In this document: positions 1 to 44,996 of the stretch, in pieces
Layout of the letters: every line of letters starts with the position of its first letter
Numbering within the stretch: the stretch's first letter is position 1
NCBI GenBank assembly: GCA_017859815.1
Contig: JAFMMM010000005.1
Location: forward strand, 1 to 44,996
Direction: 5' to 3'
Origin: Planctomycetota bacterium
GTDB taxonomy: Bacteria > Planctomycetota > Planctomycetia > Planctomycetales > Planctomycetaceae
DNA: 44,996 nucleotides
Made by a program: the position numbers and the translations under genes
Notes under the pieces: model-generated
Database searches by the model: none
Seen by the model: the letters and a program-made list of their open reading frames with translations, nothing else
Told to the model about the DNA's origin: nothing

Positions 1-1113
1 TTCATTGGCGGGATCAACAGCAACCTGATCCTGCAGTTCCCGCAGCCTCGCGATCCCTTCCCGGCTGGCGGCGACCTGATCAAACAGTTGAGCGGCTGAC
101 TGGTCGTTTCCCAACTGCCGCTCACACTGAGCCAGCAGAAAGACGGCATCGTCAGCCCACGGCTCCAGCCGAGTCGCACGACGCAGAAGTTCGGCTGCCT
201 GCTGCCAGTTCGCATCTTCGAATTCTGTTCGAGCGAGCGAGATCAGCAGCTTCGCATTTGTGTGGCCCCGACTCAGTGCGTTTTCCAGAATCGTGCGCGC
301 CTGAATCGGATCGCCGGTGGCCTTGAAGCACTCGGCCAGCCCGACAGTCGCCTCCAGATCGGCAATATCCTCCGCAATCAGTTCGGAATAAATTGGAATT
401 GCTTCCCGCTGTCGATGCGAGTCGCTGAGCAGATGCGCCAGTTCCAGACGCGGCTGCCGCCATGCCGGGGCACGTCGAATCGTTTCACGAAAACTCTCTT
501 CCGCTTTCTGCAGGCTCTGCTGCAGAGAAAATACTTTCCCCTCGACATACCACGGAAAAGGATCCTCCGGGGCATCCTTCCGCAAAGCCTCGGTCAGCAA
601 ACCGGCCTCGGTGTACCGCTGCACACGCAGGTAGCCAATCAGAAACGAAATACTGACATCCGTGTTATCGTGATCCTTGTCTGTCAGCAATTGAGAAAGA
701 AAGGGTTCGGTGCGAGTCAACTCACCGCTTTGCGCGAGAAACAGGATCTTTTCGCGTTCCAGATCCCGTTCACCAGCCCCCTGCACGCGCAGGTTCTCGA
801 TGGAATTGCGGACCAGTTCCGGCTCACCAATCCGCCGAGCAGCAAGGCAGCGAGCTTTGGCAACAGCAACTTTTGAATGACCAGCCCAGGTGGCCAGATC
901 AGTCCACCGCAGCGCCTCCCGCGGCTGTTGCAGCAGAATGTTCTTTTCAGCCTGCCACAGACACACTCGCGGCCAGACTCCCCAGACCACCAGCATCACC
1001 AGTAACGCTGCCGGCAGCCGTCTTCTGCGCCGAAGCCGCGAGCCACGAGCTTTCTGCGGCCGGCGTTTTACCACGACATCCTCGACTGGATATTCATTCC
1101 CGGTTGCAGACAC
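1..1113 (-). CDS. TPR-repeat membrane protein, cut at left edge
   Basis: The minus-strand frame stays open from the window edge to about 1227 and reads as a tetratricopeptide-repeat protein: helical repeats with the usual small and aromatic positions, for example EAIPIYSELIAEDIADLEA and WQQAAELLRRATRLEP. I place the start at GTG 1113 because AGGA lies 5 bases upstream and no ATG, GTG or TTG precedes it in frame. The first ~32 residues are very basic (RLRRRRR), followed by a hydrophobic helix at about 33-50 (LPAALLVMLVVWGVWP), so the protein is probably anchored with a short cytoplasmic tail and an exported TPR domain. The C-terminus is missing. It is divergent from the FG-GAP lipoprotein gene; TPR, FG-GAP and CRTAC1 genes often sit together in planctomycetes. 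TPRs bind proteins, and the partner here is unknown. An internal ATG at 996 is a weaker start because it would remove the basic tail and most of the helix. Confidence 0.8.
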   Translation of the reverse strand, partial: MSATGNEYPVEDVVVKRRPQKARGSRLRRRRRLPAALLVMLVVWGVWPRVCLWQAEKNILLQQPREALRWTDLATWAGHSKVAVAKARCLAARRIGEPELVRNSIENLRVQGAGERDLEREKILFLAQSGELTRTEPFLSQLLTDKDHDNTDVSISFLIGYLRVQRYTEAGLLTEALRKDAPEDPFPWYVEGKVFSLQQSLQKAEESFRETIRRAPAWRQPRLELAHLLSDSHRQREAIPIYSELIAEDIADLEATVGLAECFKATGDPIQARTILENALSRGHTNAKLLISLARTEFEDANWQQAAELLRRATRLEPWADDAVFLLAQCERQLGNDQSAAQLFDQVAASREGIARLRELQDQVAVDPANE

Positions 1114-1273
1114 GTTATCCTGCTCTTGTGAATAGTTGAAAACTCGATCGACGACAGCCGCTTTCTGTTCTGACAGACGACAAAACCGGCAATACTGCTT
1201 TGCTGGCTGGTCATCGTCTTTCGCACATTATTCTCCGGACTGACTGCCTGATGGCAAGTCAGTCTGCCCCGGC

Positions 1274-2851
1274 ATGATCCCTATGCACTGCAAAACAACA
1301 CGCAGCACAAACGGAATTCTTCGTCTGAGAATCAGATCCGTCCTGTTGGGGGGGCTTTGGCTACTGCTCAGCGGTTGTCAGCAGTCTGATTCGCAGACGT
1401 CCAAATCATCTCAGCCTGACGTACAGATCGCAGCCTCCGATCCCCATCTGACAGCGCAGATTAAAACGTTCTGCGGCTCCTGTCACGCTGTGCCGCTGCC
1501 ATCCTCGTTTCCCAAAGATGACTGGTACCGGGAGGTACGTCGCGGTTATGACTTTTACTACGAATCGGGAACAACCCTGAACGATGTGCCGGTTCCGGCA
1601 GATGTTGTTCGCTGGTTTCAGGAACAGGCTCCTGAACAGCTGCAACTGGCCGCACCACCGAAAGAAAACAGTCCGGTCCAATTCTCGATGGATCGCATCA
1701 GCACGCCAAAGTCCCTGCAGCGCGAAGCCAGCGTCTCATTCCTGTCCCCGGCTCCCATCGACGATTCACCGGCAACTCTGTTTGTCAGTCTGATGAAATC
1801 GGGCCTCGTGATGCAGGCAGACACAGATGGCTCAAACCTGAAGCAGGTCAGTACTGCCGCTTTAAACCCTGCTGCTGCCCGTCAGGCTGACCTGAATGGA
1901 AACCATCAGACAGATCTGCTGATCGCCGACCTTGGCTCCCCCATGCCTGCAGACCACGACCGAGGCAGGATTCTGTGGATACCGGATTACCGCTCCTCAA
2001 ATGAAACGATCCCGCTGCTGGAAAATATTGGCCGAGCCGCCGATGTTCGCGTCGCGGATTTTGACGGCGACGGTGATCAGGACCTGATCGCTGCAGAATT
2101 CGGCTGGCATCAGACCGGTGGCTTGCACCTGATCAGAAACGATGGCCTGCATCTGAATCCGCCGCGCTGGAGCCATGAACGCCTCGATTCCCGGTCCGGA
2201 CCGATTCACGTACCCACCGCCGATTTGAATGGCGACGGCCGCATGGACTTTGTATCGCTGATCAGTCAGGAACACGAAGTCATCGAAGCCTGGATAAACT
2301 TTCCCGACGGCTTCAGGAGGCAGCAGATTTACGCAGCCCCGGACCCGTCGTGGGGCTCCAGCGGGATTGAGTTATGTGACATTGATGCCGATGGGGACGT
2401 AGATATCCTGTACACCAACGGTGATACTTTTGATTCCAGTCTGATGAAGCCATACCACGGGGTTTGGCTGCTGCAAAATCGCGGCGAAATGGAATTTCAG
2501 CCACGACGAATCCTGACCGCACCGGGGATTCACAGAGCGGTTCCTGCTGACATCGACGGTGATGGCCTGATGGATGTTGTGGCCTGCGCCGTACTTCCGG
2601 TGGCAGCGATTAAACCCGAATCCAGTGTCGCTTCGCTGCTCTGGCTGCAGCAGAACGCGGACGGGCAGTTCAGTGCATTCTCCATTTCGGATTCCATGCC
2701 GACGTATGCGACGGTGTTCGTTGGTGATATCGACGGCGATGAAGATGTCGACATTGTCGCCGGCTGCTTTGAAGAAGCCGAAAATCGCAGCGACGAAGTT
2801 CTGCATGTGTTCCGCAATGAGCGTCTGAAAAGAATCGCAGCAAACCGTTGA
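1274..2851 (+). CDS. FG-GAP/VCBS lipoprotein with N-terminal CxxCH haem motif
   Basis: The 525-residue protein begins with a signal sequence ending in a lipobox (LLSGC, Cys35), so it should be a lipoprotein. A single c-type haem motif, CGSCH, lies at residues 67-71, in a short segment rich in Pro and aromatic residues resembling the cytochrome-like head of planctomycete repeat proteins. The remainder is a predicted beta-propeller with six Ca-binding-type loops, for example DFDGDGDQD, DLNGDGRMD, DIDADGDVD, DIDGDGLMD and DIDGDEDVD. I infer an envelope protein combining a possible haem site with an adhesion or ligand-binding propeller; the substrate is unknown. ATG 1274 is the first in-frame ATG; a second at 1283 would keep the signal sequence. 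Its stop codon abuts the stop of the opposite-strand CRTAC1 gene with no spacer. Confidence 0.88.
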   Translation: MIPMHCKTTRSTNGILRLRIRSVLLGGLWLLLSGCQQSDSQTSKSSQPDVQIAASDPHLTAQIKTFCGSCHAVPLPSSFPKDDWYREVRRGYDFYYESGTTLNDVPVPADVVRWFQEQAPEQLQLAAPPKENSPVQFSMDRISTPKSLQREASVSFLSPAPIDDSPATLFVSLMKSGLVMQADTDGSNLKQVSTAALNPAAARQADLNGNHQTDLLIADLGSPMPADHDRGRILWIPDYRSSNETIPLLENIGRAADVRVADFDGDGDQDLIAAEFGWHQTGGLHLIRNDGLHLNPPRWSHERLDSRSGPIHVPTADLNGDGRMDFVSLISQEHEVIEAWINFPDGFRRQQIYAAPDPSWGSSGIELCDIDADGDVDILYTNGDTFDSSLMKPYHGVWLLQNRGEMEFQPRRILTAPGIHRAVPADIDGDGLMDVVACAVLPVAAIKPESSVASLLWLQQNADGQFSAFSISDSMPTYATVFVGDIDGDEDVDIVAGCFEEAENRSDEVLHVFRNERLKRIAANR

Positions 2852-2854
2852 TCA
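2849..2854. other. Shared palindromic stop hexamer TGATCA
   Basis: The palindrome TGATCA supplies the TGA stop of the plus-strand FG-GAP gene (2849-2851) and the TGA stop of the minus-strand CRTAC1 gene (2852-2854). There is no intergenic base and no room for a terminator between the coding regions, so transcripts of the two genes must overlap at their 3' ends. Confidence 0.9.
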
Positions 2855-4579
2855 GGGGCTGGGAATACTCCAGCAGCGATTTGTCTCTCGGTCAGACTCG
2901 CGAATGACCACCAGACCCTCCGGAAAATGCTCAATCACCTGAACCACACCATCCGGCCAGCGAATCTCCAGAACGGCATCATCAAGATCATCCGGGAGTG
3001 CAAACATCAGCCGATTACTGACGGTGGAACCATAGCTGCCGCCTCCCCGCAAAAACCCTGACTGCAACGAATCCGTCTTCAGGATCACCGCTGCACCAAC
3101 AGGCTCCCTGCCGGTCTCTGTTCCAGCCAGGATGACGCTCAGCCAGCGACTGCGGCTGCGGACAGTTTGATTCTCCAGCAAAGCTGCCGGCTGCAGAGTT
3201 GCCGAAACGGCCAGATCAACATCGCCATCACTGTCCAGATCAGCAGCCACGGCACCACGTCCCATGTGCTGGCGTTGAAACCAGCTGCCACCGGATTCCG
3301 TGACATTCACCAAACGCTTGCCCGATTCATTCTGCAACAGCAGCGGTTGCTGATTCAATGGAGCATTCTGTGGATAACGAATGACATGTCCGTTGGAAAC
3401 GAAGATATCTTCATCCCCGTCGCCGTCGAAGTCTTCACAGCAGGTTCCCCAGCCCACGAACAGTCCGCCCACCGCATTCAGTCCCATTCGCTGGCTGACA
3501 TGTCGAAACGCCAGTCGACCGGCATTTTGATACAGAGCGTTGGATTCGCGTTCGTAATTGACCACCCACAGATCGGGCTGAGCATCAGCATTGAAGTCAC
3601 AAACATCCACGCCCATGCTCCCGTCGGGAACACCGAGGCTGCTGAGACTGGCGCCACTGGCGAGTGAAACATCCTGCAGAACACCAGTACCGTCATTCTC
3701 GTACAGGAAATTCGAAACCGTATCGTTGGTGACATAGATGTCGTTATCGAAGTCTCCGTCCAGATCGCAGATCACCACCCCCAGCCCTTTTCCTTCCGCT
3801 GACAGGCCGGCTGTACTTGTGGCGTTATGAAATGTCCCGTCCCCATTGCTCAGATAAACGCTGTCTGTGACGCCCGTATAGCTTCGAGGCGGGCAGATCT
3901 CTCGCCCTCCCTCCGGCCCGCGTTCACAGAACGGATCGTTCTCCCACGACCAGTCAACGTAGTGCGCCAAATAAAGATCCGGATGACCATCGCCGTTCAG
4001 ATCTCCCCAGGCACCGCTGCTGCTCCACTGCTGATCGTCCAGCCCGCAGTTCTGATCCTGCAATTCAAAGGTTCCGTCGCCGCAATTGCGAAATAATTGC
4101 ACTCCACCGTAGCCGGTGATCAAAAAATCCGGAAACCCATCGCCGTCGTAATCAGTGCGAGCAATTCCATGATTGTAAAACTTCGCTGCGGAGATCCCGG
4201 CGATTTCTGCAACCGACGCGAAATTCAGCTGACCCCGATTGCGAAAAAGACCGGGCTGTCGAGACTGCAGAGAATGATCCAACAGCGTACCACCGCCGGC
4301 AAAACACAAATCTTCCAGACCATCACTGTCCAGATCGAGCACTGCCAGACCACCGCCGAGCGATTCAAGGATGGAGAAATTTCCGGATTCTTCTCCGTTT
4401 TCATATGAGAATGAGACGCCACTTTCTGCAGCACATTCGCGAAATGCCCACACTGACGCTGACGCTGGCGAGACGGATGGCGTCAAAGCTGGCTGCTGCG
4501 GTTGTGACGGGTCTGAGCAACCACAGATGCCAACGGCCAGCATCAACTGCAAAATAGTGAATCGATGTTCAACTGTCAT
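2852..4579 (-). CDS. CRTAC1-family lipoprotein (FG-GAP repeats plus ASPIC/UnbV domain)
   Basis: This 575-residue protein starts with a signal peptide and a probable lipobox (GICGC, Cys21). It carries about seven FG-GAP calcium loops, including DLDSDGLED, DYDGDGFPD, DLNGDGHPD, DFDGDGDED and DLDSDGDVD. The C-terminal ~90 residues match the ASPIC/UnbV pattern: a WLSVILAGT strand, a glycine-rich GGGSYGS turn and the WPDGVVQ motif near the end. The family is a secreted propeller protein common in planctomycetes, related in domain order to animal CRTAC1. Its biochemical role in bacteria is not established; adhesion or polymer binding is inferred. The gene converges on the haem/FG-GAP lipoprotein gene with no gap, and both lie next to a TPR gene, so the three may act together in the envelope. 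Confidence 0.92.
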   Translation of the reverse strand: MTVEHRFTILQLMLAVGICGCSDPSQPQQPALTPSVSPASASVWAFRECAAESGVSFSYENGEESGNFSILESLGGGLAVLDLDSDGLEDLCFAGGGTLLDHSLQSRQPGLFRNRGQLNFASVAEIAGISAAKFYNHGIARTDYDGDGFPDFLITGYGGVQLFRNCGDGTFELQDQNCGLDDQQWSSSGAWGDLNGDGHPDLYLAHYVDWSWENDPFCERGPEGGREICPPRSYTGVTDSVYLSNGDGTFHNATSTAGLSAEGKGLGVVICDLDGDFDNDIYVTNDTVSNFLYENDGTGVLQDVSLASGASLSSLGVPDGSMGVDVCDFNADAQPDLWVVNYERESNALYQNAGRLAFRHVSQRMGLNAVGGLFVGWGTCCEDFDGDGDEDIFVSNGHVIRYPQNAPLNQQPLLLQNESGKRLVNVTESGGSWFQRQHMGRGAVAADLDSDGDVDLAVSATLQPAALLENQTVRSRSRWLSVILAGTETGREPVGAAVILKTDSLQSGFLRGGGSYGSTVSNRLMFALPDDLDDAVLEIRWPDGVVQVIEHFPEGLVVIRESDRETNRCWSIPSP

Positions 4580-4834
4580 GCTTCGTAAGTCCGCTGTGAG
4601 GAATGCCGTATACTACAGAAAGAATTTTGTTGGATGGCATGTTGCAGGTGCAGTCTGAAACAAAGTACGAATCCTCCCCACTGCAAATCTGCGGAATTCA
4701 CATCCCAGGAGCTGCACGGTGGCGTTCGCCACAATCTCGCACATGCAGTTGCAGCTTGCTACACCTTTCTGCCGAACCAATTTATCATTCCCCGGTCCGA
4801 ATTCGTCTTTCGCCCTGACACAGAGCTTCTCTCC

Positions 4835-5143
4835 ATGATTCACGTTATCGCAACAATCACGCTGCGGCCCGGTGGCCGCACAGAATTTCTCAAAGCCTTT
4901 CACCAGTTAATGCCTCTGGTTCATGACGAAGTTGGCTGCCTTGAATACGGTCCGGCAGTGGACATTGATGCCGGGCTTCCTAATGGACCTGAACTCAGAG
5001 ACAACGTTGTTGTCGTCGTGGAAAAATGGGAATCACCGGCGACCCTTCGTGACCACCTGCAGGCTCCCCATATGACGGCTTATCGAGAACAGGTTGCCGA
5101 CCTTGTGGTCTCCACGCAAATTCAGGTCCTCGAACCAGCCTGA
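4835..5143 (+). CDS. ABM-superfamily (antibiotic biosynthesis monooxygenase fold) protein
   Basis: The 102-residue protein begins MIHVIATITLRPG and contains VVVVEKWESPATLRDHLQA and PHMTAYREQV. This is the typical layout of small dimeric ABM-fold (YgiN-like) proteins: strand 1, a helix (EFLKAFHQLMPLV), then the E-x-W-x-s strand and the HL/HM helix. I use ATG 4835 rather than an upstream in-frame codon because the family starts with the first beta strand, and about 100 residues is the family norm. Members include quinol or polyketide monooxygenases and haem-degrading enzymes, but many have no known substrate. There is no signal peptide, so it should be cytoplasmic. It sits 47 bases before a methyltransferase gene and may be co-transcribed with it. 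The specific reaction cannot be told. Confidence 0.85.
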   Translation: MIHVIATITLRPGGRTEFLKAFHQLMPLVHDEVGCLEYGPAVDIDAGLPNGPELRDNVVVVVEKWESPATLRDHLQAPHMTAYREQVADLVVSTQIQVLEPA

Positions 5144-5190
5144 GGAATCCTCCGCACTCACATCCCTCGCCGCCAGGCCACACCGATTTC

Positions 5191-5859
5191 ATGCTTAGCC
5201 CTCGTCTCTACAAACGTACAGGCATCTATGACTTTTTCATGAAGTCTCTTGGCTACGAGCGCAGTATTGACCGGTTTCTCAGGGAACTGCCCCTTGATTT
5301 TCCGGGCAAGGTTCGCATCCTTGATTCGGGGTGTGGCACCGGGCTGATGGGCCTGCACTTTCTGCAAAGATTCCCCAACTCTGAACTTGTTGCGACGGAC
5401 CTTGAGCCGAATTGCCTGCGTTCCACTCTGAACAATGCTGACTCCCGAAATCTGCAGACGACTCGCATCTGCTGCGGTACTGCCGACATCTCCCATCCGT
5501 CGCAATTGACTCTGTTGAACGGATCAAGTCTCAGTCTTGAAACCGGCAGCTTTCAGATCATTTGCCTTGGTGCAGTCGTCGGCTATGCAAACTGCACAGA
5601 GACTTCCATCAGGGAACTGGTCTCCCTGCTCGCCCCCGGTGGAATCCTGATTAATCTTGAGATGAACGAAAGCCCCTCGGGAAAATTTGTCTCCCGGCAG
5701 TACCACTATTCGAACATCGCTCTCACGCGGATGAAACAGGTCCTGCAGGATTCCGGATGTGAAGTGTCTCTGAGGCGATTCCACGCACGGCATCTCCCGG
5801 CAAAACTGACACGAGTCGCCGTGATCGCGCAGCGCGCTCAGGAAACGACATCGGTCTGA
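5191..5859 (+). CDS. Class I SAM-dependent methyltransferase
   Basis: The protein has 222 residues. Motif I of class I methyltransferases, ILDSGCGTG, is at residues 43-51, and the acidic residue at the end of strand 2 (ATDLEPNCL, Asp70) should bind the ribose of S-adenosylmethionine. Later core elements are visible: FQIICLGAVVGYAN (strand 4 region) and ELVSLLAPGGILINLEM (post-motif III region). The N-terminal segment (LYKRTGIYDFFMKSLGY) resembles small-molecule or lipid methyltransferases, but the acceptor cannot be deduced. No signal peptide is present, so it should act in the cytoplasm. It follows the ABM-fold gene by 47 bases on the same strand and converges on the DUF1501 gene, 91 bases away. 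Confidence 0.88.
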   Translation: MLSPRLYKRTGIYDFFMKSLGYERSIDRFLRELPLDFPGKVRILDSGCGTGLMGLHFLQRFPNSELVATDLEPNCLRSTLNNADSRNLQTTRICCGTADISHPSQLTLLNGSSLSLETGSFQIICLGAVVGYANCTETSIRELVSLLAPGGILINLEMNESPSGKFVSRQYHYSNIALTRMKQVLQDSGCEVSLRRFHARHLPAKLTRVAVIAQRAQETTSV

Positions 5860-5950
5860 TTGACGATCGTCGGCACACCGTCCACTCCGGACCGCAACGC
5901 AACAGGACTCGTCTTCTGCAAAGCTGTGCAGCGTGCCTGAGCGAGCATGC

Positions 5951-7393
5951 CTACGACAGAATGTCGTGGATCACCTGACCGTGCACGTCGGTCAGTCGGA
6001 ACTGTCGTCCCTGGAATCGATAGGTCAGTCGCTCGTGATCAAATCCCAGCTGGTGCAGCACGGTTGCCTGAAGATCATGCACGTGCACCGGATTTACTGC
6101 GGCATTGAATCCCAGTTCGTCTGAAGCGCCCCAGTTCATTCCGGGACGAATCCCACCTCCCGCCATCCAGATCGTGAAGGCATAGGGATGATGATCGCGG
6201 CCCCAGCGTTGACGATTGTTGAGATCTCCCTGGATGAAGGGAGTCCTGCCAAATTCGCCTCCCCAGATCACCAGCGTTTCCTCAAGCAACCCCAGTCGAT
6301 CAAGATCACGAATCAACGCAGCCGAGGACTGATCCGTATCGCGACACTGGTTGTAGAGCTCTGTTGTGATCGAATTGTGCTGATCCCAGCCAGCGTGCAT
6401 CAGCTGAACAAATCTGGTTCCGCGTTCCACCAGACGACGGGCCAGCAGACAGTTGTGAGCAAACGTTCCTGGTTCCGTCACACCAGGCCCGTACATATCG
6501 AGCGTTTGCTTTGTCTCTCCGCTCAGGTCAGTCAACTCAGGAACGCTGGTCTGCATCCGGAATGCCATTTCATACTGAGCGGTTCTGCTGGCTGTCTCAG
6601 GGTCACCCGATTCCCGCAACTTCAACTCGTTGATCCGAGCAATATCGTCCAGGAGTCCGCGTTTCATGGCGGAGTTCATTCCGGATGGATTGCGGATATA
6701 CAACACAGGGTCACCTGTACCGCGAAATTTGACCCCCTGGAATCGGGACGGCAGGAACCCGTTTCCCCAGTAAAAGTCGTAGAAGATCTGGCCACAGGAT
6801 GTGTTTTTTGTCACCGAAGTCATGACGACAAACGCGGGAAGGGTTTCTGTTTCTGAACCAAGTCCCCATGTCGCCCATGCTCCCATAGTTGGTCGCCCAG
6901 GAATCTGTGCACCACTCAGAAGCAACTGGATTGCCGGGGCATGATTGACCGCATCGGTATACATGCTGCGGATAAAACACAGACGGTCCGCGATTGCAGC
7001 GGTATGCGGAAGAAAATCACTGACCCACGCTCCGCTGTCTCCCCGCTGCCGAAATGGCTCCACAGCCGCCAGCATCAGTTTGCCGTCGGCCTGTCCGGTC
7101 ATCGTGCTGAAGCGTTTTCCCTCCGAGAATCCCCCCGGCAGCGGCTGACCGTGCAAGCGTTGTAACTCGGGTTTGTAGTCGAACAGATCCACATGGGTGG
7201 GCGCACCATTCTGAAACAGGTAAATCACCCGCTTTGCCTTCGGTGCAAAATGCGGCAACAGTGGTCGCTCACTGGCCGCCGCCTGCCCTCCCTGGAGCAG
7301 TTCTGCCAGCGCAACACTCCCCAGCCCCAGTGACCCGCGTCCAAGAAGCTCGCGTCGTGTCATATCTGTAACGGACTGCGAAATCGGATGCAT
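5951..7393 (-). CDS. DUF1501 protein, Tat-exported (left copy)
   Basis: The 480-residue protein has a twin-arginine signal (TRRELLGRG, Arg13-Arg14) followed by a hydrophobic stretch ending near QAAASE. The mature part matches DUF1501, a family in the alkaline-phosphatase/sulfatase-like superfamily: KRVIYLFQNGAPTHVDLFDYKP, FIRSMYTDAVNHAPA, GRPTMGAWATWGLG, NCLLARRLVERGTRFVQL, GGEFGRTP and a GRDHHPYAFT segment carrying the His pair. These Asp and His positions are the likely metal ligands. Family function is not experimentally settled; it is nearly always encoded beside PSD1 cytochrome-like genes in planctomycetes. Here it follows such a gene by 55 bases on the same strand, so co-transcription is likely. 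An internal ATG at 7363 would also retain the Tat signal. Confidence 0.93.
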   Translation of the reverse strand: MHPISQSVTDMTRRELLGRGSLGLGSVALAELLQGGQAAASERPLLPHFAPKAKRVIYLFQNGAPTHVDLFDYKPELQRLHGQPLPGGFSEGKRFSTMTGQADGKLMLAAVEPFRQRGDSGAWVSDFLPHTAAIADRLCFIRSMYTDAVNHAPAIQLLLSGAQIPGRPTMGAWATWGLGSETETLPAFVVMTSVTKNTSCGQIFYDFYWGNGFLPSRFQGVKFRGTGDPVLYIRNPSGMNSAMKRGLLDDIARINELKLRESGDPETASRTAQYEMAFRMQTSVPELTDLSGETKQTLDMYGPGVTEPGTFAHNCLLARRLVERGTRFVQLMHAGWDQHNSITTELYNQCRDTDQSSAALIRDLDRLGLLEETLVIWGGEFGRTPFIQGDLNNRQRWGRDHHPYAFTIWMAGGGIRPGMNWGASDELGFNAAVNPVHVHDLQATVLHQLGFDHERLTYRFQGRQFRLTDVHGQVIHDILS

Positions 7394-7448
7394 AATTATT
7401 CTCGTGTTGTCCGGCCAAAACAGTTCTGAAAGCGTGCGCTCGGAACAC

Positions 7449-10400
7449 TCACTCGCGCGTCAGGGTTTCGTCAAGATTCAGTACGGCAAGACACAACGCT
7501 GACCAGGCAGCATGCTCCGTTACAGGCTGGTCCGACACCTTCGCCTCGCCTGCTGAAACAAACTGAACGGCCTGCTGCTGATCTTCCGCGAACAGCTTGC
7601 GGGAACGCTGCAATCCCTGCATCAGCACTTCGGCCTCCGCATCTCCAGCAGGACGACAAAGCAAACGTTGAAAGATCAGGTCCAGCCGATCACGATCAGT
7701 TTTATTCGGTTCCGCCAGCACACCCTCCGCAAGCACCCGCGCTGCTTCCACATAAGTCACATCGTTGAACAGCTGCAGAGCGTGCAACGGAGAATTCGTC
7801 CGAAAGACGTCCACAGAACAGGTCTGTCGAGGCGCGTTGTCAAAGAAGATCGTGGGACCAATGATTCTTCGCCAGAATACATACAGACTGCGGCGATAAA
7901 GCGAGTCGCCATGATCCTGGGAATACGTCTTGCGACCAAAAGTCGCATCCTCCCAGACCCCCTCGGGCTGGTAAACATTCACCGGAGGACCGCCGATCCG
8001 CTCTGACAGCAACCCGCTGGCCGCCAGTGCCTGATCTCGCAGCATCCACGATGGCAGTCGATATCTGGGAGCACGCGAAAGCAGTCTGTTATCCGGATCA
8101 TGCTCCATCTGAAGCGGCGTTCGAGCGGACGACTGCCGATAGGTATGACTGGTGACAATTGTCCGAATCAGCGACTTGAGGTCCCAGTTGGAATCACGAA
8201 ATTCACATGCCAGCCAGTCCAGCAGATCCTCATGAAGCGGGATTTCCCCCTGAACTCCAAAGTCACTCGGCGTTTTGACAAGGCCCTGCCCGAACAGCAT
8301 CTGCCAGTAACGATTGGCAAGGACTCGCGCGGTTAACGGATTTCGGGGATCCATCAGCCAGTTTGCCAGTTGCAGACGAGTGGGCTCAGAGTCTGCCGTC
8401 AACGGTGGCAGACTGGAAGGTGTACCGGCAGTCACCGACTGACCGGGAGCGTTGTACAGACCACGGTCAAGAATAAAGGTTTCCCGCCGATCAGCCTGAT
8501 CCTGCATCACCATCACTTTCGGCACTGCCTTTCGAACAGCCGCCAGCTTTCCCTCGGTCTGCTTTCGCTCTTCCGTGAGTTTCTTCCAGTCCGCATCTTC
8601 ACTCTGCTGTGCGGTTCGGAGCTGGGCCGTCTGCTCCGCCGTGCGGTCCCCCGCTCTGGTCTTCAGGGCCGCGAGGATCTGCTGTTGCGAGTCCTGATTC
8701 AGAGAGGCGTCCGGACGACTGCTTGTCAACAGCCGAAAACGCCCCAGATTATGACTGACATGAACGGAGTCATGTCGCAGCACAATCCTGAGCTGGTCAC
8801 CAGGCATCAACTCCAGAACGCCTTTGGTTCGCAGCACAGCCGCATGCTCGCGGTCGACAGGACGTCCTTCATGAACCGCCCAGCCTGACCGCGGATCACC
8901 ATCGAATACATTGATGATCTTCAGATTGCCCTGCTCATAAGTTGCTTCGCCCTGAGCCAGCGGAACAGCCTGATCCTGCCCTTCGCGAACCACCGACACT
9001 TCAAACTCGGTCAGCACAAAGTTGCCACTGTCAGATCGAGCCAGCCCGCCATTCGTGTGCGATTTGTGTTTCAGTGCTTCCAGTCGAAATGCGGCAATAC
9101 GCGAGACCTGCGGAGTGACAAGAATGGTGTAGGTGTCATTCGCGGGGTTTGGGCCGGACGCAAGAATCACTCCGTCCGATGACTGTTCCAGTTGCTGATA
9201 CGTCGCCCGCAGCTGATCGGCCCGCAAAGGCGTCCACTGCTGGGGCTGTGTCAGCTCTGCCCTTCGATCTGATTCCCACTGCGACTGCAGCGAACTCAGA
9301 GCAGCTTCGCGCAATCGAATCTGCTCCGCCAGATCGCTCAACCGCTGCTGATACTGTTCGATCTGTTGTTGTTGATCCGCTTCCGGAGCATCCAGAACCG
9401 GGGCAGTCTGGCCACTGCCTCCACCACCGTTGACCGGCGTCTGGTTAAAGAACGCGTAGAACTTGTAATAGTCTTCCTGCGAGAGCGAGTCGAACTTGTG
9501 ATCATGACAGCGACAACAATTGAGTGTGAGTCCCAGCCAGACTGTGCCCGTGGTCTCCGCCATGTCCATCACATAATCAACCCGGTTCTCCTCCGCGATC
9601 CGCCCCCCTTCACCGTTGATCATGTGATTCCGGCAAAAGCCGGTCGCCAGTTTTTGCTCGTACCCCGCTTCCGGCAGCAAATCCCCAGCAAGCTGCCAGC
9701 GAGTAAACTCATCAAAATTGAGATTCTGATTGAACGCTTCCACCACCCAGTCCCGCCAGGGCCACATGGTCCGCTCCTGGTCCCCCTGGTAACCATTGCT
9801 GTCGGCATAACGAGCTGCATCCAGCCAGTCCCACGCGATTCGCTCCCCAAATGACGACTGCATCAGGAATCGGTCGACGAGATTTTCATAGGCCTGCGGG
9901 GACAAGTCATTCAGAAACTCCGTCACTTCGCCGGGAGCCGGTGGCAGCCCGCGAAGGTCCAGTGAAAGCCGTCGAATCAGAGTGCGGCGATCGGCTTCAG
10001 CGGAAACCTGCAGAGGCGTCTGGAACAACTTCTTCTGTACGAAGGCATCAATCGGATTACGCACACCTGCGCTGTTCTGACTGCTGATCGGTGGCACTGC
10101 AGGTCGGGTGATCGGCTCCCACGACCAATGCCGACTCCATTCCGCCCCGTCGTCAATCCAGCTTCCAATCAGTTCTCGTTCCTCGGTAGTCAGCTCCAGA
10201 CCGGAATCAGGCGGGGGCATCACTGTGTCAGGATCGCTGGATGTAATCCGGGAATACAGCTCGCTGGCAGATCGATCACCCCCTCTGATGACCTTCATTG
10301 CAGCGGACTGCTCGTGCAGTGCCAGTCCCGCTTCTCGTTGCTCCGCATCGGGCCCATGACACTGAAAGCAGTTCTCTGAAAGCAAGGGCAGAATCTGCCG

Positions 10401-10478
10401 ACTGAAATCAGGAGTCTCCGCCGCCGTGAGTGAACTGCTGCACAACAACAGGCAGATGGCGGTGTTTCGGGAATTCAT
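7449..10478 (-). CDS. PSCyt1/PSCyt2/PSD1 planctomycete cytochrome-like protein (left copy)
   Basis: I use ATG 10478 because it opens a normal signal peptide (MNSRNTAICLLLC, cleavage near TAAE) with AGGTG about 9 bases upstream; an ATG 63 bases earlier would add an unlikely leader. The 1009-residue product starts with a PSCyt1 haem domain (CFQCH, residues 37-41, plus VMPPPDSG). It continues with PSCyt2/DUF1549 (LIRRLSLDLRGLPP, AARYADSNGYQGDQ, a CRCHDHKFD motif) and ends with PSD1/DUF1553 (NPLTARVLANRYWQMLFGQG, VKTPSDFGVQGE, PRQTCSVDVFRTNSPLHALQLFND). Between PSCyt2 and PSD1 are coiled-coil helices and a region with GNFVLTEFEV that looks like a carbohydrate-binding-type beta sandwich. Two CxxCH motifs suggest haem binding. 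The family is thought to act in the periplasm with DUF1501 proteins, but its reaction is unknown. Confidence 0.93.
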   Translation of the reverse strand: MNSRNTAICLLLCSSSLTAAETPDFSRQILPLLSENCFQCHGPDAEQREAGLALHEQSAAMKVIRGGDRSASELYSRITSSDPDTVMPPPDSGLELTTEERELIGSWIDDGAEWSRHWSWEPITRPAVPPISSQNSAGVRNPIDAFVQKKLFQTPLQVSAEADRRTLIRRLSLDLRGLPPAPGEVTEFLNDLSPQAYENLVDRFLMQSSFGERIAWDWLDAARYADSNGYQGDQERTMWPWRDWVVEAFNQNLNFDEFTRWQLAGDLLPEAGYEQKLATGFCRNHMINGEGGRIAEENRVDYVMDMAETTGTVWLGLTLNCCRCHDHKFDSLSQEDYYKFYAFFNQTPVNGGGGSGQTAPVLDAPEADQQQQIEQYQQRLSDLAEQIRLREAALSSLQSQWESDRRAELTQPQQWTPLRADQLRATYQQLEQSSDGVILASGPNPANDTYTILVTPQVSRIAAFRLEALKHKSHTNGGLARSDSGNFVLTEFEVSVVREGQDQAVPLAQGEATYEQGNLKIINVFDGDPRSGWAVHEGRPVDREHAAVLRTKGVLELMPGDQLRIVLRHDSVHVSHNLGRFRLLTSSRPDASLNQDSQQQILAALKTRAGDRTAEQTAQLRTAQQSEDADWKKLTEERKQTEGKLAAVRKAVPKVMVMQDQADRRETFILDRGLYNAPGQSVTAGTPSSLPPLTADSEPTRLQLANWLMDPRNPLTARVLANRYWQMLFGQGLVKTPSDFGVQGEIPLHEDLLDWLACEFRDSNWDLKSLIRTIVTSHTYRQSSARTPLQMEHDPDNRLLSRAPRYRLPSWMLRDQALAASGLLSERIGGPPVNVYQPEGVWEDATFGRKTYSQDHGDSLYRRSLYVFWRRIIGPTIFFDNAPRQTCSVDVFRTNSPLHALQLFNDVTYVEAARVLAEGVLAEPNKTDRDRLDLIFQRLLCRPAGDAEAEVLMQGLQRSRKLFAEDQQQAVQFVSAGEAKVSDQPVTEHAAWSALCLAVLNLDETLTRE

Positions 10479-10569
10479 CACATCAACACCTGAGTGAAAA
10501 GATGAAAAGATGTCGGTAGTCGCTGCCCGGAATCTTACCATGGGCTGGTCTCTGACGGTAAGGATCCTT

Positions 10570-11967
10570 TCAATTCGTCAGCTGCAGCTCATTGCGGCCC
10601 CGGCGGCAGGAAAAACAAGCAGTAATCTGATCGTCGTCGCGAAACCACGTCCCGGTGTTTAAATCCTGGCGGCGGCGCACTTCCTGAAGTTGCTCCTGCT
10701 GCTCGCCAGCAATCAGTCTCAGGGAACCCCCACTGGCTCCCGCGGGCAGACGCACTGTCAGGTCAGGACATGCAAAGGGTGACTCCAGCATGACTCCCGT
10801 GTCCGTGCGACGCACGGACGTCAGTTCTTTTGTGGCCCAGTACCGGGCAATTTCACTGAGCTTCATCCACAGCACGCGATCATGGAATCCTGCATGGATC
10901 GAATCCACGACTCGTTGAAACGCGTGAAAGCCATCTTTCGATCCGTTGCTGTACATCCCGGGCCAGTGACACAGAAAAAAACCTGGCTGCCCCCGCAACA
11001 ACAACTCTACCAGCCGACCCGAAGTCGCTTCCTCGTTGGCATACAAGTCCGGTCGAGGTTCCACATCGCCTTCCCAGCCGCCAAACCAGTCCCCGGTCCC
11101 GGCCGGGATATTGACCGTCAGATCCGGTCTCCCCGATGCCAGCCCGGAGACATGTTCCAGAGTTGGCTCAGTGCTGCCGGCTCCGTCAATCACGTACTTG
11201 AAATAATGGGGGATCTCGACAGGAAAGACATCGCGTACCGCCTGTTGAACCGCCAGAGACAACTCCGACTTCACCATATTTCCAAAACCGCCGGGAGTGG
11301 TGATCCCTTCGCATGGAAGACCACAGTTTCTGAGAATGCGCAGCGCGTAGGCAAGGTACTCGGCAATCTCATCCACGCTGCGTTTCTCCCGTGGCCATGA
11401 ATTCTCCATTGTCGACGGACTGATTTCCTGCAGCGGTCGGCCCGTCTTCAGATCGATCACGCGAGTGTGTGTGATCATTTCAGGATGAATATCCCAGTTC
11501 GGCATCAGCAGCTCACGAACAAGCTGGATGCTGTTCTGCAGATCGCGACGCGACCAGCCAGGCAACTCGCGATCCAGCCAGCCAGTGCACGCCGGGTACG
11601 GCACAATGCTGTACTTCCCCTTGACGCCGCGAGACGCACACCACTCCCCAAATTCCCGGACGAATGAGTCTGGAATCTCGCGAGGAAATGTCTGCCATGG
11701 TTTCTGATAAACGGGCCTGTCCGGATAGCAGGCATGAAACTGCGGAATACAGAAGTGCCCCATGTTCACCAGACAGGTGGAGTCATCGATGATGAAAGTC
11801 AGGGGGAGACGATCACGCGGAAACAGAATTTCAGCGTCGTCGTCCTGCACGGGTCGTTCACCAGGGGACACCTGAGCCAAAACGGAGGCGGCTCGCCAGC
11901 CATGAGCTGCCGCTGCGATTCCGCCACTCCGGAGAAGAAAACGACGGCGATCAATTCCCACAGACAT
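10570..11967 (-). CDS. Tat-exported protein resembling NodB-type polysaccharide deacetylases
   Basis: The 465-residue protein has a clear Tat signal (RRRFLLRSGG, Arg7-9) and a GGAG-type ribosome-binding site upstream of ATG 11967. The mature part contains LTFIIDDSTCLVN, which resembles the first motif (Asp-Asp) of NodB-like deacetylases, and MITHTRV, which could supply a metal-binding His of the second motif. FFLCHWPGMYSNG and FERVV-like helices later on fit a TIM-barrel carbohydrate enzyme. I could not identify all the catalytic residues, so the family call is tentative; another Tat-exported glycan-active barrel is possible. It lies 91 bases upstream of the PSD1 gene on the same strand, so all three minus-strand genes may form a unit acting on an extracellular polymer. 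Confidence 0.6.
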   Translation of the reverse strand: MSVGIDRRRFLLRSGGIAAAAHGWRAASVLAQVSPGERPVQDDDAEILFPRDRLPLTFIIDDSTCLVNMGHFCIPQFHACYPDRPVYQKPWQTFPREIPDSFVREFGEWCASRGVKGKYSIVPYPACTGWLDRELPGWSRRDLQNSIQLVRELLMPNWDIHPEMITHTRVIDLKTGRPLQEISPSTMENSWPREKRSVDEIAEYLAYALRILRNCGLPCEGITTPGGFGNMVKSELSLAVQQAVRDVFPVEIPHYFKYVIDGAGSTEPTLEHVSGLASGRPDLTVNIPAGTGDWFGGWEGDVEPRPDLYANEEATSGRLVELLLRGQPGFFLCHWPGMYSNGSKDGFHAFQRVVDSIHAGFHDRVLWMKLSEIARYWATKELTSVRRTDTGVMLESPFACPDLTVRLPAGASGGSLRLIAGEQQEQLQEVRRRQDLNTGTWFRDDDQITACFSCRRGRNELQLTN

Positions 11968-12364
11968 TGGTCACTCCAGGTGAAAAAATACATCTCTGAA
12001 TCCTGAACTTCCTCACTGCACCCGGAGATCCACCATCCCGGCGGAGCAGGTTTGCACGGTGGCGGTTCTGCAGCGGCAGTTCCGGAACGGAGATCATTCC
12101 TCCGAGACGCCCCTCTTCAAGGCACGCAAGCCAGATGAGATTAGCGGATCGTGAAAAGCAATGTCAGGCTGCCTCGTTAGTCCGGGAGACAGAATCAACG
12201 CCGCAGCCCACGCTCCTCTGCCTCACAATCTGTTCAGAACGCTCCTCTTCACTGGTGAAACAGGCAGAAGCCGATAGTATTCGACTGGGTGGGAGTGAGG
12301 ATTCGCCAGAGGATTCTTCAGCGAGTTACTCGAAGTGAATTGACCATTCTGTTCAAATCCATCA

Positions 12365-12386
12365 TGAGGCGCTGTTCGTCGCCTCA
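12365..12386. repeat. Inverted repeat TGAGGCG-N8-CGCCTCA
   Basis: Perfect 7-base arms separated by 8 bases, about 257 bases upstream of the PP2C start. There is no T-run on either side. It could be a leader hairpin or a regulator site; function unknown. Confidence 0.45.
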
Positions 12387-12480
12387 GAAAGCAGTCTGAA
12401 GCAGCAGTTGCTGCGGGCGGAAGAGTTGGAATTGTTCAGCGACCAATCGCTCTCCACCAGGTCACGCGGTCGTATCATTC

Positions 12481-12514
12481 GGTGAGCACTGCACGACCAG
12501 GAAATCTGCTCACC
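12481..12514. repeat. Inverted repeat GGTGAGCA-N18-TGCTCACC
   Basis: Perfect 8-base arms with an 18-base spacer, about 130 bases before the PP2C start codon. Centre-to-centre arm spacing is 26 bases, between two and three helical turns. A protein-binding site is possible; no regulator gene is nearby. Confidence 0.45.
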
Positions 12515-12642
12515 CGTTTGATGACAGGTGCGAACGGAAAATCGCGAACCTGAACCGTGGGCAGAATTCACGATCGTCGAATCCACCTCAGTAGAAGCTG
12601 CAGCCGACTGCAGTTGATCTTTACGCTCAGAAGTCAAAATTG

Positions 12643-13983
12643 ATGTCCGATCTTCCGATTGTGAGATATGCGTCGCTGACAGATGTCGGTATGCGCAGAG
12701 CGACCAATCAGGATGCCCTCGCTGTGCGGCTCAGCTCGGACTTTAACGCCTGGGCTTGTGACGGACACCTGTTCGTTGTAGCCGATGGAATGGGGGGGCA
12801 TGCTGTTGGTGATCTTGCCAGCAGGATTGCCACCGAAACGCTTCCGCAGGCGTGGGCAAAGTCAGACCCTGACGAACCGGCTCAACGTTTGCAGGCTGCA
12901 ATTCAAGCGTCCAATAAGGCGATCAATGATCGAGCGGTCCGCAATCCCGAGTTTCAGGGCATGGGCACAACCTGCAGCGTACTGAACCTGTCTGCGAAAG
13001 GCGCCCTGATCGGGCATGTTGGAGACAGCCGTGTTTATCGTCTGCGGCACGGACTGCTGCAACAACTGACCTTCGATCACAGCCTGCAGTGGGAGATGAT
13101 TCGCCTTGGCCGATCCACTGCGGAAAATGTGGAAAAAGAACATCCCCGCAACGTCATTACCCGCTGCCTTGGTCCGGATCTCAATGTTGCCATCGATATC
13201 GAAGGACCATTTTCTGCGGTTGCCGGCGATGTCTTTGTGCTTTGCTCTGACGGCCTCACAAATCACGTAGACGATGCAGAGATTGGACGTGCTGTGTCTG
13301 ACCTGCCAGTGACCGAGTCGGCGCGGTTCCTGATCAACCTCGCCAATTGTCGAGGTGGCAGCGACAACAGCACTGTGATTGTCGTCCGTGTGGAAGAATA
13401 TCCGGCCGTTAGTGGAACTGTCGCCGACACAGTCTTTATCGAACCGTCACCTCCAGCACCTCCACCGCCCACAGTAGCACAGCGGCTGCTGCCGCTGCTG
13501 AGACTCATTCCGCCAGGCGTGTTTGCCGCTGGTGCGGCTGTTGCCTTCCAACAGGGCCTGAACGCTGCTTCCGGAGTACTGGCTGTCACGGCGATGATTT
13601 CACTGCCTCTGCTGTTTCGCAAACCCAGAAAAAAAGTGAAACACCCGCTGCCGAAACCTGCTCCGGAAGTTTCCCAGGATTCCAGACCACATCTCGATTC
13701 ATGCAGCCTGCTGCGTTCTTCATTTCTGCCGATGTCACCGTATCGAAGCACAGAGAGTTCTCAGCCCGACATTCTCCTTCAACTGACCACCAGTGTGTAC
13801 AATGAGCTGCAGCAACATGCAGTAGATGCTGGCTGGCGAAAATCAGTCAATCCGCTGGCTGAGTCAGAAACCGCCGACAACCGCAGCATCGAAGAACGCC
13901 TTCGCGAAGCGGTGAAGTCTGTCAACACCCTGATGCGTGAATTCTACTCTGCCGTCAGAGGATCAACCGGCGGTGGTATCTGA
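12643..13983 (+). CDS. PP2C-family Ser/Thr protein phosphatase with membrane anchor
   Basis: The 446-residue protein carries the full PP2C motif set: RRATNQDA (residues 19-26), ADGMGGH (47-53), GMGTTCS (106-112), GHVGDSRVYRLR (124-135), TFDHS (143-147), VITRCLGP (171-178), CSDGLTNH (201-208) and GGSDNSTVIVV (238-248). The Asp residues in these motifs bind the two catalytic metal ions. A Pro-rich linker (PPAPPPPT) leads to one or two hydrophobic segments (about 289-325), followed by a basic stop-transfer stretch and a ~115-residue tail of unknown function. The phosphatase domain is predicted to be cytoplasmic and tethered. ATG 12643 is used; the TTG immediately before it is in frame but less likely. 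PP2C enzymes usually reverse Ser/Thr kinases, but no kinase gene is seen here. Confidence 0.93.
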   Translation: MSDLPIVRYASLTDVGMRRATNQDALAVRLSSDFNAWACDGHLFVVADGMGGHAVGDLASRIATETLPQAWAKSDPDEPAQRLQAAIQASNKAINDRAVRNPEFQGMGTTCSVLNLSAKGALIGHVGDSRVYRLRHGLLQQLTFDHSLQWEMIRLGRSTAENVEKEHPRNVITRCLGPDLNVAIDIEGPFSAVAGDVFVLCSDGLTNHVDDAEIGRAVSDLPVTESARFLINLANCRGGSDNSTVIVVRVEEYPAVSGTVADTVFIEPSPPAPPPPTVAQRLLPLLRLIPPGVFAAGAAVAFQQGLNAASGVLAVTAMISLPLLFRKPRKKVKHPLPKPAPEVSQDSRPHLDSCSLLRSSFLPMSPYRSTESSQPDILLQLTTSVYNELQQHAVDAGWRKSVNPLAESETADNRSIEERLREAVKSVNTLMREFYSAVRGSTGGGI

Positions 13984-13985
13984 GA

Positions 13986-14003
13986 CGAGCCCCTGGCGGC
14001 TCG
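13986..14003. terminator. Short hairpin between convergent genes
   Basis: CGAGCC and GGCTCG form a 6-base stem with a 6-base loop in the 33-base gap between the stops of the PP2C gene (plus) and the OsmC-like gene (minus). No T-run follows, so any termination is probably weak or factor-assisted. Confidence 0.3.
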
Positions 14004-14016
14004 CAAACTGGTGCTG

Positions 14017-14550
14017 TCAGACGGCGGCTGGCAGAAGTTCCAGATCGGTACTCACAGCCACACTCGCAGCCAGCGTTTGATAGACCACACAGTATCGCTC
14101 CGTCAGCGATACCAGTTTGCCTGCCTGCTCCGCGTCAATGCTCGTGGTCATGCGAAAAAGCAAGTCGACCTGTTGAATCCCAACAGGCACGTTTCGATCA
14201 ACTCCCATGGTCCCCCGAAAGTCCATGGTCCCTTTGGCAAGAATCTCGCAGCGATCGATCCGGAACCCCATTGCAGTTGCCACAGCCGCCACCGTCGTGC
14301 CGGCACAGGTAATCAGGGACTGCAGCAGCAGTTCACCGGAGCAGGCCATCAATCCGTTCCCCGCCGCTGCAGGATGCAGACCCGCGTGCAGTGATTTTCC
14401 GTCGTTCTGAAGCAAAGGGACGCGGCAGCCAATACGCTCGAAATCCACCTCTCCCTCCGCTGACAACACGATGACTGCCGCATCACCCTGACGAGCGTAC
14501 AGCTCTTTCAGTGGCGTCTGAAGTTCACGAAGCAACTGCTGGTCGGGCAC
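14017..14550 (-). CDS. OsmC/Ohr-family protein
   Basis: I start the gene at GTG 14550 because a strong Shine-Dalgarno (AGGGAG) lies 6 bases upstream and the family fold begins nearby; the in-frame ORF extends 67 codons further but the extra residues look non-native. The resulting 177 residues match the OsmC fold: a long central helix (GELLLQSLITCAGTTVAAVATAM), beta strands (CEILAKGTMDFRGTMG) and LVSLTERYCVVYQTL. Two cysteines, Cys82 (ITCAG) and Cys154 (RYCVVYQT), sit where the peroxidatic and resolving cysteines of OsmC/Ohr enzymes lie. The protein is probably a thiol-dependent hydroperoxide-reducing enzyme, or a close relative that binds other thiol-reactive ligands. It is divergent from the ROK gene, with about 308 bases between the two starts. 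Confidence 0.85.
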   Translation of the reverse strand: MPDQQLLRELQTPLKELYARQGDAAVIVLSAEGEVDFERIGCRVPLLQNDGKSLHAGLHPAAAGNGLMACSGELLLQSLITCAGTTVAAVATAMGFRIDRCEILAKGTMDFRGTMGVDRNVPVGIQQVDLLFRMTTSIDAEQAGKLVSLTERYCVVYQTLAASVAVSTDLELLPAAV

Positions 14551-14858
14551 TGGAAACTCCCTGGCTGGTTGGGCTGATGCGGTCAGAACCGCAGTCCACA
14601 AATGATTCACTGGAATTCTGACGCCGCGGCTGCCTCTGTACTGTCCGGTGAAACACGGACGGACGTTCACATCCTGGCCATGATGCCGACTTGCCGTGGT
14701 GTGCGACAGCCGCCCTTTCCAGTAACAGTTTCGCCGGCGAAAAAAATTCAACAGTGATTCTTTTCTGTTAGTATTTCGCAGGGAATACTACTTTCCGTAC
14801 AGCATCCGGCAACCCTTCGGCAGCCCCTGTTTCATTCCTCCAACCCCGGCACCACAAA
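14551..14858. promoter_or_regulatory. Divergent promoter region of OsmC-like gene and ROK-ppx-ppk1-ispD operon
   Basis: No gene is seen in these 308 bases. They must carry the promoters of both divergent units. The main visible element is a TAGTATT/AATACTA inverted repeat (14769-14790), listed separately. Promoter boxes cannot be assigned with confidence. Confidence 0.5.
14769..14790. promoter_or_regulatory. Operator-like inverted repeat TAGTATT-N8-AATACTA
   Basis: Perfect 7-base arms around an 8-base spacer, 69 bases upstream of the ROK start codon in the divergent OsmC/ROK gap. AT-rich symmetric arms in a GC-rich genome suit a dimeric repressor or activator. The left arm overlaps a weak -10-like TAGTAT, so binding would block that promoter. 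This is inferred from sequence symmetry alone. Confidence 0.4.
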
Positions 14859-15905
14859 ATGGACCCGTCAAACACAAAGAAATACTGGATCGGCTTCGAT
14901 CTTGGTGGCACCAAGATGATGGCGGTCGTATTCAACGACCAGCTGAAGGAGGTTGCCCGCAGACGTCGTCGCACGCACCCGAGGAATGGCGGACCTGTCA
15001 CACTGAAACGAATTCAGGAGACAATCGCCGACGCAATTGAGCTGAATCAGATCCCCCTTAGTCAGGTCGCCGGGATTGGAATTGGAGTCCCCGGACCGCT
15101 CAATCCGGGAACAGGAGTTGTCCTGGAAGCGTCCAATCTGGGCTGGAAAGAGATGCCACTCTTAGAGCGACTTCGTGAGCACTACGGAATTCCAGTGGCA
15201 GTCGCAAATGATGTGGATGCAGGGGTTCTTGGAGAGTATCTGCAAGGTGCCGGTGTGGGCTGCCGTTCTCTGCTGGGTGTCTTTCCGGGCACCGGCATCG
15301 GCGGGGGATTTGTCTATGAGGGACGCATTTTTCAGGGATCCCGATCAACATGTATGGAGGTGGGTTATCTGCAGCTGGCGACTGAAGGTTCGGCAGCGGG
15401 AGTTGGGCCGGAAGGCACACTGGAAGGGCTGGCCAGTCGATTGACGATCGCTGCTGAAGCGGCCAAGGCTGCCTATCGCGGTCAGGCCCCTCACCTGCAG
15501 AGTCTGACCGGGAATGACATTTCAAAGATCCGCAGTTCAGCACTGAAAGAATCAATCGCTCATGGTGACGAAGCGGTCAGGAAGATTGTTGCCCGCGCAG
15601 CGGAACAGGTAGGAAGAGGCATTGGATCTCTGATCAATGTGCTCGCTCCGGACAAAGTCGTGCTTGGAGGAGGCCTGGTTGAGGCGATGCCGAAACTCTA
15701 CGTGGAACATGTAAAAAAAGGCGTGAAACGAAACGTGCTTCCCTCTCTGAAAGACTATTCCGAAATTGTCATCAGCAGTCTGGGGGATCTTGCGGCTGTT
15801 GTGGGTGCTGCCGGGATGGTGCGACAGCAGGTCAGCGATTCGCCGGGGATCACCACCGCAGCCAACGTGGGACATCAGCCGTCAACAGCAAAGGCGGCAA
15901 AATGA
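14859..15905 (+). CDS. ROK-family sugar kinase lacking the zinc site
   Basis: The 348-residue protein has the ATP-binding motif DLGGTK (14-19), the catalytic-base motif AND (Asp118, in VANDVDAGVLGEY), the GTGIGGG phosphate motif (144-150) and a second nucleotide motif VVLGGGLVEAMP. These mark a ROK glucokinase-like enzyme that would phosphorylate a hexose. The usual zinc site, His plus CxCGxxGC, is fully replaced: Tyr170 for His and Ala180, Val182 and Thr187 for the three Cys. The neighbouring sugar-binding Glu167 and the following Glu189 are kept. The stop overlaps the start of ppx (ATGA), so translation is coupled, and ppk1 follows. This suggests a link to polyphosphate, perhaps a polyphosphate-dependent kinase; the substrate cannot be told from sequence. 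A repressor role is unlikely because no N-terminal helix-turn-helix is present. Confidence 0.9.
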   Translation: MDPSNTKKYWIGFDLGGTKMMAVVFNDQLKEVARRRRRTHPRNGGPVTLKRIQETIADAIELNQIPLSQVAGIGIGVPGPLNPGTGVVLEASNLGWKEMPLLERLREHYGIPVAVANDVDAGVLGEYLQGAGVGCRSLLGVFPGTGIGGGFVYEGRIFQGSRSTCMEVGYLQLATEGSAAGVGPEGTLEGLASRLTIAAEAAKAAYRGQAPHLQSLTGNDISKIRSSALKESIAHGDEAVRKIVARAAEQVGRGIGSLINVLAPDKVVLGGGLVEAMPKLYVEHVKKGVKRNVLPSLKDYSEIVISSLGDLAAVVGAAGMVRQQVSDSPGITTAANVGHQPSTAKAAK

Positions 15906-17533
15906 GCGACGCCAAACAATCACCTCGCATCCAAACTGGCCCGGCCCCCGGTACCGCAGACCCCAACAGCGGTCGTCCGTTCTTTCCACTGGCCGTTATT
16001 GAGCTTGGCACCACCGCCATCCGAATGACCGTTGGCGAGTCTGACGGGCGCAGCGAATTGCGCGTACTGGAACAGCTGGTACACGGGGTCAGCCTGGGAA
16101 AAGACACCTATACCGGCGGTGAAATTCAACGGAAAACGATGCAGGAGTGTATTCGAGTGTTGCGTGGCTACCGTCGCAAACTTACGGAGTACCAGTGTAA
16201 CGACCCTCGTTCTATTCGCGTGATCGCAACCAGTGCAATCCGTGAATCCTCCAACCGTCTTGCTGTACTCGATCGCATCTACATTGCGACCGGTCTGGTG
16301 GTTGAGGTGATTGATGATGCCGAAATTGCACGTGTCACTTACCAGGGCATTCGACCGCTGCTGAACGAGCAGGTGGTTGAGAGCAACGATACCACCGTAG
16401 TGGTCGAAGTTGGCGGCGGAAGCACGGAAGTCCTGGTACTGCGAGGCAAGGATATCCTGTATTCCCAGCCATGCAGACTGGGATCACTGAGACTGCAGCA
16501 GCAGTTTTCAACCACTGCAGCTCCCCGCAGCGAGTTCTCGAGGATCATGTCCGGCCAGATTCAGCGGTCACTGGAGCCGTTGCTGGACATCATCCCCAGT
16601 GGATCGAATGTCCAGATCATTACTCTCGGTGGTGACATGCGTTTCACCGCTTCTCTGCTGAATGTCGAAGCCGGCAGAGAAGGTCTTCGCAGTATTCCGA
16701 TCAGCCAGCTGCAGTCCATGCTGGAGCGTCTTTTACCGATGCCTGTCGACTGGATCATGCAGGAATTCCACATTGAATTGTCACAGGCTGAAACGCTGAT
16801 CCCCACTCTCCTTACCAATCTCAAACTGGCAGAATTACTGCAGGTCGAACAGCTTCGGATAACAGGCTTTAACCTGCGCGATGCTCTGCTGAGGGGCATG
16901 CTGGGAAGTAGCCAGTGGTCTCCCGATTTTCGCAACCAAATTGTCAACTCCTCTCTGGAACTGGCCAGGAGGTGTCAGGTTGATCTGCCTCAGGCCATCC
17001 ACGTGGCCAACCTTTCAGTAAAGATCTTTCAGGGACTTCACGCGCATCACTCCATGGACTCTCGCTGCGAAACGCTGCTTTACACGGCAGCTTTGCTGAG
17101 TCGCGTTGGAATGTTTGTTGGAATCTCAGGCTATCACAAGCACTCCTTCTATCTGATCCAGCACAGCGAGCTGTTCGGACTGAATTCACTTGACCAGACC
17201 CTGGTTGCACTGGTGGCGCGGTATCACCGTCGTGCCACACCACGTCCGTCACATGAAGCATTTGCTCGACTGGACCGGGAGAGTCGGGTGATCGTGACGC
17301 GACTGGCTGCAATTCTCCGCATCGCCGACGCCCTTGATCACACCGGTACTCAACGAATTTCGGATATTGAATGCACGATCGAAAACAACCGACTCACGGT
17401 CACCCCTAAACGAGTGGCGGGAGATCTTTCGCTTGAACGAATGGAACTGCGGAGACAAGTCGGACTGTTCGAAGACACCTTTGGGCTCGAAGTCATGCTG
17501 CGAGAGTCGGGGCGTCAGGCATTTTCACGGTAA
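15902..17533 (+). CDS. ppx: Ppx/GppA-family exopolyphosphatase with atypical HD-like tail
   Basis: The 543-residue protein begins at an ATGA overlap with the ROK stop. It shows the Ppx/GppA actin-fold motifs: VIELGTTAIRM (phosphate loop, residues 33-42, with Glu34 where Asp is usual), VIATSAIRES, VIDDAEIARVTYQGI and VEVGGGSTEVLVLRG. The family removes terminal phosphate from polyphosphate or pppGpp. The C-terminal part (about 355-510) is an HD-like helical domain with YHKHSFYLIQHSELFGL and ARYHRRATP, but the expected His-Asp (or His-Glu) metal pair is Ser400-Arg401 (LLSRVG). That domain is probably structural. The gene is followed 86 bases later by ppk1, so synthesis and degradation of polyphosphate are encoded together. 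Confidence 0.9.
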   Translation: MSDAKQSPRIQTGPAPGTADPNSGRPFFPLAVIELGTTAIRMTVGESDGRSELRVLEQLVHGVSLGKDTYTGGEIQRKTMQECIRVLRGYRRKLTEYQCNDPRSIRVIATSAIRESSNRLAVLDRIYIATGLVVEVIDDAEIARVTYQGIRPLLNEQVVESNDTTVVVEVGGGSTEVLVLRGKDILYSQPCRLGSLRLQQQFSTTAAPRSEFSRIMSGQIQRSLEPLLDIIPSGSNVQIITLGGDMRFTASLLNVEAGREGLRSIPISQLQSMLERLLPMPVDWIMQEFHIELSQAETLIPTLLTNLKLAELLQVEQLRITGFNLRDALLRGMLGSSQWSPDFRNQIVNSSLELARRCQVDLPQAIHVANLSVKIFQGLHAHHSMDSRCETLLYTAALLSRVGMFVGISGYHKHSFYLIQHSELFGLNSLDQTLVALVARYHRRATPRPSHEAFARLDRESRVIVTRLAAILRIADALDHTGTQRISDIECTIENNRLTVTPKRVAGDLSLERMELRRQVGLFEDTFGLEVMLRESGRQAFSR

Positions 17534-17619
17534 TCACATTTTGGCACTTTCCTGCAGCATCATCGACACCAGACGACAGGACACGACTTCGTCATTCATC
17601 TCAAACTCTGGACCTTCGG

Positions 17620-19752
17620 ATGTCATCACTCAAACCCTTCTATATGAATCGCGAACTCAGCTGGCTTGAGTTCAATCAGCGTGTTCTTGACGAAGCCGCA
17701 GACGGAACGGTTCCACTCGTGGAACGGCTCAAATTTCTCGCCATCACCGCGTCAAATCTTGATGAATTTTTCATGGTTCGAGTGGGCAGCCTGCTTGGCA
17801 GTATTCGCGCCGGCAAGTCCACTCCTGACCCTTCCGAAATGTCACCGCTGGAACAGTTGCGAGATGTCCGCAAACGAACTCGCCGTATGTCGGAGGACCA
17901 GTACCGGATCTACCTTTCCGAAATAGAACCCGAGTTGGATGCGGCCGGGATTCGACATCGTCTCCCGGAGCAGCTGAGTAATGAACAGCGGGAGTTTCTG
18001 ACCCAAATCTTTTCGGAGCAGCTGGAGGCAATCCTGACACCGGTTGCCGTCCATGACCCCAACCGATTTCCACTGCTGATGGGCAGAACCCTGAATGTTG
18101 CTGTGCAACTCCGAAACGATTCCGATGATGCTCCGTGGCGTTTTGCGGTGATTCCCTTTGGCCGATTTGCTCAGCGAGTGATCACCCTGCCCTCTGATGG
18201 CGGGTATGAATTCATTCTCACTGAAGAAGTCGTGGGAATGTTTGCAGCCAGGTTTTTTCCCGGACAGACAATTGCAGCAGCCGCTCCGTTCCGCATTACA
18301 CGAAACGCGGACATGGCAGTCTCCGAAGATGATGGAGCGGATTTGCTGGAGGAAATGGTGGATGTGCTGGAGGACCGCAAAGACAGCTTCGTCACCCGAC
18401 TTGAGGTGGCCGAAAACGTCACCGAACCGCTGCAGCAGTTTCTGCGGTCCCTGCTCAAAATCGGTGACAACGAAACCTGCCTTTGCCCTGGACCGATTGG
18501 GCTGAGTGATTTACACGAACTGGCCGAATACAGCGGCCGGGAGGAATTGACCTATCCGGAGTGGAAGCCCTGTGACCCGCCCGAGTTTGACGCATCCGAA
18601 TCCGTATTTGAGACGATTCGGAGTGGCGACCGACTGCTTCACCACCCGTACGAATCCTTCGACCCCATGCTCAGACTCCTGTCCGAGGCCGCTGATGATC
18701 GAGATGTCGTCGCCATCAAACAGACTCTGTATCGCACCAGTCGCAGCAGCCCAATCGTGAAATCGCTGATTCGGGCAGCCGAGAACGGCAAGAATGTCAC
18801 GGTAATTGTGGAACTCAAGGCCAGGTTTGATGAAGCGCGAAATATCGGCTGGGCAAAGCAGCTTGAATACAGCGGTGCCCATGTCATCTACGGAGTCCGT
18901 GGACTGAAGACACATGCCAAATGCTGTATTGTCGTTCGCCGCGAACCGCACGGATTTCAGCGCTACTGTCACTTCGGAACCGGGAACTACAATGAACAGA
19001 CTGCCCGATTTTACACGGACCTCAGTCTGCTGACCTGTAATCGTGATCTGGGTAATGATGCCATCGCATGGTTTAACGCCGTTACCGGAGCATCACAGGT
19101 GCAGCAGTTTTCCCATCTCGAGTCTGCCCCGATCGGGCTGCGGGAAAAGTTGCTGCAAATGATCCGGGTCGAGACTGAACGAGCCCGCAACGGCGATCGC
19201 GCACAAATCCTCCTCAAACTCAATTCGCTGGCAGACCCTGAAATGATTCAGGCACTCTGCGAGGCTTCGCAGGCCGGTGTGAAAGTGAGTCTGAATATCC
19301 GCGGAATCTGCTGCCTCAAACCAGGTGTCCCGGGCCACAGTGAAAACATCCGTATCGTCAGTATTATCGACCGCTTCCTCGAACACGCCCGCATCCTGTA
19401 CTTCCACCATGGTGGCGATGAACGCGTGTTTATTTCCAGTGCTGACTGGATGCCCCGAAATCTCGATCGACGAGTGGAATTACTCATTCCGCTGCTTGAC
19501 CCGAGTTGCCGCAAACGGGCTTTGAGCATTTTGCGTACTGCGTTTCAGGACACGATCCGGGGACGCGAGCTGACAACTGACGGTTGCTATTCGCCACCGC
19601 AACACCGGAATGCTGTTCCCAAACCAGGCCAGAAAAGGCGAATCCGCTGCCAGCAGGAATTCCAACAGCAGGCTTTGCGAAACGTTGAATCCGCGTCCAC
19701 TGTCAGTCGCACGACCTTTACTCCCGTACAGCCCAGTCAGGTTCTGCCATGA
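17620..19752 (+). CDS. ppk1: Polyphosphate kinase 1
   Basis: The 710-residue protein is a full-length PPK1, which reversibly makes long-chain polyphosphate from ATP. The N-terminal domain starts with NRELSWLEFNQRVLDEA and LKFLAITASNLDEFFMVRVG. The head and catalytic domains follow: HHPYESFDPML, VAIKQTLYRTS, VELKARFDEARNI and LKTHAK with His432, the position of the autophosphorylated His. CHFGTGNYNE and a second His pair at 596-597 (YFHHGGDERVFISSADWM) complete the active site. The enzyme is usually membrane-associated. The last ~50 residues are basic and poorly ordered. The stop overlaps ispD by 4 bases (ATGA), and ppx lies just upstream. Confidence 0.97.
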   Translation: MSSLKPFYMNRELSWLEFNQRVLDEAADGTVPLVERLKFLAITASNLDEFFMVRVGSLLGSIRAGKSTPDPSEMSPLEQLRDVRKRTRRMSEDQYRIYLSEIEPELDAAGIRHRLPEQLSNEQREFLTQIFSEQLEAILTPVAVHDPNRFPLLMGRTLNVAVQLRNDSDDAPWRFAVIPFGRFAQRVITLPSDGGYEFILTEEVVGMFAARFFPGQTIAAAAPFRITRNADMAVSEDDGADLLEEMVDVLEDRKDSFVTRLEVAENVTEPLQQFLRSLLKIGDNETCLCPGPIGLSDLHELAEYSGREELTYPEWKPCDPPEFDASESVFETIRSGDRLLHHPYESFDPMLRLLSEAADDRDVVAIKQTLYRTSRSSPIVKSLIRAAENGKNVTVIVELKARFDEARNIGWAKQLEYSGAHVIYGVRGLKTHAKCCIVVRREPHGFQRYCHFGTGNYNEQTARFYTDLSLLTCNRDLGNDAIAWFNAVTGASQVQQFSHLESAPIGLREKLLQMIRVETERARNGDRAQILLKLNSLADPEMIQALCEASQAGVKVSLNIRGICCLKPGVPGHSENIRIVSIIDRFLEHARILYFHHGGDERVFISSADWMPRNLDRRVELLIPLLDPSCRKRALSILRTAFQDTIRGRELTTDGCYSPPQHRNAVPKPGQKRRIRCQQEFQQQALRNVESASTVSRTTFTPVQPSQVLP

Positions 19753-20504
19753 ATCGCTTTGCCGTAATCCTTCCTGCTGCCGGTCAAAGCACACGTATGA
19801 AAGGAATGCAGCGAAAGAAACCATTCACCGAACTCAAAGGACGCCCGGTCTGGGTCCGAACCGCTGAAGTGTTTCTGCAACGTGACGATGTCAGTGAAGT
19901 CATTCTTGTTGTCCCGGCTGCAGAACTCGATTGGTTTCGCGAAACTTTTCGAGCGAACCTGGCGTTCATGGAACTCCAGCTCTGCACCGGCGGTGCCACA
20001 CGGGCTGAAAGCGTCCTCAACGGTATTCGCGCAGTTGGCCCTGAGGCCGATTTTTTGGCGGTACATGATGCCGCCAGACCACTCCTGACAACCGCCTGGG
20101 TGGATCAGATTTTCGCAGCAGCGATTCAGACCGGAGCGGCAATTCCCGGATTGAAAATTACCAGCACGGTGAAGCAGGTGAATCACCTTGGACTGATCGA
20201 AAAAACAGTGGATCGCAGCAGTCTGGTACAGGCTCAAACGCCGCAGGTTTTTCGACGCGAACTCCTGGAACAGGCCTACGCGAAATGCAGCGACCCAAAA
20301 CAGGCCACCGATGAAGCTTCGCTGGTCGAACAGCTCGGGCATCCGATCCGGGTGATTGATGGCTGGCCTCGAAACATCAAGCTGACAACCGCAGAAGATT
20401 TTCGGCTGGCGGAATTGCTGATCCACTCCGTCAAGCGAAAGGAAGAAGGTGGGGGACTGCTGGACAGCCTTTCCCAACTTGCACCGGACCAGAATCCGCG
20501 TTAA
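19749..20504 (+). CDS. ispD: 2-C-methyl-D-erythritol 4-phosphate cytidylyltransferase
   Basis: The 251-residue protein matches IspD, which joins CTP and methylerythritol phosphate in the non-mevalonate isoprenoid pathway. The nucleotide-binding loop is ILPAAGQSTRMKG (Arg and Lys bind the triphosphate), followed by VILVVP, GGATRAESVLNGI, AVHDAARPL (the cytidine/metal motif), QAQTPQVFRRELL and TDEASLVEQLG. The tail IKLTTAEDFRLAE is also typical. The family is usually about 230 residues, so this copy has a short extension at the C-terminus. Its start overlaps the ppk1 stop (ATGA), so translation is coupled. The link to polyphosphate genes is unusual; the operon may simply collect housekeeping genes. 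Confidence 0.96.
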   Translation: MNRFAVILPAAGQSTRMKGMQRKKPFTELKGRPVWVRTAEVFLQRDDVSEVILVVPAAELDWFRETFRANLAFMELQLCTGGATRAESVLNGIRAVGPEADFLAVHDAARPLLTTAWVDQIFAAAIQTGAAIPGLKITSTVKQVNHLGLIEKTVDRSSLVQAQTPQVFRRELLEQAYAKCSDPKQATDEASLVEQLGHPIRVIDGWPRNIKLTTAEDFRLAELLIHSVKRKEEGGGLLDSLSQLAPDQNPR

Positions 20505-20587
20505 GCCATCAAACGGGCGAGGGAGGCGTCCCATGTGCTGCAGTGAAACCGGTCCGCAATTCCGGCCAGCGTTTGCTCTTTTCGCCG

Positions 20588-21664
20588 TTACTCCAGAAGC
20601 CACTCCAGAATTCGCCAGTCCATCCAGCGGTTGTCCGGATCATCACCCGGTCGGGCGATGTAGCCAAGATGTCCTCCGGCAGTGGTCAGATGCAGGTTGA
20701 CGTTGGGAGGAAGTCGCAGTTTCTGCAATGGCCTGACGCTGACGACCGGATCGTCCGCAGCAGCAAGAATTGTTGTATGCACCCGGATTTTGGAAATAAA
20801 TCGAGCGCAAGATGCCTGTTGGTAGTAGTCCGCGGCAGAGCGAAAACCGGACGCCGGAGCTGTGAACTGTTCATCAAAGTCCACCAGACGGACCGGACAT
20901 TTCCCGCTGACGACCAGCGGCAAGTTACCCTTCCAGAGCCGGCTTCCCTGAAGTTGCTGATACAACTTTCTGCAGAAATATCTGCTGTAGAAACGTCCTC
21001 CCCGTGACAACGCAAGCTGATCCACGCAGTACTGCAAATCCACCGGTGGACAAACTGCAACCGCTCGAAACAGAGACAACGGTAACGCGTCGGCATCCTC
21101 ACCAAGATATTTCAGCAGCGTATTGCCGCTCACTGAAAAACCAACTATTGAAATCGGCGAACTCGGGCACAGTGACTCCACAAGCTTGATCGTTGCAACC
21201 ACATCCTCAGTTCGTCCGGCATGGAAGGGCTCGTCTGCCAGCTCGATTCCGCCCCCGCAACCACGATGGTTCAGACGGATCACCCGCACTCCTCGAACAA
21301 GCAGCTTTCCAGCCAGCCTGCGGAGATAGCCGGATTCAGAAGATCCCGCGAGCCCATGCAACAGGACCGCCACATGCTGCCCTGCTTCCCAGTCCAGTGG
21401 ACGGTTGTCGCAAATCAGCAGCTGGTCACCATTCGCAAGTCTGAGTTGCCGCTGGCGAGTTCCCGGCACGGAGGTCGCCCGGGAAACCATCGTTCCCCAC
21501 AGCGTTTGCCGATGAGCACCTGCCAGAAATCGCGCAGCACTGAACTCGGGGGACCAGCGATGTTGCACACCGGCTGTGTCGGAGGCACTCCTGCATGTTT
21601 CATCCACTGCCGCAGTTACCGTATCCGGGAGCCGGGGTTCTGAATCGTGACCAGATTCATGCAT
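20588..21664 (-). CDS. YheT-like alpha/beta hydrolase
   Basis: The 358-residue protein matches the YheT/ABHD1-3 group of alpha/beta hydrolases. FLAGAHRQTLWG near the N-terminus is a family signature; VAVLLHGLAGSSESGYLRRLA holds the oxyanion region and VIRLNHRGCGGG follows. The nucleophile elbow is GFSVSGN, and the Asp (AADDPVV) and His (GGHLGYI) of the triad are visible near the C-terminus. The probable activity is ester or lipid hydrolysis, with unknown substrate, in the cytoplasm or at the membrane face. The first ~35 residues are poorly conserved in appearance, so the true start may lie a little downstream of ATG 21664. It converges on ispD (83-base gap) and is downstream of the Dus gene on the same strand. 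Confidence 0.92.
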   Translation of the reverse strand: MHESGHDSEPRLPDTVTAAVDETCRSASDTAGVQHRWSPEFSAARFLAGAHRQTLWGTMVSRATSVPGTRQRQLRLANGDQLLICDNRPLDWEAGQHVAVLLHGLAGSSESGYLRRLAGKLLVRGVRVIRLNHRGCGGGIELADEPFHAGRTEDVVATIKLVESLCPSSPISIVGFSVSGNTLLKYLGEDADALPLSLFRAVAVCPPVDLQYCVDQLALSRGGRFYSRYFCRKLYQQLQGSRLWKGNLPLVVSGKCPVRLVDFDEQFTAPASGFRSAADYYQQASCARFISKIRVHTTILAAADDPVVSVRPLQKLRLPPNVNLHLTTAGGHLGYIARPGDDPDNRWMDWRILEWLLE

Positions 21665-21736
21665 AAAGAACTATCCGATCGTCACTCTCTCGCAGCAGGC
21701 ATGCTGTGGCGAGTCTGCCTGAGCAGCTCAATTGAT

Positions 21737-22864
21737 TTATTCAGCAACAGTTTCTCGACCTGATGTGCCGGCAACATCTGTGAGCGTTGTTGAGCGACGA
21801 TTCAGGTGCCCGGGATTCTGGGGAAATTGACCTGCACCGTCCATTGAGTACCAGCGGTTGAGAACGTCTTCCCAGTCGTCAGAAGTACGCACCCGCAGAA
21901 AGTCATCCCGTACAGCGTTGTCAGCGGGATGCCACGCCGCGTAGAACAGGCAGAACTTTCTGACCTGACGCAAATACTGAGCCGCCGGCAGTACCTGACG
22001 GGCAAGTTCGAAATGGCGATTGATCACCTGCCGCTGTTCAGAGATTCGCGGTGGAGCTGCATTGGATTTCCCTTGCAGCAGTTGACGACAGTGCCCATAG
22101 ATCCACGGATTCCCGATAGCTCCCCGAGCCGCAGTGACACCATTAACACCGGTTTCGCGAATCATGCGTACGCAGTCCTGTGCGGTAAACAGGTCTCCGC
22201 TGCCCAGCAGAGTCAGCTCCGGAAATCGATCCCGAACCTCCGAGAGAAACTCCCACCGAGCCGGCCCGACGTACTTCTGCTCAACAGTCCTGCAGTGCAC
22301 AGTTGCGGCAGCAAGCCCCAGCGACTGAGCGGCCTGCAGGATTCTGAAGAACCGTGCACGACTCACGTCAGTGTCATCAACGCCCCTGCGCATTTTGACC
22401 GTCACCGGAATTTCGGCCGGAACAGCCTCACGAACCGCACCAAGAATCCTGATCGCTTTCTCCGGGTCTCCCAGATGATATCCACCACGACAACGCCCCG
22501 CAGCGCGTTTCGCCGGGCAGCCGAAATTAATATCGATCACGTCGAATCCGGCATCCGACAGACACCTTGCAGCTTCAGCAAATTGAATCGGGTCCGTGCC
22601 TGTCAGCTGAGCTCCCACCGGATGATCGTCCTCACGGACCAGCAGATGATGCTGCGTACGCTGGCGATTGCGAAGACTGTTGACAAACGTATCAATGGCA
22701 ACTTCAGCGATTGAATAGGGAGCGCCCATTTCCCGTGCAATGGCGCGCATTGGCCAGTCACTGTAGCCACTGAGCGCGGCCTGAATCACCGGCAGCTCCA
22801 GTTTGAGATCGCCGATCCGCAGTGGTGCCATCTCGCCCGGGGAATTGTCACCGTGCCGGGACAT
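21737..22864 (-). CDS. tRNA-dihydrouridine synthase (Dus family)
   Basis: I choose ATG 22864 (MSRHGDNSPGEMAP), which has GGA about 9 bases upstream and overlaps the preceding stop by 17 bases; ATG 22924 and ATG 22831 are alternatives. The ~375-residue product is an FMN-dependent TIM barrel that reduces uridine in tRNA. Visible motifs are VIQAALSGYSDWPMRAIARE, the catalytic-Cys motif DINFGCPAKR, a GGYHLGDPEKA loop (somewhat unusual; most members have a Leu-rich ALL segment here), VTVKMRRG, TVHCRTVEQKYVG and GSGDLFTAQDC with the FMN phosphate site GVTAARGAIGNPWIY. The C-terminal helical domain that binds tRNA follows. It probably shares a transcript with the C45 hydrolase upstream. Confidence 0.92.
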   Translation of the reverse strand: MSRHGDNSPGEMAPLRIGDLKLELPVIQAALSGYSDWPMRAIAREMGAPYSIAEVAIDTFVNSLRNRQRTQHHLLVREDDHPVGAQLTGTDPIQFAEAARCLSDAGFDVIDINFGCPAKRAAGRCRGGYHLGDPEKAIRILGAVREAVPAEIPVTVKMRRGVDDTDVSRARFFRILQAAQSLGLAAATVHCRTVEQKYVGPARWEFLSEVRDRFPELTLLGSGDLFTAQDCVRMIRETGVNGVTAARGAIGNPWIYGHCRQLLQGKSNAAPPRISEQRQVINRHFELARQVLPAAQYLRQVRKFCLFYAAWHPADNAVRDDFLRVRTSDDWEDVLNRWYSMDGAGQFPQNPGHLNRRSTTLTDVAGTSGRETVAE

Positions 22865-24746
22865 CACTAATTCCGGTGCAGTTACTTTTGAACAAATCTC
22901 CGGCGGAACTGGCACTTGTTTCACGAATTTTCCGTGACCCGCTCAGTTCGATCCGCACGTATGGCATTTCTGCCGCCGGACGATGATGACTCGCGTTGGC
23001 AACCCAGAGCACGCCTGATTCTGGAACAAACAGCACGTTATGAAGATTGGACTTCATTGCTACAGGGCGACTCATCAGCCACATGGCCGTCTCTTCATCG
23101 ATGCTTCCATGTTTTTCCTGAATGCGACGTCGCAGTTCTTCCAGGCGGCTGCCTGCAGACAGCACCACGCTGTCTGCAATTCCTGGTCCAAGCAACTCGT
23201 GACCGTCACCAGGAGCCACAAACTCGATCGCTTCCGGAGTCGCGGCGACACCAACCGCACGCCGTGTCTTCCCATCGGCAAACACGTAGTAGTACTCGCA
23301 CGTTCGGGGAGACGTCTTCCACAACTCCATGACCTCATCCAGCGTCCCGCATTCCTCCAGCGCTCGCCGCATCAGGGTTGCCATCGGCACTCCGTCCCAG
23401 TTCCCCTCGCCACGTCCCCCCATTTCGCCCAGCGAGATTCTTTTAATATTCATGCCGCTGACACTGCCGGTGAACCCGGCGTATCCAACATTTGCAAAAC
23501 CGTGCAGGCCCTCCGGATGGATCAGGAATGTTGTGGCAGCGTCCTGTAATCCGATTGTTGTCATGTAATCCAGGACGCGTCCGTGGTACAGGCGGCCGTC
23601 AGCCGTTGCCGAATTCATCACGGCAAACCCGGAGCAATGAAATAACTCCGGAAAGACATTCAGCACCTCGATTCGATGCGGATCGCAGCCCAGCGCCAGT
23701 GCCATCGCGCGAGTCTCTTCACGGTGCCGCTCGGGGATAAACGGAGCCAGCCGCTTCCAGGCAGCCTCCAGATCATGCCGAAACCATCGGCCAGTACGAA
23801 TCAGGCTGGCCACCCCGAATGTGCTCATCACCGATTCAATACAGCGGGTTGACTCCTGCGGAAGCAGTTGTCCGTGAGCCGTCCCGATCTGCTCGGGTGT
23901 CCCCCACAAAGTCACAACTCGCTGACCTTCCCGCCACTCCAGCCGTCCGTGCGAGGTTTGCCGTGGAGTCATGCGAGGCTTGAGTAGAGCAGGCCCCGGC
24001 AGCAGAATCTCTGTGGCTCGACGAACCCCGGTGACAAATGTCGATTCGAGTTCCTCGCGGGGAATGACGGCAGCATGATCAGCGTCGGGAAGTTGTCGCA
24101 ACTGGCCCGCGGCGGCGCCGATCTCTACCGTCAGCAGGACCGAAGTTCGCCCCGACTGAATCTGATATTTCCCATTTCCTCGGACTTCGAGCCGAATGTC
24201 TCCAGACTGCCACACACTCCTGTCAGGCTCGCCCTGAACAGGCTGCAGCCGTTGCAGCCACCCTGTCAGGAATGCACCGGAACCACTTGTGCCCAGAACG
24301 CTGAGCACGGCGGTGATCGGCTGTAGTTGGGAATCGGGCGAAATCAGCCGCGACAGAACTCCCTGTGGGGCAAGGCTGACCTCTGCTGAAACAGAACCTT
24401 CACCGACGAATGAGGTTTCATGAAGCGGAAGCTGAATCATGGTCACACCGGACCGTCTCAGGATTCTGATCGCGTATTCCGGATGCTGCAGCGAAAGATC
24501 GAACTGCTCGGCGCCCTCGCGGAGCAGATCTGCCTCGATCCGCTGGATTTTGCCGTCGACAGGCACGTCAATCACGGCGTTCAGATGAAATTGTTCGGCC
24601 TGTGGACCGAAGAGATGAAGGACCGGCTTGAGGTCCTCCAGCAGGTCGCCTGCCTGAGCCGGCACAGTCAGCATTGTCAGCAGCGTCAGTGCCCGCAGCA
24701 TCAGTGCCCGCAGCATCCTACCAGCCTGCCGTTGTGTTTCTTGCAT
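22848..24746 (-). CDS. Secreted C45-family Ntn hydrolase/acyltransferase with large N-terminal extension
   Basis: I place the start at ATG 24746 (MQETQRQAGRMLRAL), giving a signal peptide ending near VPAQAG; ATG 24716 is possible but its GGTAGG is too close. The C-terminal half matches peptidase C45 (isopenicillin-N acyltransferase-like) enzymes: VTLWGTPEQIGTAHGQLLP, EEVLN-like helices, FHCSGFAV with the predicted nucleophile Cys371, LYHGRVLDYM, GFANVGYAGFTGSVSGMN, GGRGEGNWDGVPM and NLHNVLFVPESGVLWVAN. Family members cleave or transfer acyl groups and are activated by cleavage before the Cys. The ~250 residues before the hydrolase domain have no recognised family and read as beta-rich. The signal peptide contains an exact duplication (MLRAL-MLRAL). 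The stop lies inside the start region of the Dus gene. Confidence 0.85.
   Translation of the reverse strand: MQETQRQAGRMLRALMLRALTLLTMLTVPAQAGDLLEDLKPVLHLFGPQAEQFHLNAVIDVPVDGKIQRIEADLLREGAEQFDLSLQHPEYAIRILRRSGVTMIQLPLHETSFVGEGSVSAEVSLAPQGVLSRLISPDSQLQPITAVLSVLGTSGSGAFLTGWLQRLQPVQGEPDRSVWQSGDIRLEVRGNGKYQIQSGRTSVLLTVEIGAAAGQLRQLPDADHAAVIPREELESTFVTGVRRATEILLPGPALLKPRMTPRQTSHGRLEWREGQRVVTLWGTPEQIGTAHGQLLPQESTRCIESVMSTFGVASLIRTGRWFRHDLEAAWKRLAPFIPERHREETRAMALALGCDPHRIEVLNVFPELFHCSGFAVMNSATADGRLYHGRVLDYMTTIGLQDAATTFLIHPEGLHGFANVGYAGFTGSVSGMNIKRISLGEMGGRGEGNWDGVPMATLMRRALEECGTLDEVMELWKTSPRTCEYYYVFADGKTRRAVGVAATPEAIEFVAPGDGHELLGPGIADSVVLSAGSRLEELRRRIQEKHGSIDEETAMWLMSRPVAMKSNLHNVLFVPESGVLWVANASHHRPAAEMPYVRIELSGSRKIRETSASSAGDLFKSNCTGISDVPAR
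24687..24716 (-). repeat. Perfect 15-base tandem duplication in signal peptide
   Basis: Two exact 15-base copies (24687-24701 and 24702-24716) encode MLRAL twice in the signal peptide of the C45 hydrolase. The copies keep the frame, so the change only lengthens the hydrophobic core and adds one Arg. It looks like recent slippage. Confidence 0.85.
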
Positions 24747-25073
24747 CAATACAGCCCGAAAAAGACCCCCCGAGGGAACTACCACAATCCGCTGAGCGTC
24801 CGGAAGTATACAGGCAGTGGTCAGAATGGAACAGCAGTACTCCCCGGTCGCTGAAAGGGACATCGACGGCATAATCCGCAAAGTTGACCTGATCCGGCTG
24901 ACGTGCTCGTTTTGACTCTCCCCATTGCTTTCCAGCCGATATAATACGTTGGGATCGTGGCCATCCCATGCCGCTGCATAACACGTCTCCGAGATTCATT
25001 TCAGAGCCGTCGGTGGCCGATTGCCCCAAGAGATTTCCCTTCCAGAATTCGCTTCAGTGACAAAGGTGCCATC

Positions 25074-28000
25074 GTGTCCGCAGCCCACGAAACAAACGAC
25101 TCATCGCGTTTCGTCCAGCCGGAAGAATTCATCCAGCACCAGTTGCAGCGTGCCCGCAACCGAATTCAAGCCACCGATGTGCTTGGGGCACTGGTTGTCG
25201 CGGGACTGATTCTGGTTGGCTACGTGCTGCTTTTTACTCTGCTTGATCACTGGGTTGTCGATGGTGGCTTTAATGCCGGAACACGTGCCGTCATGCTGCT
25301 GACCGTGTTGGTCGGCTGCCTTGCATTGATTTATCGCTTCGTGTTCAGAAGACTCAATTCCTCCGTCAATCCCCTCTTTGCAGCCCGCATGCTGGATGAC
25401 AGCATCAAATCTTCACGGGGAAGTCTGCTCGCTCTTGTCGACCTCCGCAATTCAAAGCAACCGGCCACTGTAGCCGTTCGCCGAACTCTGGAAACCCGAG
25501 CTGCATCAGGCCTGAATCAACTGGAACTTGATGAAGTTATCGATCGAACCTGGCTGATCCGCGGTAGTCTCGCGCTGTTCCTTGTCACTCTGCTGACTTG
25601 TCTTTATGCCGTGTTCAGCCCGAAGAGTATTAGTCTGCTGAGACCGCTGTCCCTCGCCGGTGTCACTGTCGCCACCAGAACCCAGCTGGATTCGATTGAA
25701 CCCGGCAGCACAACTGTGACAGCTGGATCATGGCTGGACTTTCGCGTCGACGTTTCCGGCGATATCCCGGATCAGGTACAGCTCTTCTACTCCACCGAAG
25801 ATCGCCGCTTCGTGCATGAACCTCTGACCCTGCAGCCCACCGATGACGAGCATCGCTTCGAGGCGAGTCTCGCCGGTGAGCAAAACCGAGGACTGCGGCA
25901 GAATCTCACCTATTTCGTGCGTGCAGGAGACGCCAGCAGCCAGGTATTTACGATCACCGTGGTGCAGCCACCGGCAGCCACACTCAACAGTGTGACCTAT
26001 CAGTATCCCGGCTACATGCAACTTCCGGAACACAGCTCGACCGACGCGGCTATTCGCACCTGGGAAGACACTGTTATCTCGTTGCAGGCCACTTCAAATG
26101 TCCCGTTGAGAGATGCTGTTCTGCAATTGTCCGATGACCCGGAATTCCCCGGCGGTCTGGAAGAGATTTCGCTGAGTATTTCCGGATTGGAGATCACGGG
26201 AAAATGGCAAATTGCCGCTCGGTCTGATGGCTCTTTCCCGGCATTCTGCAGAATCCAGGTGACCGACAAAGAGGGCTCACAGAATCCCTCGCCGACAGTC
26301 TACCCAATCGAAGTACGCAGAGATCAGCCGCCACTGGTGCGACTGCTTGATCCCACTGCAGACTTGCAGGTGCCCCGAAATGCCGTTGTCCCATTTCTGG
26401 TTCAGGCGGAAGATCCTGACTTTCTGCTGCGCAATGTCAGTCTGCATTACGCCATTAATGGCCAGCCACCGCAGCCCGCCGAATATCTGATGGAAGCAAG
26501 CCGCGAGGGCGCGATCCGGGAATGGATCGGGGCCTACGAACTGCAGTTGTCTCAACAGCCGGTGCAGGCCGGCGATGTGGTCACATGTTACGCCGAAGCG
26601 CGAGACAACCGTCCTCCGCTCGGTAGTGCTGCTCGCAGCACGACAATCAGGCTGCAGATTACAGCAGAAGTCTCGGAAGAACAGGTTGCTGAACAGCTGC
26701 GACAGGATCGTGAAATTCAGCAACAAATGAAGCAGTCCCAGGAAACGCCCACGGAACCTCGTACAGAATCCGAACAGGATGCGCCGCCAGAACCGAATTC
26801 CCAGCAGTCTGACGCTGACGGTAGCAACGCCCCTGACGCTGCAGGCAAATCTGAAACTGATCGCCGGAACTCCGACGGTGCCGAACAGCAATCCGACAGT
26901 GCTGCCCAGCAGCAATCCCCGGCAACCGACAGGAACAGCGATGATGCGGCATCCGGGTCAGCCTCGGACATGCCCAGTGACACGCACGAAACCGACGCGA
27001 TGCCAACAGAAAATAGTTCGGATGAGGAATCGAGTCGCGGTCCCGCAGACGACAATGAAGCACTTCAGCAGTTGATCAACCAGCTGAATCGCGACGCAGC
27101 AATGACGGACTCCAACCAGGCCATTCAGGACCAGAACGATTCTCAGGACCAGCCCAATGACGGTTCGACGGAGGACCGCCAACCCACAGATCAGGATCAG
27201 CAAATACCACAGGACGGCATTGCAGACGCCAGGCCTGATGACAATGGTCTGCAGAATCCGAACTCCCCCTCCGATGACGGCATGCCGAATGATCCGGGGA
27301 AGGAAAACGGAAATGACAGTCCAGACTCGAATCCCATGGACGATGCACCAACACAGCCTGACCCGGATTCCGCTGCTCCCGCTACAACTGATCCTGAAGA
27401 CAAGCAGTCCGGCGAGTCAAATTCACAGAGCACGGATGACCCAACACGGGAACAGCCAGCGCAGTCCGAATCCGGAACATCCCCTGCAGACGAAGATCCG
27501 CAAAACTCTGCTGACTCTCCGAATCAGAGCGCATCAGGAGAACAACAGAAAACCAACGACGAAGGTACTCCGGCGACAGGTGATGATGCTGACTCCCGCC
27601 CTGACGAAAACACGACTCAGCCGGCTGGGCCACAGTCGAATGACGAGCGTCAGGATATGAGTGGAGACAAGCAGGCAAATCCGGGGAACGCTGATGAACA
27701 GGGCAATCCCGATTCGAGCGCAAGCTCGCAGGATCAAAACAGCTCATCCAGCCAAAGCGGTTCAGAATCAGAGAGCAGCAACTCCGGAGATTCATCCAGC
27801 TCATCCGGCAATCAGAATTCGCAGGGTCAGTCCGGTTCGCCGACAAAATCACCTGCAGACGCGAACGGCAGCAGCGGTGGTGATGCCGCCGGATCCCAAT
27901 CGAAAGGTGGAGAGTCCTCCTCCGGCAGCAAGGGGACTCAAGGTAACGAGGGATCAAAAGCCTCGAATTCACCTTCGCAGGATTCTTCCTCCGAATCCGG

Positions 28001-29108
28001 TTCCGGTGCTTCACGGCAAAATCAGGACACAGCTGCTGACGACGGTCAGCAGGATGGAGCCGAAGGCATGTCTCCGCAGGACGGCTCCAGGGAACAGCAG
28101 GACCCATCCGGAAAGCAGCAATCCGGCAAGCCCAAATCGGGCGATGGCCAGTCAGAGCCAAGTTCAAACGAGCAGTCCGGTGACCCATCTCCAAAGAGCA
28201 CTCAGGATTCCAACGCGGGACCAGCTCAGAACTCTGAAGCTCAGTCGACAGCAGATTCCGCTGAAGCGGCAAAGACTTCACAGGAGTCCGAGAACGGACA
28301 ACCTGGCAGCCAGCAGCAGAACTCACAGAAGGACAGTCAGAGGAATTCGCAGCAGTCTCAGGGCTCCCAAAAACAGTCCGGAGGCGACTCTCAGCAGGGA
28401 AGTGATCAGGGCGGCGGGAAAAAGCCTCAGGGCGGTGAAGGAGGAGGAGGCCAGCAACCGGGCGGCGGTGGACAGGGACCGACCGGCAAGCCGGGAGCCT
28501 CGGGAGGTGTCCATTCGGGCAATGGAAAGCCCGGTAGCGAGACCGCCGAATTCACTGAACCCGAGCCGAACGGCAAGTCGCCTGTCCCTGAACCGGGAAG
28601 CGGCGTCGGGGGAGCGGCAACGGATCCCGATGCTCCTGAAGGTTCAGAGGGGAGTGCAGATCAGACGTCACCGCAGACGCAGGACCAGACAAAACCGGAC
28701 CCTCAGGAGGTCGACCGTGCAGCGAAAGCAGCGAACCTCGCCCTCCGTAGAATTCGCCAGGATCTCGATCGAGGTCGAGTGGACAAACAACTGCTTGAAG
28801 AACTCGGCTGGACCGAACAGCAATTGCAGGACTTTACCGATCGGATGGAAAAGCGTTTGCAGGAGCGAAGCCTGAACAGCCAGCAGCAGCAGGAGCAGAC
28901 GCTCTCCCAGAAATCCTTCGATGAAATGTTGCGTAGTCTGGATCTTCAATCTTCAGGATCGTCGAGGATCGGCGATTCCTCTCGGGATCGTGATCGCGTG
29001 GATACGACGCTACGAAGGTCAGTTCCGCCCGCAAAATATCGACAGGCTTTTGAAGCCTACCAGCGTTCGCTGTCCGGAGCGTCGCGAAAGTCTCCGCCCG
29101 GAAAGTAA
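25074..29108 (+). CDS. Large DUF4175-like membrane protein with ~665-residue disordered linker
   Basis: I start at GTG 25074 because AGGTG lies 6 bases upstream; an in-frame GTG at 24957 would add 39 residues without a signal. The 1344-residue protein has three predicted membrane helices (about 35-57, 70-90 and 161-181) with a helical segment between the second and third, then a long beta-rich exported region with Ig-like turns (PVQAGDVVTCYAEARDN and similar). Residues about 545-1209 are extreme low complexity: Asp/Glu/Gln/Asn/Pro/Ser first, then Gly/Ser/Gln with Lys. The last ~135 residues are helical (LALRRIRQDLDRG, EELGWTEQQLQDF) and end in VPPAKYRQAFEAYQRSLSG. The helix layout resembles DUF4175-type planctomycete proteins and the minus-strand protein at 31814-34219. 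Function is unknown; an envelope scaffold is my inference. Confidence 0.85.
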   Translation: MSAAHETNDSSRFVQPEEFIQHQLQRARNRIQATDVLGALVVAGLILVGYVLLFTLLDHWVVDGGFNAGTRAVMLLTVLVGCLALIYRFVFRRLNSSVNPLFAARMLDDSIKSSRGSLLALVDLRNSKQPATVAVRRTLETRAASGLNQLELDEVIDRTWLIRGSLALFLVTLLTCLYAVFSPKSISLLRPLSLAGVTVATRTQLDSIEPGSTTVTAGSWLDFRVDVSGDIPDQVQLFYSTEDRRFVHEPLTLQPTDDEHRFEASLAGEQNRGLRQNLTYFVRAGDASSQVFTITVVQPPAATLNSVTYQYPGYMQLPEHSSTDAAIRTWEDTVISLQATSNVPLRDAVLQLSDDPEFPGGLEEISLSISGLEITGKWQIAARSDGSFPAFCRIQVTDKEGSQNPSPTVYPIEVRRDQPPLVRLLDPTADLQVPRNAVVPFLVQAEDPDFLLRNVSLHYAINGQPPQPAEYLMEASREGAIREWIGAYELQLSQQPVQAGDVVTCYAEARDNRPPLGSAARSTTIRLQITAEVSEEQVAEQLRQDREIQQQMKQSQETPTEPRTESEQDAPPEPNSQQSDADGSNAPDAAGKSETDRRNSDGAEQQSDSAAQQQSPATDRNSDDAASGSASDMPSDTHETDAMPTENSSDEESSRGPADDNEALQQLINQLNRDAAMTDSNQAIQDQNDSQDQPNDGSTEDRQPTDQDQQIPQDGIADARPDDNGLQNPNSPSDDGMPNDPGKENGNDSPDSNPMDDAPTQPDPDSAAPATTDPEDKQSGESNSQSTDDPTREQPAQSESGTSPADEDPQNSADSPNQSASGEQQKTNDEGTPATGDDADSRPDENTTQPAGPQSNDERQDMSGDKQANPGNADEQGNPDSSASSQDQNSSSSQSGSESESSNSGDSSSSSGNQNSQGQSGSPTKSPADANGSSGGDAAGSQSKGGESSSGSKGTQGNEGSKASNSPSQDSSSESGSGASRQNQDTAADDGQQDGAEGMSPQDGSREQQDPSGKQQSGKPKSGDGQSEPSSNEQSGDPSPKSTQDSNAGPAQNSEAQSTADSAEAAKTSQESENGQPGSQQQNSQKDSQRNSQQSQGSQKQSGGDSQQGSDQGGGKKPQGGEGGGGQQPGGGGQGPTGKPGASGGVHSGNGKPGSETAEFTEPEPNGKSPVPEPGSGVGGAATDPDAPEGSEGSADQTSPQTQDQTKPDPQEVDRAAKAANLALRRIRQDLDRGRVDKQLLEELGWTEQQLQDFTDRMEKRLQERSLNSQQQQEQTLSQKSFDEMLRSLDLQSSGSSRIGDSSRDRDRVDTTLRRSVPPAKYRQAFEAYQRSLSGASRKSPPGK
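26690..28700 (+). other. Low-complexity coding region (disordered linker)
   Basis: About 2 kb inside the large membrane protein gene encodes Asp, Glu, Gln, Asn, Ser, Pro and Gly almost exclusively. All six frames are open over long stretches because of the composition, which creates misleading antisense and shifted frames (for example 27382-28326 minus and 27661-28875 plus). The first half is strongly acidic; the second adds Gly, Ser and Lys. Confidence 0.9.
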
Positions 29109-29127
29109 TTCTCACCGATACAACATT

Positions 29128-29165
29128 AAAAAAAAAACGCCGCACATGAGTGCGGCGTTTTCATT
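29128..29165. terminator. Perfect bidirectional intrinsic terminator
   Basis: AAAACGCCGCAC (29134-29145) pairs with GTGCGGCGTTTT (29150-29161) around an ATGA loop: a 12-base perfect stem. A 10-base A-run lies to the left and TTTT to the right. It should stop the large plus-strand gene ending at 29108 and, read on the minus strand with ten U residues, stop the small acidic-protein gene very efficiently. Confidence 0.92.
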
Positions 29166-29342
29166 ACCCTCGCTTAGACAGCCTTTGATGTCGTGGAGAC
29201 TTCGCTGTCGTGGCGAATTGGCTGATCAGGTGATTCAGGCGTTACAACAACGACTCGAAACGAAGCAATGATGCCCGAAAGGGCTGTCTGTTCGTCAGAG
29301 CGTGTCTGCAAACCTGAACTTGAGAGCGACGCTTTACCAGTC

Positions 29343-29654
29343 TTAAGCGGTCTCAAACACTTCTGCGTTCTCGTTTCGCAGATCGTCTTCAACAAACAGA
29401 TTACCGACACTGCCAGGGCCGTGATCGTAGCAATCGTCGTTGTGCCACAGAGGCAGGCCGGCAGCATAGCGTGCTGCAAGCATCATCACTTTTTCTTCAG
29501 AGCCCGGCTTTGCCGCAGTTGGTGCAGACGGGTCTACTCCAAGTGACTTCAGCTCTTCTTCGAACCCTGCATCAAGGTCGTTCAGAAACTCAAAACCCTC
29601 AATCTCAGACAGTGTTTCGAGTCCGGAATCAACCTCTGAAAAAGGTGCCAGCAT
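29343..29654 (-). CDS. Small acidic protein with ARYAAGLPLWH and CYDHG motif
   Basis: The 103-residue protein starts at ATG 29654 with GGAG about 9 bases upstream. The first ~50 residues are acidic and helical (ETLSEIEGFEFLNDLDAGFEEELKSL in two short pieces). The centre holds KVMMLAARYAAGLPLWHND followed directly by DCYDHGPGSVGNL, a compact arrangement of Trp, His, Cys and Tyr that looks like a conserved functional site; from memory of planctomycete proteomes I believe the motif recurs, but I cannot check it. No signal peptide or membrane helix is visible, so it should be cytoplasmic. It sits alone between two large convergent membrane-protein arms, with the strong terminator 180 bases past its stop. 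No known function. Confidence 0.75.
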   Translation of the reverse strand: MLAPFSEVDSGLETLSEIEGFEFLNDLDAGFEEELKSLGVDPSAPTAAKPGSEEKVMMLAARYAAGLPLWHNDDCYDHGPGSVGNLFVEDDLRNENAEVFETA

Positions 29655-30108
29655 TCAGCTACTCCAGTGAGGAAAGGCAGAAATAAAGATCTTCTGTTCC
29701 ATCCCTGGAAGTGATCTGAAGGTCAAACACGCGGAAGCAGCAAGCTGCGAACAAACAGCTGGAAGCCATCAAGGCCAAGCCTGCTTCAACGCGAGGTTTG
29801 AATCCTCTTCAGAAAATGTCACCGCGGCTCTTCCGGCTGGCGACCCTGCGATTCCTTTCGCAAGCGGATTCTTCAGGGAATCGACCGCGTTGTCAACACG
29901 TATTTGAAGATGCCCTGATGATTCGCAGCAACTGCAGTCAAGTCATCTCCCGGCCATCTTCCAGAGTCGCTAAAGACCCCAATCCTCACTGTCTCACAAA
30001 AACCACGCGCCCTATTTTTTCACCAGGGCGCTGCAGATTTGAGACACCCCGTGAGACCTTGATGCCTTCTCACAACCTGCACGGGACCGGCTCGGAGCGA
30101 TATTCGCC
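29655..30108. other. 454-base intergenic region
   Basis: No credible gene is seen. The region carries the promoter of the small acidic-protein gene and, at its right end, the downstream hairpin of the coiled-coil gene (29998-30031). A plus-strand frame of 132 codons (29798-30196) runs into the coiled-coil gene and lacks protein-like composition. Base composition is more AT-rich than the flanking genes. Confidence 0.5.
29998..30031 (-). terminator. Probable intrinsic terminator of coiled-coil gene
   Basis: Read on the minus strand, GCGCCCT and AGGGCGC form a 7-base stem with an 11-base loop, followed by GTGGTTTTTG. It lies about 78 bases past the stop of the coiled-coil gene. An outer repeat, GTCTCAC (29991-29997) and GTGAGAC (30051-30057), encloses the hairpin. 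Confidence 0.6.
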
Positions 30109-31761
30109 TCAGCGCTGCGATTGCGAACGGCGTTGTAATTCCCGTGCCGACTCCAGCAACCTCTCCTGGCGGTGGCTGAGCTCGCTAATCTGTTGACGAA
30201 GTGCTTCCAGACGTTCCGCTGGTACCGTTTGCAGCAGCCGGTCAACTCGCTGGGTGCGTTGATTCACCTGTAGCTGCAGGTTACGGAGCACTTTGATTTC
30301 CGCAATCAGTTCCACCAGTGGTGATTGCTGCGAGTTGGTTCCCTGTTGCTGTTGTGACTGCTGTTGCTGTTGCTGCATGTCCTGCATTTCCTTCTGCATG
30401 ACTTCCACCAGTTGCTTCAGCGCGTCGATCACATCCTGCTGAACCGACTGAGTCAACTCGGACACGTCCGAATCTCGCAGCCACTCCCCTGCACTGTTCA
30501 TATCTGCTTCAATATCCTCTACCGCCAGCAGAATTGCACTGGAAGTGCCGTCTTCCTGCAGTAACGCGACGGTACCCGCACATTCCCGAGCCAGTTCAGT
30601 CTGCTCCTGGGCCACTTCGCGACATCGTGCAAAGGCGAGGTCCAACCACTGATCTTTGGGAACTTCTGCAAGACTGATTGTGCTTTCGTGGATTTGGGTC
30701 TGCACAATCAATAATCGCTGAAATCGGGCTTCCAGAGAGGCCAACATCATCTCCTTCTCTTCCTCACGAAGCTGCCTCAATTGCTCTTCAAGTTTCTCTT
30801 CTGCTTCCCGCAGTTCCTGCAGAGCCTGATCTTCATTCTTTAGCGCCTGATCACGCTGCTGTTCCTGCATCGCGTCGAGTGCCTGCTGCATTTGCTGCTG
30901 AGCCTTCTGCAGTTGTTCCTTCCCCGGGGTTTGAGGCGTATTGGGGGAATTCTGCTGCTGTCCGGAACCGCCCTGCTGTCCGGAGTTTTCAGAGGACTGG
31001 CCTTCAGAAGATTCGGAGTCCCCGGACTGCTCAGATGGCTCGCCATCCTCCCCGGCCTCTGAGTTACCGTTGTTTTCTGAATTTGGTTGACCCTGCTCAT
31101 CCGCACCGGGTTGTGTGCCATCCTGACTGTCTTCGGATTCGCCCTGCTTTCCTTCGCCCTGCTTTCCTTCGCCCTGATCCTCACCGTCGCCATCATGCGA
31201 TTTGATATCTTCCAACAGCGACTCCGCTTCATCGAGGGCCTGTTGCTGCCGGGGCGCAGCATCTGAAGGAGCGGGGGACAGCTGCGTGGAGATTCTCGCC
31301 GCTTTTTGACGTTCCATGACCTGACGAACGTTCTTCAGAACTCCGTTCAGTCGTTCGCGCTCGCGTTCCACACTGCTGCGGCGATCTTCACTTTGCATCA
31401 GGCTTAACAGAGACTGCAGGCTGGCAACAATTTCCTGCTGTTTCTCCGATGCCGCCCCAAGATCACCATCCGACAAGAGCCCAACAGCGTCTTCAATTTT
31501 TTCCCGCAGCAAGTCTTCGCGGCCACGTCCCAGGGCCCGCCGCAGCAGATCAGCGCGCTCCGGATCCTGGCGTGCCATGATATCGGCCATCTGTGTCAGC
31601 ATTTTTTCGAATCGCGCGTAGCGACCGCTGATGGACATCTGTTCATTCTTCAGGTCGCCGGATCCTGTCGCGTCCTCGTCTGATACATCCTGCCCCATGG
31701 CCGAAGTCAGCATGAGTAGCAGGACACTGAATGGCATCAGCAGTCGGCAGTTCCGCAGCAT
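30109..31761 (-). CDS. Secreted coiled-coil/low-complexity protein
   Basis: I use ATG 31761 because GGAG lies 8 bases upstream and it opens a clean signal peptide (LLMPFSVLLLMLTSAMGQ, cleavage near Gly23); an ATG at 31803 lacks these. The ~550-residue product is mainly helical with heptad-like Leu and charged residues (LREAEEKLEEQLRQLREEE, VDRLLQTVPAERLEALR). Two low-complexity parts are visible: an acidic Gly/Glu/Ser/Asn stretch roughly 185-300, and a poly-Gln run near the C-terminal third. I know no family for it. It follows the DUF4175-like gene by 52 bases on the same strand, so the two are likely co-transcribed, and it probably acts outside the cytoplasmic membrane with it. The long coiled coils suggest a structural or scaffolding part. 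Confidence 0.82.
   Translation of the reverse strand: MLRNCRLLMPFSVLLLMLTSAMGQDVSDEDATGSGDLKNEQMSISGRYARFEKMLTQMADIMARQDPERADLLRRALGRGREDLLREKIEDAVGLLSDGDLGAASEKQQEIVASLQSLLSLMQSEDRRSSVERERERLNGVLKNVRQVMERQKAARISTQLSPAPSDAAPRQQQALDEAESLLEDIKSHDGDGEDQGEGKQGEGKQGESEDSQDGTQPGADEQGQPNSENNGNSEAGEDGEPSEQSGDSESSEGQSSENSGQQGGSGQQQNSPNTPQTPGKEQLQKAQQQMQQALDAMQEQQRDQALKNEDQALQELREAEEKLEEQLRQLREEEKEMMLASLEARFQRLLIVQTQIHESTISLAEVPKDQWLDLAFARCREVAQEQTELARECAGTVALLQEDGTSSAILLAVEDIEADMNSAGEWLRDSDVSELTQSVQQDVIDALKQLVEVMQKEMQDMQQQQQQSQQQQGTNSQQSPLVELIAEIKVLRNLQLQVNQRTQRVDRLLQTVPAERLEALRQQISELSHRQERLLESARELQRRSQSQR
31138..31177 (-). repeat. 15-base tandem repeat encoding GEGKQ units
   Basis: Two exact 15-base copies (31138-31152 and 31153-31167) and part of a third encode repeated GEGKQ in the acidic low-complexity part of the coiled-coil protein. 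The frame is kept, so copy number may vary between strains. Confidence 0.8.
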
Positions 31762-31813
31762 TCGAATTCTCCACAAGCTTATCGAGGCATCGATGGCACT
31801 CATTCAACGGGCA

Positions 31814-34219
31814 CTAATTCAACAGGTTGTCGAACAGCTGTTGTTTCTGCAGCTGCCGCGTCTCTTCAAGGATTTTTCGCTGATCTTCTGACAGCTGCCG
31901 GAGATCTCTCAGCGCTTCATGGAACTCGGCAAGGTCCCGCACGTTATCCAGAATGTTTCGCAGTGAGCCAATCAGGTTTCGAACCTGCTGCTGTGAGCTT
32001 GCCAGGGGCGGTGTCAGGCTCTGTCGAGTCTCCGCTGCAACCAGCAGTGCTCCGAGTGCCCGATCTGCCGCCGGCAGTTCATTCGCCGAAGCTGCACGCA
32101 GCGGATCAATAATCCCACTCTGCATGGCTTCGGCATTGTGTAGCGGGATCGCGTTGTTAATCAACTGTCTCATGATCTCTTCGAATGCCAGAACCAGTGC
32201 ATTAATCTCGTTTGCCTGCCGACGCAGGTTATTCGAGGATCGGGAACTGCAGGACACCAGGCTTAAGGTATCTTCCTGAGTTGCCTGATCGGCTGCCGCA
32301 TCTGCGCGAGCAGCCATGGGGTTGTGAAACTCCAGGTCCCGCAGAATCTCCTCCAGTTGAGCGATGACCTCTTCAAACCGCGATCGCAGTGCAATCTCGC
32401 GTGTGTACAGCAGCGACAGTAATTCATCCTCACTAACGATGCGAAATGGCATCGGCGAACTGCGGGTCATCCCGGGCCCGGGGGATGGATTTGCATCAGC
32501 GGCAACCACCGTCAGCGTGACGGCCTGGCCGACAGTCAAAGCGAGCGGTTCCAGATCAAAGACTTCATACGGCTCGCTGGCCGATCGTTGCAAAGTGACG
32601 TCAGGACTGCCTTTTTGAATTCCTCGGCGGAACGGACGCGGTCGCCAGTTTGTTTCATCGTCGACGCGAAATTCCAGTCCCCCGCTCTCCACTCCGTAGT
32701 CATCACGAATTCGTCCAGCGATCGGTATTTTTGCCCGGCGTGTGACCGAGTTCCCAATGTCTGTCATTTGTGCGACAACCACCGGAGCCTGATCCGGTAC
32801 CCCTGTGATCTGTAGAGTTTCCGGACTGACGGTCATCACATTATCCAGATCGTGCAGAAAAAACCGCAGGCTGGTGTTGGAGGGTATCATCAGGACTTCC
32901 GGTGTGTCTGCGGCAAACAGCGACGTGGAGTCCTGCTTCAGGACCGAGACCATCAGCTGCAGTGAAAACCGGATACTTTTTCCGTCGTCGCCAAGCAACG
33001 GCAAATGTTCCAGAATCGTCACGTTGCCTTCGCTGGACGTCACATGTGTGGACTGCTGATCTCCGCGAATCTCAAACCGATCTGTCACGATTCGCGCTGA
33101 CTGCAGGGGCTTTGCGGAAATCGCTGTGATCTGCATCACCGTTCCTTCGGGAAGCGAAATCTCACTGCCCGTCACACTGAGCTGCGTCTCCCGTTGCAGA
33201 TTCCAGCCCGTGTACTCGGGGTAGTCACAGTTGACTTCAATGGAATCGAGACCCGGGGATTGCACGACGTCGACACGCCAGGGTGTCGTATTGCGGAAAT
33301 CCCCGGCCAGCACTTCGATTTCAACAGGCTCCCGCAGTTGCGTGATGACAAAGCGAAAACTGCGTGAATCGGAACCTGCGACCCACGCCCGACTGCGCGA
33401 TCCATCCGCACGCAGGACATCCACACGAATTCGATCGGGAACAATCCATTCCGTGTCTGCGGTGGGACCACCATCCGGTATCACGAATTCCAACTCGAGG
33501 TCCGCCGCTGTTGGATGGGAGTAGCAAAGCTGTCCCGCCCCCGCAAAGGGAATGCGCCGACTACCCGGCTCAGCCACGGCAAATAATTCGACCGCTGTGG
33601 TCCGCTGTCGATAGTTCTCCTGGCAGCTGACAAACGCGTGCCACCACTGACCGGGAATGGATGGACTGATGAGAATGGGTACCAGAACAGACAGCAGCAA
33701 CCCGCCCGACAGTCGGCTTTGCCGATGCAGAGGTGCCACGTCAAACACCTCGGACGGCGAGACTTCCGCGGCCATTCGCCCCGCTTCGTCCACGGATCGC
33801 TGCAACATTTCGCTGCCCCGGCGCGAGTCAGACTTCGCCTTCCCTGCTGCCTCGACCGCCAGAACCAGACGATCTTCAAAACGCGGGAAACGACGTTCCA
33901 CCAGCAAAGCAAGATCGATCCCCGAAAAGCGACAAACCAAGGGCACCACGATGCGGCGAAAAACAACCACGCAGGACCACGAACAGCACAACGCCAACAG
34001 CAGTACTCGAAGACCGCGCGGTAATTCCAGAGTCTGCAGCCAGAACCATCCGGAATCCAACAGCAGAGTCGTCCAGAAATAAATACAGAATCCGCTGACC
34101 AGAATTAACGCTCCGGACAGTGCAGCGCGCTGCCGAATCCCGCGGCGTATCCGGCCGAACAGCAGCGTAATTTCGCCCGGTAAACGAGGAGAACGAGTTT
34201 GAATTTCACTGGACGGCAT
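31814..34219 (-). CDS. DUF4175-like membrane protein
   Basis: The 801-residue protein starts at ATG 34219 with AGGTG about 9 bases upstream. Three predicted membrane helices (about 32-54, 69-95 and 170-186) frame a cytoplasmic helical segment with LALLVERRFPRFEDRLVLAVE and a run resembling the matching segment of the large plus-strand protein. The exported part is beta-rich with Ig-like features (DSIEVNCDYPEYTGWNL, AGRIRDDYGVESGGLEFRVDD, VTLTVVAADANPSPG). The C-terminal ~200 residues are helical and coiled-coil-like (EALRDLRQLSEDQRKILEETR). The architecture fits DUF4175-type proteins, whose function is unknown. It precedes the coiled-coil gene by 52 bases and converges on its probable paralogue at 25074-29108. 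Confidence 0.83.
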   Translation of the reverse strand: MPSSEIQTRSPRLPGEITLLFGRIRRGIRQRAALSGALILVSGFCIYFWTTLLLDSGWFWLQTLELPRGLRVLLLALCCSWSCVVVFRRIVVPLVCRFSGIDLALLVERRFPRFEDRLVLAVEAAGKAKSDSRRGSEMLQRSVDEAGRMAAEVSPSEVFDVAPLHRQSRLSGGLLLSVLVPILISPSIPGQWWHAFVSCQENYRQRTTAVELFAVAEPGSRRIPFAGAGQLCYSHPTAADLELEFVIPDGGPTADTEWIVPDRIRVDVLRADGSRSRAWVAGSDSRSFRFVITQLREPVEIEVLAGDFRNTTPWRVDVVQSPGLDSIEVNCDYPEYTGWNLQRETQLSVTGSEISLPEGTVMQITAISAKPLQSARIVTDRFEIRGDQQSTHVTSSEGNVTILEHLPLLGDDGKSIRFSLQLMVSVLKQDSTSLFAADTPEVLMIPSNTSLRFFLHDLDNVMTVSPETLQITGVPDQAPVVVAQMTDIGNSVTRRAKIPIAGRIRDDYGVESGGLEFRVDDETNWRPRPFRRGIQKGSPDVTLQRSASEPYEVFDLEPLALTVGQAVTLTVVAADANPSPGPGMTRSSPMPFRIVSEDELLSLLYTREIALRSRFEEVIAQLEEILRDLEFHNPMAARADAAADQATQEDTLSLVSCSSRSSNNLRRQANEINALVLAFEEIMRQLINNAIPLHNAEAMQSGIIDPLRAASANELPAADRALGALLVAAETRQSLTPPLASSQQQVRNLIGSLRNILDNVRDLAEFHEALRDLRQLSEDQRKILEETRQLQKQQLFDNLLN

Positions 34220-34499
34220 TGATCACCTGCTGTTGCTGGATTCATCCGAGCGATCCTGAACGCCCCTGCATCGTATCCGTTGTGCGGGGTACCGACGAGT
34301 CAGAAACATCGGGATCCTGCCGAGTCCGGACAGAGAAGTTTCCACTCCGGGAAAAAATTCCGAAGCAGCGTTCTGCCGTCCTGCGACCCTGTTTCCCGCG
34401 CTGGATCTTTGCTAGCGTGGTGCGTTTTTCCGGGAATGCTGCCTCCCATCAGAAGCCGTCCCCAACGTGATTATCCTCCTTCAGTGAACGCTTTCCAAC

Positions 34500-36086
34500 A
34501 TGTCAGGTTCAGACTCCAACGATGCTGGCCATGCAGCAGCAGAAGAACTTGTGCTGGTGCTGGATTTTGGCTCCCAGACAGCTCAGCTGATCGCCCGCCG
34601 CGTTCGAGACCAGAATGTTTTCTGTCAAATTGTCCGTCATGATCTTAGCGCCGCCCGAATCCGTGAATTAAACCCCTCCGGACTGATCTTTTCAGGCGGG
34701 CCGGCAAGTGTGTACGCCGACGGTGCCCCGGCAATTGATCCGGACATCCTCGATCTGGGAATTCCGGTTCTCGGAATCTGTTACGGCATGCAGATCACCT
34801 GCCACACGCTTGGCGGCAGGATCCTGCCGGCGGATTCCCGCGAATTTGGGCGCGCTCCCTGCACACATTCAGCATCGGCAGACACCAATCAACTCTTTCA
34901 CGGACTGCCGGCGACGTTTACGGCGTGGATGAGTCACGGGGATCAGGTGGAAGCTCTCAGCGGCGATTTCGAAACGATCGCCTCAACGGCGACCTGCCCC
35001 AATGCCGCTGTGCGGCATCACAGTCGCCCAATTTACGGATTGCAGTTCCATCCCGAAGTCACACATACAGAATTCGGTGGGCAACTGCTGGGCAACTTTG
35101 TTCGCAGGATCTGCGGCTGTAACGGTACCTGGGAAATCAGCTCCCTGATCGAATTTCAAAAACAGAGAATTCGCGAACAGGTTGGTGACCGGCGTGTGGT
35201 CTGCGGACTCTCCGGCGGCGTGGATTCCTCTGTCGTCGCGGCTCTGATTTCAGAGGCAATCGGTGACCAGCTGTCGTGTATTTTTGTTGACAATGGTCTG
35301 CTGAGAAAAGGCGAGCGGCAGGATGTGGAGGAGCAATTCACGCAGCACTTCAACACCGATCTCCGCGTTGTCGATGCTTCCCACGAATTCCTCAGCGAGC
35401 TTGCCGGCGTTACGGATCCGCAGCAGAAACGACGAATTATCGGTCGGGTATTTATCGAGATCTTTCGCAAAGAAGCCGAATCGATTCCCGATGCCGTCTT
35501 TCTCGCTCAGGGAACACTCTATCCCGATGTGATTGAAAGCGGTGCAAATCCCGATGGCCCCGCCGCGACCATCAAGTTCCACCACAATGTCGGGGGGCTC
35601 CCAGAGGAGCTGGGCTTTGAACTGATTGAACCACTGCGGGATCTGTTCAAAGACGAAGTCCGTCGCATGGGCGAACAGCTCGGCCTGCCGGAACGTATGG
35701 TTTGGAGACATCCGTTTCCCGGTCCGGGACTTGCCGTGCGTTGTCCCGGTGAAGTCAGCGAAGACCGCCTGCAAATCCTTCGTGAAGCGGACGCCATCCT
35801 GATCGATGAGTTGCACAAAAACGACCTTTACCAACAGATTCAACAGGCATTTGTCGTCCTGCTGCCAGTCCAGACCGTAGGGGTCATGGGAGATGACCGT
35901 ACGTACGAATACGTCGCGGCCATACGTGCCATTGAAACAGAAGATTTCATGACCGCGGACTGGTTCCACTTTCCGCAGGACATCCTCGGACACATCTCCA
36001 ACCGGATCATTAATTCCGTACGCGGGATCAATCGTGTGGTCTACGATGTCAGCTCAAAACCCCCTGCAACCATCGAATGGGAATAG
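34500..36086 (+). CDS. guaA: GMP synthase (glutamine-hydrolysing)
   Basis: The 528-residue protein is a complete GuaA, converting XMP, glutamine and ATP to GMP. The glutaminase half has [16 protein letters not shown], the nucleophile Cys94 in GICYGMQ, and the His-Glu pair in [10 protein letters not shown]. The ATP-pyrophosphatase half has the P-loop [26 protein letters not shown] and [13 protein letters not shown]. The dimerisation domain ends in [27 protein letters not shown] (shown in part by [15 protein letters not shown]), the universal GuaA C-terminus. Length and motifs are normal. The stop lies 3 bases before the TTG start of the cinA-like gene, so the two are co-transcribed and probably translationally coupled. 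The 280 bases upstream hold no other gene. Confidence 0.98.
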
Positions 36087-36089
36087 GCC

Positions 36090-37337
36090 TTGAAAGCTGA
36101 AATCCTCGCAATCGGATCCGAACTCACTTGTGGATCACGACTGGACACCAACAGCCAGTGGCTCAGCAGAGAGCTGGAGTCGCTGGGCTGGACTGTTGCC
36201 AGGCACACGACACTCGCCGACGATTTGGAAGCGATCTCCACTGAAATTCGATCTGCCCCTCAGCGTTCAGACCTGCTGCTGATCACCGGTGGTCTTGGCC
36301 CGACGCTGGATGATCTGACCCGTGATGCAATGGCAACTGCGTTTGCTCAGCCTTTGGTTCGTGACCCGGACGCAGTCCGGCAGATCCAGGACTTGTTTGC
36401 AGCGCGGGGACGGGAAATGCCGCAAAGTAATCTCCGCCAGGCGGACCGGCCTCGTGATGCGCAAACGCTGCACAACAGTTGTGGAACGGCCCCGGGAATC
36501 CTGCTGCAAGTTGATCGGTCTGACAGGCAGTCACCCTGCCTGATTGCGGCCATGCCTGGCGTCCCCGCTGAAATGAGGGTCATGTTTGAGCAGCAAATTC
36601 GCCCGCAGCTTCCCGAAAGTTCGGTAGCATTGTGCCGTAAAGTGATCCGTAGTTTTGGTTTCGGAGAATCCGAAGCGGAGCAGCGTCTGGGAGATCTGAC
36701 TGCTCGCGGACGGAACCCTGAAGTTGGTATCACGGCCAGCGAGGCGGTCATCTCATTCTGGATCTCGGCTCGCGCCCCCAACAGAGACTCAGCCGCTGAG
36801 CTCTGCCTTGCCACCGAACAGGAAGTGCGTTTGCGTCTGGGAGACGCCGTCTACGGAGATGGAGACACTGAACTCTATGAGGTGTTGCTGCAACTGCTGC
36901 AGCAGAGCTCCGCCCGGATCGCAGTGCTTGAAGGAGCGGCGACGGGAGGGCAGATCGGTCTGTGGATGTCGGCAGATGCACGCAGCGAAACTGTCCTCCA
37001 CGAAGCGTCGCTGGTGCGACCGACAACAGCACTGGCCGATCGCCAACAGCCTCAGGACAGCACCTTCGAACAGTGGCAGGACCAGGTCCGCAGCCAGTGT
37101 CACGAGTACTTTGGCAGCCATGCAGTGAATGGAATCCTCCTGTCCTCCGGATACTTTGATGAGCAGCAGCCTTCCGGTGTGATTGTCCGACGGGGAATGG
37201 TTGCCGCAGCGACCCCGGACGAAATCCAGTTTCGTGACGTCAGCATGAGCGGCAATCTCAGAATCTTTCGCCAGCGTGCCGGACGAACGGCAATCAATCT
37301 GCTGCGCCTCAGCATGCTGCATCAAATCCGTCCGTGA
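36090..37337 (+). CDS. cinA: CinA-family protein with degraded amidohydrolase domain
   Basis: The gene starts with TTG: the family N-terminus MKAEILAIGSELTCGS begins exactly there, 3 bases after the guaA stop. The 415-residue protein has a complete N-terminal molybdopterin-binding-like domain (ITGGLGPTLDDLTRDAMATA, NSCGTAPGI, AAMPGVPAEMRVMFE), which in CinA/COG1058 enzymes acts as an ADP-ribose-type pyrophosphatase. The C-terminal domain corresponds to PncC nicotinamide-nucleotide amidase, but the catalytic motif AESCTGG reads EGAATGG (residues 281-287), with Ala283 and Ala284 replacing Ser and Cys. The amidase is probably inactive. The N-terminal activity may be retained. Coupling to guaA is unusual and suggests a nucleotide-housekeeping role. 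Confidence 0.88.
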   Translation: MKAEILAIGSELTCGSRLDTNSQWLSRELESLGWTVARHTTLADDLEAISTEIRSAPQRSDLLLITGGLGPTLDDLTRDAMATAFAQPLVRDPDAVRQIQDLFAARGREMPQSNLRQADRPRDAQTLHNSCGTAPGILLQVDRSDRQSPCLIAAMPGVPAEMRVMFEQQIRPQLPESSVALCRKVIRSFGFGESEAEQRLGDLTARGRNPEVGITASEAVISFWISARAPNRDSAAELCLATEQEVRLRLGDAVYGDGDTELYEVLLQLLQQSSARIAVLEGAATGGQIGLWMSADARSETVLHEASLVRPTTALADRQQPQDSTFEQWQDQVRSQCHEYFGSHAVNGILLSSGYFDEQQPSGVIVRRGMVAAATPDEIQFRDVSMSGNLRIFRQRAGRTAINLLRLSMLHQIRP

Positions 37338-37538
37338 TTACTGCGGCTCATACGCGAAGGCCGACACTGTCGGATATTCGACGAAAAGAAAAAAACCGCT
37401 GCTGCGGCCGGAATCGCTCTTCTGCCAAATTTGCCGGATTTGCTATTCTCTCCTGCGTGCCCGGCTGCATGACAACTCAAAATCGCTTCCGGGATTCCAT
37501 TGCAGCCGTCGTGTATCGTTCCGATGGAGTTTGTATTG

Positions 37539-38414
37539 ATGAGATCCCAAATGCTGCATCGCATAGCATTTTTCGCTGTTTTTACGGTATTCGCCCCCGG
37601 TCTGTCCGCCCAGGGGGTACTGACGTGGAAACTGAATTCCGGCGAGCAACTCAATTATGTCATCACCCAGGAAACGGACATGCAGCTGGAGGTCGCGGGC
37701 CAGCGACAAAGCATGAAATTGACACAGGTGATGGATTTAGCGTGGAAGATCACGGACGTCACCGCGACTGAAGCCAGGATGGAGCAGGTGATTACGCGCA
37801 TCCGGCTGTCCTCCAGCGGAGGCGCCATCGAAGCGTTCGCCTTTGATACCGAAAACGCTGCTCAGGACGACTCCCCGGTGGCTCGTTCGATCGCCGGAGT
37901 GTTCGGTAAGGTGACCAATGAATCCTTTCAGGTCACAATGAAGAACAACGGACAGATCGCGGCTGTCGAAGTACCGGAGTCGATCTTGAAGACACTTCCC
38001 GCCACAGGTGTTGTTACCGAACAGACGCTGCGTCAAATGATGACTCAGTCGGCAGTCACATTTCCCTCCACGGCAGTCGTGGAGAATGATTCATGGCAAA
38101 GCAACCAAACTGTTGATGTGCAGTTTGGGACCATGAAGATCGGATCCGAACTGACCTATCGGAAACGCGACGCGGCATCCGGGCATGCCGTGATTACGAT
38201 CGTGCCGAAGATCAGCATCGTGGCTGATGAAAGTTCTCCGCAGCAGGTCGCCATGAAATCATCCGAAGGAAGCGGCACGATCCACTTCGATACAGAACGA
38301 GGCCGCGTCGTCACCTCGGAACTCGACCTCACAATGCAGATGCAGGTGAGTCAATTCGGCCGCAATATCGATCAGGTCGTTCGCCAGCGAACCAAAATGG
38401 AATTGGCAGAATAA
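37539..38414 (+). CDS. Secreted DUF6263-like protein
   Basis: I start at ATG 37539, 9 bases after GGAG; a TTG at 37500 and ATGs at 37524 and 37551 are in frame. The 291-residue product has a signal peptide (HRIAFFAVFTVFAPGLSAQG) and then a soluble beta-rich domain. LTWKLNSGEQLNYVITQETDM, VDVQFGTMKIGSELTYRKR and HFDTERGRVVTSELDLTMQMQV match the general pattern of the planctomycete-enriched DUF6263 family, whose function is unknown; I recognise it only by pattern. It lies 200 bases after cinA with its own ribosome-binding site, and a strong terminator follows its stop. Being secreted, it is probably periplasmic. Confidence 0.7.
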   Translation: MRSQMLHRIAFFAVFTVFAPGLSAQGVLTWKLNSGEQLNYVITQETDMQLEVAGQRQSMKLTQVMDLAWKITDVTATEARMEQVITRIRLSSSGGAIEAFAFDTENAAQDDSPVARSIAGVFGKVTNESFQVTMKNNGQIAAVEVPESILKTLPATGVVTEQTLRQMMTQSAVTFPSTAVVENDSWQSNQTVDVQFGTMKIGSELTYRKRDAASGHAVITIVPKISIVADESSPQQVAMKSSEGSGTIHFDTERGRVVTSELDLTMQMQVSQFGRNIDQVVRQRTKMELAE

Positions 38415-38478
38415 TCTCGCGGCACTCGGCCGCCCGACCACCGGCGAGCTGGTGGTTTTCAAGCCGAAATCGCACAAG

Positions 38479-38516
38479 AAAGCCGGACCGTTCCTGAGAA
38501 CGAGCCGGCTTTTTTT
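38479..38516 (+). terminator. Intrinsic terminator after DUF6263-like gene
   Basis: AAAGCCGG (38479-38486) pairs with CCGGCTTT (38505-38512). An inner CGTTC/GAACG stem extends it past a two-base mismatch around a CTGA loop. Seven T residues (38510-38516) follow. It lies 64 bases after the stop of the secreted protein gene. Confidence 0.92.
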
Positions 38517-38669
38517 GTTCGGAAACGGGAAATTCACTGCCCTTTCCTTCCCGCGCCATCGCACGTCCGGAGATTCGGAAATAATGCAGCGGGGGATGAA
38601 CTGGCCGGAACACCACGGGCAATTCCGCGAGCCACCTGAATTCGTCCCCGGCGGATAAGGAAACACATC

Positions 38670-39236
38670 GTGAGACGAATTTTTCTGACTCTGGCTGTGC
38701 TGGCGAATATCTGCATGGTTGCCGCGCTGGTTCTTGGAATTCAGGTCGGGGACCCGCTGGCCCAGGGTGGTGCCGATCCGGAAGTGAATGCACGAATCGG
38801 CACACACATGCTGATCGGGCTGGCGGCACTCACCAGCGTGACTCTGGTCCATGCCCTGCTGTTCACCTATTTCATGGGTACCGGACGGTGGCTGGAGGAA
38901 ACTTCCACCGCCTACAGTCTGAGCAGCGATCTCCACAAAGCTAATCAGAAGCTGAAATACGGCATGATGCCGGGAATTATGCTCGTCTTCATGATGATCC
39001 TTGCCACCGGATGCCTCGGAGCGGTGGCTGACCCGGCGACTGCTGTCTCGCTGGCAGAAAGTACCGGAATCACAGATGCGACCCTGCATTTTTCCGTCGG
39101 CGTGCTGACATGGGTTGTGAATCTGATTGTGAACTTCACTCAGTATATTCGCATCGGTCGCAACACCCTGATCGTCGAAAAGGTGCTTGCCGAGGTCCGC
39201 AGAATCCGGCTGGAACGCGGACTGGCCGTTGACTGA
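38670..39236 (+). CDS. Four-helix inner-membrane protein
   Basis: The gene starts with GTG 38670, with AAGGAAA about 9 bases upstream. The 188-residue protein has four predicted membrane helices: about 3-26, 43-70, 97-119 and 140-160, with short loops. The first loop holds NARIGTHMLIGL, and the cytoplasmic-type tail ends in VEKVLAEVRRIRLERGLAVD. I do not recognise a family. An Asn/His/Thr-rich helix 2 (GTHMLIGLAALTSVTLVHALL) and the aromatic loop FTYFMGTGRWLEE could bind a ligand or cofactor, but no known motif is complete. It is preceded by the terminator of the secreted gene, so it has its own promoter, and followed by ~305 bases before the next gene. Confidence 0.78.
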   Translation: MRRIFLTLAVLANICMVAALVLGIQVGDPLAQGGADPEVNARIGTHMLIGLAALTSVTLVHALLFTYFMGTGRWLEETSTAYSLSSDLHKANQKLKYGMMPGIMLVFMMILATGCLGAVADPATAVSLAESTGITDATLHFSVGVLTWVVNLIVNFTQYIRIGRNTLIVEKVLAEVRRIRLERGLAVD

Positions 39237-39541
39237 AGCGGCTTTGCGGCCGGCATCCGGTCATACACGCCCGCTCCGTTTCTTTGCACTGCCTCGCGAA
39301 CCAGTCGCTTCCACCAAAGAGCAGTCTCCAGTGCTGGCGATAGCTTGATTCGACGGACAGACCAGATGGGGCAGAATTCCCGAGCAGCTGACAGATCGCT
39401 TTTCGGCTATTATTCTTCCTGTCGGAAATTTGTCGCACTGCAGTTCAGAATGACGTCCTGCGTTATCAAATGAACAGCAGAGAAGTCGTGTGAACATAAA
39501 CACCCTGTGCCGAATGTCACCTGGCACGATCACGGAAGAAA
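39237..39541. other. 305-base intergenic region
   Basis: I see no gene, clear terminator or strong inverted repeat. The region separates the four-helix protein from the 94-residue protein and probably contains the promoter of the latter; a TATTAT near 39408 is a possible -10 box but no convincing -35 could be matched. Confidence 0.4.
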
Positions 39542-39826
39542 ATGATGGCGGACAAAGAATACTCCCGGTACCAGCAGAAGGTCATTCAGAGATACTACGA
39601 TAATCGCGAGCAGATTGACGAGCAGCGTCTTGCTGAACTTGTGACCAGCCTGTTTCTGGCCTCTCCCGCGAAACAGAAGAAACTTTGGCAAACTGCAGAA
39701 GAGTTGCTGACACGAATGAAAGTCCCGGCATCCCGAATCGAGCACATCATTCAGTCTGGTGACCCGACTGTGCTGGCACGGGTTGTTGAGGATGTTCAGA
39801 AGGGAATTCTGAAACGTTCAAAATAA
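39542..39826 (+). CDS. Small conserved-looking helical protein
   Basis: The 94-residue protein starts MMADKEYSRYQQKVIQRYYDN, with GGAAG about 10 bases upstream; the second ATG at 39545 is equally possible. The sequence is almost all helical: EEQRLAELVTSLFLAS-like and KLWQTAEELLTRMKVPASRIEHIIQSGDPTVLARVVEDVQKG. The pattern of Tyr, Arg and Leu positions and normal codon use argue for a real gene. I recall similar short proteins in planctomycete genomes but cannot confirm it. There is no signal or membrane helix. The fold could be a small RNA- or protein-binding helical bundle; no function is known. Confidence 0.72.
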   Translation: MMADKEYSRYQQKVIQRYYDNREQIDEQRLAELVTSLFLASPAKQKKLWQTAEELLTRMKVPASRIEHIIQSGDPTVLARVVEDVQKGILKRSK

Positions 39827-40092
39827 TCGCCACGGCAATTGAACCTGGACAAACCGAGGCACCGATCCCACAATAAGTTTGCCGCAGGGATCATCAGGTC
39901 CCGGCTGCCAGGGCTGCGGTCCGGTGCTGTGCGACCGCTGGTTGCGTGTTGCTGGCAGATCGTTTCCCCGCAGAGTATTTCTCGCCGAACGTCGTCGTAG
40001 CCGGCCGACTTCTGTGCGTTTTCGCATGGAGGAAGCGAGTCATCTTCAGCGTCGTTTTTTCCGTCTGTGATTCGTCCGATCCGGAGTGCACC

Positions 40093-43000
40093 ATGATTCG
40101 TCAGGTTGCCTGCCTGCTTCTCACAATACTTGCAGTGACGACTTCTGTTCACGCAAGCGACCAGCCCGCAGCAGAGAATTCAGCACCGCGAACAATCCAG
40201 TTCAACCGCGATATTCGCCCACTGCTGTCCGACAACTGCTTCTTCTGTCACGGCCCGGATAACAATCGCCGGGAGGCCGACCTCAGACTGGACACCCAAC
40301 AGGGTCTGCTGGGGAACAAGAACAATATTGGGGCAATCATCCCCGGCTCCCCCGAAACAAGTGCCCTGATTGAGCGGATCGAAGCAACCGACCCGGAAGT
40401 GATCATGCCTCCCCCCGACAGCGGGAAGTCGCTGACAGACGAGCAAATTCAGTTGCTGAAAGACTGGATTGACCAGGGAGGAGAATTCGAGGGCCACTGG
40501 TCATTTCTTCCGGTCAATACAAAGCATTTGACGGAGCATTCGGACGATGCGACCACGACTGCAGAAAGGATCGACCAGCTTGTTAATGTGCAGCGAGAAG
40601 CCAACGGGCTGACTCCAGCTTCCCAGGCAGATCGGGTGACACTTTATCGTCGTCTTAGTCTGGATTTGACCGGCCTGCCGCCCGCAGCAGACGACGTGCA
40701 GGCATTTGTCTCTGACCAGTCGCCGCAGGCATGGGAGAAGGCTGTCGACCGATTACTGGAGTCTCCTCACTTTGGCGAGCGCATGGCCGTCTGGTGGCTT
40801 GACCTTGTCAGGTACGCCGACAGCGTGGGTTACCATGGCGACCAGGAGGTCAGCGTCTCTCCCTATCGCGACTACGTCATCCGCTCCTTCAATTCCAACA
40901 AGTCGTTTGATCAGTTTACTCGGGAACAACTGGCCGGCGACCTGATGCCCGCTCCCAGCCAGGAACTTCTGGTCGCTTCGGGATACAATCGCCTGGGAAT
41001 GATGAGTGCCGAGGGAGGGGTTCAGCCAAAGGAATATCTCGCCAAATACATCGCCGAACGCGTCCGTAACGCAACCGGTACGTGGCTGGGGATTACGCTG
41101 GGCTGCGCTGAATGTCACGATCACAAGTTTGACCCGCTGACCACTCAGGACTTCTACCGATTTGAGGCGTTCTTCGCTGACATTCGCGAAAAGGGGCTGT
41201 ACTCGGGCGGTGGCCCTGCTGACCGCTGGGGCCCAAGCATGCGGGTTCCAACTCCGCAGCAGCAGCAACAGCAGGAACAACTGGACCAGAAAATTGCGGC
41301 ACTGAAGACAACCTTTCAGGCAACCACGGCGGCACTGGAAACAGAATTGAGCCTTTGGGAGAAAGCCTACGTCCCATGGACCGTACTCAAGCCAAACTCC
41401 GCTGCTGCTCGCGACAAAACCACGTTGAAGGTCGCCCCGGATGGCAGCGTGCTGGCCGAAGGTCCCAATCCGGCAACCGAAAGCTACACCCTGAAGTTCT
41501 CTGAACTGCCTGCCGGTGTGACTGCATTCCGAATTGATGTCCTGCCTCACAAGTCCCTGCCCAAACAGGGTCCTGGACGTGCCGGCAACGGAAATTTTGT
41601 TCTGTCCGAACTGACGATACGCATTGAAAATGGTGACGACGTTACTGCTGTGGAACTGCAGAATGCTTCAGCCAGCTACGAGCAAACCGGTGCCGCTGGC
41701 AATCATCCCTACGGCAAATGGGCCGTGGCAGCGGCGATTGACGGGGATTCGCAAGGCCCGACGTGGGGCTGGGCCATCATGGAGCAGGCTGGCAAGCCAC
41801 ACCACGCAATCTTTGAGACTGCTGCTGATTTGACGCTCCCCGAAAACGCAAGGCTGTCCATTGCCATGGAACAGAACCACGATAATCCGGGGCATAACAT
41901 CGGCCACTTTCGCATTTCTGCAGCGACGTCGCCACGCCCCGTTTCTGCTTCCACGCTTCCGCCTCCAGAGATCGCAGGGCTGCTGGCTGTTCCAAAAGCA
42001 GAACGCAACGCAGAGCAAACGGAACAGATTCTCGGCTGGTTCCGCACCGTCTCTCGTGAACTTGAACCGGTTCGAAATGAACTGGCTGAACTGGAGAAAC
42101 AGCGAACAGCTCTGCAGAATTCACTGACCCTGACTCTTGTTACGGAATCAGTCGAACCACGCATGATTCGAATTCTCCCGCGCGGAAACTGGATGGACGA
42201 ATCCGGCGAGGAAGTTCAGCCCGCTGTCCCTGCTGTTTTCGGTGGTGCTCCTGCTGCCGAGGGCCGCCTGACGCGGCTCGATCTCGCCAATTGGATCGTG
42301 TCGTCGCAGAATCCACTGACGGCCAGGGTCACCGTCAACAGGATCTGGAAACTCTTCTTTGGAGAAGGACTCTCCAGGCGTCTTGACGATCTCGGCGCCC
42401 AGGGCGAATGGCCGACTCATCCGGAACTGCTGGATTTCCTCGCGGCGGAATTTCAGACTGGCGGATGGGATTTCAAACACCTGATCAGGTCCATCGTCTT
42501 CTCCGAAACCTATCAACAGAGTTCTGTGGCATCCGCTGCGCTTCAGCAACAGGATCCGTACAACCTCTGGCTCGCCCGCCAGGGACGCTTTCGCCTTGAT
42601 GCGGAATTCGTGCGCGACAGCGTGCTGAGTATCAGCGGATTGCTGGTGGACAGCATCGGTGGGACCAGCGTGCGGCCTTATCAACCGGCCGGCTATTGGG
42701 CCTACCTCAATTTCCCAACGCGGAAATGGACTGCCAATTCCGGCGAAAAGCTGTACCGCCGTGGTCTTTACACCCACTGGCAGCGTCAATATCTGCATCC
42801 GGCTTTGCTGGCCTTCGACGCACCCGGGCGGGAAGAATGTACAGCCCAGCGCAGTCGCTCCAATACGCCGCTGCAGGCACTGGTGCTGATGAACGCTCCG
42901 GAATATGTCGAAGCCGCCCGAGTACTGGCCGACAGGATGCTCGCGGACGAAACCACAAGTGATCAGCAGAAGATTGATTTGCTCTTTCGCAGGGCGGTTT

Positions 43001-43212
43001 CACGGCCGGCAAGCGATGCCGAACAGGCGATCCTGCAAAGGTTGCTGAATTCACACCGTGAACAGTATGCCGCTGATCCCGAAGCGGCAGGACAACTGCA
43101 GTCAGTTGGAGAATTCCCCGCAACTTACTCCGGGGGAATTGCTGAATTGGCAGCCTGGACCAGTGTCACCAGAGCTGTATTGAACCTGCACGAAGTTGTT
43201 ACGCGGAACTAG
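40093..43212 (+). CDS. PSCyt1/PSCyt2/PSD1 planctomycete cytochrome-like protein (right copy)
   Basis: I start at ATG 40093 (GGAG 6 bases upstream), which opens the signal peptide MIRQVACLLLTILAVTTSVHA; a leader 49 residues longer is open but unlikely. The 1039-residue protein has a PSCyt1 haem motif (CFFCH, residues 49-53; VIMPPPDSG), PSCyt2/DUF1549 (YRRLSLDLTGLPP, VRYADSVGYHGDQ, CAECHDHKFDPL), a coiled-coil and beta-sandwich middle part (GNGNFVLSELTI) and PSD1/DUF1553 (NPLTARVTVNRIWKLFFGEGL, REECTAQRSRSNTPLQALVLMN). It is the same architecture as the minus-strand gene at 7449-10478 and precedes the DUF1501 gene by 45 bases. Role inferred: periplasmic redox or polymer-degrading partner of the DUF1501 protein. 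Confidence 0.93.
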   Translation: MIRQVACLLLTILAVTTSVHASDQPAAENSAPRTIQFNRDIRPLLSDNCFFCHGPDNNRREADLRLDTQQGLLGNKNNIGAIIPGSPETSALIERIEATDPEVIMPPPDSGKSLTDEQIQLLKDWIDQGGEFEGHWSFLPVNTKHLTEHSDDATTTAERIDQLVNVQREANGLTPASQADRVTLYRRLSLDLTGLPPAADDVQAFVSDQSPQAWEKAVDRLLESPHFGERMAVWWLDLVRYADSVGYHGDQEVSVSPYRDYVIRSFNSNKSFDQFTREQLAGDLMPAPSQELLVASGYNRLGMMSAEGGVQPKEYLAKYIAERVRNATGTWLGITLGCAECHDHKFDPLTTQDFYRFEAFFADIREKGLYSGGGPADRWGPSMRVPTPQQQQQQEQLDQKIAALKTTFQATTAALETELSLWEKAYVPWTVLKPNSAAARDKTTLKVAPDGSVLAEGPNPATESYTLKFSELPAGVTAFRIDVLPHKSLPKQGPGRAGNGNFVLSELTIRIENGDDVTAVELQNASASYEQTGAAGNHPYGKWAVAAAIDGDSQGPTWGWAIMEQAGKPHHAIFETAADLTLPENARLSIAMEQNHDNPGHNIGHFRISAATSPRPVSASTLPPPEIAGLLAVPKAERNAEQTEQILGWFRTVSRELEPVRNELAELEKQRTALQNSLTLTLVTESVEPRMIRILPRGNWMDESGEEVQPAVPAVFGGAPAAEGRLTRLDLANWIVSSQNPLTARVTVNRIWKLFFGEGLSRRLDDLGAQGEWPTHPELLDFLAAEFQTGGWDFKHLIRSIVFSETYQQSSVASAALQQQDPYNLWLARQGRFRLDAEFVRDSVLSISGLLVDSIGGTSVRPYQPAGYWAYLNFPTRKWTANSGEKLYRRGLYTHWQRQYLHPALLAFDAPGREECTAQRSRSNTPLQALVLMNAPEYVEAARVLADRMLADETTSDQQKIDLLFRRAVSRPASDAEQAILQRLLNSHREQYAADPEAAGQLQSVGEFPATYSGGIAELAAWTSVTRAVLNLHEVVTRN

Positions 43213-43257
43213 GCACCCGGATTCCCGTCTTTCCCTGCCCCTGCAGAAAGCTGTGTC

Positions 43258-44670
43258 ATGAATCTTCTTCCCACCAGTGTCGCACGACGGTCTTTCCTCC
43301 GCGGAAGTGGCGTGAGTCTTGGTTCGATGGCGTTATCTTCGCTGTTGAATTCTGAAGACTCTGCGATGGCGGCAGAGGGTATACCCGGACTTCCGCATTT
43401 TGCATCGCGGGCAAAGCGAGTGATCTGGCTTTACATGGCCGGCGGGATGACACATCTCGACACGTTCGACCACAAACCGATGCTGGAAAAGATGCACGGA
43501 CAGCCGATGCCGGAATCGGTCACGCAGGGGCAACAGATTGCACAGCTTCAGGGGAAAAAGCTGAACTGCTTTGCCCCACAACACAAATTTCAGCGTTATG
43601 GTCAGTCGGGACAGTCAATCGCAGAAATCTGGCCGCATCTCGGTGACAAATGCGCGGATGAGATGTGCATCGTGCGATCGCTGCATACGGATGCCATAAA
43701 CCATGACCCCGCTCATACCTTTATGAACACCGGCACCATGACTTCGGGGCGACCAGCCATGGGATCATGGCTGACTTACGGTCTTGGTACCGCAACTGAC
43801 AGCCTGCCAGGGTTCGTGGTCATGGTCTCAACCGGGGGCTTCGGACAGAAACAACCTATTGCGGCGAGACAATGGCATTCCGGTTTCCTGCCAGGGCAGT
43901 TTCAGGGAGTGGAATTTCGCGCGTCTGGTGACCCGGTACTCTACGCCGGAAATCCTCCGGGCGTAAATCGTGAGCGTCAACGAGATGTCGTTGATTCGAT
44001 CCAGCAACTGAACCAGCTTGCCGAACAACGACTGAACGACCCGGAGATCAGCACCCGCATTCGCCAGTACGAGCTGGCATTTCGAATGCAGACCAGCGTT
44101 CCCGACTTGATGGATGTCAGTGACGAACCCCAGCATATCTTCGATCTCTACGGAACTCGCGGAGGCGACGGAACATTTGCGTCCAACTGCCTGCTGGCCA
44201 GGCGACTTGCTGAACGAGGTGTTCGGTTTATCCAGCTGTATCACCGCGACTGGGACCATCACGGTGCCGTAAAAGCCCATTCCCAGGGTACTGCTCGCGA
44301 GGTCGATCAGGGAGCAGCCGCCCTCGTGACCGACCTCAAACAACGTGGCATGCTGGACGATACAATCATTGTCTTCGGTTCCGAATTTGGACGAACCCCC
44401 ATGGCCCAGGGCAGTGGTCGTGACCATCACCTTGCCGGGTTCACAATGTGGTTTGCCGGTGGCGGTTTCAAGGCTGGAATGAGCTTCGGAAATACCGATG
44501 AATTCGGATACCACTCCACAGAGAATCGCGTGTCAGTGCATGACGTGCATGCAACTTTGCTGCATCAGCTTGGAATTGACCATCGACGATTCAGCTATAA
44601 GTTTCAGGGGCTGGATGTGCGGCTGACGGGCGTCGAGGAATCTCGTGTGGTTGAGGAAATCCTGGCCTAA
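43258..44670 (+). CDS. DUF1501 protein, Tat-exported (right copy)
   Basis: The 470-residue protein has a Tat signal (ARRSFLRGSG, Arg10-Arg11) and the DUF1501 motifs: KRVIWLYMAGGMTHLDTFDHKP, IVRSLHTDAINHDPA, GRPAMGSWLTYGLG, NCLLARRLAERGVRFIQL, GSEFGRTP and GRDHHLAGFT. The Asp and His positions are consistent with metal binding in the phosphatase/sulfatase-like superfamily. It follows the PSD1 gene by 45 bases and is in mirror orientation to the left DUF1501 gene. Compared with that copy it has a different signal segment and a different middle region, so the two are diverged paralogues, not recent duplicates. Its stop overlaps by 4 bases the stop of the opposite-strand ligase gene. Confidence 0.94.
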   Translation: MNLLPTSVARRSFLRGSGVSLGSMALSSLLNSEDSAMAAEGIPGLPHFASRAKRVIWLYMAGGMTHLDTFDHKPMLEKMHGQPMPESVTQGQQIAQLQGKKLNCFAPQHKFQRYGQSGQSIAEIWPHLGDKCADEMCIVRSLHTDAINHDPAHTFMNTGTMTSGRPAMGSWLTYGLGTATDSLPGFVVMVSTGGFGQKQPIAARQWHSGFLPGQFQGVEFRASGDPVLYAGNPPGVNRERQRDVVDSIQQLNQLAEQRLNDPEISTRIRQYELAFRMQTSVPDLMDVSDEPQHIFDLYGTRGGDGTFASNCLLARRLAERGVRFIQLYHRDWDHHGAVKAHSQGTAREVDQGAAALVTDLKQRGMLDDTIIVFGSEFGRTPMAQGSGRDHHLAGFTMWFAGGGFKAGMSFGNTDEFGYHSTENRVSVHDVHATLLHQLGIDHRRFSYKFQGLDVRLTGVEESRVVEEILA

Positions 44671-44996
44671 CCCTGAGTCTCACCGACGGTATCAGTATTC
44701 AACTCACCGGCCTGCATTGCTTCGGCCAGTTCGGCGGCGCTGAACTGGCCAGCCTCCCAGCGATCTGCAACGGCTGATGCAATCGCATCCGCCATCCGGT
44801 TTTGCAGCAGTTCCGTATTGAACCCTGGAAACAAATCTTCAAGGCCTGGCAATTGTTCTGCATGAACGGAGCACCGCAGCAGCACACTTCCATGCTGCAG
44901 AATGACTCCACGGCGGCGACGCTGCGCACTGCCCACCACTTTGATTCCGCCGTCAGTGACGATGTCGTTTTCGTTCGTGCGCAGAAAACACAGATA
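44667..44996 (-). CDS. Lipoate-protein-ligase-like protein, 5' end cut at right edge
   Basis: The minus-strand frame is open to the window edge; only the last 109 residues are present. The visible part begins YLCFLRTNENDIVTDGGIK and continues with KVVGSAQRRRRGVILQHGSVLL, the signature of BPL/LplA/LipB-fold lipoate or octanoyl transferases: the KvxGsAQ Lys and the LQHGS segment line the acyl-adenylate site. The C-terminal part is helical with ADAIASAVADRWEAGQF. The substrate is probably octanoate or lipoate, attached to GcvH or other carrier proteins. The catalytic N-terminal region lies outside the window. A GTG at 44939 is only an internal codon. The stop overlaps the stop of the DUF1501 gene. 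Confidence 0.85.
   Translation of the reverse strand, partial: YLCFLRTNENDIVTDGGIKVVGSAQRRRRGVILQHGSVLLRCSVHAEQLPGLEDLFPGFNTELLQNRMADAIASAVADRWEAGQFSAAELAEAMQAGELNTDTVGETQG

Follow-up and report, generated by a model that had tools for sequence, protein, structure and literature searches.

The locus analyzed here raises the question of whether two large membrane proteins encoded convergently in the genome of a freshwater planctomycete, P1 and P2, form a system of their own together with P3, encoded next to P2, and a small gene between the two arms. A preliminary description had matched this arrangement to no described system and had suggested an envelope scaffold or mechanical complex. The window, i.e., the whole stretch of 44,996 nucleotides that was analyzed, is located on contig C557 of a 5.6-Mb genome in 560 contigs. 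The open reading frames of P1, P2, P3, and the 103-residue protein were all confirmed as first described (Table 1); that of P1 is open from position 24957, and the GTG at 25074 matches the starts of its orthologues. The window also encodes Planctomycete cytochrome C, DUF1501, and DUF1549/1553 proteins, and the minus-strand gene at 22848-24881 encodes a C45-family autoproteolytic acyltransferase domain preceded by roughly 330 additional N-terminal residues.

Table 1. Features of the convergent locus
Feature	Coordinates	Strand	Description
P1, DUF4175-like membrane protein	25074-29108	+	1344 aa; 3 TM, 3 Ig-like domains, linker, conserved C-terminal helix
Hairpin terminator	29128-29161	-	8-bp G+C-rich stem plus A/T pairs; 10-T tail on minus strand
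103-aa conserved protein (LWHNDDCYDH)	29343-29654	-	Outside the MoxR-Bat set
P3, exported coiled-coil protein	30109-31803	-	564 aa; ancestral operon gene 6
P2, DUF4175-like membrane protein	31814-34219	-	801 aa; 3 TM, 3 Ig-like domains, helical C-terminus

Homology and predicted fold of P1 and P2

The claim that P1 and P2 share one layout and represent one kind of protein was borne out by several lines of evidence. (i) Both have three predicted transmembrane segments at corresponding positions, namely, residues 30-64, 67-94, and 159-189 in P1 and residues 32-57, 68-103, and 170-192 in P2. (ii) A single-sequence BLASTP comparison of P1 with P2 gave an E value of 0.02, which is near noise, and the kinship is visible only with profiles: alignment with hhalign of profiles made from 21 P1 and 20 P2 orthologues resulted in a probability of 99.96% and an E value of 3.5e-39 over 511 columns with 20% identity. 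(iii) In AlphaFold2 models of both proteins, the third helix is followed by three Ig-like domains and these by the C-terminal helical part; the domain limits, read off from the order of the strands, are at about 204-297, 302-411, and 421-530 in P1 and about 211-319, 324-474, and 480-594 in P2. The P2 model has a pLDDT of 87.6 and a pTM of 0.56, whereas the P1 domain model has a pLDDT of 65.6, the lower confidence being due to just five sequences having gone in. The mutual comparison that had been proposed as a check thus found exported folds that are alike and not unrelated, and, as judged from the profiles, the common layout is true homology. P1 had been ascribed a long beta-rich exported domain, but its residues from about 561 to 1200 are not beta-rich and form a low-complexity linker of about 640 residues, rich in S, G, Q, D, P, and N. 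In some relatives, this linker is made up of short tandem repeats (KSGEP, QQGQQSG), and it is within the linker that several contigs break off.

Scans against Pfam and NCBIfam yielded no family above the cut-off for P1, P2, P3, or the 103-residue protein. The DUF4175 label is therefore justified by kinship and not by the proteins themselves: P2 scores 19.8 bits against DUF4175 (PF13779), below the cut-off of 27.3, and P1 has no match, but orthologues or relatives of both pass the cut-off elsewhere, and in relatives from other families the match spans the region from the transmembrane segments to the Ig-like domains. Comparison of the P2 profile with sequences of solved structures revealed no convincing relative. 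Foldseek searches of the PDB with both models retrieved tandem Ig, Fn3, and macroglobulin domains (complement C3/C5, NCAM, and alpha-2-macroglobulin) with TM-scores of <0.4; such generic matches do not point to any specific function of P1 or P2.

The coiled-coil partner of P2 on the minus arm was found as proposed: P3 follows P2 after 10 bases and has a single N-terminal hydrophobic stretch (residues 19-40). The small Trp/His/Cys-motif protein is likewise encoded in the gap, with a conserved core around LWHNDDCYDHGP and sequence identities of 78 to 91% across the genus and 56 to 67% in other genera of the family. In part of the genus, its gene follows P3 in the same orientation, and in other genera it is located elsewhere; as it is unlinked to P1 or P2 outside the genus, it was dropped as a candidate fourth component. 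The hairpin at 29138-29157 had been called a strong bidirectional terminator, which agrees with its tail on the minus strand, but the plus-strand tail is just TTTT, so that the label "bidirectional" is weak.

An operon around P2 and P3 in related planctomycetes

In relatives, P2 and P3 are part of an operon of about 11 genes in the order MoxR-DUF58-BatA-VWA-P2-P3-g6-g7-g8-g9-g10. Upstream of P2 are genes for MoxR (AAA_3), DUF58, BatA, and a second VWA protein, and downstream of P3 are those for a secreted protein (g6), an NPCBM-domain protein (g7), and trypsin-like/PDZ proteins (g8 to g10). This order is complete or largely so in six genomes (G018, G028, G037, G022, G023, and G021), and the operon is present in Planctomycetaceae, Schlesneria, Pirellulaceae, Rhodopirellula, and Gemmataceae and partially in one Phycisphaerae contig. 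Outside the genus of the window, a VWA gene oriented like P2 is located at most 1.5 kb upstream of it at 27 of the 32 loci with at least 2 kb of upstream sequence; MoxR, DUF58, and BatA all occur within 10 kb upstream at 20 of 25 loci, and the HtrA-like g8 occurs downstream at 16 of 20, figures that refer to loci that are not independent samples, because several close relatives are among them. With the same reservation, P3 follows P2 at all 11 loci of the genus that extend far enough and was detected at 20 of the 27 other loci. The linkage of P2-P3 to MoxR, DUF58, BatA, and VWA genes is thus present in relatives and absent from the window, and in the genus none of the eight loci with at least 6.5 kb of upstream sequence carries any of these genes. 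An alternative split form is seen in the G020 type (L188 and L192), in which the half from MoxR to VWA and the half from P2 to g10 are divergent.

The g8 to g10 genes were compared in four stretches (L031, 15884-20000; L025, 1095-4164; L106, 2100-4932; L166, 9795-12487). The motifs NYHV and GNSGG are retained in g8, which looks, from its sequence, like an active HtrA-type protease. The catalytic serine motif has been lost from g9 and g10, which have NSGAAGG and SPVNYGG instead, with the PDZ domains kept.

P1 has its own associations. In three sister genera (L092, L093, and L094), it directly follows BatA_a-VWA_a, a pair other than that of P2; this linkage is confined to these genera, and P1 is located apart in G018, G021, G023, and the genus of the window, where counterparts of BatA_a and VWA_a were found on contigs C163 and C133 of the window's genome. 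At least 18 other P1 paralogues begin right after a VWA gene, one of them on contig C459 of the same genome. Taken together, the P1 orthologue after a BatA-VWA pair and these paralogues indicate that a DUF4175-like gene after a VWA gene is a class-wide rule. Relatives thus carry MoxR/Bat genes directly upstream of P2 and, in three genera, of P1. We consider it likely that P1 and P2-P3 belong to two paralogous MoxR/Bat-type sets.

Scattered operon pieces in the window's genus

Searches found no BatA or DUF58 gene on contig C557, in agreement with the earlier observation that MoxR/BatA-type genes are not nearby. This absence had been taken as a sign of an undescribed system; it reflects only a loss of linkage, since the partners are located elsewhere in the genome. 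They were identified through searches and fetched stretches, with orthology taken as the best match to the operon of a sister genus (G022). The genes for MoxR (78% identical) and DUF58 (68%) are adjacent on contig C184 (L154, 6903-8808), those for BatA (51%) and VWA (56%) are adjacent on contig C215 (L161, 4746-9775), and g8/g9 (52%) are on contig C508 (L166). The same searches did not pin down g6, g7, and g10 in the window's own genome; in another member of the genus (G004), a g6-g7-g8-g9 block (L168) is on a contig other than that of P2-P3. The operon of this genus has broken into MoxR-DUF58, BatA-VWA, P2-P3, and g6-g9 pieces. In a maximum-likelihood tree of 38 P2 sequences, obtained by a quick method without bootstrap and with some distant rows on long branches, the rows of the genus form one 14-row clade (SH-aLRT, 99), and all of its loci of sufficient length are split. 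This clade is nested among operon-bearing rows, and the tree contains three further split rows and one divergent pair, which indicates that the break-up is derived and occurred more than once.

The scattered genes may have lost their coregulation. An alternative reading is that, in this genus, P2-P3 left the MoxR/Bat machine for an envelope role of its own, with the scattered partners acting separately. Four blocks have indeed lost their linkage throughout the genus and in further lineages, and the P2-P3 pair itself stayed intact; however, the catalytic and metal-binding partners were kept. In the window's genome, MoxR has intact Walker A and B motifs (GVPGLAKT and VVLADE), and DUF58, BatA, and VWA have intact DxSxS MIDAS motifs, which suggests continued use, and we regard an independent role as unlikely.

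Less probable still is that the convergent P1, P2, P3, and small genes work as one unit and specify an undescribed envelope scaffold built from two DUF4175-like proteins. P1 and P2 are homologous with a common exported fold, and their arrangement is retained in the window and four related metagenome-assembled genomes (MAGs) (DJN.30, ErkenSummer_bin-6500, Erken-D3_bin-0369, and LaPlata_bin-4282; L171 to L174). However, the search of relatives for all four genes together found this neighborhood only in this one subclade of the genus. The contigs of two more close relatives (L113 and L116) stop too early to judge; in the remaining members with enough sequence (e.g., G004, G014, G001, and G006) and in all other genera examined, P1 is apart from P2. 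Moreover, P2 has other, conserved partners, and convergent genes are not cotranscribed. An envelope scaffold as such is plausible, but the convergent pair as its frame is not, with P1 unlinked outside one subclade. The idea that the locus is an artefact of assembly or binning of MAGs, to which the split of the window's genome over 560 contigs might point, is refuted by independent assemblies, since the gene order is identical in four other MAGs, in one of them on a 440-kb contig (L174), and P2-P3 without MoxR/Bat neighbors also occurs far from the ends, midway along a 196-kb contig (L180). The convergent pair thus arose as operon break-up brought its genes together, and it most likely shares the biology of the MoxR/Bat systems. 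A lone convergent gene pair should accordingly not be taken for a system.

Proposed role and relation to known systems

From gene adjacency, we infer that P1 and P2 are most likely envelope subunits of MoxR/VWA remodelling complexes. Cytoplasmic MoxR (AAA+) and DUF58 would act on membrane-anchored BatA/VWA proteins with their MIDAS-bearing domains in the periplasm. P2, or P1, would be the next subunit, anchored in the inner membrane by its three N-terminal helices, with its Ig-like domains and helices extending into the periplasm together with the coiled-coil P3; it could thereby relay MoxR/VWA activity across the inner membrane. The complex would remodel or check an envelope client, and g8, as a putatively active HtrA-like protease, and the PDZ pseudoproteases g9 and g10 would deal with failed clients. 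The P1 set would work in parallel on a client of its own. P1, which goes with another BatA-VWA pair, came to face P2 in one subclade. More tentatively, and with more doubt than confidence, one may envisage a so far undescribed machine for envelope quality control, nearly class-wide in planctomycetes. In it, P2 and P3 would couple a motor of MoxR, DUF58, BatA, and VWA to three HtrA-like proteases, one active and two inactive, and it would still run in trans after operon scattering in one genus.

MoxR ATPases are reported to pair with VWA proteins in target remodelling (PMC9976466, PMC10585395), and a Bat-type protein of Borrelia was shown to reside in the inner membrane, its VWA domain facing the periplasm (PMC5700661). 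Counting against the preferred assignment to MoxR/Bat-type sets, Bat mutants of Leptospira biflexa grew no differently in liquid culture (PMC3557215). A literature search with little coverage of subscription journals retrieved nothing joining MoxR, DUF58, and Planctomycetes, a single paper that mentions DUF4175, and no description of the complete gene set of the planctomycete MoxR/Bat variant. Among the many MoxR/BatA gene sets of planctomycete genomes, the fixed 11-gene set, with its proteases and Ig-domain membrane proteins, represents a concrete, testable complex, and the genus with the scattered operon is a natural experiment on whether function needs operon linkage.

Three kinds of known systems resemble this set. 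(i) The MoxR-vWA-centric ternary systems (PMC7159879) share the MoxR-VWA pair with a third component, sometimes include trypsin-like peptidases, and occur in planctomycetes. Their third component, however, is VMAP, iSTAND, FtsH, or a beta-propeller, accompanied by effector modules, and no Ig-domain membrane protein like P1 or P2 is among these. (ii) RavA-ViaA and NorQ-NorD (PMC10585395, PMC9976466) likewise have a MoxR AAA+ protein and a VWA protein acting on a client complex, but the accessible parts of these articles name no Ig-type membrane subunit or protease. (iii) The Bat operons (Bacteroides aerotolerance) of Bacteroides, Leptospira, and Borrelia combine MoxR, DUF58, and BatA-type VWA proteins with exported helpers (PMC3557215, PMC5700661); compared with what the available text of these reports describes, the planctomycete set adds the DUF4175-like Ig-domain protein P2, the long coiled-coil P3, an NPCBM protein, and HtrA-like proteases. 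The locus is a rearranged planctomycete variant of the MoxR/Bat systems and not a new paired system.
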